DNA of 64,000 nucleotides from Streptococcus sp. Marseille-Q5986 (GTDB taxonomy: Bacteria; Bacillota; Bacilli; Lactobacillales; Streptococcaceae). The stretch lies in contig NZ_CAMPPY010000001.1 of the NCBI RefSeq assembly GCF_946902915.1, forward strand, positions 1 to 64,000, read 5' to 3'. Positions 1-64,000 of the stretch are shown here, in pieces. Position 1 is the stretch's first letter. Each line of letters opens with the position of its first letter. The notes under the pieces are model-generated. The model made no database searches and was not told the origin of the DNA. It was given only the letters and a program-made list of their open reading frames with translations. Position numbers and translations under genes: made by a program.

Positions 1-32
1 CAATATCGGATTATCAATTAATAATATTAATT

Positions 33-359
33 ATGATCTTATTTTTATTTGTTTCACCCTATCTGTTGAAATTTATTACAAAGAGAGAACCTAAGATAAC
101 AAAAGATGTTTTCAATTATTTTTCTAAATGGCTTCAATTTATTACAATTATGCTTTTGTTTATTTTAATAGTTGGAGCGTATTTTCTTTTATTGGAAGAT
201 TTAAACAATAGTCAGATTGATTCGTATACAATAATTCCTATATTTATTGCAGGATGTATGACTTGTTCAAGAATTATTATAAAATTTCTAACCACTATAA
301 ATAAAGGTGTTGCAAGTAGAAAACCTAAACGTTATCCGTATAGTGGAAGAAATTATTAG
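33..359 (+). CDS. AT-rich hypothetical membrane protein, possibly 5'-truncated by the window edge
   Basis: I do not recognise this protein of at least 108 residues. It has hydrophobic stretches near residues 1-14, 33-53 and 66-85, consistent with two or three membrane segments, and ends in a basic, tyrosine-containing tail. The reading frame stays open upstream of the ATG to base 3 of the window, and no clear ribosome site precedes that ATG, so the true start may lie outside the window. The gene is visibly richer in A and T than tmcAL, 24 bases downstream, which suggests a later acquisition. No function can be assigned. Confidence 0.5.
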   Translation: MILFLFVSPYLLKFITKREPKITKDVFNYFSKWLQFITIMLLFILIVGAYFLLLEDLNNSQIDSYTIIPIFIAGCMTCSRIIIKFLTTINKGVASRKPKRYPYSGRNY

Positions 360-383
360 CTATTATTAACGGAGGCAATACAG

Positions 384-1481
384 ATGACCATCACAGGTAT
401 TATCGCGGAGTTCAATCCTTTTCATAATGGCCATAAATACCTGCTGGATCAGGCAGAGGGACTGAAAATCGTTGCCATGTCAGGGAATTTCATGCAGCGT
501 GGAGAGCCTGCTATCGTGGACAAGTGGATACGGACCCAGATGGCGTTGGAAAACGGAGCGGATTTAGTAGTGGAATTGCCCTTTTTAGTCAGTGTTCAGG
601 CGGCTGATTTCTTTGGTCAAGGATCTGTGGATATCTTGGCTCGGTTGGGTATTAATACCCTAACTTTTGGGACAGAGGAAGCTCTTGATTACCAGAAAAT
701 CGCTGACTTATGCACAGAGCAAGGTGCTGAGATGGAGAAATTTGTGGATAATCTGCCTGATTCCCTCTCTTATCCCCAGAAGACCCAAGTCATGTGGAAG
801 GAATTTGCAGGGCTTGATTTTTCAGGAAATACGCCCAATCATGTCCTTGCTCTTGCTTATGCTAAGGCAGTTGCTGGACGAAACATCAAACTCCATCCGA
901 TTCAGCGTCAGGGGGCTGGTTACCATTCTGTGGATAAAGATGTGGACTTTGCCTCGGCGACAGCCCTCCGTCAGCATCAGAATGACAAAGATTTCTTAGA
1001 ACGTTTTATGCCTTCTATTATCCATTTTGAGCAGGCTAGTAAGGTGAGCTGGGATGATTATTTTTCCTTACTCCGCTATCAAATCTTGTCAAATCCAGGC
1101 CTAACCACCATCTATCAGGTCAATCAAGAAATGGCTGTGCGTATTAAGGATGCTATTAAGACAGCCCAATCGGTAGAAGAATTGATCGAGGTGGTTGCGA
1201 CCAAGCGGTACACCAAGGCGCGTGTCAGACGTCTCTTGACCTATATCTTGGTGCAGACCAGAGAAAGTGACTTACCAGCAGGCATTCATGTCCTTGGTTT
1301 TACCGAAAAAGGCAGACAACATCTCAAGTCTCTGAAAGGGCAGGTCAATCTAGTCAGCCGAATTGGTAAAGAACCTTGGGATGCCATGAGTCAAAAGGCA
1401 GACCAGATTTACCAACTAGGAAATCCAAGTATAGCAGAGCAGAATTTCGGCAGAGTACCGATTAGAATAGAATCAAACTAA
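384..1481 (+). CDS. tmcAL: tRNA(Met) cytidine acetate ligase TmcAL
   Basis: The 365-residue protein matches the TmcAL family, long annotated as a nucleotidyltransferase. In Bacillus the family makes N4-acetylcytidine at the wobble position of elongator tRNA-Met from acetate and ATP. The N-terminus carries the nucleotidylyl-transferase signature NPFHNGH (residues 11-17, HxGH at 14-17), followed by [11 protein letters not shown]. The C-terminal part is basic and helical, as expected for tRNA contact. The length is normal for streptococcal members. The ATG follows an GGAGG-type ribosome site, and a hairpin terminator begins at the stop codon, so the gene is probably transcribed separately from rny. 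Confidence 0.9.
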
Positions 1482-1506
1482 GTCTACTGAAAGGTGGGCT
1501 TTTTTG
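1480..1506 (+). terminator. Rho-independent terminator after tmcAL
   Basis: Arms AAGTCTACT and GGTGGGCTT pair, with several G-U pairs, across a GAAA loop and run into six T residues. The stem begins inside the tmcAL stop codon. Confidence 0.7.
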
Positions 1507-1607
1507 CTTCGTTTTTCGTGGAAATGTAAATTTTAAAAGATTCTTAATTTTGCTTGAAAATCCAAGGAATTTCTTCAAGAAATCACACAAAACTCTTCAA
1601 TTTGGGT

Positions 1608-1636
1608 TTGTGGAAATCGGTTTTTTATGATAGAAT
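1608..1636 (+). promoter_or_regulatory. Putative sigma-A promoter of rny
   Basis: TTGTGG (1608-1613) and TAGAAT (1631-1636) are separated by 17 bases, about 50 bases upstream of the rny start. The 200-base gap between tmcAL and rny otherwise holds only the terminator and AT-rich sequence. Confidence 0.4.
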
Positions 1637-1684
1637 ATTAAAGAATGTGTGTCATTCGATAAACAAATTTAATGAGGTAAAAAC

Positions 1685-3298
1685 ATGGAAATCATGACAC
1701 TTGCGATTGCTGTTTTTGCCGTCATCATTGGTTTAGTCATTGGATATGTCAGCATCTCAGCCAAGATGAAATCATCTCAGGAAGCTGCAGAGTTGATGCT
1801 TTTAAATGCTGAACAAGAAGCAACTAATTTACGTGGACAAGCTGAACGTGAAGCGGATTTACTTGTTAATGAAGCCAAACGTGAAAGCAAGTCTCTTAAA
1901 AAAGAAGCACTATTGGAGGCCAAAGAAGAAGCCAGAAAATACCGTGAAGAAGTGGACGCTGAATTCAAATCAGAACGTCAAGAACTCAAACAAATCGAAA
2001 GTCGTTTGACAGAGAGAGCTACTAGCCTCGACCGTAAGGACGACAATTTGACGAGTAAAGAACAAACACTTGAACAAAAAGAACAAAGTATTTCTGATAG
2101 AGCGAAAAACCTTGATGCGCGTGAAGAGCAATTAGAGGAAGTCGAAAGACAAAAAGAAGCAGAACTAGAGTGTATTGGTGCTCTGTCTCAGGCAGAAGCA
2201 CGAGATATCATCTTGGCTCAGACAGAGGAAAACTTGACCAAGGAGATTGCTAGCCGCATTCGCGAAGCTGAGCAAGAGGTCAAGGAACGTTCTGACAAAA
2301 TGGCCAAGGACATCCTAGTTCAAGCCATGCAACGTATCGCTGGTGAATATGTGGCGGAGTCAACCAACTCAACAGTCCATCTGCCAGACGATACTATGAA
2401 GGGACGCATTATTGGTCGTGAAGGTCGTAACATTCGTACCTTTGAAAGTTTGACAGGGGTCGATGTGATTATCGACGATACGCCAGAAGTAGTGACCTTG
2501 TCAGGATTTGATCCGATTCGTCGTGAGATTGCCCGTATGACTATGGAAATGTTGCTCAAAGATGGTCGTATTCACCCAGCTCGTATTGAAGACTTGGTTG
2601 AGAAAAACCGTCAAGAGATTGACAATAAGATCCGTGAATACGGTGAGGCTGCTGCCTATGAAATCGGTGCGCCAAACCTTCATCCAGACTTGATGAAAAT
2701 TATGGGACGTTTGCAGTTCCGTACTTCTTATGGACAAAATGTCTTGCGTCATTCGATTGAGGTTGCTAAATTGGCTGGTATTATGGCCAGCGAGCTTGGA
2801 GAAAATGCGGCCCTTGCCCGTCGTGCAGGATTCCTTCACGATATCGGAAAAGCCATTGACCGTGAAGTTGAAGGTAGCCACGTTGAAATCGGTATGGAAT
2901 TGGCACGCAAGTACAAGGAACATCCAGTTGTGGTGAATACCATTGCTAGCCACCACGGTGACGTCGAAGCGGAAAGCGTGATTGCAGTAATCGTCGCTGC
3001 AGCAGATGCCTTGAGTGCAGCGCGTCCAGGTGCTCGTAGTGAGTCTCTTGAAAGCTACATCAAGCGTCTTCATGATTTGGAAGAAATTGCTAACGGCTTT
3101 GAAGGAGTACAAACTAGCTTTGCCCTTCAAGCAGGACGTGAAATCCGTATCATGGTCAATCCAGGACAAATCAAGGACGATAAAGTCACAATCTTGGCTC
3201 ACAAAGTTCGTGAGAAAATTGAAAATAATCTCGATTACCCAGGAAATATCAAGGTAACCGTGATTCGTGAACTTCGTGCAGTAGATTATGCTAAATAA
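1685..3298 (+). CDS. rny: Ribonuclease Y
   Basis: This is the membrane-anchored endoribonuclease that starts mRNA turnover in many Firmicutes. The 537-residue protein has the full family layout: an N-terminal membrane helix (about 3-25), a long charged coiled coil (about 30-200), a KH RNA-binding domain with the GREG loop at 244-247, and an HD phosphohydrolase domain whose metal-binding LHDIGK places the His-Asp pair at 385-386. Length is typical. The start ATG follows a GAGGT ribosome site and gives the expected helix at the very N-terminus. Long open frames on the opposite strand here are shadows of its codon pattern. Confidence 0.97.
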
Positions 3299-3303
3299 AT
3301 AAG

Positions 3304-3333
3304 AAAGAGCAGTTGAAAAATTACTGCTTTTTT
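3304..3333 (+). terminator. Terminator after rny
   Basis: A hairpin with AGCAGT pairing ACTGCT, extended by A-T pairs, is followed by a T run. It separates rny from the gmk operon; the remaining leader up to gmk (about 100 bases) shows no clear promoter. Confidence 0.65.
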
Positions 3334-3421
3334 GTTACACTAGATAGAAAGACTGTAGAAGGATAGTTTGCGCAAAATGCTACTACCTGAAGGGAAATCT
3401 TATTTTATTTTTACAGACTGA

Positions 3422-4063
<642 letters not shown>

Positions 4064-4087
4064 AATTTAGAAAATAGGTACAAGCAA

Positions 4088-4402
4088 ATGATGTTAAAAC
4101 CCTCTATTGATACCTTGCTCGACAAGGTTCCTTCAAAATATTCACTCGTAATCTTGGAAGCAAAACGTGCCCACGAATTGGAAGCAGGTGCGCCAGCAAC
4201 TCAAGGTTTCAAGTCTGAAAAATCAACTCTTCGCGCTTTAGAAGAAATCGAATCAGGAAACGTTACAATTCACCCAGATCCAGAAGGAAAACGTGAAGCA
4301 GTGCGTCGCCGTATCGAAGAAGAAAAACGTCGCAAAGAAGAAGAAGAAAAGAAAATCAAAGAGCAAATCGCTAAAGAAAAAGAAGATGGTGAAAAAATTT
4401 AA
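4088..4402 (+). CDS. rpoZ: RNA polymerase omega subunit
   Basis: The 104-residue protein matches the omega subunit, which helps beta-prime fold and assemble into RNA polymerase. The conserved N-terminal block ([27 protein letters not shown], described here by its key residues) is followed by the usual ALEEIESG region and a highly charged Lys/Glu-rich tail (about 78-104). The gmk-rpoZ-priA order is the standard one in Firmicutes, and the gap to gmk is only 24 bases. Confidence 0.95.
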
Positions 4403-4467
4403 GGTTGGGGGGACTCAATCTTATTTTTTCTATTGCAAGAATATACTGACAAGGAGGAGGTGAGAAG

Positions 4468-6864
4468 ATGGCTATAGCCAAGATTATTGTGGATGTGCCT
4501 TTGATGCAGACGGACCAACCCTATAGTTATAGGATTCCTGAGGAATTTGAGGGAATGCTGGAAGTTGGGATGCGGGTCCATGTACCTTTTGGTAAGGGGA
4601 ATCGCCTGATTCAAGGGATTGTTCTTGGTTTGGAGTTCCAACCAGATGAAGAAGGGGCAAGTCAAGATTTAAAAGATATTGCTGAAGTGCTGGATTTTTC
4701 ACCTGTTCTCACGCAAGAACAACTCTGGCTGGCTGAGGAGTTACGCAAGTCCGTCTTTTCCTATAAAATCTCCATCCTCAAGGCCATGCTACCGGGATTT
4801 CTGAATTCTAGCTATGACAAAATTCTCTATCCTCTGGAAGGCTTGAGTCAGGAAGAGCGAGAGCGTTTGTTTGGTTCAGAAGATTCGCTTGCCTTTTCTT
4901 CTCTGGATTTAGGTAAGCAAGCTGAAATGATGCGTTTGACTAGAAAAGGCCTGCTTGGTCTAGAATATCAGGCGATTGATCAAAAGAAGGTCAAGACCCA
5001 GTCTTGGTATGAGGTAGACCTTGTTCAGTTAGAAGGTGTAGAGATTTCTGCGCGCGCCAAGAAAAAGTTGGAATTGAGAGATTATTTGCTGTCTCATCCA
5101 GAGAGTGCTTCCTTGGCTAGTTTGTTAGAGTCCTACTCGCGGGAACAAGTCAACTTCTTTGTGAAGCAAGGAGCTGTGTCCATAGTTCGAAAGGAAGTGC
5201 AACGCTCAGCTGCTTATTTTGAAGGCATTGAAGCTAGTACACCTTTGGAACTAAATCCAGAGCAAAGACAGGCGCGTGATGCGGTTGTCTTTGCTATTGG
5301 TAGTCATCAACCTCCCTTCCTCCTTCAAGGGATTACAGGAAGTGGGAAGACAGAGGTTTACTTGCAGATTATCCAAGGAGCCTTGGACAAGGGCAAGACA
5401 GCTATTTTGCTGGTACCTGAGATTTCCTTGACTCCACAAATGACAGAGCGTTTTATTGCTCGCTTTGGTGAGCAAGTGGCCATTCTTCACTCAGGCCTAT
5501 CCAATGGTGAAAAGTATGACGAATGGCGCAAGGTTGAGCGTGGGGACGCTCAAGTTGTTGTTGGTGCTAGATCAGCCATCTTTGCTCCTCTGAAAAATCT
5601 AGGTGTTATGATTATCGACGAAGAGCATGAAGCTAGCTACAAACAAGACAGCAATCCCCGGTACCATGCTAGAGAGGTCGCCATTTTACGGGCCCAGTAC
5701 AATCAAGCAGCCCTAGTTCTCGGCTCAGCGACACCGAGCTTAGAAAGCCGTGCGCGGGCTGGAAAAGGTGTCTATCAACATTTACGTCTGACCCAACGTG
5801 CTAATCCTCTAGCCACGATTCCTGAGGTTCAAGTGATTGACTTTCGAGACTATATCGGGCAGAATGAGACGTCAAACTTTACGCCTCCTTTACTAGAGGC
5901 CATCCAAGATCACCTGGATAAGAAAGAACAGGTAGTCCTCATGCTCAATCGCCGTGGTTATTCTAGCTTTGTCATGTGTCGGGAATGTGGAACGGTGGAT
6001 ACTTGTCCTAACTGTGACATTTCCTTGACCTTGCACATGGATACCAAGACCATGAACTGCCATTATTGTGGTTTCTCGAAGGACATTCCTCAGGTCTGTC
6101 CTAACTGTAAGAGTCGCAGTATTCGTTACTATGGAACAGGGACTCAAAAGGCCTATGATGAGCTGGCAGAGCTCTTTCCTCAGGCTCGCATTCTGCGCAT
6201 GGATGTGGATACGACCCGCAAGAAAGGTAGTCACCAAGCTCTGCTTGACCAGTTTGGGCTAGGGGAAGCAGATATCTTGCTGGGAACTCAGATGATTGCT
6301 AAGGGATTGGATTTTCCAAATGTGACTTTAGTCGGAGTGCTCAATGCGGATACGGCCTTGAATCTACCAGATTTCCGTTCTTCTGAGAGAACCTTCCAGC
6401 TCTTGACTCAGGTTGCAGGCCGGGCAGGCCGGGCTGAAAAAGCTGGTCAGGTCTTGATCCAGTCTTACAATCCTCAGCACTATGCTATAAGATTTGCCAA
6501 GGATCAGGATTACGAAGGCTTTTATGCCTATGAAATGGGAATCAGACGACAACTTGGTTACCCACCTTACTATTTTACGATTGGCATTACCCTTTCTCAC
6601 AAGAAAGAAGAAGAGGTGGTTAAACGTGCCTATGAAGTTATGAACATTTTGCGGTCAGGTTTGTCTGAAATCAGTAATATCCTTGGACCGACGCCCAAAC
6701 CCATTGCCCGTACCCACAACCTCTATCATTACCAGATTTTAATTAAATACCGTTTAGAAGATGAGCTGGGGGCGACCCTCAACCAGGTCTTGGCCTTGAC
6801 TCAAGAACGGGAAAATAGTGAGCTCCGTCTCAGCATTGACCATGAGCCACAGCAATTTTTATAA
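4468..6864 (+). CDS. priA: Primosomal protein N' (replication restart helicase PriA)
   Basis: PriA recognises stalled replication forks, remodels them with its 3'-5' helicase and reloads the replicative helicase. In the 798-residue protein the N-terminal 3'-end-binding domain (about 1-110) precedes a superfamily 2 helicase with Walker A GITGSGKT (288-295) and Walker B DEEH (384-387). Eight cysteines in CxxC pairs between residues 504 and 547 form the two zinc sites, and the second helicase lobe contains the GRAGR motif. A GGAGG ribosome site lies just upstream of the ATG. It is the third gene of the gmk-stkP operon. Confidence 0.97.
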   Translation: MAIAKIIVDVPLMQTDQPYSYRIPEEFEGMLEVGMRVHVPFGKGNRLIQGIVLGLEFQPDEEGASQDLKDIAEVLDFSPVLTQEQLWLAEELRKSVFSYKISILKAMLPGFLNSSYDKILYPLEGLSQEERERLFGSEDSLAFSSLDLGKQAEMMRLTRKGLLGLEYQAIDQKKVKTQSWYEVDLVQLEGVEISARAKKKLELRDYLLSHPESASLASLLESYSREQVNFFVKQGAVSIVRKEVQRSAAYFEGIEASTPLELNPEQRQARDAVVFAIGSHQPPFLLQGITGSGKTEVYLQIIQGALDKGKTAILLVPEISLTPQMTERFIARFGEQVAILHSGLSNGEKYDEWRKVERGDAQVVVGARSAIFAPLKNLGVMIIDEEHEASYKQDSNPRYHAREVAILRAQYNQAALVLGSATPSLESRARAGKGVYQHLRLTQRANPLATIPEVQVIDFRDYIGQNETSNFTPPLLEAIQDHLDKKEQVVLMLNRRGYSSFVMCRECGTVDTCPNCDISLTLHMDTKTMNCHYCGFSKDIPQVCPNCKSRSIRYYGTGTQKAYDELAELFPQARILRMDVDTTRKKGSHQALLDQFGLGEADILLGTQMIAKGLDFPNVTLVGVLNADTALNLPDFRSSERTFQLLTQVAGRAGRAEKAGQVLIQSYNPQHYAIRFAKDQDYEGFYAYEMGIRRQLGYPPYYFTIGITLSHKKEEEVVKRAYEVMNILRSGLSEISNILGPTPKPIARTHNLYHYQILIKYRLEDELGATLNQVLALTQERENSELRLSIDHEPQQFL

Positions 6865-6876
6865 GAAGGAGAAGAT

Positions 6877-7812
6877 ATGACAAAACTAATCTTTATGGGG
6901 ACTCCCGATTTTTCAGCAACAGTTTTGAAGGGGTTGTTATCAGATGGCCGTTATGAGATTCTAGCTGTTGTGACCCAGCCAGACCGTGCTGTCGGCCGTA
7001 AAAAAGTAATCCAAGAAACCCCAGTCAAGCAGGCTGCCAAAGAAGCAGGACTTCCCATTTACCAGCCTGAAAACTTATCTGGAAGTCCAGAGATGGAAGC
7101 CATTATGAATTTAGGAGTAGATGGAATTATCACTGCTGCTTTTGGGCAATTTCTTCCAAGTAAACTCCTTGATAGCATGGATTTTGCGGTCAACGTTCAT
7201 GCTTCCCTTCTTCCCAAACACCGTGGTGGCGCCCCCATTCATTATGCCTTGATTCAAGGGGATGAGGAAGCTGGTGTGACCATTATGGAGATGGTCAAGG
7301 AAATGGATGCAGGAGATATGATTTCTCGTCGCAGTCTTCCCATCACAGATGAGGACAATGTCGGCACCTTGTTTGAGAAATTAGCGATTGTTGGTCGTGA
7401 CTTGCTTTTGGACACCCTTCCTGCCTATATTGCTGGGGAGATCAAACCTGTGCCTCAGGACCCAAGCCAAGTCACTTTCTCCCCAAATATCAAACCAGAG
7501 GAAGAAAAGTTGGATTGGAATAAGACTAATCGCCAACTCTTCAACCAAATACGTGGCATGAATCCATGGCCTGTGGCCCATACTTTTCTCAAGGGAGACC
7601 GCTTTAAGATTTACGAAACTCTACCAGTAGAAGGTCAGGGAGCTCCAGGCGAAATCCTCTCTATCGGTAAGAAAGAATTGATTGTCGCAACGGCAGAAGG
7701 AGCTTTGTCTCTCAAGCAAGTGCAGCCAGCAGGTAAACCTAAGATGGATATCGCTTCTTTCCTCAACGGAGTTGGACGGACATTAACTGTAGGAGAAGGA
7801 TTTGGTGACTAA
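6877..7812 (+). CDS. fmt: Methionyl-tRNA formyltransferase
   Basis: Fmt transfers a formyl group from 10-formyl-tetrahydrofolate to initiator methionyl-tRNA. The 311-residue protein has the N-terminal hydrolase fold starting [14 protein letters not shown], the conserved formyl-donor-binding stretch [17 protein letters not shown] (about 107-123) and a C-terminal OB-fold ending in VGRTLTVGE. Length is normal. It begins 12 bases after priA with an AAGGAG ribosome site and overlaps the start of rsmB, so the two are probably translationally coupled. Confidence 0.97.
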
Positions 7813-9118
7813 AGTAGAAACGGCTAGAAGTCTAGCTCTAGCAGTGCTAGAGGATGTTTTTGTCAATCAAGCATACTCAAATATTGCCTTAAATAAGCAT
7901 CTCAAGGGAAGTCAACTCTCAGCAGCAAACAAGGGCTTGGTAACCGAGCTGGTCTATGGAACGGTAACCCGTAAATTGACTCTGGAATGGTACCTGTCCC
8001 ACTTTATCGAAGACAGAGACCAGTTAGACAGCTGGCTCTATGTCCTTCTTCTCATGAGCGCCTACCAACTCCGCTATCTGGATAAGATTCCAGACCATGC
8101 TGTGGTTAATGAAGCAGTTGAATTAGCCAAATTCCGTAAAAAGGGCAGCGAAAAATTGGTCAACGCTGTCCTACGCCGTATTTTGCGTGAAGGGTGGCCA
8201 GATATTGCCAGCATCAAACGAAAAAATAAACGTGACTCCATTGCCTATTCTCTCCCAGTTTGGCTCGTGTCTAAACTTAAGGAAGAATATGGTGAAGAGC
8301 GAGCACAAGCCATCTTTGAAAGCCTTTTGGTGCGCAACAAGGCTAGTATTCGTGTGACTGACTTAAGCCGAAAAGAGGAAATTCAAGCCTTGTTAGAGGC
8401 GAGTGATTCAAGCTTGTCTCCTTCTGGTCTTATTAAGGAGCAGGGGCATTTTGCAGCTCATGATTTGTTTGCGGAGGGAGCCATTACCATCCAAGACGAG
8501 TCCAGTCAGTTGGTTGCTCCGACGCTTGATTTACAAGGTGAAGAGCGAGTGCTTGATACCTGTGCGGCTCCAGGTGGGAAAGCAGTACATATTGCTTCCT
8601 ATCTCACGACAGGTCAGGTTACTGCTCTGGACCTTTACGATCACAAGTTGGACTTGATTCAAGAAAATGCTCAACGTCTGGGAGTTGCAGATCGGGTTCA
8701 AAGGCAAAAATTGGACGCTAGAAAGGTGCATGAGTTTTTTGGTCAGGCTTCTTTTGATAAGATTTTAGTAGATGCTCCTTGTTCAGGAATTGGTCTTTTG
8801 CGCCGCAAACCAGATATCAAATACAATAAAGAAACAGCAGATTTCGCGTCCTTACAAGAAATTCAGCTAGAAATATTAGGTAGTGTTTGTCAAACACTAC
8901 GCAAAGGTGGTATAATAACGTATAGTACCTGTACTATTGTCTCAGAGGAGAATTTTCAAGTCGTTGAGGCGTTTTTAGAAAGTCATCCTGAGTTCGAGCA
9001 GGTTAAACTAGAACACGAATGCAAAGATATCCTGAAAGACGGCTGTATCCTGATCACTCCGGAATTGTATGGAAGCGATGGATTCTTTATCAGCCAATTT
9101 CGCAAGATATCAGAATAG
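7805..9118 (+). CDS. rsmB: 16S rRNA m5C967 methyltransferase RsmB (Sun/Fmu)
   Basis: The protein methylates C967 of 16S rRNA. It combines an N-terminal NusB-like RNA-binding domain (about 1-140) with a Rossmann methyltransferase domain showing CAAPGGKA (SAM binding), DAPCSGIG (the Cys near 326 is the release cysteine) and YSTCTI (catalytic cysteine, near 375). I start it at the GTG at 7805, which lies inside the fmt stop region and gives the usual [13 protein letters not shown]-terminus; the TTG at 7802 would add only one residue. About 437 residues is normal for the family. phpP follows after 15 bases. Confidence 0.93.
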
Positions 9119-9133
9119 GAAGGAACTGACACA

Positions 9134-9874
9134 ATGGAAATAGCATTATTAACAGATGTTGGTCAGAAACGGACAAATAATCAGGACTATGTCAATCACT
9201 TTGTCAACCGTGCAGGACGCACTATGATCATCTTGGCTGACGGGATGGGAGGACACCGTGCAGGAAATATCGCTAGTGAGATGGCGGTAACAGACCTCGG
9301 TGTAGCTTGGGTGGATACCCAAATTGACTCAGTCAATGAAGTTCGTGAGTGGTTTGCCCACTACCTGGAGATTGAAAATCAAAAAATTCATCAACTAGGT
9401 CAGGACGAAGCCTACAGAGGCATGGGAACAACGCTAGAAGCTGTTGCGTTTATTGATAACCAAGCCATCTATGCTCACATTGGAGATTCTCGTATCGGTT
9501 TGATTCGTGGAGAAGAGTACCACCAGTTGACGAGTGACCATTCCTTGGTCAATGAATTGCTCAAGGCTGGTCAATTGACTCCAGAGGAGGCAGAAACTCA
9601 CCCTCAAAAGAATATCATCACACAGTCTATCGGACAAAAAGATGAAATCCAGCCTGATTTTGGGATGATTACACTGGAGTCAGGAGATTATCTCTTGCTC
9701 AATAGTGACGGTTTGACCAATATGATTTTGGCAAGCGAGATTTATGATATCGTAACCAGCGATATTTCCCTAGCAGACAAGGCGGCCACCCTCATTCGTT
9801 TCGCTAACAATGCAGGAGGTTTAGACAACATTACGGTTGCCCTTGTTTACATGAACGAGGAGGCGGCAGAATGA
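9134..9874 (+). CDS. phpP: PP2C-type serine/threonine phosphatase (PhpP/Stp1)
   Basis: This metal-dependent phosphatase removes phosphates placed by StkP and so tunes cell division and cell-wall synthesis. The 246-residue single-domain protein has the PP2C motifs in order: the [11 protein letters not shown] start (8-18), metal-binding DGMGGH (36-41), the GDSR block, the DG of NSDGL, and DNIT near the C-terminus. Length is standard. Its last four bases overlap the stkP start (ATGA), the classical arrangement for a coupled phosphatase-kinase pair. Confidence 0.96.
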
Positions 9875-11751
9875 TCCAAATCGGCAGGAATTTTGCCGGG
9901 CGGTATCGGATTGTCAAGCAGATTGGTCGAGGAGGCATGGCAGATGTTTACTTGGCCAAGGATTTAATTCTAGACGGAGAAGAAGTGGCAGTGAAGGTCC
10001 TGAGAACCAACTACCAGACGGACCCGATAGCTGTAGCTCGTTTTCAGCGTGAAGCGAGAGCTATGGCAGAACTAGACCATCCTCATATCGTTCGGATAAC
10101 AGATATCGGTGAAGAAGATGGCCAACAGTACCTAGCTATGGAATACGTAGCAGGACTTGACCTCAAGCGTTATATCAAAGAAAACTATCCTCTTTCAAAT
10201 GAAGAGGCGGTTCGGATTATGGGACAGATTCTTTTGGCTATGCGTTTAGCCCATGCTCGAGGAATTGTTCACCGAGATTTGAAACCTCAAAATATCCTCT
10301 TGACGCCAGATGGAACTGCTAAAGTTACCGACTTTGGGATTGCCGTAGCCTTTGCGGAAACCAGTCTGACCCAGACAAACTCAATGTTAGGTTCTGTTCA
10401 TTATTTGTCACCTGAGCAAGCGCGTGGTTCGAAGGCAACTGTGCAGAGTGATATCTATGCCATGGGGATTATTTTCTATGAGATGTTGACAGGCCATATC
10501 CCTTATGATGGGGATAGTGCGGTTACGATTGCCCTTCAGCATTTCCAGAAGCCACTTCCGTCGGTCATTGCTGAAAACCCATCTGTCCCTCAGGCTTTGG
10601 AAAATGTTGTCATCAAGGCAACTGCTAAGAAATTGTCTGATCGCTATCAGTCTGTTTCCGAAATGTATGTAGACTTGTCAACTAGCTTGTCTTATAATCG
10701 TCGGAATGAACCGAAACTGGTCTTTGACGATGCGAGTAAGGTGGATACGAAGACTTTACCTAAAGTTCCACAAAGTACACTGACATCGATTCCAAAAGCT
10801 CCGGCGCAGGAAGAACGTCCTCAGTCAAAGAAATTAACCCCAGAGCAAGCGCCTACGCAAAAGCCAACTAAAAAGCGGAAGTTTAAGGCTCGCTATATGA
10901 TTCTTTTGGCTAGTCTTCTATTAGTTGCAGCCTCTTTAATCTGGATTTTGTCCAGAACACCAGCAACGATTGCTATTCCTGACGTGGGTGGACAAACTGT
11001 TGCAGAGGCAAAAGAAGCTCTTAAAAAATCCAAGTTTGAAGCTGGTGAAGAAAAGTCAGAGGCCAGCGATACTGTAGCAGAAGGACGCGTTATTCGGACC
11101 GATCCGGAAGCAGGTAGTAGCCGAAAAGAAGGAACCAAGGTTAATTTGATCGTTTCTTCTGGTAAGCAATCTTTCCAATTGAGCAATTATGTTGGACGCA
11201 AGTATACGGATGTCGTAGCTGAACTCAAGGAGAAGAAGGTTCCTGAAAATCTAATCAAGATGGAAGAGGAAGAATCCAGCGAAAGCGAACCTGGAACCAT
11301 TCTCAGACAAAGTCCTGCGGCAGGTACGACTTATGAACTTTCAAAAGCCAGCACAATTACTTTAACGGTTGCTAAGAAAGTAACAAGCGTTTCTATGCCA
11401 AGTTATATTGGTTCAAGTCTCGAATTTACAAAGAATAATTTGACTCAGATTGTCGGTGTAAAAGAGGCCAATATTGAGATTGTCGAGGTTTCGACTGCTC
11501 CTGAAGGGACAGCAGAAGGTACAGTTGTAGATCAAACACCAAAAGCGGGTGAAAAGGTTGACCTTGCTAGCACGCGTATCAAACTTTCCATCTACAAACC
11601 GAAAACACCACCATCAATTTCATCTTCTAATTCTGCACAGCGTGGGAACCAAGGTTCTTCTACAACTCCAAATCAGGGGAACCAACAAGGGAATACTCCT
11701 TCAACTAGCCAATCAAATAGTGAAGGAACCCGTGAGAGTTCTCGAGATTAA
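9871..11751 (+). CDS. stkP: PASTA-domain serine/threonine kinase StkP, three PASTA repeats plus low-complexity tail
   Basis: This transmembrane kinase senses cell-wall muropeptides and phosphorylates division proteins. The cytoplasmic kinase domain (about 12-272) has the ATP-binding lysine K42, HRDLKPQN with catalytic D136, and DFG at 154-156. A basic juxtamembrane stretch precedes one membrane helix (342-360). Outside lie three PASTA repeats (about 366-431, 435-502, 506-577) and then a tail (578-626) made almost only of Ser, Thr, Asn, Gln, Gly and Pro. As I remember it, pneumococcal StkP has 659 residues, four PASTA repeats and almost no tail, so this version is shorter by one repeat. The second repeat here looks like a blend of pneumococcal repeats two and three. 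It is the last gene of the operon, followed by a strong terminator. Confidence 0.96.
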
Positions 11752-11785
11752 ACGAAGAACCTAGGACAAAATAGTTCTCAACCAC

Positions 11786-11825
11786 AAAAAGCTAGAGATT
11801 CCCAATTGCAGAACTCTAGCTTTTT
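11786..11825 (+). terminator. Strong terminator after stkP (probably bidirectional)
   Basis: AAAAAGCTAGAG and CTCTAGCTTTTT pair perfectly over 12 bases with a 16-base loop. The symmetry would also stop transcription of the insertion-sequence remnant arriving from the other side. Confidence 0.85.
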
Positions 11826-11829
11826 CATT

Positions 11830-13024
11830 TTAAGTCGTTCTCTTATTGTATTTTAGGAGCTTATTTGCCATAAGTACCAATCCCATGTCAATTCTCACTT
11901 GACGCATCCCTCTCAGATTACCTCTCTTGTACCCCAAACAAGCCTTTATCTGTCCAAAGACAGCGAAAATCTGTCTACCTTGGGGAGATAAAAGCGCCTG
12001 GCATTCTTTATTTTTTAAGTGCTGATAGCCTTCATTCATATACAGTCCCTTTTGAGGAGCTGATTCAGATTCATCAGCGTAGTAAACCTTGATTTCCTCT
12101 TGAAAGTCCGTCTCTGTTTTCTGATGTTTGATAGGGCGAAAACGATAACACCAGCCATCAGGATGTGTGTAGCTATCCTCCTTGCCATTATAGTACCAAT
12201 TCCCTAAGTTTCTAGCTGACTGTGTATCCCCTCTCTTCTGTCCCTTATCAAACATGGCATATTTCATCAGATGGTTCACCTCCTTTTCATCTAAACGAAG
12301 GAGGTTCTCTTCACTTCCATATCCAGCATCTACGACAACTGTCTTTAGGTCATGTGGATAGGTTTCAAGGAAGGGGAGAAGAGTCTTGGTATCTGTCGGA
12401 TTTGAGAAGACATCATAGTGAAGAAGAAATTGGTTTTCAGTAGCGATTTGAAGATGATAAGCAGCCTTGAGTGGGCCATTTTTCATATGGTCTTCTTTCA
12501 TCCGTATAAAAGTGGCATCTGGATCTGTTCTTGCAGTTTGACGGAAAACTTGTCCCTTGCCTTTTTCCACACGAAACGATACTTGTTGGCATTGGCTTCA
12601 ATCTTAGTCCCGTCAATACACAAACAATCTAAGGTCACTAACTCTTCCATTTTTAAACGAAGATTGAGGTCGATGAAAAGATCACGAATGAGTTCTTCCA
12701 TCCCTTCGGCGACACGAAAACGCTTGATGGTGCGATAGCTAACAACCAACTGCCCTGTTAGGTACTGCATGGCGAGATTTTCAATCATCATTTTTTCAAT
12801 TTTTCGAGCAGAGAAAATCCCTTGTGAAGAGGCAAATAAAAGAGTAGATACAAGCATTTTAGGGTGCTAAGACGGGCGAGCAGAGGCATGATAGAAGGAG
12901 GGAAAGGACTATCTTCCAAGGTATTCAGCACTTTTTCAATATCAAAGACGAGATGGTCTTGTGGCAAGAAAAAACGGATTTCTAGTGGTAAAGTTGTTTG
13001 ATTTGTGTTATAGTGAATATGCAT
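11830..13024 (-). pseudogene. Degenerate IS1182-family transposase remnant
   Basis: Read on the minus strand, the pieces form one transposase of the IS1182 type, as judged by family memory: an N-terminal MHIHYNTNQTTLPLEI block, an ARKIEKMMIENLAMQYLTGQLVVSYRTI block, LDCLCIDGTKIEAN (first catalytic Asp), and TVVDAGYGSEEN (second Asp). It is inactive for four visible reasons. A frameshift near 12896-12905 follows residue 50 or so, and an in-frame TAG lies just after it (near 12866). A deletion of the central region joins two segments at the repeat-like stretch 12513-12532, switching frame. Finally, the segment that should hold the catalytic Glu (between RQIFA and VFGQIK) is missing near 11960. 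I could not define terminal inverted repeats with confidence. Confidence 0.88.
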
Positions 13025-13087
13025 GAGATAGCCTTTCTAAATGGTGTATTGTGCAATTCTATTTTACCAAGACTATCGTAACCATGC

Positions 13088-13119
13088 AAAAAAGCAACGG
13101 CAAATCCGTTGCTTTTTTG
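13088..13119. terminator. Bidirectional hairpin terminator
   Basis: AAAAAAGCAACGG and CCGTTGCTTTTTT pair perfectly around a short CAAAT loop. It lies between the insertion-sequence remnant and the ThrE-type genes and may be the leftover 3' end of a gene that was once here. Confidence 0.75.
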
Positions 13120-13194
13120 GGATAAGAGACTATTGTCCTAGTTTTTTTCATTGATTTTTGTGATAAAATATAGGAAGCAGAAAAGGAGGAGAAA

Positions 13195-13953
13195 ATGGAC
13201 GAATCAAGAGAGTTGAATGCTGTTATTGATGTCATTATGTTAGCTGGAACCATTCTCTTAAAAAGCGGTTCGGAGATTTATCGGGTTGAGGACACCATGA
13301 TCCGTATCGCTCATTCACAGGGAATAGTGGATTGCAACGTTCTTGCCATGCCAGCAGCTATTTTCTTTTCTATTGAGAATACCAATATTTCTCGTATGAA
13401 ACGGGTAACTTCTTCCTCCTACAACATCGAAAAAGTCTGCGATGTGAACCAAGTATCACGGGAGTTTGTCGGAGGGCAGATTGATCTCTCTACAGCCTTT
13501 GAAAGGCTAAAGGAAATCAGAAATCAAGCTCTTCCTTATACCAAGTTCCAAGTGACTATTGCAGCAACTCTCAGTGCCCCTTTTTTCTCAATTATGTTCG
13601 GGGGGAATACCTATGATGCTTTTGGTGCAGCCATTGCGACCTTGCTTGGCTTTGCTTTCTCTCTCTATGTGGAGAAGTTTGTCCGCATTCCTTTTGTAAC
13701 CGCCTTTGCAGGGGCCTTTGTTTTTGGCTTGATTGCCCAGTTCTGGGTCCGCTATACAGGATTTCCTTCGACGGCAGACTTGATCATAGCGGGAGCCGTC
13801 ATGCCCTTTGTTCCGGGGATTGCTCTGACAAATGCAGTTCGGGATATTATGACCAACCATATCAACTCTGGTATGAGCAAGATGTTTGAATCCCTGCTCA
13901 TTACCCTCGCTTTAGGGGCCGGTACCTCCGTCGCTCTAGTTTTGATGACATAA
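13195..13953 (+). CDS. ThrE-type threonine/serine exporter, N-terminal subunit (DUF1212)
   Basis: The 252-residue protein matches the N-terminal half of the ThrE amino-acid exporter family: a soluble head (about 1-110) containing LLKSGSEIYRVEDTM, then five or so membrane helices from about 118 onward. In Corynebacterium ThrE is one protein; streptococci commonly split it into two adjacent genes, as here with the next gene one base downstream. A strong AAGGAGG site precedes the ATG, and an AT-rich -10-like element (TGATAAAAT, near 13161-13169) may drive the pair. Substrate is inferred from the family only. Confidence 0.85.
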   Translation: MDESRELNAVIDVIMLAGTILLKSGSEIYRVEDTMIRIAHSQGIVDCNVLAMPAAIFFSIENTNISRMKRVTSSSYNIEKVCDVNQVSREFVGGQIDLSTAFERLKEIRNQALPYTKFQVTIAATLSAPFFSIMFGGNTYDAFGAAIATLLGFAFSLYVEKFVRIPFVTAFAGAFVFGLIAQFWVRYTGFPSTADLIIAGAVMPFVPGIALTNAVRDIMTNHINSGMSKMFESLLITLALGAGTSVALVLMT

Positions 13954-13954
13954 G

Positions 13955-14410
13955 ATGACTCTAACAAGTATTTTACTCCAAGCAGTAGCGAGTTTACTCG
14001 CCATTATCACCTTTCTAATCGTACTGAATGTTCAACGCTCCATGCTCCTACCTGGTGGTGTTCTGGGAATGGGTGTCTGGCTCCTCTACCTCGTGCTCAA
14101 AGAACCAACCAATGTTATTGTTGCAACCTTTATTGCAGCAGTGGTTGGTTCTTGCATCAGCCAAATTTTAAGTATTGTCTATAAGACGCCAGCAGTGGTC
14201 TTTGTCTTGGCCATTCTTGCCCCCTTGGTGCCCGGCTATCTATCCTATAGAACGACAGCTTTCTTTGTGACAGGCGATTACAGCCATGCCCTTACCAGTG
14301 CAACGCTAGTAGTTATGTTGGCTCTGGTCATTTCTATCGGGATGGCAAGTGGAACAGTGATTCTAAAGCTTTATTACTATATCCGAAAACAGCGAGACAT
14401 ATCCTCCTAA
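13955..14410 (+). CDS. ThrE-type threonine/serine exporter, C-terminal subunit (DUF3815/ThrE_2)
   Basis: The 151-residue hydrophobic protein has about five predicted membrane segments and the conserved LAPLVPGYLSYRT block of the ThrE_2 family. It starts one base after the stop codon of the DUF1212 gene, with its ATG overlapping the preceding ribosome region, so the two are presumably made together and form one transporter. Length is typical for the split form. Confidence 0.83.
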   Translation: MTLTSILLQAVASLLAIITFLIVLNVQRSMLLPGGVLGMGVWLLYLVLKEPTNVIVATFIAAVVGSCISQILSIVYKTPAVVFVLAILAPLVPGYLSYRTTAFFVTGDYSHALTSATLVVMLALVISIGMASGTVILKLYYYIRKQRDISS

Positions 14411-14545
14411 TGCTGTCAAAGCAAAGACTTGGCTAAATTCCCAAACTAAGTTCCACTTCGGTCAAGAAAGTGGAAGTTACTTTGAGAAATTACCAATTTA
14501 AGAAAAACGAGCATTTTTTATAAAAGCCTTTACAAAAAAAAAAAG

Positions 14546-14593
14546 TGGTATAATTAATAAACAAGTAAAGACAAACGTTTTCGTAAAACGTTT
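14546..14593 (+). promoter_or_regulatory. ptsG promoter and 21-base operator-like palindrome
   Basis: An extended -10 (TGG then TATAAT at 14549-14554) is followed 18 bases later by a perfect inverted repeat: AAACGTTTT (14573-14581), CGT, AAAACGTTT (14585-14593). The arms resemble LacI/CcpA-family half sites and lie at or just after the expected transcript start, where a bound repressor would block initiation; they could instead form an RNA hairpin. Further upstream (14451-14475) an inverted repeat TTCCACTT/AAGTGGAA lacks a T run. Nothing else is visible in 14411-14620. Confidence 0.6.
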
Positions 14594-14620
14594 GCCTAAA
14601 TAAAAATAAAGGAGATTTGA

Positions 14621-16801
14621 ATGATGAAAGATACATTCAAAAATGTCTTGTCTTTCGAGTTTTGGCAGAAATTCGGTAAGGCTTTGATGGTGGTTATCGC
14701 GGTTATGCCGGCTGCTGGTTTGATGATTTCAATCGGTAAGTCTATCGTGATGATTAACCCAACCTTTGCACCACTTGTAATCACAGGTGGAATTCTTGAG
14801 CAAATCGGTTGGGGGGTTATCGGTAACCTTCACATTTTGTTTGCCCTAGCCATTGGAGGAAGCTGGGCTAAAGAACGTGCTGGTGGTGCTTTTGCCGCTG
14901 GTCTTGCCTTCATATTGATTAACCGTATCACTGGTACAATCTTTGGTGTATCAGGCGATATGTTGAAAAATCCAGATGCTATGGTAACTACTCTCTTTGG
15001 TGGTTCAATCAAAGTTGCTGATTACTTTATCAGTGTTCTTGAGGCTCCAGCCTTGAACATGGGTGTATTCGTAGGGATCATCTCAGGTTTTGTAGGGGCA
15101 ACTGCTTACAACAAATACTACAACTTCCGTAAACTTCCTGATGCACTTTCATTCTTCAACGGGAAACGTTTCGTACCATTTGTAGTTATTCTTCGTTCAG
15201 CGATTGCTGCGATTCTACTTGCTGCCTTCTGGCCAGTAGTTCAAACAGGTATCAATAACTTTGGTATCTGGATTGCCAACTCACAAGAAACTGCTCCAAT
15301 CCTTGCACCATTCTTGTATGGTACTTTGGAACGGTTGCTCTTGCCATTTGGTCTTCACCACATGTTGACAATCCCAATGAACTACACAGCTCTTGGTGGT
15401 ACTTATGACATTTTAACTGGTGCAGCTAAAGGTACTCAAGTATTCGGTCAAGACCCACTATGGCTTGCATGGGTAACAGACCTTGTAAACCTTAAAGGTA
15501 CTGATGCTAGTCAATACCAACACTTGTTAGATACAGTACATCCAGCTCGTTTCAAAGTTGGACAAATGATCGGTTCATTCGGTATCTTGATGGGTGTGAT
15601 TGTGGCTATCTACCGTAATGTCGATGCTGACAAGAAACACAAATACAAAGGTATGATGATTGCAACAGCTCTTGCAACATTCTTGACAGGGGTTACTGAA
15701 CCAATCGAATACATGTTCATGTTCATCGCAACACCTATGTATCTTGTTTACTCACTTGTTCAAGGTGCTGCCTTCGCTATGGCTGACGTTGTAAACCTAC
15801 GTATGCACTCATTCGGTTCAATCGAGTTCTTGACTCGGACACCTATTGCAATCAGTGCTGGTATCGGTATGGATATCATTAACTTCGTTTGGGTAACTGT
15901 TCTCTTTGCCGTAATCATGTACTTTATTGCAAACTTCATGATTCAAAAATTCAACTACGCAACTCCAGGGCGTAACGGAAACTACGAAACTGCTGAAGGT
16001 TCAGAAGAAGCTAGCAGTGAAGTGAAAGTTGCAGCAGGTTCTCAAGCTGTAAATATTATCAACCTTCTTGGTGGACGTGCAAACATCGTTGATGTTGACG
16101 CATGTATGACTCGTCTTCGTGTAACTGTTAAAGATGCAGATTGCGTTGGTACTGAGGAACAATGGAAAGCTGAAGGAGCTATGGGTCTTGTTATGAAAGG
16201 ACAAGGTGTCCAAGCTATCTACGGACCAAAAGCTGACGTATTGAAATCTGATATCCAAGATATTCTTGACTCAGGTGAAATCATTCCTGAAACTCTTCCA
16301 AGCCAAATGACAGAAGCACAACAAAACACGGTTCACTTCAAAGGTCTTACTGAGGAAGTTTACTCAGTAGCAGACGGTCAAGTTGTTGCTTTGGAACAAG
16401 TAAAAGATCCAGTATTTGCTCAAAAAATGATGGGTGATGGATTTGCAGTAGAGCCTGCAAATGGAAATATTGTATCTCCAGTTACAGGTACTGTATCAAG
16501 CATCTTCCCTACAAAACATGCTCTTGGTCTAGTGACTGAAGCAGGTCTTGAAGTGCTTGTTCACATTGGTTTGGACACAGTAAGTCTTGAAGGAAAACCA
16601 TTTACCGTTCATGTTGCGGAAGGACAAAAAGTTGCAGCAGGTAATCTTCTTGTTACAGCTGACTTGGATGCTATTCGTGCAGCGGGTCGTGAAACTTCAA
16701 CAGTCGTTGTCTTCACAAATGGTGACGCAATTAAATCAGTTAAATTAGAACAAACAGGTTCTCTTGCAGCTAAAACAGCAGTTGCTAAAGTAGAATTGTA
16801 A
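14621..16801 (+). CDS. ptsG: Glucose-type PTS transporter, fused EIICBA
   Basis: This 726-residue membrane protein takes up and phosphorylates glucose using phosphate from HPr. The order is IIC (about 1-430, with many membrane helices and the HHMLTIPMNY and GVTEPIEYMFMF blocks), IIB (about 465-550, phosphocysteine C495 in DACMTRLRV) and IIA (about 590-726, phosphohistidine H648 in VHIGLDTVSLEG). Substrate is inferred from similarity to streptococcal glucose EIICBA proteins; related glucosides are possible. It is a single-gene unit with its own promoter and a terminator, next to the palindrome described above. Confidence 0.92.
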   Translation: MMKDTFKNVLSFEFWQKFGKALMVVIAVMPAAGLMISIGKSIVMINPTFAPLVITGGILEQIGWGVIGNLHILFALAIGGSWAKERAGGAFAAGLAFILINRITGTIFGVSGDMLKNPDAMVTTLFGGSIKVADYFISVLEAPALNMGVFVGIISGFVGATAYNKYYNFRKLPDALSFFNGKRFVPFVVILRSAIAAILLAAFWPVVQTGINNFGIWIANSQETAPILAPFLYGTLERLLLPFGLHHMLTIPMNYTALGGTYDILTGAAKGTQVFGQDPLWLAWVTDLVNLKGTDASQYQHLLDTVHPARFKVGQMIGSFGILMGVIVAIYRNVDADKKHKYKGMMIATALATFLTGVTEPIEYMFMFIATPMYLVYSLVQGAAFAMADVVNLRMHSFGSIEFLTRTPIAISAGIGMDIINFVWVTVLFAVIMYFIANFMIQKFNYATPGRNGNYETAEGSEEASSEVKVAAGSQAVNIINLLGGRANIVDVDACMTRLRVTVKDADCVGTEEQWKAEGAMGLVMKGQGVQAIYGPKADVLKSDIQDILDSGEIIPETLPSQMTEAQQNTVHFKGLTEEVYSVADGQVVALEQVKDPVFAQKMMGDGFAVEPANGNIVSPVTGTVSSIFPTKHALGLVTEAGLEVLVHIGLDTVSLEGKPFTVHVAEGQKVAAGNLLVTADLDAIRAAGRETSTVVVFTNGDAIKSVKLEQTGSLAAKTAVAKVEL

Positions 16802-16808
16802 TATACTT

Positions 16809-16840
16809 GAGGTTGGAAACTGTTTTCCAACCTCTTGTTT
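16809..16840 (+). terminator. Terminator after ptsG
   Basis: GAGGTTGGAAA pairs with TTTCCAACCTC across a four-base loop, followed by a short T-rich stretch. The T run is interrupted by a G, so some read-through into the next gene is likely. Confidence 0.75.
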
Positions 16841-16852
16841 TAGGAGAAAAGC

Positions 16853-17668
16853 ATGAAATTTTTAACACTCAATACTCATAGCTGGATGGAAAAAGAAGCT
16901 GAGAAAAAATTCCAGCTTTTACTTGAAGATATTCTTGAAAAGGACTATGATTTGATTTGTTTCCAAGAAATCAATCAGGAGAACACTTCGCCAGAGGTGG
17001 AGGTTAACGACTTTTATCAAGTATTGCCAGCAGCAGAGCCTATTCATCAAGACCATTATGTTAGACTCTTGGTTGAAAAGTTGTCTGAGAAAGGGAAAGA
17101 TTACTACTGGACTTGGGCCTATAACCATATCGGTTATGACCGTTACCATGAAGGTGTTGCTATCTTGTCTAAAACACCGATTGAAGCCAGAGAAATTTTG
17201 GTTTCAGATGTGGATGATCCAACAGACTATCATACTCGCCGTGTTGCCTTGGCTGAAACTGTAGTTGCTGGTAAGGAGCTTGCAGTTGCTAGTGTTCACC
17301 TTTCTTGGTGGGATAAAGGGTTCCAAGAAGAATGGGCACGATTTGAGGCTGTCTTGAAAGAATTGAGCAAGCCACTTTTACTAGCTGGAGATTTCAACAA
17401 TCCGGCTGGACAGGAAGGCTACCAAGCTATTTTAGCTAGTCCATTAGGCTTACAAGACGCCTTTGAAGTTGCTCAAGAGAAAAGTGGTAGCTATACGGTT
17501 CCACCAGAAATTGATGGCTGGAAGGGGAATACAGAACCCCTTCGAATTGACTATGTTTTTACTACCAAGGAGTTAGCGGTGGAAAGTTTACATGTCGTAT
17601 TTGATGGTAATAAGAGTCCACAAGTGAGTGATCACTATGGCTTGAATGCTCTTTTAAACTGGAAATAA
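16853..17668 (+). CDS. Endonuclease/exonuclease/phosphatase-fold hydrolase
   Basis: The 271-residue protein has the DNase I-like fold signature: N-terminal LTLNTHSW, metal-ligand glutamate in CFQEIN (about 39-44), the GDFNNPAG block (about 181) and a C-terminal SDHYG motif. No signal peptide or membrane segment is seen, so it acts in the cytoplasm. The family covers nucleases, phosphoinositide-type phosphatases and sphingomyelinases, and the sequence does not tell which. It sits 12 bases beyond the ptsG terminator with a TAGGAG ribosome site and may be expressed by read-through. Confidence 0.8.
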   Translation: MKFLTLNTHSWMEKEAEKKFQLLLEDILEKDYDLICFQEINQENTSPEVEVNDFYQVLPAAEPIHQDHYVRLLVEKLSEKGKDYYWTWAYNHIGYDRYHEGVAILSKTPIEAREILVSDVDDPTDYHTRRVALAETVVAGKELAVASVHLSWWDKGFQEEWARFEAVLKELSKPLLLAGDFNNPAGQEGYQAILASPLGLQDAFEVAQEKSGSYTVPPEIDGWKGNTEPLRIDYVFTTKELAVESLHVVFDGNKSPQVSDHYGLNALLNWK

Positions 17669-17677
17669 AGATTGAAA

Positions 17678-17709
17678 AGAGGTTGGAATCGCGAAGGTCC
17701 AGCCTTTTT
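17678..17709 (+). terminator. Terminator after the EEP-fold gene
   Basis: GGTTGGA (17681-17687) pairs with TCCAGCC (17698-17704) and is followed by five T residues. Confidence 0.65.
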
Positions 17710-17772
17710 CTGACTAGAAAAGGTATTGGAAATAGCCTAAATAAGTGAGACTACTGAAATGAAATAAAATAT

Positions 17773-17780
17773 GGTATAAT
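17773..17780 (+). promoter_or_regulatory. Extended -10 promoter of the helicase gene
   Basis: TGG followed by TATAAT (17775-17780) lies 28 bases before the start codon. No convincing -35 box is present, which is common for extended -10 promoters. Confidence 0.6.
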
Positions 17781-17808
17781 CGATAGGATAGATAGAATCG
17801 AGGATATT

Positions 17809-19152
17809 ATGTCATTTACGAAATTTCAATTTAAGAACTATATTAGAGAAGCCTTGGAGGAGTTAAAATTTACAGCTCCAACAGAGGTGCAGGATAAGTT
17901 GATTCCTATTGTTTTGGCAGGTCGTGACCTAGTCGGTGAATCAAAAACAGGTTCGGGTAAGACTCATACTTTCTTGTTACCGATTTTTCAACAATTAGAT
18001 GAAGCTAGCGATAGTGTGCAAGCGATCATTACTGCTCCAAGTCGTGAGTTGGCTACTCAGATCTACCAAGCAGTCCGTCAAATCGCTGCCCACTCTGAAG
18101 TGGAAGTTCGTGTGGTTAATTATGTGGGTGGTACGGATAAGGCGCGCCAGATTGAGAAATTGGCAAGCAATCAGCCTCATATTGTTATTGGAACACCAGG
18201 CCGTATCTACGACTTGGTTAAATCCGGTGATTTGGCTATTCACAAGGCCAAGACCTTTGTGGTCGATGAGGCAGACATGACCTTGGATATGGGATTCTTG
18301 GAGACGGTTGATAAGATTGCTGGCAGCCTTCCAAAAGACCTGCAATTCATGGTCTTCTCAGCGACTATTCCACAAAAGTTGCAACCATTCTTGAAAAAAT
18401 ACTTGTCAAATCCTGTCATGGAGAAAATCAAGACCAAGACAGTCATCTCAGATACGATTGATAATTGGTTGATTTCGACTAAGGGTCGTGACAAGAATAC
18501 TCAGATTTATGAATTGACTCAATTGATGCAGCCTTATTTGGCAATGATTTTCGTCAATACTAAGACACGTGCTGATGAATTGCATGCCTACTTGACTGCT
18601 CAAGGATTGAAGGTAGCAAAGATTCATGGAGAGATTGCTCCTCGTGAACGCAAGCGGATCATGAATCAGGTGAAAAATCTGGATTTTGAGTACATTGTCG
18701 CAACGGACTTGGCAGCGCGTGGAATTGACATTGAAGGTGTCAGCCATGTTATCAATGATGCCATTCCGCAAGACTTGTCCTTCTTTGTACACCGAGTTGG
18801 ACGGACTGGGCGCAACGGTCTACCTGGTACAGCTATTACCCTTTACCAGCCAAGTGATGACTCGGATATCCGTGAGTTGGAGAAATTAGGGATCAAGTTT
18901 AATCCTAAGATGGTCAAAGACGGAGAGTTTCAAGATACCTACGACCGTGATCGTCGTGCTAATCGTGAAAAGAAGCAGGATAAACTTGATATTGAAATGA
19001 TTGGCTTGGTCAAAAAGAAAAAGAAAAAAGTCAAACCGGGCTATAAGAAGAAGATTCAATGGGCGGTTGATGAAAAACGTCGTAAAACAAAGCGTGCGGA
19101 AAATCGTGCTCGCGGTCGTGCAGAGCGAAAAGCTAAACGCCAAACATTTTAA
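17809..19152 (+). CDS. cshB: DEAD-box RNA helicase, CshB-like
   Basis: The 447-residue protein is an ATP-dependent RNA helicase. Motif I GSGKT is at 48-52, DEAD at 153-156, SAT follows about 30 residues later, and HRVGRTGRNG marks motif VI. The N-terminal Q-motif region (YIREALEELKFTAPTEVQ) resembles Bacillus CshB more than CshA. The last 80 residues are strongly basic, with runs of Lys and Arg, suited to binding structured RNA. Likely roles are ribosome assembly or cold adaptation, inferred from the family. It forms its own transcription unit with a promoter and terminator. Confidence 0.88.
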   Translation: MSFTKFQFKNYIREALEELKFTAPTEVQDKLIPIVLAGRDLVGESKTGSGKTHTFLLPIFQQLDEASDSVQAIITAPSRELATQIYQAVRQIAAHSEVEVRVVNYVGGTDKARQIEKLASNQPHIVIGTPGRIYDLVKSGDLAIHKAKTFVVDEADMTLDMGFLETVDKIAGSLPKDLQFMVFSATIPQKLQPFLKKYLSNPVMEKIKTKTVISDTIDNWLISTKGRDKNTQIYELTQLMQPYLAMIFVNTKTRADELHAYLTAQGLKVAKIHGEIAPRERKRIMNQVKNLDFEYIVATDLAARGIDIEGVSHVINDAIPQDLSFFVHRVGRTGRNGLPGTAITLYQPSDDSDIRELEKLGIKFNPKMVKDGEFQDTYDRDRRANREKKQDKLDIEMIGLVKKKKKKVKPGYKKKIQWAVDEKRRKTKRAENRARGRAERKAKRQTF

Positions 19153-19156
19153 GAAC

Positions 19157-19184
19157 AAAATTGGAGCTGAATGGCTCCTTTTTG
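19157..19184 (+). terminator. Terminator after cshB
   Basis: GGAGC and GCTCC pair around a TGAATG loop and are followed by five T residues. Confidence 0.7.
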
Positions 19185-19233
19185 TAACGTTATTTTATAA
19201 GTTATCGAAAAGAATGCAAAAATGAGTAAAAAG

Positions 19234-19242
19234 TGGTATAAT
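19234..19242 (+). promoter_or_regulatory. Extended -10 promoter of metK
   Basis: TGG plus TATAAT (19237-19242) lies about 14 bases upstream of the riboswitch, so the transcript would begin just before the riboswitch aptamer. Confidence 0.65.
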
Positions 19243-19255
19243 GATAAGGTTATAT

Positions 19256-19327
19256 AGTCCCGATAAGATGGTAGAAATTTCTATCAGTACTTTGTAACTC
19301 TATAACAATATTTTTTAAGGGGGGACA
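19256..19327 (+). promoter_or_regulatory. SMK box (SAM-III) riboswitch controlling metK translation
   Basis: The leader contains the SMK-box landmarks in order: AGTCCCGAT near its 5' end, a GATGG...CTATC stem region, the conserved CTTTGTAACT segment, and a G-rich ribosome site GGGGGGAC (19319-19326) immediately before metK. The GTCCC of the 5' part can pair with the GGGAC of the ribosome site. In the established mechanism, S-adenosylmethionine stabilises that pairing and blocks ribosome binding, so SAM shuts down its own synthetase. The assignment rests on remembered similarity to the Enterococcus SMK box. Confidence 0.88.
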
Positions 19328-19332
19328 TTTTT

Positions 19333-20523
19333 ATGTCAGAACGTAAATTATTCACGTCTGAATCTGTATCTGAGGGGCATCCAGATAAGATTGCAGACCA
19401 AATTTCAGATGCGATTTTGGATGCTATTTTAGCAAAGGATCCAGAGGCGCATGTTGCTGCTGAGACAGCTGTATACACTGGTTCTGTCCACGTTTTTGGT
19501 GAAATTTCTACAAATGCTTATGTAGATATCAACCGTGTGGTTCGTGATACCATTGCAGAGATTGGTTATACGAATGCAGAATATGGTTTTTCTGCGGAAA
19601 CAGTTGGAGTTCATCCATCGCTTGTTGAGCAGTCGCCGGATATTGCCCAAGGTGTTAACGAAGCCTTGGAAGTCCGTGGAAATGCGGATCAAGATCCGCT
19701 TGATTTGATTGGAGCTGGAGATCAAGGTCTCATGTTTGGATTTGCAGTGGATGAAACAGAAGAACTCATGCCATTGCCAATCTCACTCAGCCACAAGCTG
19801 GTTCGTCGTTTGGCAGAACTTCGTAAGTCTGGTGAAATCAGCTATCTTCGCCCAGATGCCAAATCACAAGTTACGGTTGAGTACGATGAAAATGATCGTC
19901 CAGTACGTGTGGACACAGTCGTTATTTCAACTCAGCACGACCCAGAAGCTACTAATGAACAAATCCACAAAGATGTGATTGACAAGGTCATCAAAGAGGT
20001 TATTCCAGCTTCTTATTTAGATGAGCAAACAAAATTCTTCATCAATCCGACTGGCCGCTTTGTAATCGGTGGACCTCAAGGAGACTCAGGTTTGACTGGT
20101 CGTAAGATCATCGTGGATACGTATGGTGGCTATTCTCGTCATGGTGGCGGAGCCTTTTCTGGTAAGGATGCGACGAAGGTGGATCGTTCAGCCTCTTATG
20201 CGGCTCGCTACATTGCCAAGAATATCGTGGCAGCAGGTCTTGCTAAGAAAGTAGAAGTACAATTGGCCTATGCCATCGGTGTGGCGCAGCCTGTCTCTGT
20301 TCGCATCGATACTTTCGGTACAGGAACTGTAGCTGAAAGCCAACTTGAAAAAGCAGCGCGTCAAATCTTCGACCTTCGCCCTGCAGGAATTATCCAAATG
20401 CTGGATCTTAAACGTCCAATTTACCGTCAAACAGCGGCTTATGGACACATGGGACGTACAGATATTGACCTTCCATGGGAACGTTTGGATAAAGTAGATG
20501 CTTTGAAAGAAACTGTGAAATAA
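19333..20523 (+). CDS. metK: S-adenosylmethionine synthetase
   Basis: MetK makes S-adenosylmethionine from methionine and ATP. The 396-residue protein has the N-terminal ATP-binding [11 protein letters not shown] block (13-23), the [10 protein letters not shown] signature and [11 protein letters not shown] in the central domain. The ATG is eight bases after the G-rich ribosome site that forms part of the SMK box, so start choice is secure. It is likely monocistronic; a weak hairpin follows. Confidence 0.97.
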
Positions 20524-20528
20524 AAATA

Positions 20529-20560
20529 AAAGGCTCTTTGTCAAGTATATCAAGGGCTTT
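20529..20560 (+). repeat. Imperfect hairpin containing an ISL3-end-like motif
   Basis: AAAGGCTCTTTG can pair imperfectly with CAAGGGCTTT and could act as a weak terminator for metK, though no T run follows. The core GGCTCTTTGTCAA (from 20532) resembles the terminal inverted repeat I remember for ISL3-family insertion sequences; a related copy lies at 28264. Confidence 0.45.
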
Positions 20561-20620
20561 AAGTAAAAAAGAAATAAGACAGTAGCTATAAAAAATATTT
20601 TCAAAAATATCAGAAAACAC

Positions 20621-20649
20621 TTGCAAACGTTTTCTCCTTGTGATATACT
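20621..20649 (+). promoter_or_regulatory. Promoter of the dextrin locus with an overlapping cre/MalR-type operator
   Basis: -35 TTGCAA (20621-20626) and -10 TATACT (20644-20649) are 17 bases apart. TTGCAAACGTTTTCT (20621-20635) fits the cre consensus WTGNAANCGNWNNCW at every fixed position, and a second, inverted half-like element AAAATGTTTGCG lies at 20665-20676. Repression by CcpA is likely; a LacI-family MalR could also use these sites, since MalR operators contain similar CGCAAAC motifs. No regulator gene is present in this locus. Confidence 0.75.
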
Positions 20650-20719
20650 ATTGTCATCTAAAGAAAATGTTTGCGCTACCGCTCAAGCATTTCTAATAAT
20701 AATAGGAGGTCCAATTATT

Positions 20720-21967
20720 ATGAATTGGAAAAAATTAGCTGTCGGCACTCTATCTCTTGCTTCTGTAGCAACTCTTGCTGCATGTGGTAGTTCTTCTAAT
20801 AAAAAAGCTGAGTCAGATTCTAAGACTCTGACAGTTTCTGTTGACAAAGGATACGTTGAGTACATCAAGAGTATCAAAGAAAAATTTGAAAAAGACAATG
20901 GTGTAACCATCAACGTAAAAGAAGAAGGTATGATTGATACTCTAGACAAATTGTCTACTGATGGACCAACTGGTGCAGCTCCGGATGTCTTTATTGCTCC
21001 TTACGACCGCGTTGGGGGACTTGGTAAAGATGGACAAATTGCTGAAGTATCACTCGGCAACAAAGAACAGTTTGATAAAACAACTCAAAATTTGGTAACT
21101 TTAGGCGGTAAAGTATACGGAGCTCCTGCTGTTATTGAGACGCTTGTTCTCTACTATAACAAGGACTTGATTTCTGCAGCGCCCAAAACATTTTCTGAGT
21201 TAGAAACTCTTCAAAAAGATTCAAAATATGCATTTGCAGGTGAAGACGGTAAAGCAACTGGTTTCCTTGCAAAGTGGACTGACTTCTACTTTGCATACGG
21301 ATTGCTAGCCGGTTATGATGGATATGTCTTTGGTAAAGATGGTACAGATCCTAAAGATGTCGGTCTTGGCAACGATGGTGCTATCAAAGGACTTGAATAC
21401 GCTAAAACTTGGTATGATGTGTGGCCTCAAGGTATGCAAGATCCTACCAAGGCAGGGGATTTTATTACTGAACAATTTACAAAAGGCAAAACAGCTGCTA
21501 TTATTGACGGACCTTGGGCAGCTGCTTCATTGAAAGAAGCAGGGGTCAATTATGGTGTAGCAACTATTCCAACACTTCCAAACAACGGTAAATACAAAGC
21601 CTTCGGTGGTGGTAAAGCTTGGGTTGTTTCAAACTACAGCAAAAACATGGAAGTTGCTCAAAAATTCCTTGATTACGTAACAAACAAAGACAATCAAAAA
21701 GCCTTCTACGACAATACTCAAGAAATTCCAGCAAACACACTTGCTCGCACTTATGCTTCAGAAAAAGGAAATGAGTTGACTTCAGCTGTTATCGCACAAT
21801 TTGCTGATGCTCAGCCAATGCCAAACATTCCTGAAATGGCGGAAGTTTGGAACCCTGCAGCTACAATGTTCTTTGATGTAGCTTCAGGTCAGAAAGCTGC
21901 TAAAGACGCTGCTAAGGAAGCAATAAAGGCTATTAAAGAAACGATTGAACAAAAATACGCCGAATAA
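20720..21967 (+). CDS. Maltodextrin/cyclodextrin-binding lipoprotein (MalX-like)
   Basis: This 415-residue protein is a substrate-binding lipoprotein of a carbohydrate ABC transporter. The lipobox is TLAAC (Cys near 23), followed by a Ser/Lys linker and a family 1 solute-binding fold with PDVFIAPYDRVG, GAPAVIETLVLYYN and AAIIDGPWAA, all strongly similar to pneumococcal MalX. I start at 20720 because AGGAGGT lies nine bases upstream and the signal peptide begins there; the open frame upstream overlaps the promoter. It is the first gene of the dextrin locus and, by context, should deliver dextrins or cyclodextrins to the permeases downstream. Confidence 0.92.
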   Translation: MNWKKLAVGTLSLASVATLAACGSSSNKKAESDSKTLTVSVDKGYVEYIKSIKEKFEKDNGVTINVKEEGMIDTLDKLSTDGPTGAAPDVFIAPYDRVGGLGKDGQIAEVSLGNKEQFDKTTQNLVTLGGKVYGAPAVIETLVLYYNKDLISAAPKTFSELETLQKDSKYAFAGEDGKATGFLAKWTDFYFAYGLLAGYDGYVFGKDGTDPKDVGLGNDGAIKGLEYAKTWYDVWPQGMQDPTKAGDFITEQFTKGKTAAIIDGPWAAASLKEAGVNYGVATIPTLPNNGKYKAFGGGKAWVVSNYSKNMEVAQKFLDYVTNKDNQKAFYDNTQEIPANTLARTYASEKGNELTSAVIAQFADAQPMPNIPEMAEVWNPAATMFFDVASGQKAAKDAAKEAIKAIKETIEQKYAE

Positions 21968-22011
21968 GTTCGTAAAGACATCGCACTAGTCAAGTGTTCT
22001 GTATTACCAAC

Positions 22012-22048
22012 AAAAAGCTGATTCAGATATATTTTTGTTCAGCTTTTT
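22012..22048 (+). terminator. Intercistronic terminator after the binding-protein gene
   Basis: AAAAAGCTGA pairs with TCAGCTTTTT across a 17-base loop. Partial termination here would give more binding protein than enzymes and permeases, a usual pattern in such operons. Confidence 0.7.
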
Positions 22049-22111
22049 CTCTTTGCTAAACTACCTTAGTTAGGAGAGAAAAGATTGAACAGTTCCAAAA
22101 GAAAGGCTACT

Positions 22112-23815
22112 ATGAACAAAGCAGGATTTTTGCATATTCCAGACTCTAGATATTGTTTTGCCACTTCCGACAACGAAGTAGTCATTCGTTTACGAGTCGC
22201 TAAAGAAGACAAACATCTTCGTTTTTCTCTCGTTTATGGCAACAAATACCGTTACCATCTTGAACAAGAAGAAAAAAAACTGACACTCAAATACATAGAT
22301 CATCTCCATGCCTATTATGAAGTAAAATTAACCTTGAGAGATTTGCGTTTAGCTTATGTGTTTAAGTTTGAAGAGGATGGAAAAATCTACTATTTTAGCG
22401 AAAGTGGGATCACAGAGACCTATGACTTTGATTATGCCTTTTATGACTTTTTCCAAATGCCTTACATCAATCCAGTCGATGTCCATCGGGTAGTTGATTG
22501 GGCAGATGGTGCCGTCTTTTATCAAATCTTTGTTGACCGCTTTTTCCGTGGCGATATGGAGAAAGACGATACATACATCAACATGGCCTGGACAGCTAAA
22601 CCATTGCCAACTAGTTTGGCTGGGGGGGATTTGGAAGGGATTCGCCAAAAATTATCTTACCTCAAAGAATTAGGGGTTAATACAATTTATTTGACTCCTA
22701 TCTTCCAATCCAACAGTAATCATAAATATGATATCAACGATTACTATAGTGTAGACAAACATTTTGGTAGCAAATTCAGTTTGAGACAACTGATTGACGA
22801 CTTGCATGCCCTAGATATGAAAATTGTTTTAGATGCTGTCTTCAACCATAGTAGTGACTTACTCCCAGAGTTTCAGGACGTCCTTTCTAAAGGGAGGAAA
22901 TCTGTCTATTTTGATTGGTTCATGATTCACGGCGACCACATAGATCAAGAGAATCTCAATTATGAAACCTTTGGAGCAGTGGCACAAATGCCTAAATTGA
23001 ACACTTCTAACCCTGAAGTCCAAGATTACCTACTAGCAATCACGCGCTATTGGACACAAGAATTCCAATTAGATGGATGGCGCCTAGATGTATCGGATGA
23101 AGTCTCACACGATTTTTGGAAACAATTTAGAAAAACTGTCAAAGCAATTAATCCAAATCTCATTATTATTGGTGAAAACTGGCATGATGCGTACCCGTAT
23201 CTACAAGGTGACCAATATGATAGCATTATGAATTATGCATTCACCAAAGCTTGCCTAGATTATTTTGCAAACAACAACTTATCCTCTCAAGGTATGGCGG
23301 AACGACTAAATCACATTCTCATGAGAAATACTGATGCGGTCAATCGTATGAATCTCAATCTCTTAGATTCACATGATACACACCGCTTCTTCACACAAGT
23401 TAACAAATCAGTTGATAAACTGTTGGCTGCTACCGCTCTTCTTTTTACTTTTACAGGCATCCCCTGCCTCTATTACGGTACTGAATTAGGAATGGAAGGG
23501 GGCTATGACCCTGACTGCCGTAGAGGTTTTAATTGGGATGAAACCAGTTGGAACCGCGAACTGTTATCAAAAATGAAGCAGATTATCACCTTAAAACAAA
23601 ATAGCCTTATCCAAATTGGAGACATAGCAATCACTGCTAACAGCAATCTCCTGTCGCTAAAACGGACTTCTAAGGAGCACACCTTAGAACTACTCATAAA
23701 CAATGGAGAGGAAGAGGAGGTCGGGGTATATGCAGAAAATGTGATTGTAGAAAATGGTTTCTCTAATAATAAATTAAAGAAAAATGGTTTCTTAATACAC
23801 TCATCATCTCTCTAG
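22112..23815 (+). CDS. Neopullulanase/cyclomaltodextrinase-type glycoside hydrolase (GH13)
   Basis: The protein has no signal peptide and should hydrolyse imported dextrins or cyclodextrins in the cytoplasm. An N-terminal beta domain (about 1-120) starting MNKAGFLHIPDSRY is typical of the neopullulanase group. The catalytic barrel carries VFYQIFVDRF, DAVFNHS, GWRLDVSDE (nucleophile Asp), IGENWHDA (acid/base Glu) and LLDSHDTHR (third Asp). I chose the ATG at 22112 because it matches where family members begin. A TTG at 22085, eight bases after a good GGAG site, would add nine residues and cannot be excluded. It corresponds in place to amyB of the group A streptococcal dextrin locus. Confidence 0.88.
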   Translation: MNKAGFLHIPDSRYCFATSDNEVVIRLRVAKEDKHLRFSLVYGNKYRYHLEQEEKKLTLKYIDHLHAYYEVKLTLRDLRLAYVFKFEEDGKIYYFSESGITETYDFDYAFYDFFQMPYINPVDVHRVVDWADGAVFYQIFVDRFFRGDMEKDDTYINMAWTAKPLPTSLAGGDLEGIRQKLSYLKELGVNTIYLTPIFQSNSNHKYDINDYYSVDKHFGSKFSLRQLIDDLHALDMKIVLDAVFNHSSDLLPEFQDVLSKGRKSVYFDWFMIHGDHIDQENLNYETFGAVAQMPKLNTSNPEVQDYLLAITRYWTQEFQLDGWRLDVSDEVSHDFWKQFRKTVKAINPNLIIIGENWHDAYPYLQGDQYDSIMNYAFTKACLDYFANNNLSSQGMAERLNHILMRNTDAVNRMNLNLLDSHDTHRFFTQVNKSVDKLLAATALLFTFTGIPCLYYGTELGMEGGYDPDCRRGFNWDETSWNRELLSKMKQIITLKQNSLIQIGDIAITANSNLLSLKRTSKEHTLELLINNGEEEEVGVYAENVIVENGFSNNKLKKNGFLIHSSSL

Positions 23816-23827
23816 GAGAAAACAACT

Positions 23828-25945
23828 ATAAAAAAAAATAAGAGATACATCATTTCTGCTCTAGCAACTATTGCACTATCCACTCTCTTTAGTACTGTAC
23901 AAGCTGATGAAGCAAATGCCGTCACAAATAAAGCAGACTTCTCAACTGATTCTATCTACCAAATTGTCACAGACCGATTTGCTGATGGCGATACTAGTAA
24001 CAATGCACAAGGAGAGTTATTCGATAAGGCTGACCCTCGTAAATATCACGGAGGCGACTGGCAGGGAATTATCTCAAAAATTAAAGATGGCTATTTGACC
24101 AAAATGGGAATTTCAGCAATCTGGATTTCTTCACCTGTAGAAAATATTGAAGTTATTGACCCATCTTCAAAAAGTGCTGCTTATCATGGTTATTGGGCTA
24201 AAGATTTTTTTCGTACAAACCAACACTTTGGTAGCATGGAAGATTTCAAAGAATTAGTGACCGTAGCACATCAAAATGGTATCAAAATTGTCATCGATTT
24301 TGCACCTAACCACACATCAACTGCTGAATATCAAGGGTTCACATTTCCAGAAGATGGAGCTCTTTACCGAGATGGACAATTAATTGGGAAATTTAGTAGC
24401 GACAGCGAAAATATCTTCAATCATGAATCTTGGTCAGACAAACCTGATTTAGAGAATGGCATTTATCACAGCCTCTATGGTCTCGCAGACTTGAATAATC
24501 TCAATCCAACAGTTGATAACTATATGAAGGATGCTATTCAATTGTGGTTAGACATGGGAGTAGATGGTATTCGAGTAGATGCTGTTAAACATATGTCTCT
24601 TGGTTGGCAGAAAAACTGGTTGAGTAGCATCTATGAAAAGCATAATGTGTTTGCTTTTGGTGAATGGTTTGTCGGAGGAACTGACAATGATCCAGCAATG
24701 TCACAGTTTGCTAATACTAGTGGTATGAGTCTACTTGACTTCCGATTTGCAAATGCCGTTCGAAATCTGTATACTAATCTTTCAGCCTCAATGACAGATT
24801 TCTACAACGTCTTAAAAGTAACAGAGAACGATTACGAAGAAGTCAGTGACCAAGTTACCTTCATTGATAATCACGATATGAAGCGTTTTTCAACTATAGT
24901 TAACGGGAATCAAACAGCTGTACATCAGGCTTATGCTCTCTTGCTGACCTCAAGAGGCGTTCCAAATCTTTACTACGGTAGTGAGCAGTACGCACAAGGT
25001 GAGGATGACCCAGCTAATCGCGGAGACATGACTAGCTTTGATCAAAATTCGGTAGCTTACCAAGTCATCAGCAAGTTAGCACCACTCCGCAAGAGCAATC
25101 AAGGTCTGGCTTACGGAAATACGCAAGAACGTTGGATTAACCAAGATGTCCTTGTTTTCGAGAGAAAATTCGGTGACCATGTTGCGTTGGTTGCTGTTAA
25201 TAAAAACCAATCTCGTTCTTACCAAATTACAGGCGCACATACGGATTTACCAGATGGAAAATACTCAGATAAATTGGATGGCATCCTAGGCGGTTCCGAA
25301 TTAGTCGTTTCTTCATCTGGAACTGTTCAAGACTTTGAATTATCTCCTGGTGAAGTTGCTGTCTGGACCTTTGAGGGTAAAGGGCAAGAATTAAACTTAG
25401 CCGATGTAGACACCTCAATGGGCTTACCTGGCAACACAATCGTATTAACAGGACAAGGTTTTGGTACACAAGCTGGAACTGTATCCTTCAACGATACGAA
25501 CGCACAAGTGCTTGAGTGGAACAATACTTTAATCAAAGTGAAAGTTCCTCAACTAACCGCCGGTTCTTATGCTATTTCAGCAACAATTAGTGAAGGTACA
25601 CACAGCAACGCTTTCGCAAACTTTGAAGTGTTGTCTGGCAAACAAGTTCCTGTACGTTTGAAAATCAATAACTTATCAACATCATGGGGAGAACAGCTAT
25701 ATCTAGTCGGAAATGTTCCTGAATTAGGTGGTGGGGATGTCAATAAAGCAATTGGGCCTCTCTTTAACCAAACACAATCAATAGCGAGTTACCCTAACTG
25801 GTTCTACGATGTTAGCCTTCCAAGCAACACAGACATTCAATATCAATTTGTCAAGAAAGATAGCAATGGCAATGTTGCATGGAAAAGCGATTACAACAGC
25901 TTTAAAACAGAAGATAAGGCTACCACCGTTACATTAAAAGAATAA
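23828..25945 (+). CDS. cgt: Secreted cyclodextrin glucanotransferase (GH13) with an apparent ATA start codon
   Basis: The enzyme cyclises or transfers alpha-1,4-glucans from starch outside the cell. Reading from an ATA at 23828 gives 705 residues with a signal peptide (1-26, cut after VQA), a GH13 barrel with D251, E279 and D350, an aligned domain C, an IPT/TIG domain (about 520-603) and a starch-binding CBM20 (about 607-705). Those catalytic positions are all offset by 22 from the mature Bacillus CGTase numbering (229, 257, 328), so the frame is complete. The sequence VDAVKHM and APLRKSNQGLAYG are typical of CGTases rather than simple amylases. GGAG lies about nine bases before the ATA. No ATG or GTG, and no TTG before 24095, occurs in frame; a start at TTG 24095 would remove the signal peptide and about 63 residues of the barrel. 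Confidence 0.85.
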   Translation: MKKNKRYIISALATIALSTLFSTVQADEANAVTNKADFSTDSIYQIVTDRFADGDTSNNAQGELFDKADPRKYHGGDWQGIISKIKDGYLTKMGISAIWISSPVENIEVIDPSSKSAAYHGYWAKDFFRTNQHFGSMEDFKELVTVAHQNGIKIVIDFAPNHTSTAEYQGFTFPEDGALYRDGQLIGKFSSDSENIFNHESWSDKPDLENGIYHSLYGLADLNNLNPTVDNYMKDAIQLWLDMGVDGIRVDAVKHMSLGWQKNWLSSIYEKHNVFAFGEWFVGGTDNDPAMSQFANTSGMSLLDFRFANAVRNLYTNLSASMTDFYNVLKVTENDYEEVSDQVTFIDNHDMKRFSTIVNGNQTAVHQAYALLLTSRGVPNLYYGSEQYAQGEDDPANRGDMTSFDQNSVAYQVISKLAPLRKSNQGLAYGNTQERWINQDVLVFERKFGDHVALVAVNKNQSRSYQITGAHTDLPDGKYSDKLDGILGGSELVVSSSGTVQDFELSPGEVAVWTFEGKGQELNLADVDTSMGLPGNTIVLTGQGFGTQAGTVSFNDTNAQVLEWNNTLIKVKVPQLTAGSYAISATISEGTHSNAFANFEVLSGKQVPVRLKINNLSTSWGEQLYLVGNVPELGGGDVNKAIGPLFNQTQSIASYPNWFYDVSLPSNTDIQYQFVKKDSNGNVAWKSDYNSFKTEDKATTVTLKE

Positions 25946-25971
25946 ATACGTAGTTTCAGAAAGGAGACGCG

Positions 25972-27270
25972 ATGGAACAAAAACAACATAACCCTCGGGT
26001 AGCCATGTGGCTTTCCCTCATTCTAGGACTGGGGCAATTCTATAACAAACAGAAGGCGAAGGGAGCTTTCCTCCTTACTGTCTTCTTTCTTGAATTAATT
26101 GAAATAGTTACCTTTGGTATCCCTGCTATCCAAGGATTAATCACTCTCGGGGATACACCTGTCATTGATCACTCCCTATTCCTATTAATCAAGGGTGCAA
26201 TGCAGCTGATTCTCTTCCTTGTAATGATTATCGTCCATATTATTTGTATGAGGGATGCAAAAAAGACCGCTGAAATGCTCAATCAAGGAATGAAAGTTCC
26301 TATGACAGCCAAGGAAACTCTGCAAACAATTTACGAGAACAGTTTCCCTTATTTATTGACAATTCCTGCTTACTTAGCCATGACATTTGCTATTGTCTTT
26401 CCTGTATTGGTTACAGTCTTTATCGCTTTTACAAACTACGACTTTAGACATATCCCTCCACAAAAATTACTGGATTGGGTTGGCTTCGAAAATTTTGTGA
26501 ATATGGTCGGGCTAAGCACCTTCCGTAGTGCCTTCTCGTCTGTTTTATCTTGGACATTTATTTGGACGTTGGCAGCTTCTACCTTACAAATTGTATTAGG
26601 TGTATTTACTGCTATCATTGCAAATCAGCCATTCATCAAGTTCAAACGTATCTTCGGGGTTATTTTCCTCCTACCTTGGGCTGTGCCTGCCTTTATTTCT
26701 ATTATGAGTTTTGGAAACTTTTTCAATGACTCTATTGGTGCAATGAATGTGCAAGTTTTACCTTTCATTGAGAAAATATTACCATTCCTTGACTTTGGGA
26801 TTGTTCCTTGGAAAACAGATCCTACTTGGACAAAAATAGCTGTTGTAATGGTGCAGGGGTGGCTTGGTTTCCCTTATATCTATATTTTGGTATCTGGTAT
26901 ACTACAATCAATTCCATCTGATTTATATGAAGCAGCTATTATTGATGGTGCTAGCGCTTGGCAAAAATTCTGGAAAATTACACTTCCAATGATTTTAGTT
27001 GTAGCCGCTCCAACCTTTATTTCACAATATACTTTCAACTTTAACAACTTCTCTATCATCTACCTCTTTAATAACGGTGGACCTGGTAGCGTTGGTGGCG
27101 GTGCAGGTTCTACAGATATTTTGATTTCTTGGATTTACAAGTTGACTACTCAGACTTCACCTCAATTTTCAATGGCGTCTGCTGTCACCTTGATTATTTC
27201 ACTGATTGTCATCTCTGTATCCCTCATCACCTTTAAAAAATTCAATGCATTTGATATGGAGGACCGATAA
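25972..27270 (+). CDS. Dextrin ABC transporter permease, MalF/MalC type
   Basis: This 432-residue integral membrane protein has about eight hydrophobic segments and the permease EAA loop EAAIIDGASAWQKFWKITLP, which docks the ATPase. The unusual N-terminal extension with a TM2-like GLGQFYNKQKAKGAFL segment is shared with streptococcal MalF/MalC proteins. An AAAGGAG site precedes the ATG. It overlaps no neighbour and is followed directly by the partner permease with no gap. No ATPase gene is present; in related streptococci the shared ATPase MsmK/MalK serves such systems. Confidence 0.9.
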   Translation: MEQKQHNPRVAMWLSLILGLGQFYNKQKAKGAFLLTVFFLELIEIVTFGIPAIQGLITLGDTPVIDHSLFLLIKGAMQLILFLVMIIVHIICMRDAKKTAEMLNQGMKVPMTAKETLQTIYENSFPYLLTIPAYLAMTFAIVFPVLVTVFIAFTNYDFRHIPPQKLLDWVGFENFVNMVGLSTFRSAFSSVLSWTFIWTLAASTLQIVLGVFTAIIANQPFIKFKRIFGVIFLLPWAVPAFISIMSFGNFFNDSIGAMNVQVLPFIEKILPFLDFGIVPWKTDPTWTKIAVVMVQGWLGFPYIYILVSGILQSIPSDLYEAAIIDGASAWQKFWKITLPMILVVAAPTFISQYTFNFNNFSIIYLFNNGGPGSVGGGAGSTDILISWIYKLTTQTSPQFSMASAVTLIISLIVISVSLITFKKFNAFDMEDR

Positions 27271-28128
27271 ATGACAGGAAAGTTTCAAAAAAGTTCCCTA
27301 AAGCGTAATCGATTTCTCACTCAATTCTTTACCTACGCTTATCTTGTTCTACTGGCAATTATTATCCTGTTTCCAATTTTAGTAACTGTTAGTTCAGCCT
27401 TTCGACCAAGTAATATCACTTCCTTCACTTTCACTCTGGATGGTGACTGGACGGTAGAGAATTTCCGAAGACTGTTTACAGAAACTCTATATGGTCGTTG
27501 GTATATGAACACTTTGATTGTTGCCTTCTTCACGATGCTCATTCAAGTAACTGTTATTACATTAACAGGTTATGCCTACAGTAGATATAACTTTGTCGGC
27601 CGTAAGAAAAGTTTGCTGTTCTTCTTGGTTATTCAAATGGTTCCTACCATGGCTGCTTTGACTGCTTACTTCGTTATGGCATGGCTCTTCAATGCCCTTA
27701 ATCATTACTGGTTCCTAATTCTGATTTACGTAGGCGGTGGTATTCCGATGAATGCTTGGCTCATGAAAGGGTATTTTGACACTGTCCCTTATGATCTTGA
27801 TGAATCTGCCAAACTGGACGGAGCTGGGCATTTCAAGACCTTCTACCAAATCGTCCTCCCACTGGTAAAACCTATGATTGCCGTACAGGCCTTATGGGCA
27901 TTTATGGGACCATTTGGTGATTTCATACTGGCAAAATTCTTACTTCGTTCACAAGAAAATTACACAGTAGCCGTCGGGCTTCAAACGTTTATTATTGATG
28001 CTAAAAATCAAAAAATAACTCTCTTTGCAGCTGGAGCTATCCTAATTGCTGTCCCTATTTCCATCCTATTCTTCTTCCTACAAAAGAACTTTGTATCTGG
28101 ATTAACCAAGGGTGGTACAAAAGGGTAG
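27271..28128 (+). CDS. Dextrin ABC transporter permease, MalG/MalD type
   Basis: The 285-residue inner-membrane protein has six predicted helices and the EAA-loop motif [22 protein letters not shown], given here by its core residues. It starts immediately after the MalF-type stop codon, so translation is probably coupled. Together with the MalF-type partner it forms the membrane channel for the MalX-like binding protein. It is the last gene of the dextrin locus, and about 180 bases of apparently decayed sequence plus a terminator follow. Confidence 0.9.
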
Positions 28129-28335
28129 TTGAAAAGTGCTACAGTATATTTTATAGTAGTGTAGAAGTCAACGCTGACTATACAGAAGATGAAGAGACTG
28201 AGACAAAAGTCTAACCTCAAATATAAAAAGCGAACAAAACGAGTTATCTGACATTCAGAATTCGGCTCTTTGTAAACTGTAGTGGGTTGAAGTCAGCTAA
28301 GATCGAGAAAGGACGAATTTCGTCCTTTCTTTTTT
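28129..28335 (+). repeat. Decayed intergenic repeat with terminator hairpin
   Basis: This stretch has no gene. It contains GGCTCTTTGT followed by AAACTGTAGTGGG (28264-28286), which resembles the ISL3-family end I recall from pneumococcal genomes, and it echoes the motif at 20532. It ends in a terminator: AGAAAGGACGAA and TTCGTCCTTTCT (28306-28330) followed by a T run. It is best read as remnants of an insertion-sequence end carrying a terminator. Confidence 0.5.
28306..28335 (+). terminator. Terminator closing the dextrin locus
   Basis: A 12-base stem built on GAAAGGACGAA (28307-28317) and TTCGTCCTTTC (28319-28329) is followed by six T residues. Confidence 0.8.
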
Positions 28336-28424
28336 GAGTGCCATTCCAATCTTTTTTGCTTAGATTTTTGCTATAATATTACTTATTCACAATTTATTTT
28401 GATTATGAAAAAGTTTGGTGATTA

Positions 28425-29692
28425 ATGTCTCGGCCTGTTGAATTACTAAAGAAACGTTACTTAGAAAAGAAGCCTGATTTATTTGTGGAAATTGAGCTGG
28501 AGTATCCTGTTGTGAATTTAGAGGGCAATGCTACGGATATCGAGGTTGTTAGGGAGCTGTTGCGATATTTACCATCAGTACTGGGCTTTACCATCGAAAA
28601 AGTGGATGATTTTGGAAATCCAATTCAGTTACTTGATCCAGTCAGCCAAGATACGATCTTATTCGAGGTTCTTATACGACAATTGAGATTGCATTCGGAA
28701 AGGCTGAATCTACCCAGGAGGTTGAAGAACGCTTTAACTTCTATATGGCTATGATTCAGAAAAAGTTGGTTGAATCTAATCATGTAATTGTTGGTTCTGG
28801 TATCCATCCATACTGGGAGGAGAACGAGAATCAACCAGTGGCTTCCCCACGCTATCAGATGTTGATGGATTATTTGAATTTGAGTAGAAATATTACTAAG
28901 TCAGATTTACATCATTTCCCTGAATATGCTGCTTTTATCTGTGGGAGTCAGGTTCAGTTGGATGTTTCAAAGTCTAACTACTTACGAGTGATTAATGCTT
29001 TTACCCAAATTGAAGGGGCTAAGGCTTATTTATTTGCAAACTCTGAGTTTACAGGTGAGGATTGGGATACGAAAATTTCAAGGGATATTTTCTGGGAAGA
29101 ATCGATGCATGGTATCTATCCAGAGAACGTCGGTGTCAATGCTAGGCTCTTTGATGATGAAGATGATTTTTTTGACTATCTAGATCATTCTGTAATTTTT
29201 ACTGCGGAACGTGATGGGCAAACCTATTATTTTTATCCGATTCAGGCTAGGGAATATTTGTCTACATCTGAAATCCAAGCATATGCTCTTAATGGGGATG
29301 AGATTCTTATTTACCCTCAAGAGAAGGATTTTGAAACTCATCGTAGTTACCAGTACCAGGACTTGACGACTCGCGGAACGGTTGAGTTTCGTAGTGTGTG
29401 TACTCAACCTCTAGATAGCACCTTCGCTTCAGCAGTTTTTCACTTGGGATTGTTGGTTCATTTAGACAAGTTAGAAGCTTACTTAGAAACAGCACCTTTC
29501 TTTAAAGCATTTGGGAGAAATTATAAGTTTTTAAGACGGCAATTTTCTAAAAAAAATCTTATAGCTGAGGAAAAAACTGCGATTATTGAATTTTCCAAAG
29601 ACTTAGTCCTGCTAGCTGAGGAAGGGCTGAAGATGAGAAATAAGCAAGAAATGAGCTATTTACAGCCTTTGAAAGAAGAATTGGGACTATAA
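28425..29692 (+). pseudogene. Glutamate-cysteine ligase family gene, frameshifted
   Basis: Two overlapping frames together make one GCS2-type glutamate-cysteine ligase-like protein of about 422 residues (N-terminal MSRPVELLKKRYLEKKPD, later FICGSQVQLDVSKSNYLRV and TTRGTVEFRSVCTQP). The frame breaks near 28669-28671: FEV should be followed by SYTTIEIAFGKAES, and adding one T restores it. Single-T loss from a short T tract could be a real mutation, or a sequencing error. If real, the cell would lack this route to gamma-glutamylcysteine. The substrate assignment is from family resemblance only. Confidence 0.85.
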
Positions 29693-29727
29693 TTTCTTTT
29701 ATAAAGGGAGAATTTTCTGAAAAATCA

Positions 29728-29736
29728 TGATATAAT
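29728..29736 (+). promoter_or_regulatory. Extended -10 promoter of thrC
   Basis: TGA plus TATAAT (29731-29736) lies 31 bases before the thrC ATG. No -35 box is clear. Confidence 0.55.
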
Positions 29737-29767
29737 GGAAGAGACTATAGATAAAGGATAGAGAGTA

Positions 29768-31252
29768 ATGACATTAGTTTATCAATCAACGCGTGATGCC
29801 AACAATACAGTAACTGCCAGCCAAGCTATTTTGCAAGGTTTGGCTACGGACGGTGGTTTGTTTACACCGCTTACTTATCCAAAGGTAGATTTGGACTTTG
29901 ACAAATTGAAAGATGCTTCTTACCAAGAAGTGGCTAAGTTAGTTTTATCAGCATTTTTAGATGACTTTACAGCCGAGGAGTTGGACTACTGTATCAACAA
30001 TGCTTACGATAGCAAGTTTGATACTCCAGCTATCGCACCATTAGTGAAATTAGACGGGCAATATAACTTGGAACTTTTCCATGGTTCAACGATTGCCTTT
30101 AAGGATATGGCCTTGTCTATCTTGCCATACTTTATGACGACTGCTGCTAAGAAACATGGCTTGGAGAACAAAATCGTCATTTTGACAGCGACATCTGGTG
30201 ATACTGGGAAAGCTGCTATGGCAGGATTTGCGGATGTACCTGGTACTGAGATCATCGTCTTTTATCCAAAGGATGGTGTCAGCAAGGTACAAGAGTTGCA
30301 AATGACTACTCAGACTGGCGATAATACTCATGTTATCGCTATAGACGGTAACTTTGACGATGCTCAAACAAATGTGAAGCACATGTTTAACGACGTGGCT
30401 CTTCGGGAAAAATTGGCCAGCAACAAGTTGCAATTTTCATCAGCTAACTCTATGAACATTGGTCGTTTGGTCCCACAAATTGTCTATTATGTTTATGCCT
30501 ACGCTCAGTTGGTCAAGGCTGGTGAGATTGTGGCTGGTGAACAGATTAACTTCACAGTACCAACAGGAAACTTTGGAAATATCTTGGCGGCCTTTTATGC
30601 TAAGCAAATTGGCCTACCAGTTGGTAAATTAATCTGTGCTTCAAATGACAACAATGTCTTGACAGACTTCTTTAAAACACGAGTTTACGACAAGAAACGT
30701 GAGTTTAAGGTAACAACTAGTCCATCTATGGATATTCTGGTGTCTTCAAACTTAGAGCGTTTGATTTTCCATCTTTTGGGAAATAATGCTGAAAAGACAG
30801 CTGAACTTATGAATGCTTTGAACACGCAAGGACAATATGAGTTGACAGACTTTGATGCAGAGATTTTGGAGCTCTTTGTAGCTGAATATGCGACTGAGGA
30901 AGAAACGTCAGCAGAAATCAAGCGTGTTTATGAGTCAGATTCTTATATCGAGGACCCTCATACAGCGGTTGCTTCAGCAGTGTATAGAAAATACCAAGCT
31001 GCTACTGGTGATGCGACTAAGACAGTGATTGCTTCAACAGCTAGTCCATACAAGTTCCCAGTAGTTGCCGTAGAAGCGGTAACAGGAAAAACAGGCTTAA
31101 CTGACTTTGAAGCCTTGGCTCAATTACATGAAATTTCAGGAGTGGCTGTGCCACCTGCAGTTGATGGGCTTGAGACAGCTCCTGTTCGTCACAAGACAAG
31201 GGTAGCAGCTGCTGATATGCAAGCAGCGGTTGAGGCTTATCTAGGACTTTAA
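29768..31252 (+). CDS. thrC: Threonine synthase
   Basis: ThrC converts O-phosphohomoserine to threonine, using pyridoxal phosphate. The 494-residue protein has the PLP-lysine region HGSTIAFKDMALS (about 105-117), the phosphate-binding TATSGDTGKAA motif and PTGNFGNILAAFYAK. It is of the long, fungal/bacterial clade 2 type. It is a single-gene unit, closed by a strong terminator, that lies close to the ThrE-like exporter genes only by chance of distance (they are 15 kb away). Confidence 0.96.
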   Translation: MTLVYQSTRDANNTVTASQAILQGLATDGGLFTPLTYPKVDLDFDKLKDASYQEVAKLVLSAFLDDFTAEELDYCINNAYDSKFDTPAIAPLVKLDGQYNLELFHGSTIAFKDMALSILPYFMTTAAKKHGLENKIVILTATSGDTGKAAMAGFADVPGTEIIVFYPKDGVSKVQELQMTTQTGDNTHVIAIDGNFDDAQTNVKHMFNDVALREKLASNKLQFSSANSMNIGRLVPQIVYYVYAYAQLVKAGEIVAGEQINFTVPTGNFGNILAAFYAKQIGLPVGKLICASNDNNVLTDFFKTRVYDKKREFKVTTSPSMDILVSSNLERLIFHLLGNNAEKTAELMNALNTQGQYELTDFDAEILELFVAEYATEEETSAEIKRVYESDSYIEDPHTAVASAVYRKYQAATGDATKTVIASTASPYKFPVVAVEAVTGKTGLTDFEALAQLHEISGVAVPPAVDGLETAPVRHKTRVAAADMQAAVEAYLGL

Positions 31253-31264
31253 GACAGAGGGAGT

Positions 31265-31297
31265 AAACTCGGTTGGGAAACCAACTGAGTTTCTTTT
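31265..31297 (+). terminator. Terminator after thrC
   Basis: AAACTCGGTTGG and CCAACTGAGTTT pair around GAAA (one G-U pair) and run into a T-rich stretch. Confidence 0.8.
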
Positions 31298-31312
31298 CAT
31301 CAGGAGGAAGGA

Positions 31313-32593
31313 TTGTTTAAGAAAAATAAAGATATTCTTAATATTGCCTTGCCAGCTATGGGCGAAAACTTTTTGCAGATGCTCATGGGGATGGTGGACA
31401 GTTATTTGGTTGCTCATTTAGGATTGATAGCCATTTCAGGCGTATCAGTAGCAAGTAATATTATCACGATTTATCAGGCGATTTTCATTGCTCTGGGAGC
31501 GGCTATTTCCAGTGTTATTTCAAAAAGTTTAGGGCAGAAGGATCAGTCTAAGTTAGCCTATCATGTGACTGAGGCGTTGAAGATTACATTATTATTAAGT
31601 TTCCTTTTAGGAACTTTGTCCATCTTCGCTGGGCAAGAGGTGATTGGACTTTTGGGGACGGAGAGAGATGTAGCTGAGAGTGGAGGTCTCTACCTATCTT
31701 TAGTTGGTGGTTCGATCGTTCTTTTGGGATTCATGACCAGTCTGGGTGCCTTGATTCGTGCAACGCATAATCCTCGCCTGCCTCTTTATGTCAGCCTCTT
31801 GTCAAATGCTTTGAATATTCTCTTTTCCAGTCTAGCTATTTTTGTTCTTGATATGGGGATATCTGGTGTTGCTTGGGGAACCATCTTGTCTCGCTTGGTT
31901 GGTCTTGTGATTTTGTGGTCGCAATTAAAGCTACCTTTTGAGAAACCGACTTTTGGTTTAGATAAGGAACTATTGACCTTAGCTTTGCCAGCAGCTGGAG
32001 AGCGGCTTATGATGCGGGCTGGTGATGTCGTTATCATTGCCTTGGTCGTTTCTTTTGGAACGGAGGCGGTGGCGGGAAATGCGGTCGGAGAAGTCTTGAC
32101 CCAGTTTAACTACATGCCTGCCTTTGGCGTCGCTACGGCAACGGTCATGCTGGTGGCCCGAGCGGTTGGAGAGGATGATCGGAAAAGAGTCGCAAGTTTG
32201 AGTAAACAAGTCTTTTGGCTTTCTCTGGTCCTCATGTTCCCCTTGACCTTCAGTATCTATGCTTTGGGTGTACCACTAACTCATCTCTATACGACTGATC
32301 CTCTAGCGGTTGAGGCTAGTGTTCTAGTGACACTGTTTTCACTACTTGGTACTCCTATGACGATAGGAACAGTCATCTATACAGCAGTCTGGCAGGGTTT
32401 GGGCAATGCTCGGCTTCCCTTTTATGCGACAAGTATAGGAATGTGGTGTATCCGCATTGGAACAGGATATCTGATGGGAATTGTGCTTGGTTGGGGCTTG
32501 CCCGGTATTTGGGCCGGAACCCTTTTGGATAATGGTTTCCGTTGGTTATTTCTACGTTACCGTTACCAGCGTTATATGATGTTGAAAGGATAG
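31313..32593 (+). CDS. MATE-family efflux transporter
   Basis: This 426-residue protein has twelve predicted membrane helices in two similar halves, as in MATE/NorM-DinF cation-coupled exporters (first half AMGENFLQMLMGMVDSYLVAHLG; second half AAGERLMMRAGDVVII, quoted by core residues). The start is a TTG following AGGAGGAAGG, giving the family-typical MFKKNKDILNIALPA. The substrate cannot be told. The HAD phosphatase gene starts three bases after its stop. Confidence 0.9.
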   Translation: MFKKNKDILNIALPAMGENFLQMLMGMVDSYLVAHLGLIAISGVSVASNIITIYQAIFIALGAAISSVISKSLGQKDQSKLAYHVTEALKITLLLSFLLGTLSIFAGQEVIGLLGTERDVAESGGLYLSLVGGSIVLLGFMTSLGALIRATHNPRLPLYVSLLSNALNILFSSLAIFVLDMGISGVAWGTILSRLVGLVILWSQLKLPFEKPTFGLDKELLTLALPAAGERLMMRAGDVVIIALVVSFGTEAVAGNAVGEVLTQFNYMPAFGVATATVMLVARAVGEDDRKRVASLSKQVFWLSLVLMFPLTFSIYALGVPLTHLYTTDPLAVEASVLVTLFSLLGTPMTIGTVIYTAVWQGLGNARLPFYATSIGMWCIRIGTGYLMGIVLGWGLPGIWAGTLLDNGFRWLFLRYRYQRYMMLKG

Positions 32594-32596
32594 AAG

Positions 32597-33220
32597 ATGC
32601 AAAAAACAGCTTTTATTTGGGATTTAGACGGGACTTTATTGGATTCTTACGAAGTGATTTTGTCAGGGATTGAGGAGACCTTTGTTCAATTTTCTATTCC
32701 TTATGATAAGGAAAAAGTGAGAGAGTTTATCCTCAAATTTTCGGTGCAGGATTTGCTGGAGCAAGTGGCAGAAGAGAGAAATCTGGATGCGGAAGTGCTC
32801 AACCAGGTGCGTGCCCAGAGCCTGTCTGAGAAAAATGCCCAGGTAGTTTTAATGCCAGGTGCGCTTGAAGTGCTAGCTTGGGCAGACCAAGCAGGGATTC
32901 AGCAGTTTGTCTATACTCATAAGGGGGACAATGCTTTTACCATTCTCAGAGACTTGGGGGTGGAATCCTATTTCACAGAGATTTTAACCAGTCAGAGTGG
33001 CTTTGCGCGGAAGCCAAGTCCAGAAGCGGCTACCTATCTGTTAGACAAGTATCAGCTGAATCCTGATAACACCTATTATATAGGGGATCGGACTCTGGAT
33101 GTAGAATTTGCCCAGAATAGTGGGATTCCGAGTATCAACTTTTTAGAATCTTCTTTTGAAGGCAATCACAGGATTCAAGAGTTGGCAGATATTTTCCGTA
33201 TTTTTGAGGCTGAGCGATAA
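32597..33220 (+). CDS. HAD-family hydrolase (phosphoglycolate phosphatase-like)
   Basis: The 207-residue soluble protein has the HAD motifs: nucleophile DLDGT (9-13), a cap domain, TH in YTHKGDN, and the C-terminal GDRTLDVEFA acid pair. It belongs to the subfamily IA group, which includes phosphoglycolate and sugar-phosphate phosphatases; the true substrate is not evident. It is probably co-transcribed with the MATE gene. Confidence 0.88.
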   Translation: MQKTAFIWDLDGTLLDSYEVILSGIEETFVQFSIPYDKEKVREFILKFSVQDLLEQVAEERNLDAEVLNQVRAQSLSEKNAQVVLMPGALEVLAWADQAGIQQFVYTHKGDNAFTILRDLGVESYFTEILTSQSGFARKPSPEAATYLLDKYQLNPDNTYYIGDRTLDVEFAQNSGIPSINFLESSFEGNHRIQELADIFRIFEAER

Positions 33221-33304
33221 AAAGATTGTGTCTCTTTTTTCGTGCACTTTAAAACTATTTCAAGTAATCGAGTTTGTTACAAGGAATAGACAGTTCTATT
33301 AAAT

Positions 33305-33325
33305 AGGCCCGAGAGGGCTTTTTTT
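33305..33325 (+). terminator. Terminator after the HAD gene
   Basis: GCCC and GGGC arms around a GAGA loop, extended by weaker pairs, precede seven T residues. Confidence 0.75.
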
Positions 33326-33373
33326 GTGTCATTCCTTCAGGATAAGAGGAACAAAGATGGGGAAGTGATTAAT

Positions 33374-33454
33374 AAATCAAGAGAATGTAAGTATATTACT
33401 TGATTTGTTTTTTAGTCCATACTAGACTTGATAAGTCAAATATTGATAAATCAA
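33374..33454 (+). promoter_or_regulatory. Three dyads upstream of the marR gene
   Basis: AAATCAAG (33374-33381) and CTTGATTT (33399-33406) form a perfect inverted repeat. Two further 12-base near-palindromes follow, TTGATAAGTCAA (33428-33439) and the perfect TTGATAAATCAA (33443-33454). All share a TTGA/TCAA core and lie just before the MarR gene, so they are good candidates for its autoregulatory operator. A clear -10 is not obvious. Confidence 0.6.
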
Positions 33455-33473
33455 CGTTAGAGGAGGACGGTTT

Positions 33474-33899
33474 ATGGTAGCAATCCAAGATTTACTGTAT
33501 CAATTACGATTAGCAGATCAGTCTATGACACCACTATTCGAACGACAATTGGGAATTAGTCTCACTCGTTATCAAATCTTATGTTTCTTAATCGATCAGT
33601 CTCCGTGTAATCAAATAGCGGTTCAGGAACGTTTGAAGATTGATCAGGCTGCCTTGACACGGCACTTTAAAATTCTGGAAAAGGGAGGCTTGGTCAAACG
33701 CCGTCGGAATCCTGAAAACCAGAGGGAGGTTTTGGTGGAAGTTACAGACTTTGCGAGAGAACAACTAGTAACCAATCCTCCTCAACAACATATAAACGTA
33801 GAAAATCAGATGGAGAGTGTGCTTACAAAAGGAGAGCGAGAAGAGTTCAGTCGCTTGTTAGAAAAGTTGATATCTGGCTTAGAAGAGATAGAAATTTAG
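33474..33899 (+). CDS. MarR-family transcriptional regulator
   Basis: The 141-residue protein has the winged helix-turn-helix of MarR repressors: a recognition region INQAAL-like segment (CNQIAVQERLKIDQAALTRH) followed by the wing RRRNPENQREVLVEVT. The length is typical. It sits behind the TTGA/TCAA dyads and immediately upstream of the DUF1304 membrane protein gene, so it probably controls both. The inducing ligand is unknown. Confidence 0.9.
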   Translation: MVAIQDLLYQLRLADQSMTPLFERQLGISLTRYQILCFLIDQSPCNQIAVQERLKIDQAALTRHFKILEKGGLVKRRRNPENQREVLVEVTDFAREQLVTNPPQQHINVENQMESVLTKGEREEFSRLLEKLISGLEEIEI

Positions 33900-33909
33900 G
33901 GAGAAGAAT

Positions 33910-34273
33910 ATGTCTATTTTTACAATTGTTTCAGCAACCATTGTTGCTTTGGAGCATTTTTATATTTTTTTATCTGGAAAGTGTGGCTACGCAATCAGAT
34001 ACTACTAGTCGCGTGTTTAATGTAGATAAAGAAGAACTGGCTCGTTCGTCAGTGAGTTCACTCTTTAAAAATCAAGGGATTTATAATGCCTTGATGAGTG
34101 TCTTTCTCTTGTACGGGATTTATTTCTCACAAAGTTTGGAAAGGGTGACCATATTTGTTTTATTCGTGCTTTGTACAGCAACCTATGGTTCTCTAACAGC
34201 AGATAAGAAGATTCTTCTGAAGCAAGGTGGGTCTGCTATTTTGACTCTGCTGAGTATGTTGCTTTTGAAATAA
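33910..34273 (+). pseudogene. DUF1304 membrane protein gene, frameshifted in a T run
   Basis: From the ATG at 33910 (good GGAGAAGA context) the protein reads MSIFTIVSATIVALEHFYIF, a typical DUF1304 start. The frame fails within seven consecutive T residues at 33965-33971. Removing one T continues into YLESVATQSDTTSRVFNVDKEELA and three more membrane helices, about 120 residues in all. The gene is thus off by a single base in a homopolymer, compatible with phase variation, decay or sequencing error. MarR-adjacent DUF1304 genes are common in this group, with unknown function. Confidence 0.8.
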
Positions 34274-34279
34274 GAAAAC

Positions 34280-34305
34280 CAGCGTCCTGAAAGATGCTGA
34301 TTTTT
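34280..34305 (+). terminator. Terminator between convergent DUF1304 and DUF975 genes
   Basis: CAGCGTC pairs with GATGCTG (one G-U) around CTGAAA and precedes five T residues. Confidence 0.7.
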
Positions 34306-34313
34306 GTAGGTTC

Positions 34314-35171
34314 TTATCCATTTCGACGTTTACGGGCTAGTAGGACTCTGTAAAAGAAGATGTGATTGTTCTGGATATAGGGAAGGATTGAAAAACTAGC
34401 AATTCCAAAAGTGATCCAATTGAGGAAGTACCAAGGGAGTAGTTGTAGGTCGAGGACAAAGCGTTGAAATTTGTAACCCTTCATCAAGAAACGGCTGGTT
34501 TTCAGGATTTGGCTTGGTTTAGCCTGTCCTAAATCCAGAGTGTCGCAGAGGAGGAATTCTACCTGCGAGTAGGCATAATGTTGCGGAACGTAGAGGCTGT
34601 TCCCTACAATCATCAAGATGAGACTCGCGAAAAAGTAGAGGCCAAATGTCAGAAGGAACTGCTCCGTTTCAATGGATGAGAGGTCTAGTTTTGGAAATTC
34701 TGGATGTAGGGCGACAAATCTCCGAGCCAAGAGATTGCTATAAAAGAGGAAATAAACGCCTACTAAGTTTGGAATACTCCATAAAAAGAGGTAGAAACGT
34801 TTGAGGAGCAGAGTTAGGAAGGTTTGCGAGAAGCGCTCTTCAGCAAAGAGGGTCAGGCTTGATTTTACTGAAAGTTCTGTATCAGGATCCTTGAGGAGTC
34901 GGAGTGTCGCAAAAGCAGCACCTGCTAGAAAAATCGTGCTCATAAAAGAAACCACTAACGGGAAGAGATAGGCTTGGAGCACTTGTGCCAGCATGCTGAA
35001 AAAGGATTGCTCTAAAACACTTTCTTGGAGACGAGCCAAGGGGTTGAGAAAGCCTGATAAGATGACCAGTATGCTAGGTAAGAGATAGACGAGAAAGAGG
35101 CGGGGATTTTCAGCCTGAAATTGTCTAGCTTGCAGACGAATGGTTTTTAAATCAATTTTTGGGTATTTCAT
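34314..35171 (-). CDS. DUF975 family integral membrane protein
   Basis: The protein of 285 residues has about six membrane segments and the DUF975 C-terminal signature: YSQVEFLL, SRFLMKGYKFQRFVLDLQLLPWYFLNWITFGIASF (core residues) and FYRVLLARKR. I start it at the ATG at 35171, giving MKYPKIDLKTIRLQA, the usual family start. A longer frame up to 35303 would overlap tgt and the promoter region. It is the only normal minus-strand gene in this part and is divergent from tgt. No function is established. Confidence 0.85.
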   Translation of the reverse strand: MKYPKIDLKTIRLQARQFQAENPRLFLVYLLPSILVILSGFLNPLARLQESVLEQSFFSMLAQVLQAYLFPLVVSFMSTIFLAGAAFATLRLLKDPDTELSVKSSLTLFAEERFSQTFLTLLLKRFYLFLWSIPNLVGVYFLFYSNLLARRFVALHPEFPKLDLSSIETEQFLLTFGLYFFASLILMIVGNSLYVPQHYAYSQVEFLLCDTLDLGQAKPSQILKTSRFLMKGYKFQRFVLDLQLLPWYFLNWITFGIASFSILPYIQNNHIFFYRVLLARKRRNG

Positions 35172-35177
35172 TCTCTC

Positions 35178-35186
35178 ATTATACCA
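35178..35186 (-). promoter_or_regulatory. Extended -10 promoter reading into the DUF975 gene
   Basis: On the minus strand TGG is followed by TATAAT (35183 down to 35178), and only six bases separate it from the ATG. The transcript would therefore start at or within a base of the start codon, that is, nearly leaderless. Confidence 0.6.
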
Positions 35187-35192
35187 TAGTTC

Positions 35193-35220
35193 GTGACAGT
35201 TCCAGCTTTTTTTGATAAAA
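35193..35220 (+). promoter_or_regulatory. Promoter of tgt
   Basis: GTGACA (35193-35198) and TAAAAT (35215-35220) are 16 bases apart. The promoter abuts the divergent one of the DUF975 gene. Confidence 0.5.
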
Positions 35221-35284
35221 TCATACAGTATGCCCTTGGGCACAAAGTATGAACTGGGACTGTCTTTCCCAGCTTCGGAGGTAA

Positions 35285-36430
<1,146 letters not shown>

Positions 36431-36450
36431 AGTGTAAAAATAGAATGCTG

Positions 36451-36480
36451 AAATCCTAAGTTTTCTCTTAGGATTTTTCT
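36451..36480 (+). terminator. Terminator after tgt
   Basis: AAATCCTAAG and CTTAGGATTT form a perfect 10-base stem with a TTTTCT loop, followed by T-rich sequence. Confidence 0.8.
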
Positions 36481-36561
36481 TCTTTTTTTGATAAAATAAG
36501 GTGTATTATGGAATAAAAATTAGATGTTTTTACGATCTAATTGAGTGAGGAATAAACTTGT

Positions 36562-38379
36562 ATGCGTATTAAATGGTTTTCCTTGATTAGGATTACAGGT
36601 TTACTTTTGGTGCTCTTGTACCACTTCTTTCAAACAATCTTTCCTGGAGGCTTCTTTGGGGTAGATGTCTTTTTCACTTTTTCAGGTTTCTTGATTACGG
36701 CTCTACTCATCGAAGAATTTTCTAAAAATCATGAGATTGATTTGATAGGATTTTTTAGAAGACGCTTTTATCGGATTGTACCACCTGTGGTTTTGATGGT
36801 TTTGGTGACCATGCCCTTTACCCTCTTAGTTCGCCAAGACTATGTTGCTGGAATTGGCGGTCAGATCGCGGGAGTTTTTGGTTTTATGACCAACTTCTAT
36901 GAAATGTTAACAGGGGGAAGTTACGAATCCCAGTTCATTCCGCATCTCTTTGTTCACAACTGGAGTCTAGCTGTTGAGGTTCACTACTATATTCTCTGGG
37001 GATTGGCAGTTTGGTTCTTATCGAAACGTTCAAAATCTAGTAGTCAATTGAGAGGGATGGTCTTTCTCCTTTCTGCGGGAGCTTTCATCATTAGCTTTTT
37101 CTCCATGTTTATTGGTAGTCTAATGGCTAGTTCCCATTCATCTGTCTACTTTTCAAGTTTAACCCATGTCTATCCCTTCTTTTTAGGAAGTATTTTGGCG
37201 ACAGTTGTGGGGGTTCGTCAGACGAGCGATTTAGTCAAGCAGTTTGATCGGACGTGGAATCTTCGTCAGAATCTACTGGTGTTTGCTGCAGGTCTCTTGG
37301 TATTAGTACTCTTGACCTTCTTTGTCAAGTTCACCTACCTGTTTGCTTATCTATTCGGTTTCTTAATGGCAAGTTTAGCGGCAGTGACCATGATTTTTGC
37401 TGCGCGTGTTTTGCATGAGAAAACGCCTGAGATACAAGAACCTCATATAATCACATTTTTAGCGGATACCAGCTACGCGGTTTACCTCTTCCACTGGCCT
37501 TTCTATATTATCTTTTCTCAGTTGATGAGTAATCTGCCAGCTGTTATTTTAACCGTTATCTTTTCCTATTTCTTCGCTATTCTATCCTTCTATATGATTG
37601 AGCCATTGATTGCTGGTAAGACTAACGCTTTAGTTAGAAAAATCACTAAACTGCATCATATCAAACCTATTAGTGCTAGTGTTGTGGGCGCCCTTTCCTT
37701 CCTTACTTTGATTATCATAGCTGTGGCTCCCCAAGTTGGAGCTTTTGAGACAGACTTGATGGTCAATGGTTTCAAGCAAGCTCAGACCAATATAGGACAA
37801 ACAAAGACTCTTGCTGAACAAGCTGAACTGAGTCGCCTAGGAATTTCTGAGGGAACGAGTCTGATTGGGGATTCAGTGACTTTACGTGCCAATACAGCCT
37901 TAAAAGAGGCACTTCCTGAAGCGAATATCAATGCCCAGGTTAGTCGAACGAACAAGCAAGCCAATGACATTATGCTTCTTAATAGCCAGAACAAGGCGCT
38001 TTTAAAAACAGTTGTCATTGCAACGGGGGTCAACAATCCTGAAGGCTATGAGAATGATTTGGACAGTATCGTGAACAATCTACCGAAAGGACACCATCTG
38101 ATACTGGTGACACCTTATGAGGGAGACAAGAGCAAGGATACTTATACATCAGTGGAGCAGTATGCGGCTTATGCACGGGAATTAGCTGAAAAGAATCCAT
38201 ATGTGAGCATCGCTGACTGGAATAAGGTCGCTAAGGAACACCCTGAAATCTGGGCTGGAACTGACCAAGTCCACTTTGGGAATGATAGCAACATGATTGA
38301 AGAAGGTGCTAAGCTTTACGCAGAAACGATTGCAGCTGCTGTTAAGGCTGCTCAAGAACTGCCTGTAAAATCAAAATAA
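36562..38379 (+). CDS. oatA: Peptidoglycan O-acetyltransferase OatA (pneumococcal Adr type)
   Basis: This enzyme O-acetylates N-acetylmuramic acid in the cell wall and raises resistance to lysozyme. The 605-residue protein has an N-terminal acyltransferase-3 membrane domain of ten to eleven helices (about 1-400) with FFGVDVFFTFSGFLI and VHNWSLAVEVHYYILW, and an extracellular SGNH esterase domain with SLIGDSVTL (nucleophile Ser in GDS) and DQVHFG near the end (about 535-580). The start ATG has a weak, distant GAGG site. Confidence 0.9.
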   Translation: MRIKWFSLIRITGLLLVLLYHFFQTIFPGGFFGVDVFFTFSGFLITALLIEEFSKNHEIDLIGFFRRRFYRIVPPVVLMVLVTMPFTLLVRQDYVAGIGGQIAGVFGFMTNFYEMLTGGSYESQFIPHLFVHNWSLAVEVHYYILWGLAVWFLSKRSKSSSQLRGMVFLLSAGAFIISFFSMFIGSLMASSHSSVYFSSLTHVYPFFLGSILATVVGVRQTSDLVKQFDRTWNLRQNLLVFAAGLLVLVLLTFFVKFTYLFAYLFGFLMASLAAVTMIFAARVLHEKTPEIQEPHIITFLADTSYAVYLFHWPFYIIFSQLMSNLPAVILTVIFSYFFAILSFYMIEPLIAGKTNALVRKITKLHHIKPISASVVGALSFLTLIIIAVAPQVGAFETDLMVNGFKQAQTNIGQTKTLAEQAELSRLGISEGTSLIGDSVTLRANTALKEALPEANINAQVSRTNKQANDIMLLNSQNKALLKTVVIATGVNNPEGYENDLDSIVNNLPKGHHLILVTPYEGDKSKDTYTSVEQYAAYARELAEKNPYVSIADWNKVAKEHPEIWAGTDQVHFGNDSNMIEEGAKLYAETIAAAVKAAQELPVKSK

Positions 38380-38383
38380 GATT

Positions 38384-38410
38384 AAAGAGTTGGAGAAATC
38401 CAGCTCTTTT
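38384..38410 (+). terminator. Terminator after oatA
   Basis: AAAGAGTTGGA pairs with TCCAGCTCTTT around GAAA; the T run is short. Confidence 0.65.
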
Positions 38411-38440
38411 AAAATATCTCCAAAAAATAGGTCTATACCA

Positions 38441-38469
38441 TTTACAAATAAAAAAGAAAGGTTTATAAT
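38441..38469 (+). promoter_or_regulatory. Promoter of nagA
   Basis: -35 TTTACA (38441-38446) and -10 TATAAT (38464-38469) with a 17-base spacer, about 50 bases before the nagA ATG. Confidence 0.75.
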
Positions 38470-38519
38470 GTAATTGACATAATAAATTGTAGAATCAATC
38501 TTTTAAGGAGGTTAACATT

Positions 38520-39671
38520 ATGCCTAACTATATTAAAGCGGATCAGTTTTTCTACCCACACGGAGTTCGTCGAGGTGGTTACTTGGAACTTGTGGACGGC
38601 AAGTTTGGGAAACATGTAGAGCAGATTCCTGAAGGAGCTGAGGTGATTGACTATACCGGTTATAACATTGCCCCAGGACTTGTGGATACCCACATTCATG
38701 GATTTGGTGGTGTGGATGTCATGGATAATAACATCGAAGGAACCCTTCATACTATGAGTGAAGGATTGCTTAGCACGGGTGTTACCAGCTTCTTGCCAAC
38801 GACGTTGACTTCCTCTTACGAGCAGTTGCTTGCGGTAACTGAAAATATCGGTGCTCGTTACCAAGAAGCAAGTGGAGCCAAGATTCGGGGAATTTATTTT
38901 GAAGGGCCTTATTTTACAGAGAAATACAAGGGGGCTCAAAATCCTGCCTACATGAAAGATCCTCGTATGGATGAGTTTCGTGCTTGGCAAAAAGCGGCAA
39001 ATGGCTTGCTTAATAAAATTGCCCTTGCGCCAGAACGTGAAGGTGTAGAAGACTTTGTTCGTACAGTTACGGGCGAAGGTGTGACGGTTGCTCTTGGACA
39101 TTCAAACGCGACTTTTGATGAAGCCAAAAAAGCAGTCGATGCTGGAGCGAGTGTTTGGGTACATGCTTACAATGGAATGCGTGGTTTGACTCATCGTGAA
39201 TTGGGTATGGTTGGAGCCATGTATCAATTGCCACACACCTATGCAGAGTTGATCTGTGATGGTCACCACGTAGATCCAAAGGCTTGTGATATCTTGCTCA
39301 AACAAAAGGGAACTGAAAATATTGCCCTTATCACAGACTGTATGACAGCTGGTGGTTTGGAAGACGGTGACTACATGTTGGGAGAATTCCCAGTAGTAGT
39401 TGCCAATGGAACTGCACGCCTCAAATCGACAGGTAACTTGGCAGGTTCTATCCTCAAACTCAAGGATGGTTTGAAGAATGTGGTTGAATGGGGAATTGCG
39501 AATCCGCATGAAGCAGTCATGATGGCCAGCCTCAACCCAGCTAAATCTGTTCACATCGATGATGTCTGTGGCCAAATCCGTGAAGGCTACGATGCTGACT
39601 TTATCGTACTAGATAAAGATTTGGAATTGGTAGCAACCTACCTGGATGGTGTGAAACGTTATCAAGCATAA
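38520..39671 (+). CDS. nagA: N-acetylglucosamine-6-phosphate deacetylase
   Basis: NagA removes the acetyl group from N-acetylglucosamine-6-phosphate, feeding amino sugars to glycolysis or wall synthesis. The 383-residue amidohydrolase has the metal motif DTHIHGFGG (about 59-67), EGPYF, GHSNA, HAYNGM and ITDCMTAGG with the catalytic Asp. A good AAGGAGG site precedes the ATG. It is monocistronic between a consensus promoter and a strong terminator. Confidence 0.96.
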   Translation: MPNYIKADQFFYPHGVRRGGYLELVDGKFGKHVEQIPEGAEVIDYTGYNIAPGLVDTHIHGFGGVDVMDNNIEGTLHTMSEGLLSTGVTSFLPTTLTSSYEQLLAVTENIGARYQEASGAKIRGIYFEGPYFTEKYKGAQNPAYMKDPRMDEFRAWQKAANGLLNKIALAPEREGVEDFVRTVTGEGVTVALGHSNATFDEAKKAVDAGASVWVHAYNGMRGLTHRELGMVGAMYQLPHTYAELICDGHHVDPKACDILLKQKGTENIALITDCMTAGGLEDGDYMLGEFPVVVANGTARLKSTGNLAGSILKLKDGLKNVVEWGIANPHEAVMMASLNPAKSVHIDDVCGQIREGYDADFIVLDKDLELVATYLDGVKRYQA

Positions 39672-39677
39672 GAAGAT

Positions 39678-39709
39678 AAAATAGGGGTCAATAAAGGACT
39701 CCTATTTTT
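39678..39709 (+). terminator. Terminator after nagA
   Basis: AAAATAGGGGTC pairs with GACTCCTATTTT (one G-U) and is followed by T residues. Confidence 0.75.
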
Positions 39710-39823
39710 AATATCAGATGAAAATAATAGGCTTAAAGAAGTTTCTAATGGGGGAAATAAGCAAAATCCTTTTCTTGTATTAAAAAATTAGATATAATAT
39801 ACGGTACAAAGGAAGTAGTAAGA

Positions 39824-40189
39824 ATGTATCGTGTTATAGAAATGTATGGGGACTTTGAACCGTGGTGGTTCATAGAAGGTTGGAAAGAAGATGTCCTCAT
39901 GAGTCAATCTTTTGATAAGTATTATGATGCTCTCAAATACTATAAAACTTGCTGGTTTAGATTGGAACAAGAATCCCCTCTTTATAAAAGTAGAAGTGAC
40001 TTGATGACCATTTTTTGGGATCCTGCAGACCAACGCTGGTGTGATGAGTGTGATGAGTATTTGCAGCAGTACCATTCTTTGGCTCTTTTACAAGATGGGC
40101 AAGTCATCCCCGATGAAAAGCTACGTCCAGGTTATGAAAAACAAACAGGTCAAGAAAAACACCGTTCTTGCCGCATGAAATGGAGATAA
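39824..40189 (+). CDS. DUF1033 family protein
   Basis: The 121-residue soluble protein is rich in Trp and Tyr (EMYGDFEPWWFIEGWKEDV at the N-terminus), contains RWCDECDEYLQQYHSLAL with a CxxC-like CDEC, and ends in a basic tail. It matches DUF1033, present upstream of comGA in most streptococci and lactococci. A TATAAT lies at 39793-39798. Function is unknown; conserved location suggests only a link by position to the competence operon, from which it is separated by a terminator. Confidence 0.82.
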   Translation: MYRVIEMYGDFEPWWFIEGWKEDVLMSQSFDKYYDALKYYKTCWFRLEQESPLYKSRSDLMTIFWDPADQRWCDECDEYLQQYHSLALLQDGQVIPDEKLRPGYEKQTGQEKHRSCRMKWR

Positions 40190-40217
40190 AAAAGTAACTT
40201 TTTAAGTTGCTTTTTTT
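40189..40217 (+). terminator. Terminator between DUF1033 gene and comGA
   Basis: AAAAAGTAACTT (40189-40200) pairs with AAGTTGCTTTTT (40204-40215, one G-U pair) and leads into the T-rich run that precedes the ComX box. Confidence 0.75.
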
Positions 40218-40223
40218 ATTTTT

Positions 40224-40231
40224 TGCGAATA
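40224..40231 (+). promoter_or_regulatory. ComX (sigma-X) promoter box of the comG operon
   Basis: TGCGAATA, preceded by a run of T residues, matches the streptococcal cin-box/com-box (TNCGAATA) used by the alternative sigma factor ComX. It lies 19 bases before the comGA start codon, the usual distance, and no normal -10 is present. The operon should thus be on only during competence. Confidence 0.88.
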
Positions 40232-40250
40232 GTTAGATAAGGAGGGCGGT

Positions 40251-41192
40251 ATGGTACAAGAAATTGCACAGAAAATTATTGCTACTGCGAAAGAAAAGAA
40301 GGCTCAGGATATCTATTTTATCCCCAAGGAAAAGTCCTATGAACTTCACATGAGGGTTGGAGATGAGCGGTGTCTAGTTGATTCCTATGAGTTTGATGTT
40401 TTAGCTGCTGTGATTAGTCATTTTAAGTTTGTGGCGGGTATGAATGTAGGAGAGAAGAGGCGTAGTCAGCTAGGGTCTTGTGACTATCAGCATGGGGAGA
40501 AGGCGTCTTCTCTGCGCTTGTCTACCGTGGGAGATTATCGGGGACATGAGAGTTTGGTCATTCGTTTGTTGCACGATGAGGAGCAGGAACTGCATTTCTG
40601 GTTTCAGGATATGAACGAACTGGGTGAGCGGTACAGGCAACGTGGTCTTTATCTTTTTGCTGGACCAGTCGGCAGTGGCAAGACAACCTTGATGCATGAA
40701 TTGGCCAAGTCCCTCTTTAAAGGACAGCAGGTCATGTCCATCGAAGATCCTGTTGAAATCAAGCAGGACGACATGCTCCAGTTGCAGTTGAACGAAGCAA
40801 TTGGACTAACCTATGAAAATCTGATCAAGCTTTCCTTACGGCATCGTCCTGATCTCTTGATTATCGGTGAAATTCGTGATAGCGAGACAGCGCGTGCAGT
40901 TGTCAGAGCCAGTTTGACAGGTGCGACAGTCTTTTCAACCATTCATGCCAAGAGTATCCGAGGAGTTTATGAACGCCTTCTGGAGTTGGGTGTGACGGAG
41001 GATGAATTAGCAGTTGTTCTGCAAGGAGTCTGCTACCAGAGATTAATCGGGGGAGGAGGAATCGTTGACTTTGCAAACAAAGACTATCAAGAACACCAGC
41101 CAACTAGCTGGAATGAGCAGATTGACCAGCTTCTTAAAGATGGACATATCACAAGTCTTCAGGCTGAAACGGAAAAAATTAGCTACAGCTAA
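40251..41192 (+). CDS. comGA: Competence pilus assembly ATPase ComGA (CglA)
   Basis: This cytoplasmic ATPase powers assembly of the type IV-like competence pilus. The 313-residue GspE/PilB-type protein has the Walker A motif GPVGSGKT (138-145), the Asp box IIGEIRDSETA and the His box STIHAKS. The short N-terminal domain is usual for ComGA. GGAGGGCGG before the ATG is a strong ribosome site. First gene of the comGA-GG operon, induced by ComX. Confidence 0.95.
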   Translation: MVQEIAQKIIATAKEKKAQDIYFIPKEKSYELHMRVGDERCLVDSYEFDVLAAVISHFKFVAGMNVGEKRRSQLGSCDYQHGEKASSLRLSTVGDYRGHESLVIRLLHDEEQELHFWFQDMNELGERYRQRGLYLFAGPVGSGKTTLMHELAKSLFKGQQVMSIEDPVEIKQDDMLQLQLNEAIGLTYENLIKLSLRHRPDLLIIGEIRDSETARAVVRASLTGATVFSTIHAKSIRGVYERLLELGVTEDELAVVLQGVCYQRLIGGGGIVDFANKDYQEHQPTSWNEQIDQLLKDGHITSLQAETEKISYS

Positions 41193-42156
41193 GCAGAAGA
41201 AAATCATCACCTTGTTTAACAACCTCTTTTCCAGTGGCTTTCATTTGGTGGAAATTATTTCTTTCTTGGGGAGAAGTGCCTTGCTGGAAAAGGACTATGT
41301 AGCCCAGATGCACCAGGGCTTGTCTCAGGGGAAATCTTTCTCAGAAATGATGAACAGCTTGGGCTTTTCAAGTGCTATTGTGACCCAATTATCTCTAGCT
41401 GAAGTGCATGGAAATCTTCACCTGAGTTTGGGAAAGATAGAAGAATATCTGGATAATCTGGCCAAGGTCAAGAAAAAACTAATTGAAGTAGCGACCTATC
41501 CCTTGATTTTGCTGGGTTTTCTTCTCTTAATTATGCTGGGACTCCGTAACTATCTATTACCACAACTGGATAGTAGCAATATTGCCACTCAAATTATCGG
41601 CAATCTGCCACAAATTTTTCTGGGACTAGTGCTGGTTTGCTCTCTATCTTTACTTTTAGCCCTCACTTTCTACAAAAGAAGTTCCAAGATGCGGTTCTTC
41701 TCGATGTTGGCACGGATTCCCTTTCTGGGAATCTTTGTCCAGACCTATCTGACAGCTTATTACGCGCGTGAATGGGGCAATATGATTTCACAGGGAATGG
41801 AGCTGACGCAGATTTTTCAAATCATGCAGGAACAAGGTTCCCAGTTCTTTAAAGAAATCGGTCAAGATTTGGCTCAAGCCCTGCAAAATGGCCGTGAATT
41901 TTCTCAAACCATAGCAACATATTCTTTCTTTAAAAAGGAGTTGAGTCTCATTATCGAGTATGGGGAAGTTAAGTCCAAGCTGGGTAGTGAGTTGGAAATC
42001 TATGCTGAAAAAACTTGGGAAGCCTTTTTTACCCGAGTCAACCGCACCATGAATTTGGTGCAGCCACTGGTTTTTATCTTTGTGGCACTGATTATCGTTT
42101 TACTTTATGCGGCAATGCTCATGCCCATGTATCAAAATATGGAGGTGAATTTTTAA
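41140..42156 (+). CDS. comGB: Competence pilus membrane platform protein ComGB (CglB)
   Basis: ComGB is the inner-membrane platform (GspF/PilC family) on which the DNA-uptake pilus is built. The 338-residue protein has two GspF-type halves with membrane helices near 150-175, 185-205 and 305-330. I start it at the ATG at 41140 (MDISQVFRLKRKKL), which matches the pneumococcal protein; the earlier in-frame codons lie inside comGA. It overlaps comGA by 53 bases. Confidence 0.92.
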   Translation: MDISQVFRLKRKKLATAKQKKIITLFNNLFSSGFHLVEIISFLGRSALLEKDYVAQMHQGLSQGKSFSEMMNSLGFSSAIVTQLSLAEVHGNLHLSLGKIEEYLDNLAKVKKKLIEVATYPLILLGFLLLIMLGLRNYLLPQLDSSNIATQIIGNLPQIFLGLVLVCSLSLLLALTFYKRSSKMRFFSMLARIPFLGIFVQTYLTAYYAREWGNMISQGMELTQIFQIMQEQGSQFFKEIGQDLAQALQNGREFSQTIATYSFFKKELSLIIEYGEVKSKLGSELEIYAEKTWEAFFTRVNRTMNLVQPLVFIFVALIIVLLYAAMLMPMYQNMEVNF

Positions 42157-42157
42157 C

Positions 42158-42484
42158 ATGAAAAAAATGATGACATTCTTGAAAAAAGCGAAAGTGAAGG
42201 CTTTCACGCTTGTGGAGATGTTGGTGGTCTTGCTCATTATCAGCGTACTTCTCTTGCTCTTTGTACCTAATCTGACCAAGCAAAAAGAAGCAGTCAACGA
42301 CAAAGGAAAAGCTGCTGTTGTTAAGGTGGTGGAAAGCCAGGCAGAACTTTATAGCTTAGATAAAAATAAAGATGCTACTCTGAGCAAGTTACAAGACGAT
42401 GGGCGAATCACAAAAGAACAGGCTAAAGCCTATAATGAATATTATACAAAAAATGGAGGAAAAAATCGTAAAGTCAATGATTAA
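42158..42484 (+). CDS. comGC: Major competence pilin ComGC (CglC)
   Basis: ComGC is the main pilin subunit of the competence pilus that captures DNA. The 108-residue precursor has a basic leader cut by the ComC/PilD peptidase at KA|FTLVE, with the +5 Glu needed for assembly, a hydrophobic helix (VEMLVVLLIISVLLLLF) and a charged C-terminal part. It starts one base after comGB. Confidence 0.93.
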   Translation: MKKMMTFLKKAKVKAFTLVEMLVVLLIISVLLLLFVPNLTKQKEAVNDKGKAAVVKVVESQAELYSLDKNKDATLSKLQDDGRITKEQAKAYNEYYTKNGGKNRKVND

Positions 42485-42881
42485 GGCTTTTACCATGCTG
42501 GAAAGTCTCTTGGTTTTGGGTCTTGTGAGTATTGTTGCCTTGGGCTTGTCTGACTCTGTCCAGTCCACTTTTGCGGTGGTAGAGGAGCAGATTTTCTTTA
42601 TGGAGTTTGAAGAACTCTATCGGGAAACCCAAAAACGCAGTCTAGCCAGTCAGCAAAAGACTAGTCTAAACTTAGATGGGCAGACGATCAGCAATGGCAG
42701 TCAAAAATTGACAGTTCCTAAAGGGATTCAGGCACCATCAGGTCAAAGTATTGCATTTGACCGAGCTGGGGGCAATTCGTCCCTGGCTAAGGTTGAATTT
42801 CAGACCAGCAAAGGAGCGATTCGCTATCAATTATATCTAGGAAATGGAAAAATTAAACGCACTAAGGAAACAAAAAATTAA
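42477..42881 (+). CDS. comGD: Minor competence pilin ComGD (CglD)
   Basis: The 134-residue minor pilin starts with MIKAFTMLESLLVLGLVS: a very short leader, a KA|FTMLE cleavage site with the +5 Glu, and a membrane helix. I prefer the ATG at 42477, which overlaps the end of comGC and matches the streptococcal form; an in-frame ATG at 42453 would add eight residues. Minor pilins prime pilus assembly. Confidence 0.88.
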   Translation: MIKAFTMLESLLVLGLVSIVALGLSDSVQSTFAVVEEQIFFMEFEELYRETQKRSLASQQKTSLNLDGQTISNGSQKLTVPKGIQAPSGQSIAFDRAGGNSSLAKVEFQTSKGAIRYQLYLGNGKIKRTKETKN

Positions 42882-43146
42882 GGCAGTAATCTTACTAGAA
42901 GCAGTAGTAGCTTTGGCTGTGTTTTCCAGCATTGCAACCCTCCTTTTGGGACAAATTCAAAAAAAGAGACAAGAAGAGGCAGAAATCTTGCAAAAGGAAG
43001 AAGTCTCACGTGTGGCGAAGATGGCTCTGCAGACAGGTCAAAATCAGGTAAACATAAACGGAGTTGAGATTCAGGTGTTTGCTAGTGAAAAAGGAGTGGA
43101 GGTTTATCATGGTTCAGAGAAGTTACTCGACCTTAAAGAGCAGTAA
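42844..43146 (+). CDS. comGE: Minor competence pilin ComGE (CglE)
   Basis: The 100-residue protein has a basic leader ending KIKA, then [22 protein letters not shown], a type IV pilin-like helix with a Glu at the expected +5 position, and a short C-terminal domain. It overlaps comGD by 38 bases and comGF by 38 bases. Confidence 0.88.
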
Positions 43147-43570
43147 GGTAAGAGCGTTCACTCTTTTAGAATCTCTGATTGCCCTTATCGTCATTAGCGG
43201 AGGCTTGCTCCTCTTTCAGGCTATGAGTCAGCTCCTCATTTCAGAAGTTCGCTACCAGCAACAAAGCGAGCAAAAGGAGTGGCTCTTATTTGTGGATCAG
43301 CTAGAGGCAGAGTTAGAGCGTTCGCAGTTTGACAAGGTAGAAGGCAATCGTCTCTACATGAGACAGGATGGAAAGGATATCTCTATAGGTCAGTCTAAAT
43401 CGGATGATTTTCGGAAAACCGATGCCAGTGGACGGGGCTATCAACCTATGATTTATGGACTCAAATCAGCTCAAATTACAGAGGAAAATCAATTGGTTCA
43501 CTTTCGTTTCCAATTTCAAAAAGGCTTAGAAAGGGAGTTCATCTATCGTGTGGAAAAAGCAAAAAGTTAA
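43109..43570 (+). CDS. comGF: Minor competence pilin ComGF (CglF)
   Basis: The 153-residue protein has the leader [16 protein letters not shown], cleavage site RA|FTLLE and a long hydrophobic helix, then a globular domain ending in VEKAKS. I start it at the ATG at 43109, as in the pneumococcal homologue; the frame upstream lies within comGE. Confidence 0.88.
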
Positions 43571-43949
43571 GGCAGGCGTTCTCTTATATGCAGTTACCAT
43601 GGCAGCTATCTTTAGTCTTTTGTTGCAGTTTTATTTGAATCGGCAAGTAGCCCATTACAAAGACTTTGCCCTAAACAAAGAAAAGTTGGCAGCTTTTGCC
43701 ATGGCCAAACGAAGTAAGGATAAGGCTGATCAAGAAAGTGGAGAACAAGTCTTTAACTTAGGAAAAGTCAGGTATCAAAATACGAAAACAAGCTTAGTGA
43801 CGACGGTTCGTACGCCTAAGAGACAATATGATTTCATCTTTCCTTCAGTCAAAATCAAAGAAGAGAAAACGGATAAAAAGGAAGAGGTAGCGACTGATTC
43901 AAGCGAAAAAGTGGAGAAGAAAAAATCAGAAAAGAAAGAGAATCCCTAG
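43548..43949 (+). CDS. comGG: Minor competence pilin ComGG (CglG)
   Basis: The 133-residue protein begins at a GTG within the end of comGF. Its leader KKQKVKA is followed by [21 protein letters not shown], so the +5 residue is Tyr rather than Glu, as I remember for the pneumococcal CglG. The last 30 residues are a highly charged Lys/Glu tail. It completes the pilus operon. Confidence 0.88.
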
Positions 43950-43981
43950 CCAACCAAGCTACTTTGTGCTAAACTAAAAAT

Positions 43982-44572
43982 ATGAAACATGATTTTAACC
44001 ACAAAGCAGAAACTTTTGATTCCCCTAAAAACATCTTCCTAGCAAACTTGGTTTATCAAGCGGTCGAGAAACAGATTGCTCTTCTATCAGACAAAGAAAT
44101 TTTGGATTTCGGTGGAGGGACGGGGCTATTATCCTTACCTCTGACCAAACAAGCCAAGTTCGTCACTCTTGTAGACATTTCTGAGAAAATGCTGGGGCAA
44201 GCTCGTTTGAAAGCGGAGCGACAAGAAATCAAGAATATCCAGTTTCTGGAGCAAGATTTACTGGCAAATCCCTTGGAGTAACAATTTGACCTGATTGTTG
44301 TCAGTCGGGTTCTTCACCATATGCCTGATTTGGATGCGGCTATCTCACTGTTTCATCAACATTTGAAGGAAGATGGACAACTCCTACTTGCTGATTTTAC
44401 CAAGACGGAGGCCAACCATCATGGATTTGAATTGCCTGAACTGGAAAACAAGCTAATTGAGCATGGTTTTTCATCTTTGCATAGTCAGATTCTCTATAGT
44501 GCCGAAGACTTGTTTCAAGGAAATTATTCAGAACTCTTTTTAACTGTAGCCCAAAAATCACTCGCTGACTAA
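43982..44572 (+). pseudogene. Class I SAM methyltransferase gene with an internal TAA
   Basis: The frame encodes a short class I methyltransferase: MKHDFNHKAETFDSPKN, the SAM-binding LDFGGGTGLLSL motif (about 40-51) and VVSRVLHHMPDLDAAI. A TAA at 44279-44281 (codon 100) interrupts it in the same frame, after which the protein continues normally to 44572. One base change, for example from AAA, would restore a full 196-residue protein. The gene lies in its normal place behind comGG. It may be a pseudogene, may be read in low amounts by stop-codon suppression, or may be a sequence error. Confidence 0.82.
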
Positions 44573-44587
44573 AGCAGTGATTTTTTC
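44553..44587 (+). terminator. Terminator overlapping the methyltransferase stop codon
   Basis: AAAAATCACT (44553-44562) and AGTGATTTTT (44576-44585) pair, with an inner GC/GC pair, and end in T residues. Confidence 0.75.
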
Positions 44588-44630
44588 TCTTCAGATGGAA
44601 AAAAGGAAGGAAATTTGATAAGATAGGAAT

Positions 44631-45584
44631 ATGGATTTTGAAAAAATTGAACAAGCTTATATGTATTTACTAGAGAATATCCGAGTCATCCAAAGTGATT
44701 TGGCGACCAACTTTTATGACGCCTTGGTGGAGCAAAACAGCATCTATTTGGATGGTGAGACTGAGCTAAATCAGATCAAGGAGAACAATCAGGATCTTAA
44801 GCGTTTAGCACTACGCAAAGAAGAATGGCTCAAGACCTACCAGTTTCTCTTGATGAAGGCAGGCCAAACGGAGCCCTTACAGGTCAATCACCAGTTTACA
44901 CCAGATGCCATTTCCCTCCTCTTGGTACTTGTTGTAGAAGAGTTGTTTAAACAAGAGGAAATTAGCATCCTTGAAATAGGTTCTGGAATGGGAATTCTGG
45001 GTGCTACTTTCTTGACTTCTCTTGCTAAAAAAGTAGATTACTTGGGAATCGAAGTGGATGACTTGTTGATTGATTTGGCAGCTAGTATGGCAGATGTAAT
45101 CGGTTTGCAGGCTGGTTTTGCCCAAGGCGACGCCGTTCGTCCACAAATGCTTAAAGAAAGTGATGTGGTCATTAGCGACTTGCCTGTTGGCTATTACCCA
45201 GACGATGCCACCGCTTCGCGCTATCAAGTTGCTTCTAGTCAAGAGCATACCTATGCCCACCATTTGCTCATGGAACAAGGCCTCAAGTACCTTAAGTCAG
45301 ATGGTTATGCTATTTTTCTAGCTCCGAGTGATTTATTGACCAGCCCTCAAAGTGACTTATTAAAAGGGTGGCTCAAAGATGAAGTGAGTCTGGCTGCTAT
45401 CATCACTCTGCCAGAGGATATTTTCTCAACTGCAAGCCAAGCTAAAAGTATTTTTGTCTTACAGAAGAAAAGAGACAAGGAAATAGAATCCTTTGTTTAC
45501 CCTCTTACTAGCTTGCAAGATCCGTCAGTATTGTTGACCTTTAAAGAAAATTTTCAAAAATGGACTCAAGGTACTGAAATATAA
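44631..45584 (+). CDS. Class I SAM-dependent methyltransferase (YtxK-like N6-adenine type)
   Basis: The 317-residue protein has an alpha-helical N-terminus and a methyltransferase domain with LEIGSGMGILGATFL (SAM site, about 113-127) and DLPVGYYP in place of the NPPY/DPPY catalytic motif, as in the YtxK family, which lies between comG and ackA in most streptococci and bacilli. The real target is unknown. No ribosome site is obvious apart from AAGGAAGG 25 bases upstream. Confidence 0.85.
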   Translation: MDFEKIEQAYMYLLENIRVIQSDLATNFYDALVEQNSIYLDGETELNQIKENNQDLKRLALRKEEWLKTYQFLLMKAGQTEPLQVNHQFTPDAISLLLVLVVEELFKQEEISILEIGSGMGILGATFLTSLAKKVDYLGIEVDDLLIDLAASMADVIGLQAGFAQGDAVRPQMLKESDVVISDLPVGYYPDDATASRYQVASSQEHTYAHHLLMEQGLKYLKSDGYAIFLAPSDLLTSPQSDLLKGWLKDEVSLAAIITLPEDIFSTASQAKSIFVLQKKRDKEIESFVYPLTSLQDPSVLLTFKENFQKWTQGTEI

Positions 45585-45596
45585 AATAGATTTTGT

Positions 45597-45619
45597 TATA
45601 ATAGTTGAAAACGCTTAAA
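45597..45619 (+). promoter_or_regulatory. ackA promoter with cre-like site
   Basis: -10 TATAAT (45597-45602) is followed at once by TTGAAAACGCTTAAA (45605-45619), which matches the cre consensus except at the penultimate C. CcpA control of ackA is established in other Gram-positive bacteria; here the position just downstream of the -10 would suit repression. Confidence 0.6.
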
Positions 45620-45635
45620 AAAGAGGTATCATCTT

Positions 45636-46826
45636 ATGACAAAAACAATTGCAATCAATGCAGGAAGTTCAAGTTTGAAATGGCAATTATACTTAATGCC
45701 AGAAGAAAAAGTATTGGCGAAAGGTTTGATTGAACGTATCGGTTTGAAAGATTCAATTTCAACTGTAAAATTTGACGGCCGTTCTGAACAACAAATTCTT
45801 GATATTGAAAATCATACACAAGCCGTTAAAATTTTATTGGATGACTTGATTCGTTTCGATATTATCAAGGCTTATGACGAGATTACAGGTGTTGGACATC
45901 GTGTTGTTGCTGGTGGAGAATATTTCAAAGAATCAACAGTTGTTGAGGGAGATGTGATAGAAAAAGTTGAGGAGTTGGGACTCTTGGCTCCTCTACACAA
46001 CCCGGCCAATGCAGCAGGTGTTCGTGCCTTCAAGGAATTGTTGCCCGACATTACCAGTGTAGTTGTTTTTGATACTTCCTTCCACACAAGTATGCCAGAG
46101 AAAGCTTATCGCTACCCTCTACCAACAAAATATTACACAGAAAACAAGGTTCGTAAATACGGTGCTCATGGTACAAGTCACCAGTTTGTAGCAGGAGAAG
46201 CAGCAAAACTCTTGGGACGTCCATTAGAAGATTTGAAACTGATTACCTGCCATATTGGTAATGGGGCTTCTATCACAGCTGTTAAGGGTGGGAAGTCTGT
46301 AGATACTTCTATGGGATTCACACCACTTGGCGGTGTGATGATGGGAACTCGTACAGGAGATATTGACCCTGCCATCATCCCTTATCTCATGCAATATACA
46401 GAGGATTTCAATACTCCAGAAGATATTAGTCGCATTCTCAATCGTGAATCAGGTCTTTTGGGAGTTTCTGCTAATTCTAGCGATATGCGCGATATAGAAG
46501 TAGCTGTAGCAGAAGGGAATCACGACGCCAGCTTGGCTTATGAAATGTATGTTGACCGTATCCAAAAACATATCGGTCAGTACCTTGCAGTCTTAAATGG
46601 GGCAGATGCCATTGTTTTCACAGCAGGTGTTGGTGAAAATGCAGCAAATTTCCGTCGTAATGTAATCTCAGGAATTTCGTGGTTTGGTTGTGATGTTGAT
46701 GATGAAAAGAATGTCTTTGGTGTGACTGGAGACATCTCAACGGATGCAGCGAAAATCCGTGTCTTGGTTATTCCAACAGATGAGGAATTAGTTATTGCCC
46801 GTGACGTTGAACGCTTGAAAAAATAA
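45636..46826 (+). CDS. ackA: Acetate kinase
   Basis: AckA interconverts acetyl phosphate plus ADP and acetate plus ATP, giving energy in overflow metabolism and setting acetyl-phosphate levels. The 396-residue protein starts [16 protein letters not shown], contains DTSFH (active-site Asp) and [11 protein letters not shown] and ends with [13 protein letters not shown]. An AGAGGT site precedes the ATG. It is a single-gene unit with its own promoter and terminator. Confidence 0.97.
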
Positions 46827-46857
46827 GTAAATACACGTAAAATTTGATTGTGAAAAG

Positions 46858-46888
46858 AAGTTGGGAAAGAGATTTTCCGGCTTTTTTT
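46858..46888 (+). terminator. Terminator after ackA
   Basis: AAGTTGGGAAA pairs with TTTTCCGGCTT around GAGA, followed by seven T residues. Confidence 0.8.
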
Positions 46889-46937
46889 ATGCAGAAAATG
46901 TCTAAAACCTTGCTGTTATTGGCTTTTTTAAAAAATA

Positions 46938-46946
46938 TGGTATAAT
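46938..46946 (+). promoter_or_regulatory. Extended -10 promoter of the rnpA operon
   Basis: TGG then TATAAT (46941-46946) lies 29 bases before the rnpA start codon. Confidence 0.65.
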
Positions 46947-46975
46947 AGTAGTAATTTAATAGATGGAGTTGAGTT

Positions 46976-47347
46976 TTGAAGAAAAGCTTTCGTGTAAAAA
47001 GAGAGAAAGATTTTAAGGCGATTTTCAAGGACGGAACGAGTTTTGCCAATCGAAAATTTGTTGTCTACCAATTGGAAAACCAGCAAAACCATTTTCGAGT
47101 AGGACTGTCCGTCAGCAAAAAGCTGGGGAATGCAGTTACCAGAAATCAAATTAAGAGACGGATCCGACACATTCTACAAAGTGTAAAAGGGAGTCTGGTA
47201 GAGCATGTCGATTTTGTCGTGATTGCCCGAAAAGGGGTGGAAACCTTGGAATATGCAGAGATGGAGAAAAATCTACTCCACGTATTAAAGTTATCAAAGA
47301 TTTACCAGGAAGGAAATGGGAGTGAAAAAGAAACTACAGTTGACTAG
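46976..47347 (+). CDS. rnpA: Ribonuclease P protein component
   Basis: RnpA binds the RNase P RNA and helps trim tRNA 5' ends. The 123-residue basic protein begins at a TTG seven bases after GGAG, giving [17 protein letters not shown], and carries the family signature [12 protein letters not shown] (about 58-69). rnpA, yidC and jag form one operon, a standard order in Firmicutes, with rpmH not present here. Confidence 0.95.
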
Positions 47348-48149
47348 TTTGTTGGGCTTGTCCTTGTTTATCATGACGGCCTGTGCAACAAATAGTACAG
47401 CTAGCGATATAACAGCAGACTCGACAGATTTTTGGAGTAAATTCGTCTATTTTTTTGCTGAAATTATCCGCTTTTTGTCCTTTGACATTAGTATCGGAGT
47501 GGGGATTATCCTCTTTACGATCTTGATTCGGACGATTCTATTACCAGTCTTTCAGACACAGATGGTTGCCTCTAGAAAAATGCAAGAGGCTCAACCACGC
47601 ATCAAGGCTTTGCGAGAGCAATATCCGGGTCGTGATATGGAAAGTAGAACCAAGCTAGACCAGGGGATGCGCAAGGTTTATAAAGAGTTAGGGATCAAGC
47701 ATTCATCCTCTCTCTGGCCAATTTTAATACAAATGCCGGTCCTCTTGGCTTTGTTCCAAGCCTTGAGTCGAGTGGAATTTTTAAAAACAGGGCATTTCTT
47801 ATGGGTGAACCTAGGGGGAGTAGATACAAGCTTTATCCTTCCGATTTTGGCGGCAGTCTTTACCTTCTTGAGCAGTTGGTTATCAAATAAGGCTTTGCCT
47901 GAAAGAAGTGGAGCTATGACAGGGATGATGTACGGGATGCCGGTACTGATCTTTATCTTTGCCATCTCTGCGCCTAGTGGAGTCGCCTTGTACTGGGCAG
48001 TATCCAATGCTTATCAAGTTTTGCAAACCTATTTCTTGAACAATCCTTTCAAGATTATTGCTGAAAGAGAAGCGGTAGTCCAAGCAGAAAGAGATTTAGA
48101 AGGCAAGAAGAGAAGAGCCTTGAAGAAAGCACAGAAAAAGAAAAAATAA
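47322..48149 (+). CDS. yidC: Membrane protein insertase YidC1 (lipoprotein form)
   Basis: YidC inserts and folds membrane proteins alone or with SecYEG. The protein has a lipoprotein-type signal peptide with lipobox MTAC (Cys about 21), five membrane helices in the Oxa1/YidC core and a basic Lys/Arg tail that binds ribosomes. I use the GTG at 47322, giving [12 protein letters not shown] as in pneumococcus; an ATG two codons earlier (47316) is possible. It overlaps the end of rnpA by about 25 bases. Confidence 0.93.
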
Positions 48150-48163
48150 GGAGGAATCTGGTA

Positions 48164-49150
48164 ATGGTATTATTTACAGGTTCAACGGTTGAAGAAGCAA
48201 TCCAAAAAGGGTTGAAAGAATTAGACATTCCAAGAATGAAGACCCACATCAAGGTTGTTTCAAAAGAGAAAAAAGGTTTCTTGGGCTTGTTTGGTAAGAA
48301 GCCAGCTCAAGTTGATATCGAAGCAATCAGTGAAACAACAGTGATTAAAGCCAATCAACAGGCTGTCAAGGGTGTTCCAAAAGAAGTCAATGAAAAGAAT
48401 GAACCAGTGAGAACCGTCAGTGAAGCAACGGTTGATTTGGGGCATGTAGTTGAAGCGATTAAGAAGATTGAAGAAGAAGGTAAAGGTGTCTCTGAAGAGG
48501 TCAAGGCTGAAATCTTGAAAAATGAAAAGCATGCCAGCACGATTTTGGAAGAAACAGGTCATATTTCAATTTTAAATGAACTGCAAGCAGAAGATGCTAC
48601 TGAGGAAGTTGAGGCTGCTCCAGAAAAAGAAGTTGAAACGCAAGAAGTAGCGAGCCAATCGTTGGAAGACTTGGGCTTGAAAGTAGAGCCAAGTTATGAT
48701 ACCGAACAAGTGGCAACAGAAGTAGCTAGCTACGTTCAAACCATTGTGGATGATATGGATGTTGAAGGTACGATTTCAAGCGACTACAATCGCCGCACCA
48801 TCAATCTTCAAATTGACACTAATGAACCAGGCCGGATTATCGGCTACCACGGAAAAGTCTTGAAAGCTCTTCAACTGTTAGCGCAAAATTACCTTTACAA
48901 TCGCTATTCAAGAACCTTCTACATCACAATCAATGTCAATGATTACGTTGAACACCGTGCAGAAGTCTTGCAAACCTACGCTCAAAAATTGGCGACTCGC
49001 GTTTTAGAAGAAGGACGTAGCCAACAAACAGATCCAATGTCAAATAGCGAACGCAAGATTATCCATCGCATTATTTCACGCATGGATGGCGTGACGAGTT
49101 ACTCTGAAGGTGACGAGCCAAATCGCTATGTTGTCGTAGATGCAGAATAA
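48164..49150 (+). CDS. jag: RNA-binding protein Jag/KhpB
   Basis: Jag (also called KhpB or EloR) binds RNA with KhpA and controls cell elongation; in pneumococcus it is a StkP substrate, so it links to the kinase encoded at 9.9 kb. The 328-residue protein has a Jag-N domain (about 1-50, FTGSTVEEAIQKGLKEL and GFLGLFGKKPA), a long acidic linker (about 60-185), a KH domain with GRIIGYHGKVLKAL and a C-terminal R3H domain (RxxxH in SNSERKIIHRIISRMDGV). Confidence 0.94.
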   Translation: MVLFTGSTVEEAIQKGLKELDIPRMKTHIKVVSKEKKGFLGLFGKKPAQVDIEAISETTVIKANQQAVKGVPKEVNEKNEPVRTVSEATVDLGHVVEAIKKIEEEGKGVSEEVKAEILKNEKHASTILEETGHISILNELQAEDATEEVEAAPEKEVETQEVASQSLEDLGLKVEPSYDTEQVATEVASYVQTIVDDMDVEGTISSDYNRRTINLQIDTNEPGRIIGYHGKVLKALQLLAQNYLYNRYSRTFYITINVNDYVEHRAEVLQTYAQKLATRVLEEGRSQQTDPMSNSERKIIHRIISRMDGVTSYSEGDEPNRYVVVDAE

Positions 49151-49157
49151 GCAAAGT

Positions 49158-49182
49158 AAAATCAGGTTCATCCTGATTTTTT
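49158..49182 (+). terminator. Terminator after jag
   Basis: AAAATCAGG pairs with CCTGATTTT around TTCAT, followed by T residues. Confidence 0.75.
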
Positions 49183-49205
49183 GCTAGGAAAGGAAAGATT
49201 CAGAT

Positions 49206-49829
49206 ATGCTGAAAGCAGTTAGAGAATACCTATCATTTGCAGGAGTCCAGTACCGTAATCCTGATAAAGCTGGTGATGAAAGAGAAAAGATGTTGGCCTT
49301 GCGGCAAAAAGGTCAAGAGGCTCGGAGGTCTTTTACAGAATTGGCTAAAACTTTTCAAGCTAGTCATCCAGAATGGCAACTGCAACAGACTAGTCAGTGG
49401 ATGAACCAAGCGCAGCGTTTGCGACCGCATTTCTGGGCCTATCTACAGAGAGATGGACAAGTGACAGAACCTATGATGGCCTTACGTTTGTGTGGAACAC
49501 CTGCTGATTATGGGATTTCTTTAGAGGTCAGTTTCATCGAGCGTAAGAAAGACGAGCAGACCTTAGACAAGCAAGCCAAGGTTTTAGAAATTCCAGTGCT
49601 AGAAGGAATTTATTATCTAGTTTATTCAAATGGGGAAAGTCATAAGGTGGAGGCTACTGAGGAGAATCGTCATACTTTATGCGAGAAGGTGAGAAGTCAG
49701 GAAGCCCGAAAAGTTTTGGTCAAGTCAGATGTTTCCCTCATTGAAAATCAGTCAGTAGAAGCGATATCGGAAAAATTAGAAGAAGCCTATATTCGCCTAC
49801 TTCCTTATTATGAGGGAACGAGGAAGTAA
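49206..49829 (+). CDS. Conserved streptococcal protein of unknown function
   Basis: I recognise this 207-residue protein only as a conserved neighbour of the rnpA-yidC-jag group and the ula cluster in streptococci. It is soluble, with no signal peptide or membrane helix, a basic N-terminal half, and a C-terminal half containing EGIYYLVYSNGESHKVEATEENR (core residues). The ATG follows AGGAAAGG. It is transcribed after the jag terminator. No catalytic motif stands out, so no function is proposed. Confidence 0.72.
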   Translation: MLKAVREYLSFAGVQYRNPDKAGDEREKMLALRQKGQEARRSFTELAKTFQASHPEWQLQQTSQWMNQAQRLRPHFWAYLQRDGQVTEPMMALRLCGTPADYGISLEVSFIERKKDEQTLDKQAKVLEIPVLEGIYYLVYSNGESHKVEATEENRHTLCEKVRSQEARKVLVKSDVSLIENQSVEAISEKLEEAYIRLLPYYEGTRK

Positions 49830-49857
49830 ACTTTCTCAAAAAATATCATAAATCGTA

Positions 49858-49925
49858 CAGTCCAAGAGTGAACAGTCCGCTGTGTAATTCTTGGTCTTTT
49901 TGTTATCGTTTTCAAATTATATAAT
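49858..49925 (+). promoter_or_regulatory. Activator-type dyad and promoter of the ula operon
   Basis: A dyad with outer arms CCAAGA (49862-49867) and TCTTGG (49889-49894) and inner arms ACAG/CTGT ends two bases before a weak -35 TTTTTG (49897-49902); -10 TATAAT is at 49920-49925 after a 17-base spacer. A closely related dyad with exactly the same geometry lies ahead of ulaG (56384-56428). A weak -35 with a dyad abutting it is typical of activator control, so UlaR is the likely binder. Confidence 0.7.
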
Positions 49926-49959
49926 AAACTTACAAAAACAATTCAAAAGGAGAACAATT

Positions 49960-51417
49960 ATGGAAGTCGTTTCAAGTGTTCTAAATTGGTTTTCTAGCAA
50001 TATTTTGCAGAATCCCGCATTTTTCGTAGGTTTATTGGTGTTGATAGGATATGCACTTTTGAAAAAACCTGCCCATGACGTTTTTTCAGGGTTTGTTAAA
50101 GCAACAGTAGGGTATATGTTGCTTAACGTGGGTGCTGGTGGTTTGGTTACAACTTTCCGTCCAATCTTGGCAGCACTCAACTTTAAATTCCAAATTGGTG
50201 CGGCAGTTATCGACCCTTACTTTGGACTTGCTGCAGCAAACAACAAAATTGCAGCTGAGTTTCCAGATTTTGTTGGAACTGCAACTACAGCTCTATTGAT
50301 CGGTTTTGGAGTAAATATCTTGCTTGTAGCTCTACGCAAGATTACGAAAGTAAGAACCCTCTTTATTACTGGTCACATCATGGTACAACAAGCTGCGACT
50401 GTATCTCTTATGGTTCTATTCTTAGTTCCACAATTGCGCAATGCTTACGGTACAGCAGCAATCGGTATCATCTGTGGACTTTACTGGGCAGTTAGTTCAA
50501 ATATGACTGTTGAGGCGACTCAACGCTTGACTGGTGGTGGCGGATTTGCGATTGGTCACCAACAGCAATTTGCAATCTGGTTTGTAGATAAAATCGCAGG
50601 ACGTTTTGGTAAGAAGGAAGAAAGTCTAGACAATCTTAAATTACCTAAGTTCCTCTCTATCTTCCACGATACAGTAGTTGCCTCTGCAACTTTGATGCTG
50701 GTCTTCTTTGGTGCTATTCTCTTAATCTTGGGACCAGAAATCATGTCAAATAAAGAAGTCATCACTTCAGGAACTTTGTTCAATCCTGCTAAGCAAGACT
50801 TCTTCATGTACATTATTCAAACAGCCTTCACCTTTTCAGTTTACTTGTTTATCTTGATGCAAGGTGTCCGCATGTTCGTATCTGAGTTGACAAATGCCTT
50901 CCAAGGTATTTCAAACAAATTGTTGCCAGGTTCATTCCCAGCGGTCGACGTTGCAGCTTCTTATGGATTTGGATCTCCAAACGCTGTCTTGTCTGGATTT
51001 GCCTTTGGTTTGATTGGTCAATTGATTACAATCGTTCTACTTATTGTCTTCAAAAACCCTATCCTTATCATCACAGGATTTATACCGGTATTCTTTGATA
51101 ATGCAGCCATCGCTGTTTACGCTGACAAACGTGGTGGTTGGAAAGCAGCAGTTATCTTATCATTTATCTCAGGTGTGCTTCAAGTTGCCCTCGGTGCTCT
51201 CTGTGTAGCCCTTCTTGACTTGGCATCTTACGGTGGTTACCATGGAAATATCGACTTTGAATTCCCATGGCTTGGATTTGGCTACATCTTCAAATACCTC
51301 GGTATTGTTGGTTATGTACTTGTATGTCTCTTCTTGCTTGTTATTCCTCAACTTCAATTTGCCAAAGCAAAAGATAAAGAAAAATACTACAACGGTGAAG
51401 TTCAAGAAGAAGCATAG
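49960..51417 (+). CDS. ulaA: L-ascorbate PTS transporter, EIIC
   Basis: UlaA imports L-ascorbate while UlaC and UlaB pass phosphate to it. The 485-residue membrane protein has about eleven helices and the EIIC-Asc signatures NVGAGGLVTTFRPI, GHIMVQQAATVS and TGGGGFAIGHQQQ. I start it at 49960, seven bases after AAAGGAG; the upstream frame covers the promoter. It is the first gene of the ulaABCDEF operon. The sugar is inferred from the downstream pathway genes. Confidence 0.95.
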   Translation: MEVVSSVLNWFSSNILQNPAFFVGLLVLIGYALLKKPAHDVFSGFVKATVGYMLLNVGAGGLVTTFRPILAALNFKFQIGAAVIDPYFGLAAANNKIAAEFPDFVGTATTALLIGFGVNILLVALRKITKVRTLFITGHIMVQQAATVSLMVLFLVPQLRNAYGTAAIGIICGLYWAVSSNMTVEATQRLTGGGGFAIGHQQQFAIWFVDKIAGRFGKKEESLDNLKLPKFLSIFHDTVVASATLMLVFFGAILLILGPEIMSNKEVITSGTLFNPAKQDFFMYIIQTAFTFSVYLFILMQGVRMFVSELTNAFQGISNKLLPGSFPAVDVAASYGFGSPNAVLSGFAFGLIGQLITIVLLIVFKNPILIITGFIPVFFDNAAIAVYADKRGGWKAAVILSFISGVLQVALGALCVALLDLASYGGYHGNIDFEFPWLGFGYIFKYLGIVGYVLVCLFLLVIPQLQFAKAKDKEKYYNGEVQEEA

Positions 51418-51440
51418 TTTCTAGAAAAGGAGAAAATAAA

Positions 51441-51722
51441 ATGGTTAAAGTATTAGCAGCGTGTGGAAATGGAATGGGTTCATCTATGGTTATCAAGATG
51501 AAGGTTGAAAATGCTCTCCGTAAGCTTAATCAAACAGATTTTACAGTCAATTCATGCAGTGTCGGTGAAGCTAAAGGTTTAGCAGCAGGATATGACATCG
51601 TAATCGCTTCTCTTCATTTGATTCGAGAATTGGAAGGGCGAACTAATGGGAAGTTAATTGGGCTTGACAACTTGATGGATGATAAAGAAATCACTGAAAA
51701 ACTCAGTCAAGCACTACAGTAA
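51441..51722 (+). CDS. ulaB: L-ascorbate PTS transporter, EIIB
   Basis: The 93-residue IIB protein carries the phosphorylated cysteine C8 in the loop AACGNGMGSSM and passes phosphate to ascorbate during uptake through UlaA. The size is normal. It follows ulaA after 23 bases with an AAAGGAG site and is separated from ulaC by a hairpin. Confidence 0.93.
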   Translation: MVKVLAACGNGMGSSMVIKMKVENALRKLNQTDFTVNSCSVGEAKGLAAGYDIVIASLHLIRELEGRTNGKLIGLDNLMDDKEITEKLSQALQ

Positions 51723-51728
51723 AAGGTT

Positions 51729-51779
51729 GGAGGGGGCTGGACAGAAACTGAGAGTTATCGTTTCTGTCCTTCTCCCTCT
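51729..51779 (+). other. Long intra-operon hairpin between ulaB and ulaC
   Basis: GGACAGAAAC (51739-51748) and GTTTCTGTCC (51760-51769) form a perfect stem, extended outward by GAGGG pairing CCCTC. Only a weak T stretch follows, so it is more likely a partial terminator or mRNA-stability element that adjusts the ratio of transporter to enzymes than a full stop. Confidence 0.65.
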
Positions 51780-51798
51780 TTAAATAAAGGAGGCAGAT

Positions 51799-52284
51799 AT
51801 GAATTTAAAACAAGCTTTAATTGACAATGACTCGATCCGACTAGGTTTAGAGGCTAAGGATTGGAAAGAGGCAGTCAAGGTAGCAGTAGATCCCTTGATT
51901 GAAAGTGGGGCAATTTTGCCAGAGTATTACGATGCTATCATTGAATCGACTGAAGAGTATGGCCCTTACTATATTTTAATGCCAGGTATGGCTATGCCCC
52001 ATGCTAGACCTGAAGCGGGTGTGCAAAGTGATGCTTTTTCACTGATTACCTTACAAAATCCGGTTGTATTTTCAGATGGGAAAGAGGTATCTGTTTTGTT
52101 GGCACTAGCAGCAACAAGCTCAAAAATTCACACAAGTGTAGCCATTCCACAGATCATTGCCTTATTTGAATTAGAAGATTCTATTGCACGTTTACAGGCT
52201 TGCCAGACTAAAGAAGATGTCTTGGCGATGATTGAAGAATCTAAGGATAGCCCTTATCTCGAAGGATTGGATTTGGAAAGTTAG
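51799..52284 (+). CDS. ulaC: L-ascorbate PTS transporter, EIIA
   Basis: The 161-residue IIA protein has the phosphohistidine H68 in MPGMAMPHARPEAGV, typical of the mannitol/fructose-type IIA fold used by UlaC. It receives phosphate from HPr and hands it to UlaB. AAAGGAGG precedes the ATG. Confidence 0.93.
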   Translation: MNLKQALIDNDSIRLGLEAKDWKEAVKVAVDPLIESGAILPEYYDAIIESTEEYGPYYILMPGMAMPHARPEAGVQSDAFSLITLQNPVVFSDGKEVSVLLALAATSSKIHTSVAIPQIIALFELEDSIARLQACQTKEDVLAMIEESKDSPYLEGLDLES

Positions 52285-52300
52285 AAAGAGGAAAAAAGAG

Positions 52301-52966
52301 ATGACAAAAAGAATACCTAATTTACAAGTTGCATTAGATCATTCAGACTTGCAAGGAGCGATTAAAGCAGCTGTTTCTGTTGGTCAGGAAGTAGATATTA
52401 TCGAAGCTGGAACTGTTTGCTTATTACAAGTTGGAAGTGAACTGGTTGAAGTCTTGCGAAGCCTTTTCCCAGATAAGATTATTGTAGCAGACACAAAATG
52501 TGCCGATGCTGGTGGAACAGTTGCCAAAAATAATGCCGTTCGTGGAGCGGACTGGATGACTTGTATCTGTTGTGCAACCATCCCTACTATGGAAGCGGCT
52601 CTAAAGGCTATCAAGGCTGAACGTGGAGATCGAGGAGAAATTCAGATCGAGCTTTATGGTGATTGGACTTTTGAACAAGCTCAGCTTTGGCTGGATGCAG
52701 GTATCTCACAAGCAATTTATCACCAGTCTCGTGATGCCCTTCTTGCAGGTGAAACTTGGGGTGAAAAAGACCTTAATAAGGTTAAAAAACTCATTGACAT
52801 GGGCTTCCGTGTGTCTGTTACAGGTGGACTGGATGTGGATACACTCAAACTCTTTGAAGGCGTTGATGTCTTTACCTTTATCGCAGGTCGTGGAATTACA
52901 GAGGCTGCGGATCCAGCAGGAGCAGCGCGTGCCTTTAAGGATGAAATCAAACGAATTTGGGGGTAA
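52301..52966 (+). CDS. ulaD: 3-keto-L-gulonate-6-phosphate decarboxylase
   Basis: UlaD decarboxylates 3-keto-L-gulonate-6-phosphate to L-xylulose-5-phosphate. The 221-residue orotidine-decarboxylase-superfamily barrel has DxKxxD as ADTKCADAG (about 66-74), EIQIELYGDWT, and the phosphate site GGLDVDT...IAGRGIT. I start it at 52301 after a GAAAAAAGAG region; the upstream frame lies inside ulaC. Confidence 0.95.
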   Translation: MTKRIPNLQVALDHSDLQGAIKAAVSVGQEVDIIEAGTVCLLQVGSELVEVLRSLFPDKIIVADTKCADAGGTVAKNNAVRGADWMTCICCATIPTMEAALKAIKAERGDRGEIQIELYGDWTFEQAQLWLDAGISQAIYHQSRDALLAGETWGEKDLNKVKKLIDMGFRVSVTGGLDVDTLKLFEGVDVFTFIAGRGITEAADPAGAARAFKDEIKRIWG

Positions 52967-52969
52967 ACC

Positions 52970-53833
52970 ATGGCACGTCCAATTGGAATCTATGAAAAAG
53001 CTACACCCAAGCATTTTACTTGGTTAGAACGCTTGAATTTTGCCAAAGAGTTAGGCTTCGACTTCGTTGAGATGTCGATTGATGAGCGTGATGAACGTTT
53101 GGTCCGTCTAGATTGGAGCAAGGAAGAACGTTTGGAGATTGTGAAAGCTATCTATGAAACAGGTATCCGAATCCCATCCATCTGTTTCTCAGGCCATCGT
53201 CGCTATCCAATGGGGTCAAACGATCCTGTTTTAGAAAAAAAATCGCTAGAACTGATGAAAAAATGTATCGAACTGGCTCAGGATTTGGGAGTTCGTACCA
53301 TTCAACTAGCTGGCTATGATGTTTATTATGAGGAGAAATCCCCTCAAACGCATGAACGCTTTATCAAAAACCTCCGACAAGCCTGTGATTGGGCGGAGGA
53401 GGCTCAGGTGATTTTGGCTATTGAGATTATGGACGATCCTTTTATCAATAGCATTGAGAAGTACTTAGCTGTTGAAAAAGAGATTGATTCACCTTATCTC
53501 TTTGTCTATCCAGATATTGGCAATGTTTCAGCTTGGCATAATGACGTTTATAGTGAATTTTATATCGGGCACCATGCCCTTGCAGCCCTCCATCTTAAGG
53601 ATACCTATCCTGTAACCGAGACTTCAAAAGGACAATTCCGAGATGTTCCTTTTGGGACTGGTTGTGTCAACTGGGAAGCAGCTTTTGATATTTTGAAGAA
53701 GACCAACTATAATGGTCCTTTCCTAATCGAGATGTGGTCTGAAAACTGTGAAACAGTAGAAGAAACCAAAGCAGCTATCAAAGCAGCTCAAGATTTCCTC
53801 TACCCATTAATAAAGAAAGCGGGTTTGATGTAA
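52970..53833 (+). CDS. ulaE: L-xylulose-5-phosphate 3-epimerase
   Basis: UlaE converts L-xylulose-5-phosphate to L-ribulose-5-phosphate. The 287-residue xylose-isomerase-like TIM barrel carries EMSIDERDERL, the metal-site glutamate in AIEIMDDPF and the segment HLKDTYPV with the conserved His. Length is standard for SgaU/UlaE. It begins three bases after ulaD and ends two bases before the ulaF start. Confidence 0.94.
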   Translation: MARPIGIYEKATPKHFTWLERLNFAKELGFDFVEMSIDERDERLVRLDWSKEERLEIVKAIYETGIRIPSICFSGHRRYPMGSNDPVLEKKSLELMKKCIELAQDLGVRTIQLAGYDVYYEEKSPQTHERFIKNLRQACDWAEEAQVILAIEIMDDPFINSIEKYLAVEKEIDSPYLFVYPDIGNVSAWHNDVYSEFYIGHHALAALHLKDTYPVTETSKGQFRDVPFGTGCVNWEAAFDILKKTNYNGPFLIEMWSENCETVEETKAAIKAAQDFLYPLIKKAGLM

Positions 53834-53834
53834 G

Positions 53835-54539
53835 ATGAATCAAGTAATCAATGATATGAGAAAGCGTGTCTGCGAAGCCAATCAATCTCTTCCTAAGCAT
53901 GGCTTGGTTAAATTCACATGGGGCAATGTCTCAGAAGTGAATCGTGAACTAGGTGTGATTGTTATCAAACCGTCTGGCGTGGATTACGATAAATTGACTC
54001 CTGAAAACATGGTGGTGACAGATTTGGATGGGAAGGTTCTTGAAGGCGATTTGAGACCATCTTCTGACCTGCCAACCCACGTAGAGTTATACAAGGCTTG
54101 GCCTGCTATTGGTAGTGTGGTCCACACTCATTCGACAGAGGCAGTTGGTTGGGCACAGGCGGGACGCGATATCCCATTTTATGGGACAACACATGCCGAC
54201 TATTTTTACGGACCAATTCCTTGTGCTCGTAGCTTGACTAAGGACGAAGTTGAAGTAGCTTATGAAAAGGATACAGGCTTAGTCATTCTAGAAGAATTTG
54301 ACCGTCGTGGGCTCAATCCGGTTGAAGTACCAGGAATTGTTGTACGCAATCACGGTCCATTCACCTGGGGTAAAAATCCAGAGAATGCTGTTTATCACTC
54401 TGTCGTATTAGAGGAAGTATCAAAGATGAACCGCTTCACAGAGCAAATCAATCCAAGAGTTGAACCAGCTCCACAGTACATACTGGAAAAACATTACCAA
54501 AGAAAGCACGGACCAAATGCCTACTATGGTCAAAAATAA
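53835..54539 (+). CDS. ulaF: L-ribulose-5-phosphate 4-epimerase
   Basis: UlaF makes D-xylulose-5-phosphate, which enters the pentose phosphate pathway. The 234-residue class II aldolase-like enzyme has GNVSEVNRE, the zinc-site HTHSTEAVG (about 95-103), HADYFYG and VRNHGPFTWG. Length is typical for AraD/UlaF/SgaE. It closes the ulaABCDEF operon and is followed by a long hairpin. Confidence 0.95.
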   Translation: MNQVINDMRKRVCEANQSLPKHGLVKFTWGNVSEVNRELGVIVIKPSGVDYDKLTPENMVVTDLDGKVLEGDLRPSSDLPTHVELYKAWPAIGSVVHTHSTEAVGWAQAGRDIPFYGTTHADYFYGPIPCARSLTKDEVEVAYEKDTGLVILEEFDRRGLNPVEVPGIVVRNHGPFTWGKNPENAVYHSVVLEEVSKMNRFTEQINPRVEPAPQYILEKHYQRKHGPNAYYGQK

Positions 54540-54557
54540 AAAACGAGCAATTGAAAA

Positions 54558-54585
54558 GAGGCTTGGAGATATCTAAGCCTCCCTT
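54558..54585 (+). terminator. Hairpin terminator after ulaF
   Basis: GAGGCTT (54558-54564) and AAGCCTC (54575-54581) pair with an inner AGAT/ATCT arm. The T run is weak (CCCTTTG), so termination may be partial. Confidence 0.65.
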
Positions 54586-54613
54586 TGCAATGAAACCGAA
54601 AAGCAAACCAGCT

Positions 54614-54659
54614 AATGATAAATATTATCATTGAAATATTTTTATTAAAGTGTTATGAT
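54614..54659 (+). promoter_or_regulatory. ulaR promoter with overlapping 19-base dyad
   Basis: AATGATAAATATTATCATT (54614-54632) is a perfect inverted repeat with an ATA centre. It overlaps the start of the -35 box TTGAAA (54631-54636), which is 17 bases from -10 TATGAT (54654-54659). The dyad differs from those before ulaA and ulaG, so a different regulator probably binds. Confidence 0.6.
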
Positions 54660-54704
54660 GGGGAGACTGTTTGATTGATTAGTCCCGAATAATAGGAGGA
54701 GAAG

Positions 54705-56375
54705 ATGGTATTAGATAAAACGAGTTGTGAGCTATTGCTGTACCTCATGGATCAAGAATCTCCCAAAACGATTATGACCATTTCCAAAGATTTGAGGCAA
54801 TCAAGGAGAAAGATCTACTATCATATTGATAAAATTAATGATGCGCTGGGCAATCCTGAATATCATCTTGTTAGTCTTCCTCGTATCGGTGTCTATTTGA
54901 CAGAGGAGCAGAGACTTGCTTGTCAGCAACTTTTATCCGAAGTTGACTCCTACGACTATGTGATGAGTGGGGAAGAACGCATGCAGATGATGTTGTTTTG
55001 GATTGGAATTGCTAAAGAACGCATCACTATCGAAAAGCTTATGGAATTAACAGAAGTTTCGCGCAACACCGTTTTAAATGATCTCAACACTATTCGTTAT
55101 CAGTTAAGTTTGGAACAGTATCAGGTGACCTTGCAAGTAAGTAAATCACAAGGTTATTATCTTAGTGCCCATCCTTTAAATAAAATTCAGCATCTTCAAT
55201 CTCTCTTATACCACCTCTTTATGGAAGGAAATGAGGCTTTTGTTACTATTCTTGAAGATAAGATTAGGGATAGATTCCAAGGAGAGTTGCTCTTATCCAG
55301 ACAAATGCATCAGTTTCTCAAGGAGCAGGTGCCTCTAGTTGAACAGGACTTAGGGAAAAAGATTAACCATCACGAAGTTACCTTTATGTTACGTGTGCTT
55401 CCCTATCTGCTTTTAAGTTGTGATAACATCACTCGCTATCAAGAGAAACATCAGGATATTGAACAAGAATTTTCTTTGATTCGCAGAAGGATAGAGTACC
55501 GAGTGTCTAAAAAATTGAGTAAACGTCTTTTTGAAAGTTTTGAGATTTCTTTATCAGAACTTGAAGTTTCCCTACTAGCAATTCTCCTTCTATCCTATAG
55601 AAAGGATAGGGACATTCATGCAGAAAGCAAAGATTTTCATCAGTTAAGGAATAGCCTGGAAGAGTTTATCTGGCATTTTGAATCGCAGACCAAGATGGAA
55701 ATTGAAAACAAGGAAGACTTGTTACGTAACCTGCTGATCCATTGTAAAGCTTTGTTGTTTAGAAAAACCTATGGAATTTTTTCTAAGAATCCTCTCACAA
55801 AACAAATTCGCTCCAAGTATAGTGATCTCTTTATCATCACTAAAAAGTGTGCAGAGATTTTAGAGGAAGCCTGGTTTGTGCATTTGACGGACGATGAGAT
55901 CGCTTATCTGACGATTCACGTTGGCGGATTTTTGAAATATACCCCCTCTTCTCGGAATACCACCCAAAAAATCTATCTTGTTTGTGATGAAGGAGTGGGA
56001 GTTTCCAAACTTTTGCTCAAACAATGTCGATTCTATCTTCCAAATGAGCAAATCGGAGCAGTTTTCACAACAGAACAGTTTAAAAGTGTCGAAGATATTG
56101 CCTTGGTGGATTTGGTGATTACAACAAATGATGAACTCGAGAGTCGCTTTCCTGTCTTAAAGGTCAATCCTATACTAGAGGCAGAAGATATCTTGCGTAT
56201 CGTCGATTATCTGAAATACAAGGTTTTTCGAAAGGACGGCAGAAGTTTTAGTGAAAATTTATCAACCATTATATCAACTTATATACCCGACAAGCATGCT
56301 GCGGTGAAGTTACAAGAGGAAATTCAAGCACTTATTAACCAAGAATTGGTTATCCAGTCCTTTTTTGAAGAATGA
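54705..56375 (+). CDS. ulaR: PRD-containing transcriptional activator UlaR (BglG/MtlR type)
   Basis: This 556-residue regulator has two N-terminal winged helix-turn-helix domains (about 1-135; [16 protein letters not shown] and [17 protein letters not shown]), two PTS regulatory domains (about 180-400, conserved His in the KINHHEVTF and YLTIHVGG motifs) and a C-terminal EIIB-like domain (about 405-490, [16 protein letters not shown] with its Cys). It lacks the RNA-binding CAT domain, so it should act on DNA. It is likely to sense ascorbate import through PTS phosphorylation and activate the dyad-containing ulaA and ulaG promoters. UlaR is known as an activator of ula genes in pneumococcus. 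Confidence 0.9.
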
Positions 56376-56383
56376 TAATACCA

Positions 56384-56451
56384 CAGTCCAATGATGAACA
56401 CAAACCTGTGTTTTTCTTGGTCTTTTTTAATCTCATGGGGGATGGTATACT
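56384..56451 (+). promoter_or_regulatory. Activator-type dyad and promoter of ulaG
   Basis: Outer arms CCAA (56388-56391) and TTGG (56417-56420) and inner arms AACACA/TGTGTT (56397-56402, 56407-56412) form a dyad whose end is two bases from a T-run -35 (56423-56428). -10 TATACT (56446-56451), with an extended TGG, follows after 17 bases. Shared residues with the ulaA site include CAGTCCAA, TGAACA, CTGTGT and TTCTTGGTCTTTTT. Confidence 0.7.
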
Positions 56452-56494
56452 AAGGATGAAAACAATACTTGAACAAAATATGGAGGACATCATA

Positions 56495-57586
56495 ATGCCA
56501 AACGTAAAAGAAATTACAAGAGAATCATGGATTCTAGCAACTTTTCCAGAGTGGGGAACATGGCTCAACGAAGAAATCGAAGAAGAAGTCGTCCCTGAAG
56601 GAAACTTTTCAATGTGGTGGCTTGGTAACTGTGGAACTTGGATCAAGACACCTGGTGGAGCTAACGTTGTGATGGACCTTTGGTCAAACCGTGGAAAATC
56701 TACTAAAAAAGTGAAAGATATGGTTCGTGGGCACCAAATGGCAAATATGGCAGGGGTACGTAAATTGCAACCAAACTTGCGTGTACAGCCGATGGTGATT
56801 GACCCATTTGCAATCAATGAGTTAGACTACTACTTGGTTTCTCACTTCCATAGCGATCATATTGATCCTTACACAGCAGCAGCGATTTTAAACAATCCAA
56901 AATTAGAGCATGTTAAATTTATCGGACCTTACCATTGCGGACTTATCTGGGAAGGATGGGGAGTTCCAAAAGAACGCATTATTGTAGTTAAACCGGGTGA
57001 CACGATTGAACTTAAAGACATGAAGATTCATGCTGTTGAATCCTTTGACCGTACCTGTTTGGTAACATTACCAGTCAACGGCGCTGATGAGACAGGTGGA
57101 GAATTGGCAGGTTTGGCTGTCACTGATGAAGAAATGGCTCAAAAAGCTGTTAACTATATCTTTGAAACACCTGGTGGCACCATCTACCACGGTGCAGACT
57201 CTCACTTCTCAAACTATTTTGCAAAACATGGTAAAGACTTTAGAATTGATGTTGCTTTGAATAACTATGGTGAAAACCCAGTTGGTATCCAAGATAAAAT
57301 GACCTCTATCGATCTTCTTCGTATGGCAGAAAATCTACGTGCCAAAGTCATTATCCCAGTTCACTATGATATCTGGTCTAACTTTATGGCTTCTACAAAT
57401 GAAATCTTAGAATTGTGGAAGATGAGAAAAGACCGTTTGCAGTACAACTTTCATCCATTTATCTGGGAAGTAGGTGGTAAGTACACTTATCCTCAAGACC
57501 AACACTTGGTAGAATACCATCACCCACGTGGTTTTGATGACTGTTTTGAGCAAGATTCAAATATCCAGTTCAAAGCTTTACTCTAA
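56495..57586 (+). CDS. ulaG: L-ascorbate-6-phosphate lactonase
   Basis: UlaG opens the lactone ring of L-ascorbate-6-phosphate, the first step after uptake. The 363-residue metallo-beta-lactamase-fold protein has [11 protein letters not shown] (metal ligands), [16 protein letters not shown] and [12 protein letters not shown] start it at 56495, after GGAGG, giving [12 protein letters not shown], the family start; the longer frame includes the promoter. It is transcribed on its own from the UlaR-type promoter. Confidence 0.94.
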
Positions 57587-57606
57587 TGTAAAATATTTTT
57601 TGGAGG

Positions 57607-57638
57607 TTATCCGTATGTTGCATGATACGGATAATTTT
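57607..57638 (+). terminator. Terminator between ulaG and tkt
   Basis: TTATCCGTAT and ATACGGATAA form a perfect 10-base stem with an eight-base loop, followed by TTTT. Confidence 0.75.
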
Positions 57639-57646
57639 CATATAAT
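57618..57646 (+). promoter_or_regulatory. Promoter of tkt, embedded in the terminator
   Basis: -35 TTGCAT (57618-57623) lies in the loop of the upstream terminator, and -10 TATAAT (57641-57646) follows 17 bases later. Confidence 0.6.
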
Positions 57647-57698
57647 AGTAAAATAAGATGCGTGATAGACCTATCACCTCAAATAGAAAGGAAATTCT

Positions 57699-59675
57699 AT
57701 GTCAAATCTATCTGTTAATGCAATCCGTTTCCTAGGTATTGACGCCATCAACAAAGCAAACTCAGGTCACCCAGGGGTGGTTATGGGGGCTGCTCCAATG
57801 GCCTATAGCCTCTTTACAAAGCAACTTCGTATCAATCCAGCTCAACCAAACTGGATCAACCGCGACCGTTTTATTCTTTCAGCAGGACACGGCTCTATGC
57901 TTCTTTATGCCCTTCTTCACCTTTCTGGTTTTGAAGATGTCAGCATGGATGAAGTCAAGAACTTCCGCCAATGGGGTTCCAAAACACCAGGTCACCCAGA
58001 ATTTGGTCATACTGCGGGGGTTGACGCTACTACTGGACCTCTAGGTCAAGGGATTTCTACTGCTACTGGTTTTGCCCAAGCAGAACGCTTCTTAGCAGCC
58101 AAATATAACCGCGAAGGCTATAATATCTTTGATCACTATACTTACGTTATCTGTGGAGACGGAGATTTGATGGAAGGTGTTTCAAGTGAGGCGGCTTCAT
58201 ACGCAGGTTTACAAAAACTTGACAAGTTGGTTGTTCTTTATGATTCAAATGACATCAACTTGGATGGTGAGACAAAAGATTCCTTCACAGAAAGTGTTCG
58301 TGACCGTTACAATGCCTACGGTTGGCATACAGCCTTGGTTGAAGATGGAACAGACTTGGAAGCTATCCATGCTGCTATCGAAGCTGCTAAAGCTTCAGGC
58401 AAACCATCTTTGATTGAAGTGAAGACTGTGATTGGATACGGTTCTCCAAACAAACAAGGAACCAATGCTGTACACGGTGCTCCTCTTGGAGCAGACGAAA
58501 CTGCAGCGACTCGTCAAGCCCTCGGTTGGGACTATGAACCATTTGAAATCCCAGCTGAAGTATATGCTGATTTCAAAGAAAATGTTGCAGACCGTGGCGC
58601 ATCAGCTTATCAAGCTTGGACAAAATTAGTTGCTGACTATAAAGAAGCGCATCCAGAACTGGCTGCAGAAGTAGAAGCTATTATCGACGGCCGTGATCCA
58701 GTTGAAGTGACTCCAGCAGACTTCCCAGCTATAGAAAATGGCTTCTCTCAAGCAACTCGTAATTCAAGTCAAGATGCCTTGAACGTTGTAGCTTCCAAGT
58801 TGCCAACCTTCCTAGGTGGATCAGCTGACCTCGCTCACTCAAATATGACTTACATCAAAACGGACGGACTTCAAGACGACACTAATCGCTTGAACCGCAA
58901 CATTCAGTTTGGTGTTCGTGAATTTGCAATGGGAACAATCTTGAACGGGATGGCTCTTCACGGTGGACTTCGTGTATACGGTGGAACTTTCTTCGTCTTT
59001 TCTGACTATGTGAAGGCAGCTGTCCGTTTGTCAGCCTTGCAAGGACTTCCTGTGACTTATGTCTTTACCCACGATTCTATTGCGGTAGGGGAAGATGGCC
59101 CAACTCACGAACCAGTTGAACACTTGGCAGGTCTCCGTGCCATGCCAAATCTAAATGTTTTCCGTCCAGCAGATGCGCGTGAAACGCAAGCAGCTTGGTA
59201 CCTGGCAGTGACAAGTGAGAAAACACCAACTGCCCTTGTCTTGACCCGTCAAAACTTGACTGTTGAAGAGGGAACAGACTTCGACAAGGTTGCAAAAGGT
59301 GCCTATGTTGTCTATGAAAATGCAGCAGACTTTGATACCATCTTGATTGCGACAGGTTCAGAGGTCAATCTTGCTGTCTCAGCCGCCAAAGAATTGGCTA
59401 GTCAAGGTGAAAAAGTCCGCGTAGTCAGCATGCCATCTACAGATGTCTTTGACGCACAAGATGCAGCATACAAGGAAGAAATCCTTCCAAATGCAGTCCG
59501 CCGTCGTGTTGCAGTCGAAATGGGTGCAAGTCAAAACTGGTACAAATATGTCGGTCTAGATGGTGCCGTTCTCAGTATTGATACCTTTGGAGCCTCTGCC
59601 CCAGCACCAAAAGTCTTGGCAGAATATGGCTTTACTGTAGAAGATCTTGTAGAACTTGTGAATAACTTGAAATAA
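57699..59675 (+). CDS. tkt: Transketolase
   Basis: Transketolase moves two-carbon units between pentose and triose phosphates, so it can process the xylulose-5-phosphate made by the ula genes. The 658-residue protein has the thiamine-diphosphate motif [18 protein letters not shown]...N (about 155-185), GHPG-type [13 protein letters not shown] near the start and the C-terminal [13 protein letters not shown]. An AAAGGAAA site precedes the ATG. It is a single-gene unit with its own promoter and a strong terminator. Confidence 0.96.
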
Positions 59676-59720
59676 TAAAATGAAAAGTTTTAAGGAATTC
59701 AATCGTAGATGATTGCTTAT

Positions 59721-59755
59721 AAAAATGGTGGAACGAATTCCGTTCCACCATTTTT
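59721..59755 (+). terminator. Strong bidirectional terminator after tkt
   Basis: AAAAATGGTGGAACG and CGTTCCACCATTTTT pair perfectly over 15 bases with a five-base loop. Confidence 0.85.
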
Positions 59756-59782
59756 ATAGAACATAAAAGAGATGTAAGGTTA

Positions 59783-59887
59783 ATACTCTTCGAAAATTAA
59801 ATTCAAACCATGCCAGCGTCGCCTTACCGTACTCAAGTACAGCTTGTGGCTAGCTTCCTAGTTTGCTCTTTGATTTTCATTGAGTAT
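59783..59887. repeat. BOX-type intergenic repeat
   Basis: The 105-base element begins ATACTCTTCGAAAAT and ends TTTTCATTGAGTAT, with GCCAGCGTCGCCTTACCGT and GCTAGCTTCCTAGTTTGC between. These are hallmarks of the BOX repeats (boxA and boxC) spread through S. pneumoniae and its close relatives; no separate boxB copy is obvious. The ends are inverted repeats, and such elements form stable RNA structures. Confidence 0.85.
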
Positions 59888-59893
59888 AATTTA

Positions 59894-60514
59894 TTAAAAA
59901 TTAACGTAGGTGGTTTCAGTCTTGACATAACCTGAATAGTCAGAGTTTTTATAAGACTTAGTAATAAATTTCCATTTTCGTTGATGTGCATTTATATAAG
60001 TGGTAGTGATGTAATAAGGATAAGGGTTATTTGATTGAAGCCAGGATTGATAGGCGCCTATACCGGAAAATGATGCGCCAATCACCCAAGGCCAAGGACC
60101 CCCAACAATCGCTCCTAATTGTGCAAAGAATGCACTTAATCCCAAATTCATCAAATTATCTCTAAAAGAATTTTCCAGTACATTTCCTCTGACGGTTGAG
60201 ACATAATGCCAAGCTTTTGGATCTATTGAACGAAAAGTTACTGAGTTGCTAATTGAGTTGATCTCATATTCACTAAAAAATTGACCATTCAAGTAAACAC
60301 CATCTGGACGTTTTTTAATGACATCTTTTTTACCATCACTATAAATAATTTCAAGAACGGTATCGTTTATGATGTTTATCTGTGTGGAGTCCGAATTAAC
60401 CTCAGTTTGTGTTGTATATAGATCATTATTTGCTAAAACAGATAGTGGTGAAACAACTACAACACATAAGCAAATTGTAGCTAGAAGATAAAAATACTTG
60501 AAATGTTTATACAC
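59894..60514 (-). CDS. Exported protein of unknown function
   Basis: The 206-residue protein starts at a GTG and has a signal peptide (about 1-28, cut near SVLA|NND). The mature part has an acidic/polar region (about 30-95, with GKKDVIKKRPDGVYLNG), then a Gly/aromatic-rich hydrophobic segment (about 122-155, GAIVGGPWPWVIGASFSGIGAYQ core), and a basic, Tyr-rich C-terminus. I do not recognise a named family; the layout recalls small exported Gram-positive proteins, some of which are bacteriocins. It has a weak ribosome site and is strongly AT-rich, between a BOX element and a tiny membrane-protein gene. Confidence 0.7.
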   Translation of the reverse strand: MYKHFKYFYLLATICLCVVVVSPLSVLANNDLYTTQTEVNSDSTQINIINDTVLEIIYSDGKKDVIKKRPDGVYLNGQFFSEYEINSISNSVTFRSIDPKAWHYVSTVRGNVLENSFRDNLMNLGLSAFFAQLGAIVGGPWPWVIGASFSGIGAYQSWLQSNNPYPYYITTTYINAHQRKWKFITKSYKNSDYSGYVKTETTYVNF

Positions 60515-60593
60515 AATAATTTCTACTTTTTATTTGATTTTTTTATAATTTAATTACACACTAAAAACACAGAAAAAGAAAGCGGCAATAAAA

Positions 60594-60794
60594 ATGAAAG
60601 TATCTCTTTTTTTAAAAAAAAGTTTCTGGTCAACCTTTTTGATTATTAACCAAACAATTATACTATTACATTTAAAGGATGGTTTGGATCGACAATACCT
60701 AACGACTGAGCACATATATTGGGTTGTAAGCACGTTTATATTTGTAAATATTTTAGTTGGAGTATTTAGTAATATTAAAATAAAAGAGGACTGA
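60594..60794 (+). CDS. Small two-helix membrane protein, hypothetical
   Basis: The 66-residue frame encodes two hydrophobic segments (about 11-26 and 41-60) with short basic and acidic ends. The start ATG lacks a clear ribosome site, and the region is very AT-rich. It is divergent from the exported-protein gene 80 bases away. Small immunity proteins often look like this, but nothing here proves a link. The frame could also be spurious. Confidence 0.4.
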   Translation: MKVSLFLKKSFWSTFLIINQTIILLHLKDGLDRQYLTTEHIYWVVSTFIFVNILVGVFSNIKIKED

Positions 60795-60833
60795 AAATAG
60801 ATTTGATTCTTACTAGAAAAGCAAGGCACAACC

Positions 60834-60862
60834 TTGTAAAAGTAGCTGAAATTTGATATAGT
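60834..60862 (+). promoter_or_regulatory. Promoter of yajC
   Basis: -35 TTGTAA (60834-60839) and -10 TATAGT (60857-60862), 17 bases apart, about 30 bases before the start codon. Confidence 0.6.
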
Positions 60863-60892
60863 AGTCCTATGTAAAAGATAAAGGAGAAAACA

Positions 60893-61213
60893 ATGAATCC
60901 AAATATTACTTTTTTAATCATGCTTGTAGGTATGATGGCCTTGATGTTCTTTATGCAACGTTCTCAAAAGAAACAAGCTCAAAAGCGTATGGAAAGCTTA
61001 AATAAACTTCAAAAAGGCTATGAAGTGATTACAATTGGCGGTCTTTACGGAACAGTGGATGAAGTAGACACTGAGAAGAGAACAATCGTACTTGATGTAG
61101 ATGGTGTTTATTTGACTTTTGAATTGACTGCTATCAAGACCGTTTTGCCGCTCAAAGAGGCTGTGACACCAGAAGGAACAGTTGTTGACGAAGGCGGAGC
61201 AATTGAAGAATAA
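60893..61213 (+). CDS. yajC: Preprotein translocase accessory subunit YajC
   Basis: YajC is a small inner-membrane partner of SecDF/YidC. The 106-residue protein has one N-terminal membrane helix (about 4-21), then the typical RSQKKQAQKRMESLNKLQKGYEVITIGGLYGTVDEVD stretch (core residues) and a short beta-rich domain. AAAGGAG lies upstream of the ATG. Streptococci usually carry the gene near uppS or tkt/adhE loci; here it stands alone. Confidence 0.9.
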   Translation: MNPNITFLIMLVGMMALMFFMQRSQKKQAQKRMESLNKLQKGYEVITIGGLYGTVDEVDTEKRTIVLDVDGVYLTFELTAIKTVLPLKEAVTPEGTVVDEGGAIEE

Positions 61214-61238
61214 AACGGGATCTGTCACTCCCGTTTTT
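61212..61238 (+). terminator. Terminator after yajC
   Basis: AAAACGGGA pairs with TCCCGTTTT across an eight-base loop, followed by T residues. Confidence 0.75.
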
Positions 61239-61260
61239 CTATAAAGTAAGAGGAAAAGGG

Positions 61261-61704
61261 ATGAGAAAAATAGTATTTGTGTGCTTAGGAAACATCTGCC
61301 GTAGCCCCATGGCGGAGTTTGTGATGAAATCCATAACGAGTGATTACCAGGTTGAGAGTCGTGCGACTTCGGCTTGGGAACATGGCAATCCGATTCATAA
61401 GGGAACGCAGGGGATTTTCCAGCAGTATCAGATTCCTTATGACAAAGACAAAACATCACTCCAGATTCGTAGAGAAGATTTTGAGTCATTTGATTACATT
61501 ATCGGGATGGATGCTTTAAACGTTTCAGATCTGCGTCACATGTGTCCTCAGGAATTGCAGTATAAGATCTACCCTTTTGCATCTGAAAGTGTTCCAGATC
61601 CTTGGTATACAGGAGATTTTGAGGAAACCTATGCTCGCATCACAAGTGGATGTCAAAGCTGGCTAGATCGATTAGAAAATGAGAGTGACAATGGAAAAGC
61701 TTAA
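61261..61704 (+). CDS. Low-molecular-weight protein tyrosine phosphatase
   Basis: The 147-residue soluble enzyme has the P-loop VCLGNICRSPMAE (Cys 8, Arg 14 region), a Ser-Arg motif and the catalytic Asp in the C-terminal VPDPWYTGDFEETY block. Length and motifs fit LMW-PTPs, which dephosphorylate tyrosine or arginine residues. It may counter a tyrosine kinase such as CpsD, but no partner is encoded here. The MORN-repeat gene starts within its last codons. Confidence 0.9.
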   Translation: MRKIVFVCLGNICRSPMAEFVMKSITSDYQVESRATSAWEHGNPIHKGTQGIFQQYQIPYDKDKTSLQIRREDFESFDYIIGMDALNVSDLRHMCPQELQYKIYPFASESVPDPWYTGDFEETYARITSGCQSWLDRLENESDNGKA

Positions 61705-62104
61705 ACAAATCTATGAGAAGTATAGAGTTTACCTAACTCGCCCTAGGTTAGAGTTCATTACAGTAGTCGTAATTGCACCCTGTGCCCTTTCGGTATTTCT
61801 ACTAAATACACCCAAAAAGGGTTTCCTGACACTTGATGGTGGTGCACTTGTTTATGATGGTACCCTGGTACGAGGGAAAATGAATGGTCAGGGGACCATG
61901 ACCTTTGAAAATGGGGACCAATATACAGGTGATTTCAATAATGGAGCCTTTAATGGAAAAGGAACCTTCCAATCAAAAGATGGCTGGAAATACGAAGGTG
62001 ATTTTGTAAATGGTCAGGCTGAAGGTCAAGGAAAGTTGACGACAGAGCAAGAAGTTGTCTATGAAGGAACCTTTAAACAAGGCGTTTTCCAACAAAAACA
62101 GTAG
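61691..62104 (+). CDS. MORN-repeat membrane-anchored protein
   Basis: The protein of about 137 residues has one N-terminal membrane helix (about 22-40) followed by about four MORN-type repeats (YDGTLVRGKMNGQGTMTFENGDQYTGDF..., YEGDFVNGQAEGQG). I choose the ATG at 61691 (MEKLKQIYEKYR); an ATG at 61679 would add four residues. The gene overlaps the end of the phosphatase gene by 14 bases, so both are likely co-translated. MORN proteins act as scaffolds; the role here is unknown. Confidence 0.82.
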   Translation: MEKLKQIYEKYRVYLTRPRLEFITVVVIAPCALSVFLLNTPKKGFLTLDGGALVYDGTLVRGKMNGQGTMTFENGDQYTGDFNNGAFNGKGTFQSKDGWKYEGDFVNGQAEGQGKLTTEQEVVYEGTFKQGVFQQKQ

Positions 62105-62128
62105 TCTCCAGATGAGGAGGCTATTTTT
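62102..62128 (+). terminator. Terminator after the MORN-repeat gene
   Basis: TAGTCTCC and GGAGGCTA (with one G-U pair) form the stem, starting at the stop codon, followed by five T residues. Confidence 0.8.
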
Positions 62129-62138
62129 AAAAGTATGA

Positions 62139-62153
62139 AAGAAAGCGTTTTCT
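62139..62153 (+). promoter_or_regulatory. cre-like site upstream of adhE
   Basis: AAGAAAGCGTTTTCT matches the cre consensus WTGNAANCGNWNNCW with a single mismatch. It is about 165 bases before the adhE -35 box. Confidence 0.6.
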
Positions 62154-62193
62154 GCGCACGGCTTCGATAAATAGCTATCAATTAGAAAAAACT

Positions 62194-62229
62194 TTGTGAA
62201 ATAAAAAAATATTTTTCATAATTTCACAA
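62194..62229 (+). promoter_or_regulatory. Widely spaced Rex-like half sites
   Basis: TTGTGAAAT (62194-62202) and its exact inverse ATTTCACAA (62221-62229) flank 18 bases of A/T. Each is a half of the Rex consensus TTGTGAANNNNTTCACAA, but the spacing is far too wide for a single dimer; two Rex dimers with one good half each are possible. A further copy of TTGTGAAAT lies at 62295-62303, and a GTGAA/TTCAC pair spans 62257-62277. Confidence 0.55.
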
Positions 62230-62316
62230 TCAGCCGGTCAAAACTCTATTGTACGGGTGAATTGAGAAAAAGTTCACAATCTTAGAAAAATTCTTTGTGA
62301 AATGCTTATGAAACTG

Positions 62317-62367
62317 TTTACAAAGCATAAAAAAAGAGTTATAATATACTTGTGAAAAAATTAACAA
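62317..62367 (+). promoter_or_regulatory. adhE promoter with Rex operator
   Basis: -35 TTTACA (62317-62322) and -10 TATAAT (62340-62345) have a 17-base spacer. TTGTGAAAAAATTAACAA (62350-62367) matches the 18-base Rex operator with one mismatch and covers the expected transcript start, so NADH-sensing Rex should repress adhE unless NADH is high. This regulation of adhE is established in related Gram-positive bacteria. Confidence 0.8.
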
Positions 62368-62400
62368 AGGATTACATCCTTAAAGGCTATGGAGGATAAT

Positions 62401-64000
62401 ATGGCTGATAAAAAAATAGTAACACCAGAGGAAAAACAACTTGCTGCTGAAAAGCATGTCGATGGTCTCGTGAAAAAAGCCCTGGTTGCGCTTGATGAAA
62501 TGTGCAAGTTGAACCAAGAGCAAGTTGACTACATCGTAGCAAAAGCGTCTGTTGCAGCACTTGATGCGCACGGTATCCTTGCACAACACGCAGTTGAAGA
62601 AACTGGTCGTGGCGTATTTGAAGATAAGGCGACAAAAAATCTATTTGCCTGTGAACACGTAGTGAACAATATGCGTGGAGTTAAAACAGCTGGAGCTATC
62701 GAAGATGATCCAATTACAGGTTTGACGAAGATTGCGGAGCCAGTTGGAGTTATTTGTGGTATCACTCCAACAACAAACCCAACTTCAACAGCAATTTTCA
62801 AATCATTGATTGCTTTGAAGACACGTAACCCAATTGTTTTCGCCTTCCACCCATCAGCTCAAGAATCTTCTGCTCATGCTGCACAAATCGTTCGCGATGC
62901 AGCCATCGCAGCCGGTGCACCTGAAAACTGTGTTCAATGGATTACAGAGCCATCTATGGAAGCAACTGGGGCACTTATGAACCACGAAGGTGTTGCGACT
63001 ATCCTCGCAACTGGTGGGAATGCTATGGTTAAAGCTGCATACTCATGTGGAAAACCAGCTCTTGGGGTAGGTGCCGGAAACGTTCCTGCCTATGTAGAAA
63101 AATCTGCTGACCTTCGTCAAGCAGCTCATGACATCGTTATGTCTAAATCGTTTGATAATGGGATGGTCTGTGCATCAGAACAAGCGGTTATCATTGATAA
63201 AGAAGTGTATGATGAATTTGTAGAAGAATTCAAATCATATCACACTTACTTTGTAAACAAGAAAGAAAAAGCGCTTCTTGAAGAATTCTGTTTCGGCGTG
63301 AAGGCAAACAGCAAAAATTGTGCAGGTGCTAAACTAAACGCAAACATCGTTGGTAAACCAGCGGCATGGATTGCAGAACAAGCAGGATTCAGCGTTCCAG
63401 AAGGAACAAACATCTTGGCTGCAGAATGTGCAGAAGTAGGACCAAAAGAACCATTGACTCGTGAAAAATTGTCACCAGTTATCGCTGTCCTAAAAGCTGA
63501 AGATACAGAAGATGGTCTTAAAAAAGCTCGTCAAATGGTTGAGTTTAACGGACTTGGTCACTCAGCAGCTATCCATACAAAAGACGAAGCTCTTGCTAAA
63601 CGCTTTGGTACAGAAATCAAAGCAATGCGTATTATCTGGAACTCTCCATCTACTTTCGGTGGTATCGGTGACGTATACAATGCCTTCATTCCATCATTGA
63701 CACTTGGATGTGGTTCATATGGACACAACTCAGTCGGTGATAACGTGAGTGCGATCAACCTTCTAAACATCAAGAAAGTAGGGAAACGTAGAAATAATAT
63801 GCAATGGTTTAAAGTTCCTTCAAAAATTTACTTCGAACGCAATTCTATCCAATACCTTCAAACATGTGAAGATATTGAACGCGTTATGATTGTTACAGAC
63901 AAATCGATCGAAAAACTTGGCTTTGTTCAACGGGTTATCGATCAATTGAATGCACGTAGCAACCGTGTAACAATCCAAGTCTTCTCAGATGTTGAACCAG
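62401..64000 (+). CDS. adhE: Bifunctional acetaldehyde-CoA/alcohol dehydrogenase AdhE (3' end beyond window)
   Basis: AdhE reduces acetyl-CoA to acetaldehyde and then ethanol, regenerating two NAD+. The window covers about the first 533 codons, out of roughly 880 in typical family members. The N-terminal aldehyde dehydrogenase domain is complete, with catalytic Cys C257 in FDNGMVCASEQ and the TGGNAMVKAAYS motif; the linker follows, and the window ends at the beginning of the iron-dependent alcohol dehydrogenase domain. GGAGG lies six bases before the ATG. The family forms long spirosome filaments in the cytoplasm. Confidence 0.96.
   Translation, partial: MADKKIVTPEEKQLAAEKHVDGLVKKALVALDEMCKLNQEQVDYIVAKASVAALDAHGILAQHAVEETGRGVFEDKATKNLFACEHVVNNMRGVKTAGAIEDDPITGLTKIAEPVGVICGITPTTNPTSTAIFKSLIALKTRNPIVFAFHPSAQESSAHAAQIVRDAAIAAGAPENCVQWITEPSMEATGALMNHEGVATILATGGNAMVKAAYSCGKPALGVGAGNVPAYVEKSADLRQAAHDIVMSKSFDNGMVCASEQAVIIDKEVYDEFVEEFKSYHTYFVNKKEKALLEEFCFGVKANSKNCAGAKLNANIVGKPAAWIAEQAGFSVPEGTNILAAECAEVGPKEPLTREKLSPVIAVLKAEDTEDGLKKARQMVEFNGLGHSAAIHTKDEALAKRFGTEIKAMRIIWNSPSTFGGIGDVYNAFIPSLTLGCGSYGHNSVGDNVSAINLLNIKKVGKRRNNMQWFKVPSKIYFERNSIQYLQTCEDIERVMIVTDKSIEKLGFVQRVIDQLNARSNRVTIQVFSDVEP

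Follow-up and report, generated by a model that had tools for sequence, protein, structure and literature searches.

Translation starts at AUA have been described in several bacteria. Retapamulin profiling of Staphylococcus aureus revealed that infC, ccpN and citZ start at AUA; the excerpted text of that report puts ccpN and citZ initiation at about 10% of that from AUG in poor medium, with ccpN reaching up to 30% in rich medium, and describes the AUA of citZ as conserved among NCTC 8325 lineage strains (PMC13009471). An ATG to ATA change in Escherichia coli rpoS lowered the protein up to 5-fold, according to an extract of the account. PMC12864459, likewise as excerpted, quotes second-hand a figure of Hecht et al. 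2017 by which ATA efficiency is only up to 1%. Partial accounts also describe group A Streptococcus ralp3, which has ATA in emm4 and ATG in emm1 and whose emm4 allele the authors suspect to yield little protein (PMC11238559), and a Bdellovibrio bd0108 ATG-to-ATA mutant that equalled the deletion in sRNA level but, unlike the deletion, responded to complementation (PMC3818213).

We examined a gene for a cyclodextrin glucanotransferase (CGTase) in Streptococcus sp. Marseille-Q5986, a mouth-type Streptococcus, within a window of 64,000 nucleotides (NZ_CAMPPY010000001.1, positions 1 to 64,000). This genome (G000) was compared with a genus set of 284 genomes, and named CGTase copies were taken from a GTDB scan; the literature search returned no paper containing both “cyclodextrin glucanotransferase” and “Streptococcus mitis”. 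The reading we prefer, at a probability of roughly 0.6, is that the gene is a hypomorphic CGTase allele, which would be weakly translated from AUA.

A CGTase gene within a maltodextrin uptake cassette

The features of the locus are collected in Table 1. No stop or frameshift, the frame-breaking lesion by which a pseudogene would be recognized, was found across the 705 codons. The protein matched Pfam models, each above its cut-off, for GH13 (residues 45-407), alpha-amylase_C (436-515), TIG (530-594) and CBM20 (606-691), and this order of GH13 catalytic domain, C domain, TIG/IPT and CBM20 is that of a CGTase. The catalytic acids D251, E279 and D350 (counted from the ATA) lie in conserved GH13 motifs and align with those of a solved CGTase; Y217, at what we take to be the central cyclisation position, stands opposite F in 1a47, so that an aromatic residue is present there. 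Among 60 sequences listed in a PDB search the best 35 were CGTases (top 1a47, E 6e-225), and none of the best 25 NCBIfam rows exceeded its cut-off. By domains and residues, the gene is a complete one for a predicted secreted cyclodextrin glucanotransferase belonging to a maltodextrin uptake cassette, with cyclodextrin formation as the predicted activity. The preliminary description had pointed out that, with the ATA as residue 1, each catalytic acid lies 22 above its counterpart in mature Bacillus CGTase (229, 257 and 328). The arithmetic holds; it has no bearing on the start, for loop gaps shift the offset against 1a47 from 26 at the N-terminus to 21 by the time the first catalytic acid is reached, and the match of +22 is thus no evidence for an ATA start.

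Table 1. Features at the CGTase locus (coordinates of the window)
Feature	Position	Strand	Remarks
Cassette malX-amyB-CGTase-malF-malG, horizontally exchanged	20576..28150	+	99.8% identical to S. mitis 1001175st1_H6
Candidate MalR operator TGCAAACGTTTTCT, upstream of malX	20622..20635	+	in promoter-like site 20621-20649
malX-like sugar ABC transporter binding protein gene	20723..21967	+	
amyB-like GH13 gene, neopullulanase/cyclomaltodextrinase type	22085..23815	+	below NCBIfam cut-offs
Shine-Dalgarno core GGAG	23815..23818	+	nine bases 5' of ATA; first G common to the upstream TAG stop
ATA codon at the site of the ancestral CGTase start	23828..23830	+	derived base 23830; ATG at offset 0 in L003/L015 and L004/L017
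Predicted cyclodextrin glucanotransferase gene, intact	23828..25945	+	705 codons + stop; signal-peptide-like N-terminus by eye
First canonical in-frame start, TTG	24095..24097	+	codon 90, within GH13 domain
ABC permease gene, malF/malC-like	25972..27270	+	own Shine-Dalgarno sequence
ABC permease gene, malG/malD-like	27271..28128	+	

The putative operator ahead of malX matches the pneumococcal malX operator at 12 of 14 bases (motif as given in an excerpt of PMC4451989); promoter-like sites such as the one that holds it were no commoner in the promoter scan than in shuffled sequence. Between 20576 and 28000, some 7.4 kb, the window and S. mitis 1001175st1_H6 show 13 differences. The right flank beyond about 28250 is approximately 10% divergent from the same strain, and nothing in the window matches the first 266 bases of the S. 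mitis contig. In a complete relative (G237), about 1.17 Mb of contig separates the matches to metK, the left neighbour, from those to the right neighbour, and the matches to the cassette transporter genes are about 72% identical (1.60 of 1.97 Mb examined). The near-identical cassette, the divergent flank and the layout of the relative together indicate a recent horizontal exchange of the cassette, which makes the start mutation recent too. Two stretches of about 80 bases within 28191-28340, at the right cassette end, recur several times in the complete relative; we assume that they resemble dispersed BOX- or RUP-type repeats.

Against the S. mitis gene the CGTase gene differs at three nonsynonymous codons (one of them the start) and one synonymous codon, four in all and too few for a selection test. 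A hand calculation from 15 start-codon bases in the approximately 7.4 kb gives about 0.03 hits on a start codon expected without selection, so a derived start change by chance is mildly surprising, not extraordinary.

The ATA codon and its ancestral state

The GH13 frame opens after a TAG at 23813-23815, which is the stop of the amyB-like gene; that gene lies in the CGTase frame, and its stop ends 12 bases before the ATA. In the codon scan from 23816 to 24098 the first ATG, GTG or TTG was the TTG at 24095. The preliminary description had stated both this and the ATA nine bases after GGAG, and the sequence bears it out; its further point, that a start at the TTG would delete the signal peptide and part of the barrel, also stands, given that codon 90 falls inside the GH13 domain. 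Such a start would cost the protein its signal peptide and 45 residues at the beginning of the matched GH13 domain, and we do not consider the TTG plausible as the start of an active enzyme. Near-cognate codons in the same interval are ATA 23828, ATC 23849, ATT 23852 and ATT 23870, with five others at 23954 or later, and only that at 23828 has a fitting Shine-Dalgarno spacing; ATC 23849, ATT 23852 and ATT 23870 were rejected as being at least 30 bases from GGAG. Read-through of the amyB TAG was also rejected; it would place the signal peptide in the interior of a longer protein, and in the relatives with ATG the CGTase gene is an ordinary separate one. Bacterial TadA edits at TACG, a site absent at this ATA, and A-to-I editing of the AUA was set aside. 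A scan of viral contigs with the CGTase start region gave 0 matches.

CGTase homologues at E ≤ 1e-100 were present in 13 of the 284 genomes, this one included. The nearest comes from S. mitis 1001175st1_H6 (protein identity 99.6%) and has ATG exactly at the ATA codon, with Shine-Dalgarno sequence and spacing otherwise identical; that of S. gallinaceus 3635A (96% identical) has ATG there as well. Two genus-set stretches are contained in these same records: S. mitis record L015 includes an exact copy of L003 of G096, and L004 of G043 lies within the S. gallinaceus record L017. In each of the other 12 genus copies a canonical start lies close to where one would be expected; in one (L005, G208) it is three codons later and in another (L006) several candidates occur. 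Since both nearest relatives carry ATG at the same codon, the comparison which the preliminary description had proposed for choosing between ATG and ATA as the ancestral state shows the ATA to be the derived form, by a single G-to-A change at 23830 from an ancestral ATG. The locus therefore has what is expected of an ATG-to-ATA start allele: an ancestral ATG, no other usable full-length start and a normal Shine-Dalgarno distance.

A sequencing or assembly error, with G as the true base at 23830, would produce the same picture. The site adjoins a run of eight A, and the genome is represented by a single assembly of 17 contigs. The 13 differences in about 7.4 kb are, on the other hand, far denser than usual consensus error rates would give. 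We consider such an error rather unlikely, and the genome-wide comparison below bears on it further.

Other candidate ATA starts in the same genome

Starts were compared genome-wide using 1.23 Mb of 2.13 Mb of this genome and 1.60 of 1.97 Mb of the complete relative G237. Matches were set aside if they had less than 75% identity or 70% coverage, extended past the end of a stretch or duplicated a frame already encountered; frames differing by more than 40 codons in length (95 in this genome, 86 in the relative) were counted as broken and left unused; and rows were restricted to those with ATG as the reference start and an alignment beginning within the first three residues. Among 625 intact orthologues, 597 with an aligned start, five had ATG in the relative and ATA in this genome. 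In three of the five a canonical start follows after 1 or 3 codons, and another is apparently an over-extended open reading frame with the next start at +15. The other apparent lost starts were set aside by eye, where a canonical start was near or the reading frame was over-extended or spurious. One real further loss was left, an FAD oxidoreductase gene (C1:563219, minus strand; L155 near 3219) 97% identical to its counterpart in the relative. An in-frame TAA immediately precedes its ATA, the next canonical start comes 21 codons later, and the reading frame is intact. A pattern allowing both codons found ATG in 34 of 35 matched genomes (of 284) and ATA in this genome only. The protein scored above the cut-off of the NCBIfam FAD-containing oxidoreductase model; against the hypothiocyanous acid reductase model it reached 535 bits, the cut-off being 650.

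The reverse comparison gave 630 orthologues, 603 with an aligned start. It listed an ATG-to-ATA difference twice, and on inspection by eye each was taken for an over-extended or spurious reading frame. Derived ATA starts thus number 1 of 625 against 0 of 630, no significant excess. The second ATG-to-ATA difference could point to an artefact common to both sites, although its site, ATATTAAC, has no long homopolymer; in-frame stops within aligned genes, spurious reading frames included, were only slightly commoner in this genome (26/497) than in the reverse direction (18/513), which is no clear sign of a poor assembly.

The infC gene of this genome has ATA at C12:12131 (L095 1492) and reads GAGGTGAAAACC-ATA-GCAAAGCAAGAC, where ATA GCA AAG CAA GAC runs into the IF3 N-terminus. 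From the Shine-Dalgarno sequence, the protein N-terminus and conservation, infC probably starts at this ATA. Upstream of the ATA the frame stays open for another 31 codons and contains a GTG at -22, a TTG at -12 and a GTG at -3. The GTG at -3, three codons before the ATA and inside GAGGTG itself, weakens infC as a precedent for AUA. The start pattern was found, with up to 3 mismatches, in 188 of the 284 genomes, and among the matches listed the codon was ATA except for four with ATC, none having ATG; the search pattern itself contained ATA and so favoured ATA matches, and 96 genomes had no match.

We also considered the initiation machinery. A changed initiator tRNA was rejected as a cause, the copy found in this genome being identical to two copies of the complete relative over 74 bases. 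IF3 of this genome has F for L at residue 22 and R for Q at residue 74 (interdomain linker) compared with six genus sequences (L196-L200 and G237), and a pattern with the R codon CGA, which also fixes neighbouring bases, matched exactly in this genome alone of 284. Two solved IF3 sequences have Q and E, and L and S, at the two positions; since both positions vary, the IF3 differences are a weak lead. It is improbable, in our estimate, that this lineage tolerates AUA starts unusually well, for example through these IF3 residues, with CGTase, the hypothiocyanous-acid-reductase-like enzyme and infC forming an AUA set that follows the IF3 level. Least probable of the readings considered is a selected regulatory start at which low, IF3-sensitive CGTase synthesis is favoured, as has been suggested for S. 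aureus infC and ccpN. IF3 is said to modulate the decoding of such starts, and ccpN AUA initiation responds to the medium in the excerpted text of PMC13009471; the ATA here is one base in one lineage, with ATG in the nearest relatives and no conservation.

Weak translation, loss of the gene, and comparison with known systems

The preliminary description had left two options, inefficient initiation at ATA or a mutated ATG in a gene being silenced. The two are compatible, since weak reading is what would be expected of a start once it has mutated to ATA; the mutation is borne out, and no second lesion in the gene points to silencing. On the hypomorphic reading, after the single recent G-to-A change from ATG to ATA in this lineage GGAG would still recruit ribosomes, among them some that have just finished amyB 12 bases before the ATA. 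Initiation at AUA with fMet-tRNA would proceed by a third-position mismatch, perhaps at 1-20% of the former rate, and the same pre-protein would be made at a much lower level. The transporter and the intracellular enzyme should be little affected, because malF has its own Shine-Dalgarno sequence and a search for Rho, which could add polarity, gave no match above cut-off (best 39.9 bits vs 509), so that malF and malG would not have to be shut down through Rho if CGTase translation were lost.

Support for the hypomorphic allele comes from ATG in the two nearest genes, the intact frame, a Shine-Dalgarno sequence and spacing as in S. mitis, the probable infC precedent within the genome, and the published AUA starts. 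Against it stand the 1% figure (PMC12864459), ralp3 and the bd0108 mutant, all as excerpted, and the lesions of CGTase genes in the genus. These last occur in 3 of the 12 other genus copies. That of G011 has ATG and then, compared with L012, one extra A in a poly-A run, producing a frameshift (L013 1435-1480); that of G208 is frameshifted before CBM20, with malF broken too; and the homologue of G248 has an internal TAA, though at 41% identity in the genome search it is perhaps a different gene. The extra A in G011 could serve as a slippage switch, mark a lost gene or be an error in the base call. In Streptococcus sp. X13SY08 (L016 6790-6810, 7970-7980) the CGTase gene is frameshifted before CBM20, and malF is about 50 codons short and frameshifted.

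With such lesions elsewhere in the genus, silencing is a serious rival and a simple loss of CGTase here is plausible. By this account the allele would be in effect null, AUA being too weak to matter and the mutation being the first step of pseudogene decay; a secreted enzyme is perhaps a shared good that can be lost while uptake is kept. The little protein suspected from ralp3 with ATA in emm4 points the same way (PMC11238559, as excerpted). This CGTase gene shows no second lesion, however, the published AUA starts keep measurable expression in the excerpts cited above, and infC of this genome is probably ATA-started; malF is also broken in G208, so decay there went beyond the secreted enzyme. 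We regard an effective null as unlikely, though less so than a base error. From the published AUA cases and infC, a strong reduction of CGTase would be expected, and total silence seems less likely.

Gene callers that take only ATG, GTG or TTG would drop or truncate the CGTase gene, and the strain could be scored as having no secreted starch enzyme. The existence of a 99.6% identical partner gene with ATG makes this a clean natural case for measuring how AUA is read in streptococci. The conserved, probable ATA start of infC, together with the second derived ATA, makes start-codon loss countable across the genus, and two derived ATA starts in one genome merit a check of the reads.

The cassette has the gene set of S. 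pyogenes malX-amyB-amyA-malC-malD, in the same order by locus number, where amyA is the CGTase (PMC2843714, in excerpt). For the start codon, the sources quoted above, within the portions cited, offer three likenesses. S. aureus citZ is likewise a metabolic gene of a Gram-positive coccus with a lineage-confined AUA start, but its initiation was mapped and quantified with a reporter, whereas AUA use is inferred here (PMC13009471). E. coli rpoS likewise became a hypomorph by a single G-to-A change in the third start base; it differs in being a regulator of laboratory-culture origin whose protein was measured, in contrast to the predicted secreted enzyme here. Group A Streptococcus ralp3 belongs to the same genus and, like CGTase here, has ATA in one lineage and ATG in another (emm1), although it is a named regulator (PMC11238559). 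ATG-to-ATA start changes are thus already known elsewhere, and the CGTase gene is a tidy example of one.
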